Below, in pieces: positions 1 to 24,699 of a DNA stretch of 24,699 nt. This DNA is from a virus: positions 1-24,699 of IMG/VR virus record IMGVR_UViG_3300009441_000042; one strand, given 5' to 3'. Position 1 is the first letter of the stretch. Every line of letters starts with the position of its first letter. The notes under the pieces were generated by a model. That model did not search any database. It saw nothing but the letters and a program-made list of their open reading frames with translations, and was not told the DNA's origin. The translations under genes and the position numbers were made by a program.

Positions 1-828
1 ATGCCACTTGAAGGTATACTTCTTAGTGTTACCACGTTCCATTGCTTGAACTACATATCCAGTAGGAGTAATCTTAATGATTTTACCTTGTAACTTATCA
101 CCACGTTCTGTCTCGTAGAAATCGATTTCTGTACCAACTTTGATTGAACCCTTAGTCTCAGTACCCATACCTTTACGTGCAAGAGTTCTGTAATTCTCAT
201 GTAAAAGGTCTAGTGCTTCTTCGTGTATGTCATCTGTATACCCTTCCTCAATGTTTTTTACTAACCAATCATCGAAATCATCTGGGTCATCACCGATATT
301 ATCGTTGTCCATTGCAAATTTCATTAATTCTTTTTCTACATTAGACGGTAAATCTTTGTTACGCTTATTGAATGCATCAATATGACGTTTGTGTTTCTTT
401 TTGAGTTGTGCAAGATTTGCTTCTTCAAGTTCAACAGACTCTTTAATGCCGTTTTTCTTTCTCCATATAAGAACAGTTTGTGCATCATTGATTTGGTCAG
501 CGTAGTTTCCTTTACCCTGTGTGTTTTTCTTATTGGAAGGATTTGCTTTCATTGCATCCTTTGAATCTTTTTGGATGTATTCCAATGATGCTTTTGGTAA
601 ATCCCAAAAACGAACATTTTCTATGTTTGAACCACCTCGTGGTTTACCATCACCCATACTCCACTTTACGGCTTCATCAAGTTCAGGTTTCTCGTGAGTG
701 TAACCCTTCTTCTTCAGACGTTCATGGTCTTCAGGTTTCTCTGCCTTCTCTTCTGCACCCGTCTCAGGATGATACATCATATGCGGTTCGAAGTCTTTCC
801 CTTCAAGTAATTGTTTTATTGTTTTCAT
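1..828 (-). CDS. Probable capsid-packaged hypothetical protein, 3' end missing
   Basis: The reading frame opens with ATG at 828 and runs 276 codons without a stop to the left edge, so the C-terminus lies outside the window. The first residues, MKTIKQLLEG, resemble a T4 capsid-targeting peptide, with L-L-E at residues 7-9 as a possible gp21 protease site. The following part (about residues 15-55) is charged and contains a YHPETG motif of a kind I associate with cyanophage virion proteins, though I cannot name a family. Near the window edge (about residues 225-270) a small beta-rich segment (GTEIDFYETERGDKLQGKI) looks like an SH3 or KOW-type fold. The ATG shares one base with the stop of the upstream gene (TAATG), so the two are translationally coupled. 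The frame and start are clear; the function is unknown and the packaging role is inferred. Confidence 0.85.
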   Translation of the reverse strand, partial: MKTIKQLLEGKDFEPHMMYHPETGAEEKAEKPEDHERLKKKGYTHEKPELDEAVKWSMGDGKPRGGSNIENVRFWDLPKASLEYIQKDSKDAMKANPSNKKNTQGKGNYADQINDAQTVLIWRKKNGIKESVELEEANLAQLKKKHKRHIDAFNKRNKDLPSNVEKELMKFAMDNDNIGDDPDDFDDWLVKNIEEGYTDDIHEEALDLLHENYRTLARKGMGTETKGSIKVGTEIDFYETERGDKLQGKIIKITPTGYVVQAMERGNTKKYTFKWH

Positions 829-1055
829 TACACTAAATCCTTATCGTGGTTCAGACCACCTTTTTTCTTTTTTACTATGAACGCATTAACTCGTGCGTAT
901 CCCCATTGTTGTGGTGTAGTGCCTGGCCTATGACCAGTCTTCCATGCGGCAACTCCACGATTATAAACCTTTCTTAATGTATCAACAGAGATACCAGACT
1001 TTTTGGACTTATCTGCTAATGCACCTTCTTCTATATGTTGACAAAATTTATTCAT
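828..1055 (-). CDS. Small DUF5824-like phage protein
   Basis: This 75-residue protein has the pattern SGISVDTLRKVYNRGVAAW, then GHRPGTTPQQWGYARVNAF, which I recognise as the small DUF5824-type domain found in T4-like cyanophages and related phages near structural genes. Its biochemical role is unknown. The N-terminus, MNKFCQHIEE, has the spacing of a T4 capsid-targeting peptide with I-E-E at residues 8-10. The start overlaps the end of the adenylyltransferase-like gene by four bases (ATGA) and the stop overlaps the next start by one base, so it sits inside a tightly coupled operon. The family name rests on memory of the motif and should be confirmed by a profile search. Confidence 0.8.
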   Translation of the reverse strand: MNKFCQHIEEGALADKSKKSGISVDTLRKVYNRGVAAWKTGHRPGTTPQQWGYARVNAFIVKKKKGGLNHDKDLV

Positions 1056-2722
1056 TTAGTCTCCAAGTTTTTTGCTTTAGCTCTGGCAAGTCTTGCACGG
1101 TCAAGAAGTCCATCATGTTTCTTCTTGTCTCGTTCCTTCTCTGATTTGATTCTTTCTTTTGCATTTGCAACTGCATCTTCTTCCATCGGAGTATCTTTCT
1201 TGTACTTCTTCAGTAACTTATCAGTACCCTCTTCTCCTGCACCACATGTTTCCTCATATTTGAGTTCTGGGTCAGGGGATTTAAATGCTTTCTTACGCAT
1301 TATTGTTTTGTTAACAACTTCGAACTCACCGTTCTTCCAGTTAATAACTACAGGTAGGTTCAGGTCAGACTGCATATCCTTGAGGATTGCTTCTCTGTTA
1401 CCCATCTTTTTAATCTTTTTACCTTTGTTCTGTGCCATTTTCTTGAATAGACGTTGTAACTCTGCAATAGTAATTGCGGGTTTGTTACGTTTGTCATTCA
1501 TACGGTCAGCAAAATGACGTGTAAATTCGATGTCAACATCAAACTTGTTCAGTAGTCGGTCAGCAAATTTCTCAAGGTCTTGGAGTTCTTTCTGGGAAAC
1601 ATCTTCTTTGACGCAGTCAGGGACAACCTTACCACCTTTCTTCTTCACACCTACTGCTTTGTACCCATCCCAACAGTCTTCATCATACATGTCTTTGAAT
1701 GCTTTGGTGTACTTGGATGGTTTAGTCTTTGCGGTCTTATCGCCAGGCGCTGGCTTATATGCAGATTCATCATCGTCTGCTTTCTTACCATGTTTCTTGA
1801 AGTGTGCATCACGCTTATCTTTGGTAGATTTTTCTAGTCCCTTGTGATACTTAGCGGGTTGAGTACCCTTTTTGTCTTTGATGTCAGGGTCTTGTGCAGA
1901 TTTCTTTTCTATTAATTCTACTGCATCCAACCACTTACGCATCTTTCTGTCACCACATTCTACGATGACATAGTTTGCTCCAAGGACTGTAATGATACCG
2001 ACCTCTTCGCTTTCTTTAACAACAACAGTATCACCAAGTTCAAATAACATACCCTTAACGAACTTTTCTCTTGTTTCTGAAAGATGACCCATTTCAATAT
2101 GACGTTTGAAAGATGTCTCTTCCTTGAGACCTAACCCTTTCCTTACATCATTGAACAACTTACGTGTATCACGGTCAGACATTCCAGATGGAACACCTTG
2201 AGTAAACGCTTGATAATCATTGTCCTTTGCGTTCGCACGTTGTTTAGATGCGGACATTCCTTCCACACCTTCTGCGTCTGGGTCTCTCCTTCCCGCAGAT
2301 ACAACATTGATTGATTCAAAGTTATAGAACCCATGACGTGCTTTCTTACCGTTGTATTTGTTCAATAATACGTCAAACTCACGGAGACGGTCTTCACCGA
2401 CCACCATGGTTATTTTCTTGTATCCTGCATCGTACAATTTAGTAGAGATGTCGAATACATTCTTCACACCCTTGTCAACCATAATGTTACGACCATGTTT
2501 TGGTAACATCTTACGTAGGTGTTTTACCTTGTCAGAATATGATAGTGGGTCTTTTGGGCCAGTTGATTGGGACACATAGACTTTATAGTCCGCACCCTTT
2601 GCTTTTTTTGCAATAGTATCTAATACTTTACCGTGACCGATAGTAGGTGGATTCATTCTACCAAATGTAAAATAAACTTCCTTTGCCTCTTCGACTAGGT
2701 ATGATTTAAAATCTTTAATCAC
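1052..2722 (-). CDS. Multidomain protein with N-terminal nucleotidyltransferase (NMN adenylyltransferase-like) domain
   Basis: The N-terminal domain is a nucleotidyltransferase of the HxGH superfamily. The nucleotide-binding signature is FTFGRMNPPTIGHGK (about residues 18-32, with TIGH in the HxGH position), and the distal signature is MSASKQR in place of the usual ISxTxxR. The family joins a nucleotide to a phosphorylated substrate such as NMN; the substrate here is not known. Then come a beta-rich KOW/SH3-like segment (LGDTVVVKESEEVGIITVLG), a lysine-rich linker, a CWDGYKAVG module, and a C-terminal domain with FTRHFADRMND and KTIMRKK that I cannot assign. I chose GTG at 2722 rather than GTG at 2755. 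It has an AGAGGAA ribosome binding site, overlaps the upstream stop by only 8 bases, and gives an N-terminus (MIKDFKSYLVEEAKE) that matches a capsid-targeting peptide with L-V-E at 9-11. Confidence 0.85.
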   Translation of the reverse strand: MIKDFKSYLVEEAKEVYFTFGRMNPPTIGHGKVLDTIAKKAKGADYKVYVSQSTGPKDPLSYSDKVKHLRKMLPKHGRNIMVDKGVKNVFDISTKLYDAGYKKITMVVGEDRLREFDVLLNKYNGKKARHGFYNFESINVVSAGRRDPDAEGVEGMSASKQRANAKDNDYQAFTQGVPSGMSDRDTRKLFNDVRKGLGLKEETSFKRHIEMGHLSETREKFVKGMLFELGDTVVVKESEEVGIITVLGANYVIVECGDRKMRKWLDAVELIEKKSAQDPDIKDKKGTQPAKYHKGLEKSTKDKRDAHFKKHGKKADDDESAYKPAPGDKTAKTKPSKYTKAFKDMYDEDCWDGYKAVGVKKKGGKVVPDCVKEDVSQKELQDLEKFADRLLNKFDVDIEFTRHFADRMNDKRNKPAITIAELQRLFKKMAQNKGKKIKKMGNREAILKDMQSDLNLPVVINWKNGEFEVVNKTIMRKKAFKSPDPELKYEETCGAGEEGTDKLLKKYKKDTPMEEDAVANAKERIKSEKERDKKKHDGLLDRARLARAKAKNLETK

Positions 2723-3098
2723 TTTTTTTAGTTCCTCTCTTCCTTTCCAATTCACCTTTACGAACGGCAGGAAGTAATTTCTTTGCGAGTTTTTGTATCT
2801 TAGGTTTCATCTTATCTAGGCGTTTCTCAATTGACGCTCTACGACCCATAGATAAGTCGCCCTTGTCGGCACCCTTAGTGATTTTCTTGAGGAAGGTATT
2901 ACGTGCTTGTTTCATTGCACGTTTCTTTATTGTGTCCATAGACGCAACTTTACGGGCAGCACGTTTGCGACCCATAGCAATTTTTGCTTTATTTTTCTTG
3001 AGCGAACGTGCCAGTTTCATACGTTGTTGCATGTTCAACGCTTCGTCTGGTTGCTCTAGAATTTTTAAGAATTCTTTTAGTCCTATTGGTTTGGACAT
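2715..3098 (-). CDS. Highly basic small protein, probable internal virion protein
   Basis: This 127-residue protein is extremely rich in lysine and arginine, with segments such as KIAMGRKRAARKVASMDTIK and RASIEKRLDKMKPKIQKLAK, and no membrane segment. The composition fits a nucleic-acid-binding or DNA-packing protein. Similar basic sequences occur, as far as I recall, in T4-like cyanophage virion proteins, sometimes as part of a longer chain. The N-terminus contains GLKEFLKILE, with I-L-E at residues 13-15, close to the form of the T4 capsid-targeting peptide. Cleavage there would release a mature basic protein much like the T4 internal proteins, which are also small and basic. It lies 3 bp downstream of the ligase-like gene and overlaps the next gene slightly. 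Function inferred from composition and context only. Confidence 0.8.
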   Translation of the reverse strand: MSKPIGLKEFLKILEQPDEALNMQQRMKLARSLKKNKAKIAMGRKRAARKVASMDTIKKRAMKQARNTFLKKITKGADKGDLSMGRRASIEKRLDKMKPKIQKLAKKLLPAVRKGELERKRGTKKSD

Positions 3099-3101
3099 AG
3101 T

Positions 3102-4325
3102 TTACCTCTTTGGTTTATCCCATCCCTTCAGTATATCTGGACTGAAGTTATTATATGAAAATTCTAAACGGTCAACCAACTTGACCGCATCACCACCTAG
3201 TTTGTCAATAGCAACAAATCCCTCTGCACCAGTCTTGACCTTATAACCAGTCTTTGTCTGAACAAAGGTGTCATATGAACTTATGCTATTTAGTTTATTT
3301 ATAAGTTTCAGTTTTGCAAGCACAATACTTTTTTGTAAATCGAACATTGCAACCAGATTACTCTTATTCTTCGGTGAAAAGAACTTCATAAACTCTTCTA
3401 ACTTCTTAAATTGTACCATCTTACCCTTTTCGGTACTACGTTTGTCTGCTTCTTTTTTAAATTTCTCACCTAACCACTTAATTAAACCTGTTACATGTTT
3501 GTTAGTGTTACCAATTATCTGTTGATTTCTCACAAATGTATTATTGTACTGTTCAATTAGGGTTGCAAGGTCTTTATTATTTTCTAACTCACGTAGTGTA
3601 GAACCAGATATCTTATTAAATATCTTACCTGCATTGGACAAAAGTTTGGTTACCTCTGCGGTTTCTTTCTTACTCATAGTCGCACCAGACACGTCACGCA
3701 ACATTGCGTCCTGTGACCAGACATTCTTAGAGGTCTTGAACTTGGATACATTAACACCATATGATGCTTTCATCGATTCAAAGTCTTTACCTGTGTAGGT
3801 AGTATGCCATACAATACCGATTTGTGCCTTACGGACTGCATCCGCTTGGTCATAAGGTACTGCATAGATGATTGTGTTCGGGTGAAAGGTTGTATACTTC
3901 TGACCATCGATAGTATCCGTACTAACGTCTGGTTTTGAAAACAAGAAGTCACCTTGAATAACACCTTTAATACCAAGTTCTGGTAGATGTTTCAATGCGA
4001 GTTTCATCTTGTCTGCAAGGTCACCCGACATTTCTGCATCAATCTCTTGGGCAGACTTATAGATTTTAGGATTCTTTGCAAAGATACCTTTCTTCGCAAC
4101 AAAGAAGTTTCCATCACTAGGGTCTTGACCACAGAAAATTGCGGGAGCACCGTCCCACTTAGTTGATAGTTTAGCGTCATTCTGACCCGCCAACATATCA
4201 CGCAGTTCACGTAATGCATTGATTGCTTGTCGTGTACCATTCACACCACCATAGAGAACCTTGTCCTCAATATGAGTCATGTGGGTGTTCTTCTGTTCTG
4301 TTATGTAGTTATTAAAATTATCCAC
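3102..4325 (-). CDS. Ligase-like nucleotidyltransferase with KxDG motif
   Basis: The 407-residue protein carries STKWDGAPAIF at about residues 54-64. The KWDG at 56-59 has the form of motif I (KxDG) of covalent nucleotidyltransferases: ATP-dependent DNA ligases, RNA ligases and capping enzymes, where the lysine takes up AMP or GMP. FVAKKGIFAK (about 75-84) and GVIQGDFLFS (about 121-130) sit where motifs Ia and III or IIIa would be expected, and basic segments follow, but I cannot align motifs IV and V with confidence. It may join nucleic-acid ends or may be a distant member with another substrate. Translation starts at a GTG overlapping the upstream stop by 8 bases. The N-terminus, MDNFNNYITEQ, resembles a capsid-targeting peptide with I-T-E at 8-10. 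Related long hypothetical proteins are known to me from marine T4-like phages. Confidence 0.8.
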   Translation of the reverse strand: MDNFNNYITEQKNTHMTHIEDKVLYGGVNGTRQAINALRELRDMLAGQNDAKLSTKWDGAPAIFCGQDPSDGNFFVAKKGIFAKNPKIYKSAQEIDAEMSGDLADKMKLALKHLPELGIKGVIQGDFLFSKPDVSTDTIDGQKYTTFHPNTIIYAVPYDQADAVRKAQIGIVWHTTYTGKDFESMKASYGVNVSKFKTSKNVWSQDAMLRDVSGATMSKKETAEVTKLLSNAGKIFNKISGSTLRELENNKDLATLIEQYNNTFVRNQQIIGNTNKHVTGLIKWLGEKFKKEADKRSTEKGKMVQFKKLEEFMKFFSPKNKSNLVAMFDLQKSIVLAKLKLINKLNSISSYDTFVQTKTGYKVKTGAEGFVAIDKLGGDAVKLVDRLEFSYNNFSPDILKGWDKPKR

Positions 4326-4635
4326 GTGTTACCACCATACCTATTTTCTTAATGTCTTCTTCCCACATCTCTCTATCTAACGTTAATGAACTTCTTCTCC
4401 AATTTGAGATGTATGGTCTACCAGTTCGAACCTTGGGAAAGTATTCGAAGTATCTTAAATCCATTTTACTATACTCTGGTAGAGATACTCCAATGGTTTG
4501 TACAATTTTTCCTTTATAGTAAAGTTCCACTATTACATTCTCGAAGTATTCCTTCTTGCCATACACTACTTTGAAGTCCGACTTCTTAGGATTATCTATT
4601 TTTGTCCGTTCTGCTATAAAGTCTTTAAACTTCAT
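4318..4635 (-). CDS. Small protein with a near-canonical T4 capsid-targeting N-terminus
   Basis: This 105-residue protein has no domain I recognise. Its first nine residues, MKFKDFIAE, are the closest in the window to the T4 internal-protein targeting peptide (M-K-x-Y-x-x-F-I-A-E form), with I-A-E at residues 7-9 as a predicted gp21 cut site. The rest is a compact, mixed-charge sequence with predicted beta strands (VIVELYYKGKIVQTIGVSL) and a tryptophan and arginine-rich C-terminal half. There is no membrane segment. The ATG shares one base with the stop of the upstream gene (TAATG), and its own end overlaps the GTG start of the ligase-like gene. It is most likely an injected internal protein, an inference from the N-terminus and the neighbours. 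Confidence 0.8.
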   Translation of the reverse strand: MKFKDFIAERTKIDNPKKSDFKVVYGKKEYFENVIVELYYKGKIVQTIGVSLPEYSKMDLRYFEYFPKVRTGRPYISNWRRSSLTLDREMWEEDIKKIGMVVTRG

Positions 4636-5921
4636 TAGGATACCTTCAAGTGAACAGCAGAGTTCTTTGTTTGTGACTTTGCAATACGAACCAAATAGTC
4701 AAGTACTTGTTGTTCCCGACCTTTGATTGCAGTAAATAGTTCCAATACCATGTACTTAGATACGTGCCACTCAAAGTCTTTCTTCTGTAGATTTGCCATG
4801 AGAGTTTCTTTACTGTCCTTCTCACTAGTCATTGAATAGTTCTTCCAGAAGTTATCATAGAACATATCGGGTTTGTTCTTCAACATCTGTTCAATGACCT
4901 TCTTTTGAGTAAGTGGTCTACCAACCGCATTCTTCATTGCATCACTGATACCACCATAGGATACCTTACCATGTTTTGCTTTCTTACCAACAATCTCACA
5001 CTGGAATGTTGGGAATGTTCTGAACTGAATCTGGAATCCACCAGACCCCAACAGGTATCCGTCCTTTGCACCATAGAAGTTCTTCTTACCAAAGGTTTGT
5101 TTGGTGAACTGAGGTGGAACAAACGGTTTACGGAAATTTACTTGTGACAACTTAGGTTTCTTCCCAATCTTCTTGAGTGATATACCCATTATATCACGAG
5201 CAGCATATGCTTTCAAGAGTTCATTGTTAAGTTCTGAGAAACTTTCTGCATCATGAATGTTGTATTTGTTTTCTGCACCACGAGCGACTGCCCATATATC
5301 TGCGGGAGTCCACTTGTTTACATTACTGAATAGTTTTTCTTCACGATTGAGTTTCTTGAATGTGTCTTCAAGTTTAGATACCCACTGTGAACCACGATGC
5401 CATGTGTACTGTTTCTTCTTCAATACCTTATGGAGAATCCTAGCACCATTGATAGACGATGCAATCCACTGGTCATCACCCAATAGAATCTCAGACATCT
5501 TTGCATCAACTTGAGTCTTTCCATATGCCCATTCAAGGTTATCAGGGGAGAAGTTTGTTTTGGGGTCTAACCATAATAATTGTGCATAGACGCATTGTGC
5601 AGATTCAGTTGCACGGGTGTTATCCGAACCACCCCCAGAACCTCTTCCACCACCAAACTCTGCGGTCTTTGAGAGTAGACCAAACGCAATCTCTGTACCA
5701 TCAATTGTCTTGAGTTTTGGTAAACCTTTTTTGTTACCTGTACGTACTGCCTTTTCAATTGCGGGGTCATACTGTAAAACAATCGAATCACCCTTAGTGG
5801 TCTCGAATGGTTCACCCGCTTTGTATTTTGTAATGAATAGGTCAGCACGATACGCCCTATCAGGACGTACTATTTCCCCAAAGGTTAAGGAAGTTTCGTT
5901 GAGTTGACTAAACTGTAGCAT
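4635..5921 (-). CDS. Possible PD-(D/E)xK-type nuclease, late-expressed, with targeting-like N-terminus
   Basis: This 428-residue protein begins MLQFSQLNETSL, with L-N-E at residues 7-9 fitting a prohead-protease site. In the middle, RATESAQCVY (E107), NKWTPADIW (about 202-210, D208) and DIMGISLKKIGKK (about 243-255, K250/K251) occur in the order and spacing expected of a restriction-endonuclease-like fold: an acid, then an aspartate next to a strand, then a small residue and lysines on the next strand. This is pattern reading, not a family match, and the catalytic residues need structural confirmation. A glycine-rich stretch lies at residues 89-98. Two TATAAATA late promoters lie just upstream (5945-5964), which fits a virion component. 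The stop shares a base with the next ATG. It could instead be a structural protein with no enzyme activity. Confidence 0.75.
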   Translation of the reverse strand: MLQFSQLNETSLTFGEIVRPDRAYRADLFITKYKAGEPFETTKGDSIVLQYDPAIEKAVRTGNKKGLPKLKTIDGTEIAFGLLSKTAEFGGGRGSGGGSDNTRATESAQCVYAQLLWLDPKTNFSPDNLEWAYGKTQVDAKMSEILLGDDQWIASSINGARILHKVLKKKQYTWHRGSQWVSKLEDTFKKLNREEKLFSNVNKWTPADIWAVARGAENKYNIHDAESFSELNNELLKAYAARDIMGISLKKIGKKPKLSQVNFRKPFVPPQFTKQTFGKKNFYGAKDGYLLGSGGFQIQFRTFPTFQCEIVGKKAKHGKVSYGGISDAMKNAVGRPLTQKKVIEQMLKNKPDMFYDNFWKNYSMTSEKDSKETLMANLQKKDFEWHVSKYMVLELFTAIKGREQQVLDYLVRIAKSQTKNSAVHLKVS

Positions 5922-5944
5922 CGATATCCCATAAGTTATAAAGT

Positions 5945-5964
5945 TATTTATAACACTATTTATA
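5945..5964 (-). promoter_or_regulatory. Tandem T4-type late promoters
   Basis: On the minus strand TATAAATA occurs twice, at 5964-5957 and 5952-5945, separated by 4 bases. This is the exact core of T4 late promoters, recognised by gp55-containing RNA polymerase. The first copy overlaps the stop of the exonuclease gene; the second lies 23 bases from the ATG at 5921, leaving room for a short leader with GGGAT before the start. They would drive the leftward run of putative capsid cargo genes late in infection. Confidence 0.75.
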
Positions 5965-6637
5965 ACAAAACTGAAGTCGAATTTTCCTCATTGTACTGTT
6001 TTATAGTATTTTTTAATGTATTAATCCAGTTATCACGGTGTTCAATAAACACTTGAGGTTCACTGTTATCAACAGAGATGATGGTAACCAATTGAGTAAT
6101 CGGCATACCTGTACGTTCTTCCCACATGACGGCATAACCCGCTTCTTGCATGAAGTAGTTCTTGACCCATTCTAGTTTCTTGGGTTTCATAGATGTCTTG
6201 TAATCGATGATGGATAGTTTACCATCAAAGATACCCACACAGTCAACACGACCCGCAACACCAAGATGATTGGAGTAGAGAGGTGCTTCTTGTGCATGGA
6301 CTTTAGTCAGACGTTCATCTAGGATAGGTTTCAACTGATTGAATGATTCAATGATATCAGGAGTATAACCTTCTTTGTAACTAGGGTCATTGTCTACATA
6401 CTTTTCACATATTTCGTGAACACGTGTACCACGACCAGACGCACGAGTAGAGACACGATTTGCCTCTTCAACACCCACACGTTTACGCCACTTCGCAATA
6501 GAATCACGAGACAGAATTGACAGTACTGTAGTAATAGATGGTAGGTTGATTCCTTCGGGTGTTTTGTATTGTCTCCCCGATTCACTTGTGACCGTATCCA
6601 TTTCAGTCAGTTCAATTTGTTCGTGTATAAAATTCAT
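5960..6637 (-). CDS. RecB/Cas4-like PD-(D/E)xK exonuclease
   Basis: All key elements of a PD-(D/E)xK exonuclease are present. Numbered from the TTG at 6649, they are GRGTRVHE (72-79), the E121 region, AGRVDCVGIFDGKLSIIDYK (132-151, with D136, D149 and K151 as catalytic residues), and QEAGY (168-172), the QxxxY motif typical of RecB and Cas4 type nucleases. The likely role is end resection or degradation of DNA in phage recombination or host takeover. A TTG start at 6649 is possible, but I prefer ATG at 6637, which follows the upstream stop by four bases and has GGA at good spacing. The protein then begins MNFIHEQIE, with I-H-E at residues 4-6, a shortened version of the targeting-like N-termini of the neighbours. 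Whether this one is packaged is doubtful, because it lies upstream of the late promoters. Confidence 0.9.
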   Translation of the reverse strand: MNFIHEQIELTEMDTVTSESGRQYKTPEGINLPSITTVLSILSRDSIAKWRKRVGVEEANRVSTRASGRGTRVHEICEKYVDNDPSYKEGYTPDIIESFNQLKPILDERLTKVHAQEAPLYSNHLGVAGRVDCVGIFDGKLSIIDYKTSMKPKKLEWVKNYFMQEAGYAVMWEERTGMPITQLVTIISVDNSEPQVFIEHRDNWINTLKNTIKQYNEENSTSVLL

Positions 6638-6641
6638 ATTA

Positions 6642-7070
6642 TTATCCAATTTGTATTATTAAGTTTATTAAGTTTCTTACCAGTAGTAGTAGACCAACAC
6701 TATTAACAACAATCAATGCACGGTCTTTCCACAATATCGAAACCCATAACCAGAGTATAACACCTCCGATACTAATTGTCAAGTCATATAACTGCAATCC
6801 TTCGATACCACGCATTGACATACCCATGAGTAACATTGAAGATGCAACCCATTTGACATACCAGTCTAGTGTTTGTTTTGGTGTTGCAGATTTGAACCAT
6901 CGATTACTATAAGTCAATTCCTCTACAGTCGGTACTGATTCAATCTTTTCTGTTATTTTTATATTTGACTCATCAATACTTGCATTCACAAACTCTGATT
7001 TGTAGGTCTTATGTGCTTCCTTCATCATTGCTTCGATTTTGTCAGCTTGGTCTTTTGATTTATTCGCCAC
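6642..7070 (-). CDS. Integral membrane protein of unknown function
   Basis: The 142-residue protein has a charged, soluble N-terminal half (about residues 1-70) and then three hydrophobic segments: roughly 71-89 (WYVKWVASSMLLMGMSM), 95-114 and 119-139. Short polar loops between them include a DR pair. I expect an inner-membrane protein with the N-terminal part in the cytoplasm, but recognise no family. Translation starts at GTG (7070), preceded by GGAGAAAG at good spacing, inside the end of the upstream metalloprotease-like gene. It ends four bases before the preferred start of the exonuclease gene, so the three are one transcript. Confidence 0.8.
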   Translation of the reverse strand: MANKSKDQADKIEAMMKEAHKTYKSEFVNASIDESNIKITEKIESVPTVEELTYSNRWFKSATPKQTLDWYVKWVASSMLLMGMSMRGIEGLQLYDLTISIGGVILWLWVSILWKDRALIVVNSVGLLLLVRNLINLIIQIG

Positions 7071-7650
7071 GTACTTTCTCCATTCGTCTTACTGACGCAA
7101 CCCAGTTCTCGTAACTCATTGGTTTACGAGGTTCACCGCAGGCCAGTTTCTTTTTCTTAAATTCTTCCTTGAGAATCTTCTTCTCTTTTGCACCCATAAA
7201 TGCACCAACCAGACTCAGGACGCATTGACGGAACGAACGTCCGTGGTGCATATGTCCGAGACAGTGTGCAAGTTCATGTAACAGTACATACTTGTTCATC
7301 CCAGTAGTAGGACAAAGTGTAACGGTAGTACCGTTAGTGTATCCAGACATTGTCTTACTTCTACGTGACATACCAACTACTTGGGGTTGACCACTAAAGA
7401 TTTTACCAACATCTTCTTCGACAGATTTCTTCCACAATTTAATCCACGTCTTACTCTTGTAGAGTTTATTTGCGAAATTCTGTGCATCTGTGAGGTTTTT
7501 GAAATCAGGAATCTCTGCACGAGATTGGAATGCCCACTCTGATTTGTAGGTCTTTAGTCTCTCAGTATCACGAGAATACTTCGCACCACGATTCTGTTTT
7601 GCCTTGTGTTTCAACAAGTAGGTTTCGTAACGCATTTTCAATTGTTCCAT
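7060..7650 (-). CDS. Zinc metallopeptidase-like protein with HExxHxxGxxH
   Basis: The 196-residue protein contains HELAHCLGHMH at residues 125-135, an exact HExxHxxGxxH zinc-binding signature with three histidine ligands and the metzincin glycine. An HHGRSFR segment follows, of the kind seen in small bacterial and phage metalloprotein families. The N-terminal 80 residues are basic and helical. No signal peptide is visible, so it should act in the cytoplasm or in the virion. The ATG at 7650 is chosen over an upstream in-frame start at 7671 because it has GGGAG at correct spacing and shares a base with the stop of the gene before it (TAATG). It follows a second, different HExxH protein in the same operon. 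The substrate is unknown. Confidence 0.85.
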   Translation of the reverse strand: MEQLKMRYETYLLKHKAKQNRGAKYSRDTERLKTYKSEWAFQSRAEIPDFKNLTDAQNFANKLYKSKTWIKLWKKSVEEDVGKIFSGQPQVVGMSRRSKTMSGYTNGTTVTLCPTTGMNKYVLLHELAHCLGHMHHGRSFRQCVLSLVGAFMGAKEKKILKEEFKKKKLACGEPRKPMSYENWVASVRRMEKVRGE

Positions 7651-8117
7651 TATATAACTCCCTTTTCCCAAATTTCTTCACAGAGAGTTTCTTGCATCTT
7701 GAATGCTTCCTTCTCCCAAGGTTGACGGGCATATGCAGTACCGTAACCATACACAGTTCTTTTCCAACGAATCTTACGACTCTGTGCTTTCTTGTCGTAG
7801 TAGTCAACCATCTCTTTACGTGCATACTGTTTGACGTGAACCATCTCGTGACAAACACAAGTGATTAAGTTTTTGAGACTCAGATTCTTTTCAACCTCAA
7901 GGTCAAACAATCGGTCATCTTGTTGCATACACCAACCTTCAACACCCTCAGACTTCAGACTCTTCAGAGTAATCAGGACTTCGAGTTTACGCATCCTTGG
8001 CATCATTTTAGCAACACAGTAATCTGCAACCTTTTGAACTATTTCACGTTGGTATTTGTTACCACCAACGATTCCAACGAAGACTTCTTCTGGTTGAACA
8101 TAGTTTCCCATCGCCAT
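7650..8117 (-). CDS. Zinc metallopeptidase-like protein (HEMVH), SprT-like class
   Basis: This 155-residue protein has HEMVH at residues 90-94 within a helix (ITCVCHEMVHVKQ) and a downstream PWEKEAF (about 133-139) whose glutamate could be the third metal ligand, as in gluzincin or SprT-type arrangements. It has no signal peptide. I chose ATG at 8117, because AAAAGGAA lies 6-7 bases upstream; the ATG at 8123 would have no gap to that site. It is the first gene behind a near-perfect sigma70 promoter at 8148-8176 and is coupled to the next metalloprotein gene by TAATG. Similar small proteins occur in T4-like marine phages. Early host-protein turnover is one possible role, but this is only inference. 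Confidence 0.85.
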   Translation of the reverse strand: MAMGNYVQPEEVFVGIVGGNKYQREIVQKVADYCVAKMMPRMRKLEVLITLKSLKSEGVEGWCMQQDDRLFDLEVEKNLSLKNLITCVCHEMVHVKQYARKEMVDYYDKKAQSRKIRWKRTVYGYGTAYARQPWEKEAFKMQETLCEEIWEKGVI

Positions 8118-8147
8118 AATCATTTCCTTTTCTCAGTTTACATGTAC

Positions 8148-8176
8148 ATTATACCAAACTGAACAGGGTTTGTCAA
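8148..8176 (-). promoter_or_regulatory. Sigma70-type early promoter P1
   Basis: On the minus strand, TTGACA (8176-8171), a 17-bp spacer (AACCCTGTTCAGTTTGG) and TATAAT (8153-8148) form a perfect consensus promoter. The predicted start near 8141 gives a leader of about 24 bases before the ATG at 8117. The AACCCTG part of the spacer is shared with P3. Confidence 0.9.
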
Positions 8177-8193
8177 CTTATTTTGAAAATAAG
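8177..8193. promoter_or_regulatory. Palindrome abutting the -35 box of P1
   Basis: CTTATTTTGAAAATAAG is a perfect 8-bp inverted repeat around one central base. It touches the -35 hexamer of P1 with no gap and lies between that promoter and the stop of the ATP-grasp gene (8198). A one-mismatch copy sits at 12721-12737 next to P4. It may be an operator, an A/T-rich UP element, or a weak hairpin ending the upstream transcript. Confidence 0.6.
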
Positions 8194-8197
8194 ATTC

Positions 8198-9364
8198 CTA
8201 TAGAAAACAATGACTTACAGAATATTTGGAATTATTTTCAATTTCATCGATGAAATCTTGGGGTATTTCACGGTCAATGATGATAATTCCGATACATCCT
8301 GTAGGTGACCTGTCTCTAAACTGACGGGATAGTCTATGTTTCCCTGCAATGATGTCTAATCCACAGGGGATATTGACCCCATACTTCTCATGTAAATGAA
8401 AGGGATATGGGACATCTTGAGATTCTGGTTGTACAATCACTTTCTGAACTTCACCATATGAGTCCCCGATTATCTCAGGTTTCCCATGCATTGATTCCAA
8501 CCATTCGTCCCCAGTAATGAAGTAGGGCATACTGTTTGACTGTTCTGGTCTGACGTTTATCTCACAGAAGTACCACTCGTCATCCTTGATAAGACCAGTA
8601 ATCTGACCAATATAGTCACCACCCAGTGTCACCACCCAGTCCAGAATAGTCTTCGCATTCTCTAGTGTCATGTCACGATGTTTGTCAGACAGTTTGTCGT
8701 ATCCCGCAAAACGAGTCCAGTGAGTAAACCCACCCGCCATCTTTGCAGTGTCTTCACCCATCACTTGTTGATGATGGTAGATAGACCACTTACCACCAGA
8801 GACTACAAACTCGACATTAGTCTCAATGTTATCCGAGATGTATTCCTCAATATAGTAATCTGGTTGATTGTTGATAACCCACTGACGATGCTTTTCGGTA
8901 AGAACAATTGATGCACTGTCGCCAGCTACACCACTTGTCTCTATTGGTTTAACAACACAAGGTATTTGAAGTTCGGATAGTAACTTTGGAAGTTTAACTC
9001 CGAGTTTTTCGATGTGTCCTCTAGTCCAGTGTTTGCGACATTCTAACCATGCAGACTCTTCACTGAGTCCAATATAGTCTAGTTCCCGTCTCCATTTTGG
9101 TGGGACAGGGTACATAGGCCAAGAATTGATAATAGTATCGATACCATTATCTTCTACAAATTTACGTGCAACACTTTCACGTTCGGTAACATCGGGGTTA
9201 TCTAGTAAAGTGATACCCAGTGATTTGTAATATTCTTTTGGGACTCTATGGGGGTGCTTAGGCATACCGTTGGTCACAAAGACTTTGTGTCCAGACTCAG
9301 CTAGTATTCTAAGATTGTGGAAATTGCATAGACCGTAATCTATGCATAGAATCCTACGTTTCAT
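8198..9364 (-). CDS. ATP-grasp enzyme, distantly PurD-like
   Basis: The 388-residue protein has the order expected of an ATP-grasp ligase. An N-terminal nucleotide-fold domain begins RRILCIDYGLCNFHNLRIL. The ATP-grasp part has PCVVKPIETSGVAGDSASIV (about 134-153, nucleotide-binding strand and flexible loop), YYIEEYISDNIETNVEFVV (strand with acidic residues), and a metal-binding end, WYFCEINVRPEQSN, with the E and N of the ExN motif. The layout resembles phosphoribosylamine-glycine ligase (PurD) or carboxylate-amine ligases, but similarity is too low by eye to name the substrate. It could act in purine synthesis or make a small peptide or amide. It is coupled to the gene before it by TAATG. 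No core T4 gene does this, so it is an accessory gene. Confidence 0.8.
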   Translation of the reverse strand: MKRRILCIDYGLCNFHNLRILAESGHKVFVTNGMPKHPHRVPKEYYKSLGITLLDNPDVTERESVARKFVEDNGIDTIINSWPMYPVPPKWRRELDYIGLSEESAWLECRKHWTRGHIEKLGVKLPKLLSELQIPCVVKPIETSGVAGDSASIVLTEKHRQWVINNQPDYYIEEYISDNIETNVEFVVSGGKWSIYHHQQVMGEDTAKMAGGFTHWTRFAGYDKLSDKHRDMTLENAKTILDWVVTLGGDYIGQITGLIKDDEWYFCEINVRPEQSNSMPYFITGDEWLESMHGKPEIIGDSYGEVQKVIVQPESQDVPYPFHLHEKYGVNIPCGLDIIAGKHRLSRQFRDRSPTGCIGIIIIDREIPQDFIDEIENNSKYSVSHCFL

Positions 9365-9654
9365 TAGACGATAAGTCCACTCGTGTTTTTAATATATGCT
9401 TTACGCAAGTCATCGTTAACTTTAGTGACAAAACAAATACTTGAATGGAATATATCAACAGACTTAACATCTGCCTCACCAGTTACACAAATACCATGTG
9501 CAAATCCTAAACCTTGTTCGTTACTTACGACCATTCGTGGGTCTTCAATTGTAACTGTTTGTGCAGTCTTTTGAATTGCGGCATACTTACCAACATATTC
9601 TCCACTGTTACACATTACTGCAACAACATCATTTGTATCAAAACCTTCTACCAT
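9364..9654 (-). CDS. Hypothetical protein, 96 residues
   Basis: I recognise no family. The protein is soluble, with a probable beta-rich fold: FDTNDVVAVMCNSGEYVGKY at the N-terminus resembles a small barrel, followed by TVTIEDPRMVV. The start has AGGAG at good spacing, in DNA just after the terminator hairpin at 9667-9697. No sigma70 promoter lies in the short gap, so it is probably made by read-through of that terminator from the DUF932 transcript. Its stop shares a base with the ATG of the ATP-grasp gene. Confidence 0.7.
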   Translation of the reverse strand: MVEGFDTNDVVAVMCNSGEYVGKYAAIQKTAQTVTIEDPRMVVSNEQGLGFAHGICVTGEADVKSVDIFHSSICFVTKVNDDLRKAYIKNTSGLIV

Positions 9655-9666
9655 TTTTTTCTCCTA

Positions 9667-9697
9667 TGAAAAATAGGTAGGGGATTTCTCCCCTACC
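9667..9697 (-). terminator. Intrinsic terminator after the DUF932 gene
   Basis: Read on the minus strand, an 8-bp G/C-rich stem (GGTAGGGG pairing with CCCCTACC, 6-base loop) is followed by TATTTTTC. It lies 18 bases beyond the DUF932 stop. Because the next gene starts 13 bases further on without its own visible promoter, it may act as a partial terminator that lowers downstream expression. Confidence 0.85.
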
Positions 9698-9715
9698 CGA
9701 TTATATATCAGTTAA

Positions 9716-10684
9716 TTAAGATGCGAGTGCGAACTCTACTGCTTTCTCAACTGCTTTCACCTTCCTAGTTTGATTCGCACCAAACCATGCAGAAGTCAAT
9801 CTTGAATCTGCTTCCCTTCCCATCTTGTGGTCAGTTAGGTAGGTCACACTATTAAGTGCAGACCACCATGAACCTTCACCAAACTTAGCGCCAGGTTGTG
9901 TCTCCAAGAATGAAAACGCTTTCTGTGCATTGTTAGTCAAGTCATTGTAGTCCTTAACGTTCACTTCCTGTTTACCTTGATAGGTTCTTGGGAAGATTTC
10001 GTTGTAGTACTGAATCAATGAGTTCATGTTGAACTTCTTGGACGCAAGGAACTCACAAGTCTCTTTGTACTGTGCGAATTTCTCGTGTGCAATACCCATT
10101 GTCTGTTTTACTGACTCAGGATTAAACGCAGTTCTGTGGTTAAGTGATACAGAGTTTGCAACATTCTGACCCAAAGACATGGACAATGTGTTGTTACATA
10201 CTACTCTGATTGGAGTGAATCTAACATCAATTGCTTTACCATACTTGTGTGGGTTTGAGAACAAGAGATATGAATCGACTTGGTCACCACCAAGGATATC
10301 GAATGATTCCTTGACTTTCGCAAGTGCCCATACCATTTGACCACCTTTCAGTGAACCCGCAGTATGCATTTCCATATCACCCGCAAGACAATACTCTGAG
10401 AAGAACTCAAATGCCTCACTGTTTTGGACTGGATTCCAGTTGTCACCAACTACATCCAACACCTTATTGTCCGAAGACCTTACCAGTGCTTTTTTACCTT
10501 CAATTTCTACACCACTTGCAGTGGTCATAGTCTCTTTTTCGACAGACCAATCAAGTCCTGCCTGTTGCATTATTTGAGACGGTGCAAGGTCACTCGCAAC
10601 TTTAGTACCCAGACCGTGCCACGGGAGTTCACCCGCATATGCCATCTGTGCTTGACCATCTATTATTTCTACTTCATGACTCAT
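9716..10684 (-). CDS. DUF932 family phage protein
   Basis: The N-terminus (about residues 12-50, QMAYAGELPWHGLGTKVASD, then a helical segment ending DWSVEKE) is the signature of DUF932 / phage-plasmid-like proteins (TIGR03299). VVGDNWNPVQNSEAFEFF and VRFTPIRVVCNNTLSMSL are further typical blocks. At 322 residues the length is normal for the family. These proteins are common in phages and conjugative plasmids, and their biochemical role is not established as far as I know. The gene lies in the early segment behind promoter P2 (10977-11005), coupled by TAATG to the 84-residue gene before it, and ends at a strong terminator, so the two form a short early operon. Confidence 0.9.
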   Translation of the reverse strand: MSHEVEIIDGQAQMAYAGELPWHGLGTKVASDLAPSQIMQQAGLDWSVEKETMTTASGVEIEGKKALVRSSDNKVLDVVGDNWNPVQNSEAFEFFSEYCLAGDMEMHTAGSLKGGQMVWALAKVKESFDILGGDQVDSYLLFSNPHKYGKAIDVRFTPIRVVCNNTLSMSLGQNVANSVSLNHRTAFNPESVKQTMGIAHEKFAQYKETCEFLASKKFNMNSLIQYYNEIFPRTYQGKQEVNVKDYNDLTNNAQKAFSFLETQPGAKFGEGSWWSALNSVTYLTDHKMGREADSRLTSAWFGANQTRKVKAVEKAVEFALAS

Positions 10685-10938
10685 TACGCCACCTCCAACA
10701 TAGTTAATGGAACAGAGTATCTACCTTCAGGCAACATAACAATCGCCTTCTTGATATTTACTTTGATTACTTCACCAAGAGTCTTCTTGGTCTTCTGAAC
10801 AACGTAGACTTTACTACCGACTGTAATCGATGATTTTGCCTTTGTTGCGATTACATCCTTTGCGAATGCAATTACCTCATTCAATTCCGTTGTGGAATCT
10901 AGGTTGAGGAGTTCCTGTTTTAGTGTCATACTAATCAT
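10684..10938 (-). CDS. Small hypothetical protein, first gene after promoter P2
   Basis: This 84-residue soluble protein has an N-terminal helix (LKQELLNLDSTTELNEVIAF) followed by a beta-rich half with VGSKVYVVQKTKKTLGEVIK, which looks like a small SH3-like barrel. I recognise no family. AAAGGAA lies 8 bases before the ATG at 10938, and the predicted transcription start of P2 (near 10970) gives a leader of about 32 bases. The stop overlaps the DUF932 start by one base. Confidence 0.75.
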   Translation of the reverse strand: MISMTLKQELLNLDSTTELNEVIAFAKDVIATKAKSSITVGSKVYVVQKTKKTLGEVIKVNIKKAIVMLPEGRYSVPLTMLEVA

Positions 10939-10976
10939 AATATATTTCCTTTCAATATTTTGTTTATTAAGTACTT

Positions 10977-11005
10977 ATTATAACAACAAGTACATGAATT
11001 GTCAA
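10977..11005 (-). promoter_or_regulatory. Sigma70-type early promoter P2
   Basis: Minus-strand TTGACA (11005-11000), 17-bp spacer, TATAAT (10982-10977). The TGA stop of the preceding 40-residue gene lies inside TTGACA (11004-11002). The sequence just upstream is A/T-rich (TTTCAAAATAAGC) and partly matches the palindrome next to P1. Confidence 0.9.
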
Positions 11006-11124
11006 GCTTTATTTTGCTTATTTTGAAAAAAAGTTTCTAATTCCTTCTTTTCTTTCTTCGTAGGTTTGAAGTGCGGGTTCAAGAAGTACTCCTGTAACAG
11101 AGTACCTTTTTTATAACCCTTCAT
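11002..11124 (-). CDS. Very small basic protein, 40 residues
   Basis: ATG at 11124 overlaps the stop of the upstream gene by four bases (ATGA). The frame reads 40 codons to a TGA that is part of the -35 box of P2. The peptide is basic, with a central KPTKKEKKELETFFQNKQ. No family is recognised and no membrane segment is seen. Support comes from translational coupling and from packing up to the promoter, not from homology. Confidence 0.6.
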   Translation of the reverse strand: MKGYKKGTLLQEYFLNPHFKPTKKEKKELETFFQNKQNKA

Positions 11125-11474
11125 CCTTCCACCCTATCGTGAACTGCAACCGCACCGTAGAACGTACCACCGAGTAGTTGGTCACAAAGTCTTGAGAACC
11201 TTGAGTCTGAACAACCCGCATAGTTCCCACCGAACATAGTCCACTTTCCTTTCTTGGAAACTGGAATCAATCTTAGAATTTTTCTACCACCGATTGGTTC
11301 TGCAACCACGAGTTCTGCGGCAGGATAGTCCTCACACGGTTCAAATGGCCCTTCTGCGTTTACCACACAAAAACCTTTTGCATAACTAGACTCACCACCG
11401 TTGGTGCAGTCGTTATCTCCAAGGAAGAAATCATCGTCCCTTGATTGTTTGTAAATACTTACGTGAATTCCCAT
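11121..11474 (-). CDS. Hypothetical protein, 117 residues, Cys- and Gly-rich
   Basis: The protein begins MGIHVSIYKQSRDDDFFLGD and has several cysteines (NDCTNGGE, GFCVVN, FEPCEDY, AGCSDSR, RLCDQ). A C-terminal core, GGTFYGAVAVHDR, gives it the look of a compact globular protein of the kind I recall in marine T4-like phages, but I cannot name the family. A near-perfect Shine-Dalgarno (AGGAGG) lies 6-7 bases before ATG at 11474, so strong translation is expected. It is the second gene of the P3 operon, followed by the 40-residue gene with an ATGA overlap. Confidence 0.75.
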   Translation of the reverse strand: MGIHVSIYKQSRDDDFFLGDNDCTNGGESSYAKGFCVVNAEGPFEPCEDYPAAELVVAEPIGGRKILRLIPVSKKGKWTMFGGNYAGCSDSRFSRLCDQLLGGTFYGAVAVHDRVEG

Positions 11475-11484
11475 AATAATCCTC

Positions 11485-11739
11485 CTAGTGGAAAGTCTTC
11501 TTTACACCGTCAACAACGATGTAATCAATTTCAATTTGACCAATAATTTCAGTACCAGTTCTCTCAAGAACTGCATTGCACATTAAGTCCCATAATTCAT
11601 TGACATTCCCTTGGACTTCTTCAGTTCCACTTGAACCCAATGCAAGTTGCATCTCTTTGTAGTTCAAAGGGAGTATAACAGGGGTATCAGTCGCAAGGTG
11701 CGTCCCGATTATTCCGTTTATCATTTTTTCTTCAATCAT
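11485..11739 (-). CDS. Hypothetical protein, 84 residues, first gene after promoter P3
   Basis: An upstream in-frame start exists, but the usable one is ATG at 11739: AAAGGAAA lies at the right distance, and the promoter P3 would start RNA near 11763, so longer versions could not be translated from that transcript. The protein begins MIEEKMINGIIGTHLATDTP, then has a helical segment (VQGNVNELWDLMCNAVLE) and a C-terminal strand pair (IIGQIEIDYIVVDGVKKTF). No known family. Confidence 0.75.
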   Translation of the reverse strand: MIEEKMINGIIGTHLATDTPVILPLNYKEMQLALGSSGTEEVQGNVNELWDLMCNAVLERTGTEIIGQIEIDYIVVDGVKKTFH

Positions 11740-11765
11740 TTCTTTTCCTTTCTTATTTAACATAC

Positions 11766-11800
11766 ACTTATTATAACAACAATAGCAGGGTTTGTCAAGC
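11766..11800. repeat. 35-bp promoter cassette, copy 1 (copy 2 at 20245-20279)
   Basis: The 35 bases spanning promoter P3 are repeated about 8.5 kb away around P5 with a single mismatch. The identity covers -35, spacer, -10 and the initial transcribed bases, while the flanks differ. This points to recent duplication or gene conversion of a promoter unit rather than shared consensus alone. Confidence 0.8.
11770..11798 (-). promoter_or_regulatory. Sigma70-type early promoter P3
   Basis: Minus-strand TTGACA (11798-11793), 17-bp spacer (AACCCTGCTATTGTTGT), TATAAT (11775-11770). The TGA stop of the gene before it (11797-11795) is embedded in the -35 hexamer. It drives the 84-, 117- and 40-residue genes. 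Confidence 0.92.
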
Positions 11801-12040
11801 CTTTTTTGGAAATAATTTGAAAAAGATTTTGTCAACTTCTTGTGCAGTCAGATAATTGGATACGATGATACGTTCCCAACCGTCTTTGCAGACCCAGTCA
11901 TCCTTGTTACCAAACTTGTCCAACTCAGGATTGTAGAAGTATTCATTGACATCGGTTTCCATTACCGCCATGTCATGAGTTATATTCCACAGTCCACCTA
12001 TATGGGTAGGGATTACTTCAATACCATTTTCATTAATCAT
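11795..12040 (-). CDS. Hypothetical protein, 81 residues
   Basis: This acidic protein with aromatic residues begins MINENGIEVIPTHIGGLWNI and ends KIFFKLFPKKA; no family is recognised. The start overlaps the stop of the 92-residue gene (ATGA). The last codons and stop double as promoter P3: the TGA is inside TTGACA, and the codons for the Phe- and Lys-rich tail form the A/T-rich stretch upstream of the -35. The C-terminal sequence is therefore constrained by DNA function as well as by protein. Confidence 0.72.
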   Translation of the reverse strand: MINENGIEVIPTHIGGLWNITHDMAVMETDVNEYFYNPELDKFGNKDDWVCKDGWERIIVSNYLTAQEVDKIFFKLFPKKA

Positions 12041-12315
12041 ACAACATACTCCACTTTCTTTTTAAGAAACCATTTTTCGATGACGGGGTTACCGTATCCA
12101 TCTTCGCCAGTCACAACGTAAGCAACAGTCTTTTTGACTTTGGCATAACGATACTGAAAGTCTAGACCGCCAACCCATACGAGGTGGGGAAAACAACACC
12201 AATCCTTACACCCTTCTTTTCTATCGGGGTTCTCTGAGTAGTGGAAGTAGTTACCAAACTCTTTCTCAGTGAACTCACCTAATACGTTTTCAACATTCAT
12301 CGGGGCAAGTGCCAT
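12037..12315 (-). CDS. Hypothetical protein, 92 residues
   Basis: This soluble protein begins MALAPMNVENVLGEFTEKEF and has a cysteine cluster (GCKDWCCFPH) that could bind metal, then a beta-rich part (FQYRYAKVKKTVAYVVTGED). No family recognised. AGAAGAG precedes the ATG at 12315. It is third in the P4 operon, after the 50- and 57-residue genes, and overlaps the next gene by four bases. Confidence 0.72.
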   Translation of the reverse strand: MALAPMNVENVLGEFTEKEFGNYFHYSENPDRKEGCKDWCCFPHLVWVGGLDFQYRYAKVKKTVAYVVTGEDGYGNPVIEKWFLKKKVEYVV

Positions 12316-12329
12316 ATCTCTTCTCTCTT

Positions 12330-12503
12330 TTAATCGTTATAAGCGGGAGCAATAGCAAGAAGACCTGTCTTGCTCTTAGGAACTTTCATAAGTTGAATCG
12401 CTAACTGTTTTGCACCATAAAGGTCACAAGCTTCAGTCTTCTTTATTTCAACTCTCTTATTGTTATAGAAAGCAATCCATCCTGCAAACGTTTCGTTATT
12501 CAT
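12330..12503 (-). CDS. Small hypothetical protein, 57 residues
   Basis: ATG at 12503 shares a base with the stop of the 50-residue gene (TAATG), and GGAGGTGAAGTA before it supplies a strong ribosome binding site. The peptide begins MNNETFAGWIAFYNNKRVEI and contains a lysine-rich middle (ACDLYGAKQLAIQLMKVPKS), the pattern of a small beta-alpha-beta protein. No family known to me. It ends at a TAA 14 bases before the next start. Confidence 0.72.
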   Translation of the reverse strand: MNNETFAGWIAFYNNKRVEIKKTEACDLYGAKQLAIQLMKVPKSKTGLLAIAPAYND

Positions 12504-12655
12504 TACTTCACCTCCACTTGGTCAACCCAAGCAGTACCATCTTCAAGATAGGTCGCACGGTATTTAAACGCATCAACCATAGTGTCGAACATCTTACAGT
12601 TAATTAGACCATCATTGACAACGTCTCGCAGTACATATTTGATAACTTTCTTCAT
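12503..12655 (-). CDS. Small hypothetical protein, 50 residues, first gene after P4
   Basis: The frame opens at ATG 12655, about 28 bases after the predicted start of promoter P4, and reads 50 codons. The product, beginning MKKVIKYVLRDVVNDG and ending WVDQVEVK, is soluble. A purine-rich GAGAGAGAAAG precedes the ATG, a weak ribosome binding site. It is coupled to the next gene by TAATG. No family recognised; support is from promoter, spacing and coupling. Confidence 0.7.
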   Translation of the reverse strand: MKKVIKYVLRDVVNDGLINCKMFDTMVDAFKYRATYLEDGTAWVDQVEVK

Positions 12656-12689
12656 AACTTTCTCTCTCTCAACTCGACTTTACATATAC

Positions 12690-12718
12690 ATTATAGTCTA
12701 TTGGACAGGTTTCGTCAA
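12690..12718 (-). promoter_or_regulatory. Sigma70-type early promoter P4
   Basis: Minus-strand TTGACG (12718-12713), 17-bp spacer (AAACCTGTCCAATAGAC), TATAAT (12695-12690). There is one departure from consensus in the -35. It starts the run of four small genes from 12655 to 11795 and separates them from the late operon to the right. Confidence 0.85.
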
Positions 12719-12720
12719 CA

Positions 12721-12737
12721 CTTATTTTGATAATAAG
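12721..12737. promoter_or_regulatory. Palindrome next to the -35 box of P4
   Basis: CTTATTTTGATAATAAG has the same 17-base inverted-repeat layout as the site at 8177-8193, with one base changed (T for A) in the second arm. It lies two bases upstream of the -35 of P4 and about 30 bases beyond the stop of the oxygenase-like gene. Confidence 0.5.
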
Positions 12738-12767
12738 TAGATTAATATGGAATAAGAGGGGGAGTTT

Positions 12768-13286
12768 TTAGAACTTTTTCTTATAAGAGAAGAAAGTGAG
12801 AACCTTACGGTCTATACCACCGAAGTGGGGATTGTGGGGAGTGTATGCATCAAAGGTTATCAGACGATTGGGTTTCCAGTCAACATACTGGTCACCTACT
12901 GTAGTACCTAGTCCTATATCACCGTGGTCTAGGTATAAGACACCAGAAAAATCGAATCGTGCATCGATATGTTGTGGGGGAGATGGTTCGTATTCTGGGA
13001 AGTTTTCTAGGGGGTGATTGAAGAATTCAAGTCTACTGACCTTGCAATCAAATGCATCGTTTATCTTCTCAGTAACATTGTCCAGATACTCTACCAGATT
13101 GTCACTACGTTTACAGTTTTGCCATCCCCTCCAATTAAAGTTAATCTTGGGGTTTGGGTCTTTACTATCACCGTATTTGTCTGCATACTCTTCTGCACTA
13201 TGAAAGTGAATAGAGTCTGAGAGTTCTTGGACTTCTGAGTATTCTTCGGGGGACAGGAAGTTATCTATCCATTGTAAAGATATCAA
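12768..13286 (-). CDS. 2OG-Fe(II) oxygenase-like protein
   Basis: This 172-residue protein has the double-stranded beta-helix residue pattern of 2-oxoglutarate/Fe(II) oxygenases: QHIDAR (H106, D108), a distal histidine in YTPHNPHFGG (H151 or H154), and R160 in DRKVLTFF for 2OG. Many T4-like marine phages carry several such genes; the substrate (protein, nucleic acid or small molecule) is not known. The start is TTG at 13286, backed by an almost ideal Shine-Dalgarno (AAGGAGGAG) that sits inside the last codons of the cyclase gene, so the two reading frames overlap by 26 bases and are probably translated together. It is the last gene of the late operon. No in-frame ATG gives the full N-terminus. 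Confidence 0.82.
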   Translation of the reverse strand: MISLQWIDNFLSPEEYSEVQELSDSIHFHSAEEYADKYGDSKDPNPKINFNWRGWQNCKRSDNLVEYLDNVTEKINDAFDCKVSRLEFFNHPLENFPEYEPSPPQHIDARFDFSGVLYLDHGDIGLGTTVGDQYVDWKPNRLITFDAYTPHNPHFGGIDRKVLTFFSYKKKF

Positions 13287-15081
13287 TCATCTCCTCCTTA
13301 CCCTTCACTTTAATCTGACCTATTGGTCTCGAATTAATAGTGGTGAGTTTTTCCATTGTGAAACGAGAGTAGATGGTCTTGTATTCAAGGTAGTCTCCTC
13401 TTGCGGCAGTTGATTCAAGTCTTGCGGCAAGGTTGACGGAGTCTCCAATGACTGAATAGTCAAACCTAGACTCACTGCCCATATTACCAACAATGCAAGT
13501 CCCAGTATTGATACCAGTTCCAACGTTGATGGGGGGTAAGCCCTGCTCTTGATATTTTCTTCGAAGTTCATTTGTTTTATCTTCTATTTCTATTGCAGAT
13601 TTAACTGCCATCTCTGCATGATTGTCGCACGGTAAGGGTGCGTTCCAGAATGCCATAATACAATCGCCCATATATTTGTCGATAGTACCACCGTTATTTA
13701 GTATAATATTAGTCATCTCATTCAAATAATTGTTAATAAGTGCGACCAATCCTTCTGCATCGTCCTTGTTTTTATAATGCTCGCTTATGGGGGTGAATCC
13801 ACATATGTCCATGAATAGGAACGTCATCTCTTTTCTCTCACCACCCAACTTCATGAGACTAGGGTCTTTTGCCAACATGTCCACCATGTCGGGTGAAAGG
13901 TATGTACCGAACTGTCCCTTAATCATCTGTTTCTGTTTGAACTGAGTGTAGAACTGGACGAACGAACCGTGTGCAAATACTACCACAATGGTCACTATAG
14001 GAAATACTGGGTCAAACAATAAGAAGTGTGTTCTGAATGTATCTACCGCAAAGTAATATGTTCCCATGAGTATGACACCAAACGTCATACCAGATACAGT
14101 AATCGGGGACATGGTTAAGAATGCAAGAAGTATGACAGAAAGTATGACAGTTCCAAGAATCTCGTAGACCATATACTCGGACTGTCGTTTTAAAACTACA
14201 CCATCAATCATTGTCTTGACTAAGTTTGCTTGAATGTCATGGGGATACATAGAACCCATTGGAGTGGATACTACATTCGAACCTTCGAAAGTCGCACCTA
14301 CGATGATTATTGAACCTTCTGGTATACTTGCAAGGTCTGTAAACGAGTATCTCTTGAACTCATTCCAGTATGCGATTGTAACGTTACCCTCTACATCTGT
14401 AGTAATTGGTTTGAACTGTGGTATACGAACAAACTGAATACCATAGTCATCCGTGGATATCTGATAAGATGAATCCCCTGCGGCAACTCTGAGTACATCT
14501 AATGCAAGTGCGGGATATAGTCTACCATCAAAATTCTCTAGTAGTGGTTGTCTTCTGACAATACCATCAATATCCTGTGCAGATGATATCGTACCATAAC
14601 CAAATGCATTGTCATGGATGACTGGTTGTGCAAACAACATGCCTGGCAATTCTGGTCGGAAGTCTTCTGCGTCCTTATCACCAAATGTTGCAGTACCGAT
14701 ACGGGGTGGACGATAGTCTGTGTTGGTTCTGTTGGATGGTGTGATTGCAACAAGTGCTTGTTTCCATGATAAGATGTCTGCAAAGTATTCATCTCCACCC
14801 ATTCTATCTTCTTCGGAAAACAAGATATTAAATGCAATGATACTACCCTCAACCTTGTCAACCTCATTCCCCATTACTTTACGGGGGATTGGGTACTGTC
14901 CGAATTTGTCTAGGGTCTTCTCATCTATATCTACCAGTACAATTTGTTCTGATACGGACACGGGTTGTGTCCTCTGCATAGAATCAAAAAAAGAGAGTCT
15001 TGCACTCTCTAATAAGAAGGGGTCTAATAATCTTAATGTCACCATGACAATAAGGGTGACTAGTACGTGCCATGTTTTCAT
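13261..15081 (-). CDS. CHASE2-domain class III adenylate cyclase, membrane bound
   Basis: An N-terminal membrane helix (about residues 6-22) leads into a CHASE2 sensor (about 35-295; hallmarks IVLVDIDEKTL, GSIIAFNILF, DIDGIVRRQPL, GSIIIVGATF and the final MYPHDIQAN). Three membrane helices follow (about 303-324, 328-346, 355-376), then a class III cyclase domain (about 415-606). The catalytic set is complete: metal-binding D425 (FMDICGFT) and D473 (DKYMGDC), adenine-selecting K469 and D547, and N550 and R554 (VIGDSVNLAARLES) for the transition state. CHASE2 faces the periplasm, so an external signal would set cAMP output inside. It lies 13 bp after the FecR gene. A late promoter at 15087-15094 sits 5 bases before the ATG. 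I know this two-gene pairing from bacteria; in a phage it is unusual. Confidence 0.95.
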   Translation of the reverse strand: MKTWHVLVTLIVMVTLRLLDPFLLESARLSFFDSMQRTQPVSVSEQIVLVDIDEKTLDKFGQYPIPRKVMGNEVDKVEGSIIAFNILFSEEDRMGGDEYFADILSWKQALVAITPSNRTNTDYRPPRIGTATFGDKDAEDFRPELPGMLFAQPVIHDNAFGYGTISSAQDIDGIVRRQPLLENFDGRLYPALALDVLRVAAGDSSYQISTDDYGIQFVRIPQFKPITTDVEGNVTIAYWNEFKRYSFTDLASIPEGSIIIVGATFEGSNVVSTPMGSMYPHDIQANLVKTMIDGVVLKRQSEYMVYEILGTVILSVILLAFLTMSPITVSGMTFGVILMGTYYFAVDTFRTHFLLFDPVFPIVTIVVVFAHGSFVQFYTQFKQKQMIKGQFGTYLSPDMVDMLAKDPSLMKLGGERKEMTFLFMDICGFTPISEHYKNKDDAEGLVALINNYLNEMTNIILNNGGTIDKYMGDCIMAFWNAPLPCDNHAEMAVKSAIEIEDKTNELRRKYQEQGLPPINVGTGINTGTCIVGNMGSESRFDYSVIGDSVNLAARLESTAARGDYLEYKTIYSRFTMEKLTTINSRPIGQIKVKGKEEMIDIFTMDR

Positions 15082-15086
15082 GGTAT

Positions 15087-15094
15087 TATTTATA
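15087..15094 (-). promoter_or_regulatory. T4-type late promoter before the cyclase gene
   Basis: Minus-strand TATAAATA directly follows the TGA of the FecR gene and lies 5 bases before the cyclase ATG (15081). In T4 late promoters this octamer spans about -13 to -6, so RNA would start at the A of the ATG and have no leader. Confidence 0.7.
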
Positions 15095-16219
15095 TCATTG
15101 TTTAATTATGATTTCTGACTCTACACCATTAACACGTATGGGGTCAAGTTCTTTACCGTCTTGTTCGATTGATATATTGGTTAATGCATTCTTATCTACG
15201 GTTATTACTGCAATATCATTTACTGTTCTATTGAAGGTTACCTTGTCTCCTTCTATAACTGTCGCAACCTGTGTGACTGTATCAAATCCTTCTTCAGTAC
15301 CCTGTAGATTTATCTCACCTGAACTCTGTCTCTCTTCAAGAACTTCTTCTCCCAGACTATCAAAGTTGTCTAACATGTCTTCGAGTAGGTCAACGTCCAG
15401 ATAATTAATATCCAATTCTGTAAACTCTAAGAGGTCTTCTTCTAACTCGGCAGATTCTAACATGTCTTCGTCAAGAAAGTCTATGTCTAAAGGATTGAGG
15501 TTCTTGACCGCATTTACATTTGCCATGAACTCTTCTTGTGTCTGTATTGTCTTGGGTGGGTTGATAATCATAATGTTATTCAACATATCCAAGGTCAAAT
15601 CTAATATTGCGGGTGCGGATGGGGCGGTTTCTGCAACTGTTGTGGTGGTGGATTCGAATGGTTTATTGAGTACCACTTCACCTGTCATTGTTGAAACAAT
15701 AATCTCACCCGAAGAAATACCGTTCACGTCTGGTAAAAGTACCACAAGAGTTTTCCCGAATTCATCAACGGTTACTGTGAAATCTGTACCCCTGATACCA
15801 ATAGATGCGGTAGGGGTTTTGAGTCGGATGTTTTCTTTATCAACTTTACCCAAACCACCAGATATGAATCTAGCAGTTCCTTGGGCGAACGTCATCGCCA
15901 AGTCAGATTTGCTTGGGTCATCATCAAACACTACATTGTCAATCACAATCCGTGTGTGTTCGGTCATCCTTAATTTTGAATCATCTTGAAAACGAACCTG
16001 AAGGCGACCTTCGCCAGTGCGGAGGTCATCCTTCGAGATTACATCTTGTCCTTGGTTTGGTTCAATCTTATCCAAATCACGGATAATCTGTCTCCAACCA
16101 ACTGCCTTATCGACAGCACCTACATCTTCGGAATTAGTTTCCGCATGTAGTTGTGAGACCACCGTCAGACTGAGTAATACATATAGTAGCATCAGTCGTG
16201 CTTGTTCCTGAACCATCAT
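15095..16219 (-). CDS. Secreted FecR-domain protein with acidic C-terminal region
   Basis: The signal peptide spans roughly residues 1-26 (LMLLYVLLSLTVVSQLHA, cut before ETNSED). A FecR domain follows (about 50-165): EGRLQVRFQDDSKLRMTEHT, then ARFISGG, then RLKTPTASIGIRGTDFTV, all typical of the family. This protein has no anti-sigma part, so it is a stand-alone periplasmic or surface FecR protein rather than a TonB-linked regulator. Residues about 245-300 are a leucine-rich acidic repeat (units like DFLDEDMLE, DINYLDVDLLE). The start has GGAG at good spacing and overlaps the end of the curlin-like gene by 86 bases. FecR proteins next to CHASE2 cyclases occur in bacteria, so the two probably work as a pair, for instance by binding a ligand for the sensor domain. 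Confidence 0.92.
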   Translation of the reverse strand: MMVQEQARLMLLYVLLSLTVVSQLHAETNSEDVGAVDKAVGWRQIIRDLDKIEPNQGQDVISKDDLRTGEGRLQVRFQDDSKLRMTEHTRIVIDNVVFDDDPSKSDLAMTFAQGTARFISGGLGKVDKENIRLKTPTASIGIRGTDFTVTVDEFGKTLVVLLPDVNGISSGEIIVSTMTGEVVLNKPFESTTTTVAETAPSAPAILDLTLDMLNNIMIINPPKTIQTQEEFMANVNAVKNLNPLDIDFLDEDMLESAELEEDLLEFTELDINYLDVDLLEDMLDNFDSLGEEVLEERQSSGEINLQGTEEGFDTVTQVATVIEGDKVTFNRTVNDIAVITVDKNALTNISIEQDGKELDPIRVNGVESEIIIKQ

Positions 16220-16862
16220 AGTCTATCTCCAATGAATCTGACTGTAAAGTAGATTCTTGGTTCACTTTGATGTCCCAATAATTACCAGTACCCGTCAGAA
16301 CAAAATTGTGTCCGTCATATCCACTTGCATTATATAACAAGCTAGAGTTATCGGAAACAACATCCATGTTAAAAGTCAAGCTTGAAGCATCAATATTGAT
16401 ATCTCCAGTATTGAAATCACCGTCTAATACGAAGTCAAAATCAACATCGTTAGCAGTATCCAATGAACCAAAATCAAAGTCTAAGTCATTATTACCACCA
16501 GTTATATCAACTAAGTAATTACCATTTGTTGCACCAAAGGAGTTATCCTTATCCACATCAAACAATAAGTCGTTCGAAGAACCATTGATATCGATGTCTA
16601 CTGTCGAAGTACCAATAATAGACCCGATAAGGTTATTACTGCCACCAGATAAGTTGACGTTGAAATCCATGTCCGCACCATCGATGAGGAACTTAGTTGT
16701 GCCAGTTGTTGCACCAGCAAGTTTGTTACCACTTCCATCTTGTATAATTTCTACAGTCGCACCATTTCCTACTTGGTCAATGTAAATTTCATTGTCTGCA
16801 TACACGTACACAGTACTAATTACGAACATCATAGACCCAATAATTTTTGTCTTAACGTTCAT
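16134..16862 (-). CDS. Curlin-like secreted fibre protein
   Basis: A signal peptide (about residues 1-22, ending VYVYA) is followed by a chain rich in N, D, G, S and T with alternating hydrophobic residues. The first mature repeat, IDQVGNGATVEIIQDGSGNK, keeps the Q-x-G-N and Q-x-G spacing of curlin repeats. Later units (GGSNNLIGSIIG, DINGSSNDLLFDV, DITGGNNDLDFDF) replace glutamine by aspartate but keep the N-D/N-L rhythm. This predicts a beta-solenoid or amyloid-forming strand-turn stack. Two cysteines lie near the C-terminus (ICITQSDGGLTTTCGN). The gene follows csgG with an 11-bp overlap and a strong binding site (TGGAGAA), as expected for a substrate of that export pore. It might be a fibre subunit or nucleator (CsgB role); I cannot tell which. 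Confidence 0.85.
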   Translation of the reverse strand: MNVKTKIIGSMMFVISTVYVYADNEIYIDQVGNGATVEIIQDGSGNKLAGATTGTTKFLIDGADMDFNVNLSGGSNNLIGSIIGTSTVDIDINGSSNDLLFDVDKDNSFGATNGNYLVDITGGNNDLDFDFGSLDTANDVDFDFVLDGDFNTGDINIDASSLTFNMDVVSDNSSLLYNASGYDGHNFVLTGTGNYWDIKVNQESTLQSDSLEIDYDGSGTSTTDATICITQSDGGLTTTCGN

Positions 16863-17673
16863 TCTTTTCTCCAGTTAATGTCCAAAAACCACTTTGAGCT
16901 CCCCTCAAAATTAGTTCTAGGACTCCTTGTTCAATCGCCCGTTGAGTAGCAATTGACACACTTTCGTTTGAAGTAACTCCACTTTCTATTTCTACAAGTT
17001 GAGTACCCTGTTCTATAAATTTAAACACGTCTCCACTGTAACCAGTAGATAGTATGGTTTTACTTGTTATAACATCAAGTATCACCTCACCCGTAGCGAC
17101 AGAAACTAATCGTATATTCACCGTAACGGTGTCTACACTAAATTCACGAGAACCACCAATGCCTAATGTTCTAGCACCTTGACCTCCCGTGTCTATAGAA
17201 GAATCATACCCTACTATACCCCCTGCAATTATCATGCCAGCAAAAGTAAGCGCTGGCAGTTTTTGGGAGTCTGCACCCTCATATGTGGTTCGGGTTTGAC
17301 GTATTAACTGTCGTTCCCTCGTCACATGGTCGAGAATTTGACGGTCAACAACACGGAAAAATTCTCCGTTACTTGCACGTTTCAATGCTCTAATAAGATA
17401 CACTGAAGGTGCTTGTGTGACCGCTGAACTGAACGATGTTCCACCGCTACTGTTCTGTCTTTTTTGTCCCGTTTGGTCTGTAAACTGATACACAGCTACA
17501 GTCGGTTTCCTTACTGGTTTAGATACATCAATCAACCCTTGTTGCAATAATGTGAACTGAACCTGTGGTTCTTCTTGTGTTGGCATCTCAAAATTCTTAC
17601 CACCTAAAGTCGAACAACTAGATACCAAAATCACCAAGGGGAATAGTAATAGTCGTGACATTGCCATTCTCAT
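16852..17673 (-). CDS. csgG: CsgG-like curli export pore lipoprotein
   Basis: A lipoprotein signal with lipobox LVSSC (C20) is followed by a CsgG domain close to full length (273 residues against 277 in E. coli). Strong matches are VAVYQFTDQTGQ (about 59-70), FSSAVTQA (81-88), DHVTRERQLIRQ, GGIVGYDS, GGQGARTLGIGG, VTVNIRLVSVATGEVI, SKTILSTG and SGVTSNESVS. In E. coli CsgG forms a nine-subunit outer-membrane channel for curli subunits. The constriction loop differs: E. coli has Y51, N55 and F56, while here the loop is two residues longer and Gly/Ser-rich (SSGGTSF) and keeps only the phenylalanine. The C-terminus is shorter. Three ATGs (17673, 17667, 17661) are possible starts; all leave the signal intact. 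It overlaps csgF by 56 bp and lies in the late operon. Confidence 0.93.
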   Translation of the reverse strand: MRMAMSRLLLFPLVILVSSCSTLGGKNFEMPTQEEPQVQFTLLQQGLIDVSKPVRKPTVAVYQFTDQTGQKRQNSSGGTSFSSAVTQAPSVYLIRALKRASNGEFFRVVDRQILDHVTRERQLIRQTRTTYEGADSQKLPALTFAGMIIAGGIVGYDSSIDTGGQGARTLGIGGSREFSVDTVTVNIRLVSVATGEVILDVITSKTILSTGYSGDVFKFIEQGTQLVEIESGVTSNESVSIATQRAIEQGVLELILRGAQSGFWTLTGEKNER

Positions 17674-18109
17674 CTGTTATTGTTAATATTACTGTATCAC
17701 CGTCTGTAACGTATGATATCCCAGTACCCTCGATATTGAATTCACCAGTAGGACTAGGGTTCTCTCCGAACATACCGTCCACTATCTGTCTAGATAGGGT
17801 GGAGTAAATTCTACTCTCCACATTCCTGATAAATTTTGCGAGAGTTGTATTTTCTGCATCTCTCTCCAACTGTTCTTTTAAGTCTTTTATTTCTTGTTTA
17901 ATCGCATCTTTTCTGGATGTCTCTTGGTTCTCAATCGTGAGGTAATGTGAACTCTGATTGATACCACTAAACGAAGGCGATTTAAACTTATGCTCTTTTG
18001 GTGCGGCACTGACTTCAACCACCACACACAACATGAGAAGCATTGCAATGGTCAATACTGCACCATCAAACTTCTCCATCATACTCCAATTTTTAATCTT
18101 GTTTTTCAT
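17618..18109 (-). CDS. csgF: CsgF-like curli assembly factor
   Basis: A signal peptide (about residues 15-36, LTIAMLLMLCVVVEVSAA) is followed by KFKSPSFSGINQSSHYL, which matches the conserved N-terminus of mature CsgF (F-x-x-P-x-F-x-G), the part that plugs into the CsgG channel in E. coli. The C-terminal region (LSRQIVDGMFGE, then TGISYVTDGDTVILTITDE and VTTITIPLGDF) matches the CsgF beta domain. A helical insert of about 40 charged residues (KQEIKDLKEQLERDAEN) lies between and predicts a coiled coil not typical of E. coli CsgF. Starts at ATG 18109 or, with GGAG closer by, at 18079; the signal peptide fits either. It comes directly before csgG, the usual partner. Confidence 0.9.
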   Translation of the reverse strand: MKNKIKNWSMMEKFDGAVLTIAMLLMLCVVVEVSAAPKEHKFKSPSFSGINQSSHYLTIENQETSRKDAIKQEIKDLKEQLERDAENTTLAKFIRNVESRIYSTLSRQIVDGMFGENPSPTGEFNIEGTGISYVTDGDTVILTITDENGNVTTITIPLGDFGI

Positions 18110-18347
18110 CTTCTCTTTGTTTTCTCCCCATTTCTATTGCAGTGTCTAACTTCTGTTGCAATCGAATTATGTCATTATCTAACATTCTTACACGGTCTAT
18201 AAGACCGATTATTACCACGTGTGCATCATCTAACTTTACTTCTACCTGTTGTGTGATTGTTTTCCACACAAAATAGATGACGTAAAGCATCCCCAATGCG
18301 GCAACTATCGGAAAGCCGAAATCCTTTATGGCTGTAACTACATCCAT
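18093..18347 (-). CDS. Holin-like small membrane protein, copy 2
   Basis: The 84-residue protein has one N-terminal membrane helix (MDVVTAIKDFGFPIVAALGM, on to about residue 31), then a short amphipathic segment and a charged C-terminal coiled coil (RMLDNDIIRLQQKLDTAIEM). The LGFP/DFGFPI-type N-terminus and single helix plus coiled coil resemble BhlA/UviB-type holin-like proteins. Its partner 13 bp upstream has the same plan, so the two look like a duplicated pair. No good ribosome binding site precedes the ATG. It overlaps csgF. A role in lysis or membrane signalling is possible, but a membrane anchor for the curli pore cannot be excluded. Confidence 0.78.
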   Translation of the reverse strand: MDVVTAIKDFGFPIVAALGMLYVIYFVWKTITQQVEVKLDDAHVVIIGLIDRVRMLDNDIIRLQQKLDTAIEMGRKQREDEKQD

Positions 18348-18359
18348 AATGTCAACGAG

Positions 18360-18641
18360 TTAGTCCCTCCGTGCATCATTCTTTCCATCTGCTCTACTAA
18401 TCCTATTCAAGTCTGGTTTGATACCCAATACAACACACATAGTTGTATCCATACGAACCATATCATGGTTCATATTCTTGACCCGATTGTCAAGCCCTCC
18501 AACCATATTACTGATAAAATTTACTTTATCAATAACACCGTTCATTATATATTTCAACGTAAGGAACATGAAGAACCCACCCAAACACGCTGCTGCGATT
18601 GGAAAACCTAATTCGGAGACTAGTATTACTATCTCATCCAT
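18360..18641 (-). CDS. Holin-like small membrane protein, copy 1; first gene of the late operon
   Basis: This 93-residue protein begins MDEIVILVSELGFPIAAACL, with one membrane helix (about 4-33), then a charged tail containing a short heptad-like part (VGGLDNRVKNMNHDMVRMD). The N-terminal GFPI-A-A pattern is shared with the next gene, so they are probably paralogues. The ATG lies 5 bases after a TATAAATA late promoter, so the mRNA is predicted to begin at the start codon. The tail is mostly polar and ends with basic residues, typical of holin-like proteins. Neither gene has an obvious endolysin partner in this window. Confidence 0.78.
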   Translation of the reverse strand: MDEIVILVSELGFPIAAACLGGFFMFLTLKYIMNGVIDKVNFISNMVGGLDNRVKNMNHDMVRMDTTMCVVLGIKPDLNRISRADGKNDARRD

Positions 18642-18646
18642 GCCTT

Positions 18647-18654
18647 TATTTATA
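18647..18654 (-). promoter_or_regulatory. T4-type late promoter of the holin-curli operon
   Basis: Minus-strand TATAAATA, 5 bases before ATG 18641, in the 40-bp gap between the divergent genes. The only purine-rich run (AAGG) is 1 base from the ATG, too close for a normal binding site, so the transcript should be leaderless. It would drive the run down to the oxygenase-like gene. Confidence 0.72.
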
Positions 18655-18668
18655 CAAATAACGGTCTG

Positions 18669-18676
18669 TATATATA
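18669..18676 (+). promoter_or_regulatory. Possible late-type or -10 promoter for the only plus-strand gene
   Basis: TATATATA lies 5 bases before ATG 18682, the same spacing as the minus-strand late promoters, with one base different from TATAAATA. The overlapping TATAAT (18673-18678) could instead be a sigma70 -10, but no good -35 lies 17 bp upstream. Confidence 0.4.
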
Positions 18677-18681
18677 ATTAT

Positions 18682-18993
18682 ATGGATAATTTATATAGAA
18701 AATGGATTACGTTTGCGATAATGATTGTGTTTTTTTGGTCATGGCCAGTACGACTGTTCACTAAAAAGAACAACTGTTATTTCTGGACGTTAGAGAATCT
18801 TATCGTGAATGGTGGTAAGGCAGAATGGTATCCATCAAAACGATGGATTGGATATCATGTTGTTTGGATTGACAAGGACGGTCAGAAGTTTGAGTACACT
18901 ATTCCACGTATGAAGAGGGATACTCCATGGTACAAGATGTTATTCTATGATGGGAAGGTTAGACCTTTTAGAGAATTAAATAAAGACCAATAA
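18682..18993 (+). CDS. Small membrane-anchored hypothetical protein, the only plus-strand gene
   Basis: The 103-residue protein starts MDNLYRKWITFAIMIVFFWS, with a membrane helix at about residues 8-24. It continues with a soluble aromatic-rich domain (NNCYFWTLENLIVNGGKAEW, then GYHVVWIDKDGQKFEYTIPR) and a basic C-terminus. An uncleaved signal anchor seems likely, with the soluble part on the periplasmic side. I recognise no family. A longer in-frame opening to the left runs antisense through the holin-like gene and is not likely. The start has no Shine-Dalgarno, like its minus-strand neighbour. A terminator follows directly, giving a self-contained single-gene unit within otherwise leftward DNA. 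Confidence 0.75.
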   Translation: MDNLYRKWITFAIMIVFFWSWPVRLFTKKNNCYFWTLENLIVNGGKAEWYPSKRWIGYHVVWIDKDGQKFEYTIPRMKRDTPWYKMLFYDGKVRPFRELNKDQ

Positions 18994-18999
18994 GAAAAA

Positions 19000-19025
19000 T
19001 CCCCGACTTTGCGGGGACTCTTTTT
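19000..19025. terminator. Bidirectional intrinsic terminator
   Basis: A 6-bp stem TCCCCG/CGGGGA with a 6-base loop is flanked by T runs on both strands: CTCTTTTT after it on the plus strand and GGGGATTTTTC on the minus strand. It ends the plus-strand gene (stop at 18993) and the leftward transcript from the bS21 cluster, which converge here. A second possible hairpin (GGTTGT/ACAACC, 19028-19056) lies alongside. Confidence 0.85.
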
Positions 19026-19080
19026 GCGGTTGTACTTCGTTTTATCGGGGACAACCTTGTGTTTAAAAGGACTATTGTTG

Positions 19081-19206
19081 TCAAACAATACTTTCGCATA
19101 TCGGGTCTTTAATCTTTTTTGTTTTTTCATAAATCACCAGTTTGATTACCTTATTCAGTCTTCCAGACTTCATAGTCTTATTAAATGTTTTCCATAACTC
19201 AATCAT
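19081..19206 (-). CDS. Very small basic protein, 41 residues, behind late promoters
   Basis: ATG at 19206 is preceded by GGAGG at good spacing, and two overlapping late promoters lie about 15 bases upstream. The product begins MIELWKTFNKTMKSGRLNKV and ends KKIKDPICESIV. It is basic and soluble with no known family. The arrangement of promoter, binding site and following terminator makes it a credible late gene despite its size. The competing minus-strand frame starting at 19130 runs through the terminator and into the opposite-strand gene and is less likely. Confidence 0.7.
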   Translation of the reverse strand: MIELWKTFNKTMKSGRLNKVIKLVIYEKTKKIKDPICESIV

Positions 19207-19220
19207 CAAGTTACCTCCTA

Positions 19221-19234
19221 TATTTATATTTATA
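19221..19234 (-). promoter_or_regulatory. Two overlapping T4-type late promoters
   Basis: On the minus strand, TATAAATATAAATA contains two TATAAATA octamers sharing two bases (19234-19227 and 19228-19221). The closer would start RNA near 19215, just before the GGAGG binding site of the 41-residue gene. Confidence 0.7.
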
Positions 19235-19267
19235 AGAGTTGTTACAGTTGTGTGACAATTATGTGAC

Positions 19268-19558
19268 TTATCTGTAACGGAACTTCATCCTTTCTTCTAA
19301 CTCACGTTCTTTCATCCTCACCTTCTTGACTCTTCGAATCGCTTGGAGTTTGGATGCACGTCTAGTTTCTCTTCTAGTCTCGAAGAATTCCTTCTTCTTA
19401 ATATCAAAGAGAATGTTAGACTTCTTGACTTTTCTCTTAAAAATCTTTAGTGCAGTTTCGACATCATCGTTTCTTACGGTTACTTCTCTTGCACCATCTT
19501 TTGGCCACACTTTTGGTTTAGGACGTTGTGGTCTCCTATCATGAAATGTTTTTCTCAT
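19268..19558 (-). CDS. rpsU: Phage-encoded ribosomal protein bS21
   Basis: Residues about 25-96 match bS21: VTVRNDDVETALKIFKRKVK, then LFDIKKKEFFETRRE and a very basic helical tail (RRASKLQAIRRVKK). bS21 sits in the 30S platform near the mRNA exit and helps initiation. Phage copies, including one known from the SAR11 myophage HTVC008M, may replace the host protein and favour phage mRNA. This one has about 24 extra N-terminal residues (RRPQRPKPKVWPKDG), a proline and lysine-rich extension not present in E. coli bS21. AAGGA lies just before ATG 19558. It is the fourth gene behind promoter P5, so it would be made early. Confidence 0.9.
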   Translation of the reverse strand: MRKTFHDRRPQRPKPKVWPKDGAREVTVRNDDVETALKIFKRKVKKSNILFDIKKKEFFETRRETRRASKLQAIRRVKKVRMKERELEERMKFRYR

Positions 19559-19587
19559 AGTTCCTTAGTTAAGGTTAATATTACCAA

Positions 19588-19779
19588 TCAGAGATACGTT
19601 TGTAAATCTGATTGAATTTCTTGGTATTGCTCGTAGGCAACTTCTTTTGCGAAGTCAAACAGTTCTGGGGTTGGAGAGAACTCCACCTTCAGTGCATCTG
19701 TTACGACTTCGAAACTTTCTAAGGCGTTGTTCTCAACGACCTCTTGTACTTGGTAAATAAATGTTCCCATTTTAGACAT
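19588..19779 (-). CDS. Small acidic hypothetical protein, 63 residues
   Basis: This acidic, mostly helical protein begins MSKMGTFIYQVQEVVENNAL and has a C-terminal helix FAKEVAYEQYQEIQSDLQTY. No family known to me. Its ATG shares a base with the stop of the gene before it (TAATG), and it lies 29 bp upstream of bS21 in the P5 operon. Confidence 0.72.
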   Translation of the reverse strand: MSKMGTFIYQVQEVVENNALESFEVVTDALKVEFSPTPELFDFAKEVAYEQYQEIQSDLQTYL

Positions 19780-20129
19780 TATGCAACCTCACTATATGCG
19801 GGTTCAACACCCGATTCAATTATTGACTCTACAATCTCAACTGCTTCGTAGTTAAAACCACCAATGTTCCATTGGCATTCTTCGGTAGGGATTCTACCAT
19901 ACTTCCACGCATAGATGGAAACCTGTTCATAGGTGTAGTCATCTTCGTCTTCGACTTTGACATTCAGAACCCACTCACAAGATACCTTCTCATATGGGTC
20001 TGCGTCTGTGTAAGACGGTGTACCGAAAAGGTTGTTTAGTGTATCGTAGGTGGTAGTTATCTCACCTTGTCTACATGACCCACTCTTATTAAATGACTCA
20101 TAGACATCATATTCAATCACATTACTCAT
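19779..20129 (-). CDS. Hypothetical acidic protein, 116 residues
   Basis: A start at 20189 is open, but ATG at 20129 has a strong binding site (AGGAG) and the ATGA overlap with the small gene before it, so I use that. The protein begins MSNVIEYDVYESFNKSGSCR and contains CRQGEITTTYDTLNNLFGTP and then an acidic, aromatic-rich section (YEKVSCEWVLNVKVEDEDDY). This looks like a single globular domain of a family that I recall from T4-like marine phages but cannot name. It belongs to the bS21 operon. Confidence 0.75.
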   Translation of the reverse strand: MSNVIEYDVYESFNKSGSCRQGEITTTYDTLNNLFGTPSYTDADPYEKVSCEWVLNVKVEDEDDYTYEQVSIYAWKYGRIPTEECQWNIGGFNYEAVEIVESIIESGVEPAYSEVA

Positions 20130-20221
20130 ACCAATTCTCCTATAATAATTAAAACAGTTAACAATGTTAGTGGTTGGACAAAGTCCCAATCCAATAACCC
20201 GTGTTTTCTCAATGTTTTCAT
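20126..20221 (-). CDS. 31-residue single-pass membrane peptide
   Basis: ATG 20221 follows AAAGGAGAG at good spacing and lies about 20 bases after the predicted start of P5. The peptide, MKTLRKHGLLDWDFVQPLTL and then a hydrophobic helix ending IIIGELV, has a basic N-terminus and one membrane span. It ends in ATGA with the next gene. It is the leader gene of the bS21 operon. Its function is unknown. The combination of binding site, promoter and overlap is strong support for so small a gene. Confidence 0.7.
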   Translation of the reverse strand: MKTLRKHGLLDWDFVQPLTLLTVLIIIGELV

Positions 20222-20244
20222 AATCTCTCCTTTCTTGATTATAT

Positions 20245-20279
20245 ACTTATTATAACAACAATAGCACGGTTTGTCAAGC
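20245..20279. repeat. 35-bp promoter cassette, copy 2 (copy 1 at 11766-11800)
   Basis: 34 of 35 bases are identical to the copy around P3; the single difference is within the spacer (AACCGTG against AACCCTG). The match covers the whole of P5. Confidence 0.8.
20249..20277 (-). promoter_or_regulatory. Sigma70-type early promoter P5 (bS21 operon)
   Basis: Minus-strand TTGACA (20277-20272), 17-bp spacer (AACCGTGCTATTGTTGT), TATAAT (20254-20249). It drives the 31-, 116- and 63-residue genes and bS21. The A/T-rich DNA upstream (AAATAATTTCAGAAAAAGC) resembles the UP-like region at P3. Confidence 0.92.
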
Positions 20280-20295
20280 TTTTTCTGAAATTATT

Positions 20296-20496
20296 TTAGG
20301 TATTATCACCGTCACGGTATCCTATCTTGGACTTATCAAAGACCTCACGTTTACCTTCCTTACGAAATCGTTTGTTATATCCACGTTTGATTGACTTAAC
20401 AACACCACTGTTTGTTAGGTACACGTAATACTTACGTGCCTTGGTGAGTGCATCATACTCTGCACCACCCTTTAAAGGAATACGTTCTTTCTTCAT
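20296..20496 (-). CDS. Small basic hypothetical protein, 66 residues
   Basis: This basic protein begins MKKERIPLKGGAEYDALTKA and continues KYYVYLTNSGVVKSIKRGYN, then KRFRKEGKREVFDKSK. The composition suggests nucleic-acid contact, but I know no family. It follows the DUF3310 gene by two bases and ends just before P5. Confidence 0.72.
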   Translation of the reverse strand: MKKERIPLKGGAEYDALTKARKYYVYLTNSGVVKSIKRGYNKRFRKEGKREVFDKSKIGYRDGDNT

Positions 20497-20498
20497 GA

Positions 20499-20774
20499 CT
20501 ATCTGCCTTCATGGTCGTGTACGTGTAATTGAATGATTGCATAGTGCAACACTTTCAGAATGTCTTTGCGATTGTAACCATCTTTGTTACCATATCGTTG
20601 TGCATATTTCATTATGTTACCGATACAGAAACCATCACCATGTCCACCATCAATGATGAACTCGGTTGCTTGGAATTTGTTTTTGGAATAGTGTTGATTG
20701 TAAGTTGATTCAATATAGGTTGCTAGTTCCTGTATTGCTTCGTCTTCGTTATATTTATAATCTATAGTGTCCAT
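20499..20774 (-). CDS. DUF3310-like protein
   Basis: The 91-residue protein has the DUF3310 pattern: HYSKNKFQATEFI (the HY and EFI part), then FCIGNIMKYAQRYGNKDG (GNIxKYxxRYxxKxG) and LKVLHYAIIQLHVH at the end. The family is common in phages, is sometimes called nucleotide-kinase-like, and has no settled function. The length is normal. The start at 20774 has GAGG at good spacing and lies about 15 bases after the predicted start of P6. It is followed at once by the small basic gene. Confidence 0.85.
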   Translation of the reverse strand: MDTIDYKYNEDEAIQELATYIESTYNQHYSKNKFQATEFIIDGGHGDGFCIGNIMKYAQRYGNKDGYNRKDILKVLHYAIIQLHVHDHEGR

Positions 20775-20795
20775 AAGTGCCTCGTAAATAATACT

Positions 20796-20824
20796 ATTAT
20801 ACAGGAAGTTTATAGAAATGTCAA
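20796..20824 (-). promoter_or_regulatory. Sigma70-type early promoter P6
   Basis: Minus-strand TTGACA (20824-20819), 17-bp spacer (TTTCTATAAACTTCCTG), TATAAT (20801-20796). The TGA stop of the oxygenase-like gene (20823-20821) lies inside the -35 hexamer. The spacer lacks the AACC element seen in P1, P3 and P5. Confidence 0.88.
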
Positions 20825-21495
20825 GGTGTTTCTAAATCTTCCACGAAATCAGTTAGTGCATCAAAAGCACCTTCTTCATTGGTTGTCCCCAGAACTACAT
20901 AAGGGAATTTGAATGCGAGTGTGAAACGGGGACAGTTAGTCCACGCAGTGTGCCAACAATGATGTTGGGGTTCGTCCTTACGACCAAATCTGTACCATCT
21001 ACCTTGCCATCCTGCAACGTCTTGTTCAGTGATAATCGTATCAGACTTTCTATCATAATAAGAGAAGTATCCGTCACCACTCTCACTCCATGTAAGAATA
21101 AGTTGATATGCAGATGCATTCCAGTTAGTATGCCATCCCACAAACCCATTAGGTGGGTAGTAGGATGTCAGGGAGTTTGACCTTGCACCAAATCTCATAG
21201 GGAGTTCAGTCTTAGTCCATTTCTTCAATGGTTCAAATACATCGGGTCTTTGTTTAGCACCTTGTGCTACTTGGAAACCAAATCCTGTTTCGGGGAATCC
21301 GTGGTGTTCATCACCCTTCGCAATCATTTCATGCATGTATTCTTCTTTACAGAATTTCTCCCATTCTTCAACGGGTACATCTCTCTGTAAATTATCCGAC
21401 AATTCCGTACAAAGGTCTTTGTGTTCTAAGAACATATCCAACGTTTCGTTAAGGGTCTTGAGTAGACCCTTGTTACGGATTGTTATTTCACTCAT
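20821..21495 (-). CDS. 2OG-Fe(II) oxygenase-like protein with HxN in place of HxD
   Basis: The 224-residue protein has a C-terminal half resembling phage 2OG-Fe(II) oxygenases: YYPPNGFVGWHTNWNASAYQ (about 112-131), a middle GYFSYYD, and HCWHTAWTNCPRFTLAFKF (about 179-197). The distal histidine (H182, or nearby H178/H179) and R190 are present. The first metal motif reads H122-T-N124, where HxD is usual. Asparagine there is unusual and may lower or change iron binding, so the protein could be a poor oxygenase, use a different metal, or be a binding protein. The N-terminal 100 residues are helical. ATG overlaps the thyX stop (ATGA), and its own TGA is part of promoter P6. Confidence 0.78.
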   Translation of the reverse strand: MSEITIRNKGLLKTLNETLDMFLEHKDLCTELSDNLQRDVPVEEWEKFCKEEYMHEMIAKGDEHHGFPETGFGFQVAQGAKQRPDVFEPLKKWTKTELPMRFGARSNSLTSYYPPNGFVGWHTNWNASAYQLILTWSESGDGYFSYYDRKSDTIITEQDVAGWQGRWYRFGRKDEPQHHCWHTAWTNCPRFTLAFKFPYVVLGTTNEEGAFDALTDFVEDLETP

Positions 21496-22205
21496 CCTGT
21501 AAATTTACCTGTTTCAATATCAACACCCGCATCATCTACTATGCGATATTTGGGTTCATCCTTTAATCCTACTTCAGGGAAGTGAACCAAAAGAATGTCC
21601 CAACACAATTGTGCTATTTCCATGTGTTCTTTTTGTGTACCATTCGCACGTCTAAGGTCACAGTAGTGAATCCAACTACGAAGACTACCCGCCATATAGA
21701 TTGTAGATTCGGTCAGACCTTCAGGTAACAATGCACGTGCCTGTTCCTTTGCGATACCTTTTTCTAGTGCCTCTTTATATGATTTCTCTGATTGTCTACG
21801 TACTTTGGATTGTTCCATTGACCACCATTCTTTCAGTCCACTGTCATTGGTTTCGATTGAGTTCTGTCTATTGTTAGTATCCTGCAAACGTGCCTCACGT
21901 GGATAAAACTCAGTTGCTTCTGCATAACGTTGAGAAAACTCTTGGAATGCAAACGAACGGTGACGTAGAATCTGTCGTGCAATGTCACGAGTAGTCTTAA
22001 TCTCCATAGTCATATGCACCATCTCAAATGGTGACCAGTGGTGCTCTTTAATGAGATACTGTACCAACTTCTTTGCGGTCTTCTTATTATTCTGATTAGC
22101 AGGATTACTCACCCTAGCTGTATATGCAACTAACTCACTTGCAGTACTACAATCAGTAATCGCAGAAGGTTTACTTACTGCTATTAGGTTTACTTGGTTC
22201 TTCAT
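21492..22205 (-). CDS. thyX: Flavin-dependent thymidylate synthase ThyX
   Basis: ThyX makes dTMP from dUMP using FAD, NADPH and methylene-tetrahydrofolate, and is common in phages that need extra thymidine. RHRSFAFQEFS (81-91) is the ThyX motif RHR-x7-S, followed by QRYAEAT. The C-terminal part has the expected LPEGLTESTIYMAGSLRSWI and HYCDLRRANGTQKEHMEIAQ (FAD and dUMP site). At 237 residues the length is normal. Its start overlaps the membrane protein gene by 35 bases, and its stop overlaps the oxygenase-like gene (ATGA). It stands in the replication block next to gene 41, a usual position for nucleotide genes in T4-like phages. Confidence 0.96.
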   Translation of the reverse strand: MKNQVNLIAVSKPSAITDCSTASELVAYTARVSNPANQNNKKTAKKLVQYLIKEHHWSPFEMVHMTMEIKTTRDIARQILRHRSFAFQEFSQRYAEATEFYPREARLQDTNNRQNSIETNDSGLKEWWSMEQSKVRRQSEKSYKEALEKGIAKEQARALLPEGLTESTIYMAGSLRSWIHYCDLRRANGTQKEHMEIAQLCWDILLVHFPEVGLKDEPKYRIVDDAGVDIETGKFTG

Positions 22206-22437
22206 CTGTCCACTCCACTTCTACGTTATCAATTACGTCCTGTATTTCAGGGTCACTTATTTGTACGTCTTTTGATTGACGTACCCATTTAAGAATTGCT
22301 CTAGTAATCACTGGGGTGGTTGCGTCCACACCCATTGCAAATCCTTCTTCTTCTCCGTCTACAAATCCATGAATCTTACCGACCCAATATGATATAAACA
22401 TGAGTACCACTGTCCCAATCGGCCATATTAAATCCAC
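22171..22437 (-). CDS. Small membrane-anchored hypothetical protein, 88 residues
   Basis: The N-terminus (about residues 3-23, LIWPIGTVVLMFISYWVGKI) is a single membrane span, followed by an acidic loop with GEEEGFAMG, a helical segment ending KWVRQSK and an acidic tail (DVIDNVEVEWTDEEP). No family recognised. The start is GTG at 22437, with GGAG 6 bases before it, placed just after the gene 41 stop. The end overlaps thyX by 35 bases. Confidence 0.72.
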   Translation of the reverse strand: MDLIWPIGTVVLMFISYWVGKIHGFVDGEEEGFAMGVDATTPVITRAILKWVRQSKDVQISDPEIQDVIDNVEVEWTDEEPSKPNSSK

Positions 22438-22440
22438 AAC

Positions 22441-23844
22441 TTACTCCAATTTAAAGTTTTTGAACTGTTCTTGATTGATTCTCTTTCCAGAAGACGAATT
22501 ATCAAAGACAGGTTTATCATCCCAACCCTTATCAGGGTCATTAGGAATCATCTCTTCATCGGTATCATCTTCCAGACGCATCTTACTACGGTCAACCTTT
22601 ACGGTAAATCGATTGTGACGTGTCGGGTCATTGTAACGATTCTTCAACTGTTTAACCATTATCTTACCAAGGTTATTTAGTTCTTCAGTAGATATCAATG
22701 CAAACATTAAATCAGCAGTTGCGGGTAGACCGAACGACTCAGCCGTATCCTCTAGACCAACATCATCATTACCATAACCCGAACGTGTAGTCTGGGTTGC
22801 AGACATGATGGGTACATTGAACTCAACTGCGAGTCCACGTAACTCTTCTGCAATAGACTTGATATAAGAATAAGAGTTGATTGCACCACCCATACCTTTC
22901 ATACGAGATGATGCACATATGTTCAGGTAATCAATAAAGATAATCTCAGGGACAAAGTTCTTCTTCAACTTCATCTCATTCAACAACGCACGGAAGTGTG
23001 ACGTATTCGCTTGACCAGTTGGGTATTCTTTAATGATAAGTTTACCTTGAGTCTTCGCTTGAATCTGTTGTACCTTATCGGTAAACATAGTCTTGGATAG
23101 ATTCTCTAATTGGTCAATAGGTACGTTCAGTAGATTCGCATCGATACGTTCTGCGATACGTTCTTCTGCCATTTCCATAGTAATGTAAAGTGCATTCCTA
23201 CCCTGTGCTAAAGCACTTGCAGCAACGTGACACATAAATAAAGACTTACCAACACCAGTGCCAGCAAGTGCAATGTTGAGTGTTTTGTTTGGAAGTCCCC
23301 CTTTAGTAATCTGATTAAAGTAATCCAAATCAAAGGGTATTCTCTCTTCTTGTTCGTGATAGAAATCATATCGTTGTTCGACATCGTGTAGATAATCGTG
23401 ACCGATATTAGTATCAAATGTAACCCCTAGTGCCTTAGATAAGACATCAGGGATTGCATTCTTTTGCATCGTAGCGTGTTTACCATCTAGAATTTCAATA
23501 GATTCCATTACCGCATTATAGACTGCACGGTCTTGACACCACTTCTCAGTGCGTTCAACTAACCACTCAAGGTTCTCTGATTCCGCAGTAAAGATATTGG
23601 GAAGAAGGTCTAACGCAGAACGATATTGTTCATCTGGTAGACTGTTCGCTTCATCTATTTCAATCTTGAATGATTCAAGACTAGGTAGTTTATTATATTT
23701 TGCTACAAATTTAGTGACTTCTTTGAAGAGTCCTTTATAGACTCCGTCAAAGTAATCAGGTTGAATAAACGGAAGTACCTTCCGCATGTACGGTTCATTT
23801 GTCAGTAGATTCCGCAGTACTGTCTGTTCTAGATTGATATTCAT
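22441..23844 (-). CDS. Replicative DnaB-type helicase, T4 gp41-like
   Basis: This 467-residue protein has the gp41/DnaB layout: an N-terminal helical domain (to about residue 150), then a RecA-fold domain. Walker A is LAGTGVGKS (193-201), with GGLPNKTLNIAL before it as in the family. ITMEMAEERIAERIDANLL (221-239) is the DnaB signature. Walker B is IIFIDYLN (301-308), and SATQTTRSG (348-356) holds the glutamine sensor. KNRYNDPTRHNRFTVKVDRS is the C-terminal arginine-containing part. In T4 this protein unwinds DNA at the fork with the gp61 primase and gp59 loader. It overlaps the small gene upstream by 50 bases. Gene order (uvsX, small gene, 41) follows the pattern of T4-like phages. Confidence 0.95.
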   Translation of the reverse strand: MNINLEQTVLRNLLTNEPYMRKVLPFIQPDYFDGVYKGLFKEVTKFVAKYNKLPSLESFKIEIDEANSLPDEQYRSALDLLPNIFTAESENLEWLVERTEKWCQDRAVYNAVMESIEILDGKHATMQKNAIPDVLSKALGVTFDTNIGHDYLHDVEQRYDFYHEQEERIPFDLDYFNQITKGGLPNKTLNIALAGTGVGKSLFMCHVAASALAQGRNALYITMEMAEERIAERIDANLLNVPIDQLENLSKTMFTDKVQQIQAKTQGKLIIKEYPTGQANTSHFRALLNEMKLKKNFVPEIIFIDYLNICASSRMKGMGGAINSYSYIKSIAEELRGLAVEFNVPIMSATQTTRSGYGNDDVGLEDTAESFGLPATADLMFALISTEELNNLGKIMVKQLKNRYNDPTRHNRFTVKVDRSKMRLEDDTDEEMIPNDPDKGWDDKPVFDNSSSGKRINQEQFKNFKLE

Positions 23845-24223
23845 TATATAGTTGGTCTAACTCCTCATGTGTTTCTTCAGTGGCCATAACTTTACCGTCA
23901 CTATCTTGTGCCATCATAGTGCCTTCCGCAATAGCAGTTCCTATTACGCTATTAAGTATTTTACCAACAAATGCTTGAAATGTCAAGTCTTCTGTTGATA
24001 ATTTATCATCAGGGGTAGATTTAATGGAGAAATCAAATCGAATCTCTCCATCTTCACCACTTTCATCAATTCCTTCAAATTTAATTGCACCAAAAGTAAT
24101 AACCGTTTCGGGAAACTCTTCTAGTATTCGGACATCCCATCCATGGGGGTCATCCGAAGGGACAAGTTCATAGTGAACTTTCTCACTTAACATATCCTCA
24201 ATTTCATTATTAGACTTCGACAT
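23795..24223 (-). CDS. Conserved small acidic protein between uvsX and gene 41
   Basis: The 142-residue acidic protein has KVHYELVPSDDPHGWDVRIL, then EEFPETVITFGAIKFEG, and an acidic C-terminal tail. I recall similar proteins in this position (between uvsX and 41) in cyanophages and related marine T4-like phages, where T4 itself has gene 40, but I do not see clear gene 40 similarity. It could assist helicase or recombinase. It overlaps uvsX by 14 bases and gene 41 by 50 bases. Confidence 0.8.
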   Translation of the reverse strand: MSKSNNEIEDMLSEKVHYELVPSDDPHGWDVRILEEFPETVITFGAIKFEGIDESGEDGEIRFDFSIKSTPDDKLSTEDLTFQAFVGKILNSVIGTAIAEGTMMAQDSDGKVMATEETHEELDQLYNEYQSRTDSTAESTDK

Positions 24224-24699
24224 TTGCTATCTCTTCCATATCAACTAGTTGTGCTTTTCCGATTGAGTATTGTGATTTGAGGAAGTCTGCGAAGTCTGTT
24301 CCCGCAAAGACTGGTTTCCAGAACTCTTCTTGAAGAGTGTCCTTCTCTCGAACCTTTGGGTCAACCATCTCACCAGTATCCCTATCAACACGACAGTACC
24401 AACCATTAGAAGGCTTAGCGACATAACCACCAACGATAGCAACGTCCAAAAGACCGCTGAAACGTTGGACACCACCTTCCCAAGATACTGTGATAGGTAT
24501 CTTAGATTTCTCTTTAACATAACGTGATTTCTCCACATTAATGATAAACCTATAACCTTTTATCTCAGTTCCTTGTTTATCTTGTTGTCTTCCCAGAATC
24601 CAGATGTTATCTGCACTGTAGTAAATACCAGTACCACCACCTACGATGTCTTTAGGGAATAGTCCAATTTCCTTATATGTGTGGTTGACGGCAAGCATG
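24210..24699 (-). CDS. uvsX: UvsX recombinase, C-terminal part (5' end outside window)
   Basis: The visible part of the frame (about 162 residues) matches the C-terminal half of T4 UvsX: AVNHTYKEIGLFPKDIVGGG, GTGIYYSADNIWILGRQQDK, INVEKSRYVKEKSK, then FSGLLDVAIVGGYVAKPSNG and WYCRVDRDTGEMVDP. This region contains the L2-type DNA-binding loop and the last strands of the RecA core. UvsX is the RecA-like strand exchange protein used in phage recombination-dependent replication. Walker A and the N-terminus lie beyond the right edge, so the first ATG visible (24698) is internal. It overlaps the next gene by 14 bases. Confidence 0.95.
   Translation of the reverse strand, partial: MLAVNHTYKEIGLFPKDIVGGGTGIYYSADNIWILGRQQDKQGTEIKGYRFIINVEKSRYVKEKSKIPITVSWEGGVQRFSGLLDVAIVGGYVAKPSNGWYCRVDRDTGEMVDPKVREKDTLQEEFWKPVFAGTDFADFLKSQYSIGKAQLVDMEEIANVEV

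Follow-up and report, generated by a model that had tools for sequence, protein, structure and literature searches.

A T4-like marine phage with a curli-type secretion cassette, a candidate envelope sensor and a T4-type late promoter box

The window analysed here, a stretch of 24,699 bases from a virus record that is T4-like by its neighbouring genes, carries a curli gene cluster that is a new, GC-richer member of the published pelagiphage T8SS module. We read this cluster as a phage type VIII (curli) cassette with an envelope sensor of its own, expressed late from a T4-type promoter, and with a change of the infected-cell surface as its likely benefit; taken as a whole, we give this reading about an even chance. 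Gene identities, gene order, linkage, the late box and an intact cyclase site are the parts that find support in the sequence, and the remaining steps are those that we infer. Curli modules carried by phages occur widely in the ocean.

Results

The preliminary description had placed a block of same-direction, overlapping or nearly abutting genes in this region, and all of its open reading frames are found there on the minus strand, from 18641 down to 12768, in the order S1, S2, CsgF, CsgG, curlin-repeat protein, FecR, CHASE2 cyclase and 2OG-oxygenase-like ORF (Table 1). From first to last gene, the junctions are +12, -17, -56, -11, -86, +13 and -26 nt. The last ORF is an eighth one that was absent from the earlier gene list; it stands behind the cyclase in just 17 relatives and is probably outside the core of the module. 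The replicative helicase in the window resembles a Synechococcus phage primase-helicase, and other genes of the window are common to relatives.

Table 1. Coordinates of the cassette genes and of the late promoter boxes in the window
Feature	Position	Strand	Evidence or remark
T4-type late promoter box TATAAATA	18647..18654	-	5 nt before the first ATG (S1)
S1, 93 aa	18360..18641	-	One TM segment and coiled region; PHROG 18771, 6e-29
S2, 84 aa	18093..18347	-	One TM segment and coiled region; PHROG 18771, 1e-24
CsgF, secreted curli assembly factor	17618..18109	-	Pfam CsgF 3.3e-17, profile 3-132/132
CsgG, outer-membrane lipoprotein pore	16852..17673	-	Pfam CsgG 8.8e-47
Curlin-repeat fibre subunit, 242 aa, putative signal peptide	16134..16862	-	Homologue family evidence
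FecR-domain protein	15095..16219	-	Pfam FecR 3.5e-12; putative signal peptide
Second TATAAATA	15087..15094	-	5 nt before cyclase ATG; poorly conserved
CHASE2-TM-class III adenylate cyclase, 606 aa	13261..15081	-	Pfam CHASE2 7e-37, Guanylate_cyc 7.9e-20
2OG-Fe(II)-oxygenase-like ORF, 172 aa	12768..13286	-	PHROG 274, 1.6e-8; overlaps cyclase 3' end

The identities of CsgF, CsgG and the curlin-repeat protein all hold, and they bear out the proposal that this T4-like marine phage has a curli-type secretion module. The CsgG profile matches E. coli CsgG structures at 3e-65, its lipobox is VSSC with Cys20 invariant in the alignment, and the protein of the window is 38-40% identical to those of HTVC008M and Melnitz. 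For CsgF, a direct sequence search against solved structures gave no match, though the Pfam CsgF assignment is clear. An FKxPxFxG-type motif is present in 80/80 phage CsgF homologues; E. coli CsgF has FRNPNFGG. The motif lies in the N-terminal part of the protein, which in E. coli binds CsgG (PMC6957492).

The claim of a curlin-like gene stood for the protein family and less well for the single protein. By itself, the fibre protein of the window reaches Curlin_rpt at E 0.03, below the Pfam cut-off, and it is distant from E. coli CsgA in sequence. Among its homologues, however, 14 of 19 match Curlin_rpt (best 8.6e-6), and QxGxxN occurs in all 75 complete fibre homologues, compared with 3 out of 180 other ORFs in the size range 200-300 aa. 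The mean number of GxxN per protein is 7.6 in the fibre homologues and 0.5 in other ORFs, and the alignments show five GxxN steps with little or no variation. The AlphaFold2 model is an all-beta repeat (pLDDT 80.7), and the top Foldseek matches of this model were mostly beta-helix proteins, none of them significant.

With a CsgG pore, CsgF and a curlin-repeat subunit, the phage cassette would be classed as type VIII (curli) secretion. A Pfam scan of the operon proteins identified no homologue of CsgE, CsgC or CsgD; CsgE is an accessory factor and not essential (PMC7029224). Compared with csgBAC/csgDEFG of E. coli, the phage module shares the CsgG pore, the FxxPxF motif of CsgF and the curlin repeats, but differs in having no identified CsgC, CsgD or CsgE, in the addition of FecR and cyclase and in being one operon.

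Viral relatives keep these genes together. Among 80 related viral loci, which were collected through CsgG and counted only where the contig reaches far enough, S genes and CsgF accompany CsgG in 74/74, the fibre gene in 70/70, FecR in 59/59 and the cyclase in 42/42, of which 39 have it on the strand of the other genes. Because the loci were found through CsgG, this linkage describes the company of phage CsgG and not the frequency of the module in such phages. Scattering of the genes in relatives, which had been named as the observation that would speak against the cluster, was not seen; the block of S, CsgF, fibre, FecR and cyclase genes is complete where the flanks suffice.

The presence of FecR and a cyclase had been considered the unusual part, but it was already published in 2022. 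Pelagimyophages were reported to carry csgF and csgG (PMC7029224), and the full csgF-csgG-curlin-FecR-cyclase cluster, together with a 'histidine kinase', was described in pelagiphage podo- and myoviruses (PMC9599517). HTVC008M (KC465899) and Melnitz (MZ577098) have the same order of small protein(s), csgF, csgG, curlin, FecR, (second curlin) and cyclase; the window differs from them by its single fibre gene and its GC of 0.40, and the T4 late box of the window was not found in HTVC008M.

A role in uptake has also been proposed for these genes (PMC7029224, PMC9599517), in which a CsgG channel lacking CsgE stays open for nutrients or siderophores and FecR reports iron. The operon without an identified CsgE suits this proposal. 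On the other hand, neither a FecI sigma factor nor a TonB receptor was present among the scanned operon proteins, FecR is a domain label that does not imply iron, and CsgF and the fibre proteins are always retained, for which a pore on its own would have no use. We consider uptake very unlikely.

The description of a late-type box heading the operon was borne out. The window holds eight copies of TATAAATA, every one on the minus (coding) strand, against 1.43 expected, and none of 100 shuffles reached eight. Counted with corrected start codons of the first gene, the box stands ahead of that gene in 44 of 46 loci on the window's side (L001-L050) against 0 of 32 in loci L051-L083, most of which have no other gene in common with the window. 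Across relatives it never stands ahead of S2, CsgG, fibre or FecR, and 13 of 66 homologues have it close to the start of the cyclase. A single T4-type late promoter heading the operon would give this pattern, and expression is probably late. The distance from box to ATG is 5 nt in the window and in many relatives; if transcripts from T4 late promoters begin about 6-7 nt past the box, the mRNA would have little or no leader. Through the conserved box the module is grouped with late genes, and a role in altering the cell surface or in release agrees with this better than one in early metabolism. Detection of the pelagiphage module in metatranscriptomes has been published (PMC9599517), and in the literature searched we found no report of an infected-culture transcriptome for a phage curli module; the promoter description given here appears to be new.

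The two small proteins at the head of the operon had been called a holin-like pair, a label that the matches do not support. Matches of S1 and S2 to a holin PHROG are marginal (E only 0.012-0.014), as are those to YvrJ (best 0.017, in 5 of 23). S1 and S2 are paralogues, PHROG 18771 is annotated as of unknown function, and the alignment shows a conserved ADGKxDxRxD at the C-terminus of S1. At least one S gene is found in 74/74 phage modules and two or more in 48/74. By position, the S proteins correspond to the 'histidine kinase' gene(s) reported before csgF (PMC9599517), and this published label looks doubtful: with 84-93 aa, one TM segment and no HATPase or HisKA Pfam match, a histidine kinase was rejected for them. 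The S proteins may rather be a phage-specific inner-membrane addition that accompanies the curli module.

The late box and two one-TM proteins leading the operon would also suit a pore for lysis timing, in which CsgG no longer serves the fibre but works as a gated or pinholin-like channel, the S proteins are holins and the cyclase is the timer. We regard this alternative as unlikely. CsgG is a homologue of an outer-membrane lipoprotein, but the site of pinholin action is the inner membrane; the holin matches of the S proteins are as weak as described above; and S and curli genes stay together in two sets of phage loci whose neighbouring genes differ. The conserved CsgF motif speaks against it as well. 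The lysis pore was proposed for Melnitz, in which csgF and csgG were reported and fibre genes were said to be absent (PMC9004378). However, the Melnitz record holds two curlin-repeat ORFs that the paper missed, and, together with the CsgF motif kept in all 80 homologues, these make the statement look doubtful.

FecR and cyclase were stated not to lie within bacterial T8SS operons (PMC9599517). We surveyed 80 bacterial CsgG loci, those closest to the family found in phages, and three run against this statement, with csgF, csgG, curlin(s), FecR and cyclase in the phage order: two Caulobacteraceae MAGs (L084, L085) and Hyphomonas sp. TMED17 (L086); these bacterial copies appear to be new. All three carriers are alphaproteobacterial MAGs, the TMED17 cassette lies on a 705-kb contig, and the neighbours are metabolic genes where checked (L086, L084). 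The chromosomal cassettes differ from the phage module by having no S genes, no coding-strand TATAAATA and a longer cyclase C-terminus. Their GC is 0.51-0.53, slightly below that of the flanks in L084 and L085. A quick tree, without bootstrap and with the root not tested, groups their CsgG with those of the phages, separated by a branch with SH-aLRT 99 from 43 other bacterial CsgG. The cassettes are rare: when 299, 385 and 199 genomes were sampled, full-length FecR matches came from the carriers alone. Between L084 and L085, the 5.95-kb csgF-cyclase block has 87% nucleotide identity, but the flanks align nowhere and the sites differ, which is the pattern that a mobile cassette would give. CsgG genes in five further MAGs (L087, L088, L089, L092, L147) were set aside as phage contigs binned with bacteria; their GC is 0.35-0.38, three carry S genes, and L088 and L147 are short contigs.

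The N-terminus of FecR suggests a periplasmic protein, in which an acidic Leu/Asp-rich linker is followed by a C-terminal beta domain ending in EIIIKQ. The pattern [ILVF]x[ILVF]xQ occurs at most three residues from the C-terminus in 52/52 distinct intact phage FecRs against 8/930 other ORFs of at least 100 aa; as it was picked after viewing the alignment, the weight lies on its invariance and not on the chance rate. This strand-Gln tail is found in two of the three chromosomal cassette FecRs, the third ending in VFILE, but is missing from all 29 other FecRs of the bacterial order to which the Hyphomonas carrier belongs, several of which adjoin cyclase genes. The E. coli curli nucleator CsgB ends in AIRVTQR. 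Homology between the FecR C-terminus and the fibre family was rejected, as hhalign gave a non-significant probability of 1.7%, no better than against CsgF; we take the CsgB-like tail as a motif resemblance only and claim no common descent. The AlphaFold2 model of FecR is weak (pLDDT 63) and resembles the PupR/FecR periplasmic signalling domain (Foldseek 6ovk and 4m0h; probability 1.00, E about 0.01). The description of the conserved tail appears to be new.

The active site of the cyclase is predicted to be intact. Residues D425, K469, D473, N550 and R554, corresponding to the metal Asp pair, the substrate Lys and the transition-state Asn and Arg, are kept in all homologues whose sequence spans them, with the single exception of N to S in Melnitz, and the nearest structures include CyaB. 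Receivers of cAMP were searched as cNMP-binding domains (PF00027). They are absent from 15/15 long phage contigs, so that a phage-encoded receiver was dropped, and from 58 of 60 SAR11-family genomes (present in 2), which may be incomplete. Just two class III cyclases were found in these 60 genomes; both are located about 3.5 kb from a csgG, so they probably belong to this module. The difficulty for the cAMP reading is thus a predicted cyclase without a cNMP receiver in the phage contigs and with nearly none in SAR11. The SAR11 counts concern hosts of related phages, which may differ from the host of the window. No psbA-type gene (PF00124) was found in the 15 long related contigs, which argues against a cyanophage host without excluding it.

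The same observations, catalytic residues kept with receivers so rare and SAR11-family cyclases confined to the vicinity of csgG, would also suit a cyclase serving as an ATP sink or as a source of released extracellular cAMP, rather than host cAMP signalling. We find this alternative quite unlikely, given that the host of the window may have a receiver and that the search covered PF00027 only, in genomes that may not be complete.

Discussion

According to our preferred reading, that of a curli cassette with its own sensor, a single T4-type promoter would switch on the cassette late in infection. CsgG and CsgF would form an outer-membrane pore that exports the curlin-repeat subunit, and the exported subunit would assemble into a fibre on the infected cell. 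Periplasmic FecR may dock through its CsgB-like C-terminal strand on curlin subunits or on CsgF at the fibre base. The CHASE2 domain of the inner-membrane cyclase would then read the state of FecR, and fibre export or a blocked pore would set cAMP synthesis. The likely benefit for the phage is the late change of the infected-cell surface, which could exclude other phages or cause clumping with new hosts. Several observations weigh against the reading: OM43 cultures infected with Melnitz showed no clumping (PMC9004378), cNMP receivers are lacking or very rare in the phage contigs and SAR11 genomes searched, no CsgE, CsgC or CsgD was identified, the fibre is distant from CsgA, the FecR model is weak, and the FecR tail resembles the fibre family in motif only.

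The combined claim that FecR senses fibre export by its CsgB-like strand, that it controls a cAMP-making cyclase in a host with no known receptor, and that the csgF-to-cyclase block is mobile between phage and chromosome is tentative and, taken together, rather doubtful. An active-looking cyclase in SAR11-type hosts that have no known standard receiver poses a sharp question on the role of cAMP, and the FecR tail is a short and easily mutated sequence by which the state of the fibre might be sensed. The rare chromosomal cassettes provide bacteria in which pore, FecR and cyclase can be studied without phage.

The links of the proposed sensor have precedents. Pairing of FecR with CHASE2 is general, since matches to the cyclase adjoin FecR genes in non-curli loci of Caulobacterales. 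In Burkholderia, the BiofilmReg operon has FecR with a CHASE2-kinase and is connected with biofilm (PMC5192318). These pairs share with the phage a gene for periplasmic FecR beside a CHASE2 inner-membrane output (Burkholderia) or cyclase (Caulobacterales). They differ in that no curli genes were found beside them, in the Caulobacterales FecRs having no strand-Gln tail, and in the Burkholderia output being a histidine kinase. In S. meliloti, a CHASE2 cyclase is coupled to the outer-membrane barrel protein NsrA (PMC13001267).

The late promoter box ahead of the first gene of the operon lies 5 nt from its ATG (18641), and the same 5-nt spacing separates the second box from the ATG of the cyclase gene (15081). 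Many relatives also keep this box-to-start spacing at the first gene. With so short a distance between box and start codon, late mRNAs would be leaderless or almost so. A divergent ORF, whose strand is not that of the operon and the genes adjoining it, has a single N-terminal hydrophobic segment followed by a soluble portion.

Features around the operon
Feature	Position	Strand	Remark
ORF, about 103 aa	18682-18993	plus	immediately upstream of late box 18647-18654
Late box	18647-18654		ahead of first gene
Late box	15087-15094		ahead of cyclase gene
Last ORF of operon	12768-13286	minus	top PHROG 274, 'DNA endonuclease V'

Despite the name of that PHROG, the last ORF by sequence resembles a 2OG-Fe(II) dioxygenase-type phage protein; its label is uncertain.

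In the phage loci L055, L057, L058, L061 and L081, the cyclase gene is oriented opposite to the remainder of the module. Split reading frames of FecR and/or cyclase occur in L042 (about 5413-8366) and of the cyclase in L032, reflecting either true decay or assembly errors.

Two Caulobacteraceae MAGs (L084 and L085) have in common only a 5.95-kb csgF-cyclase block with 87% identity, set in differing flanks; this block is apparently a mobile cassette. The module is also present on phage-like contigs binned into MAGs of Bacteroidota, Planctomycetota, Paracoccaceae and Pelagibacter (L087, L088, L089, L092 and L147), by which surveys of bacterial curli could be misled.
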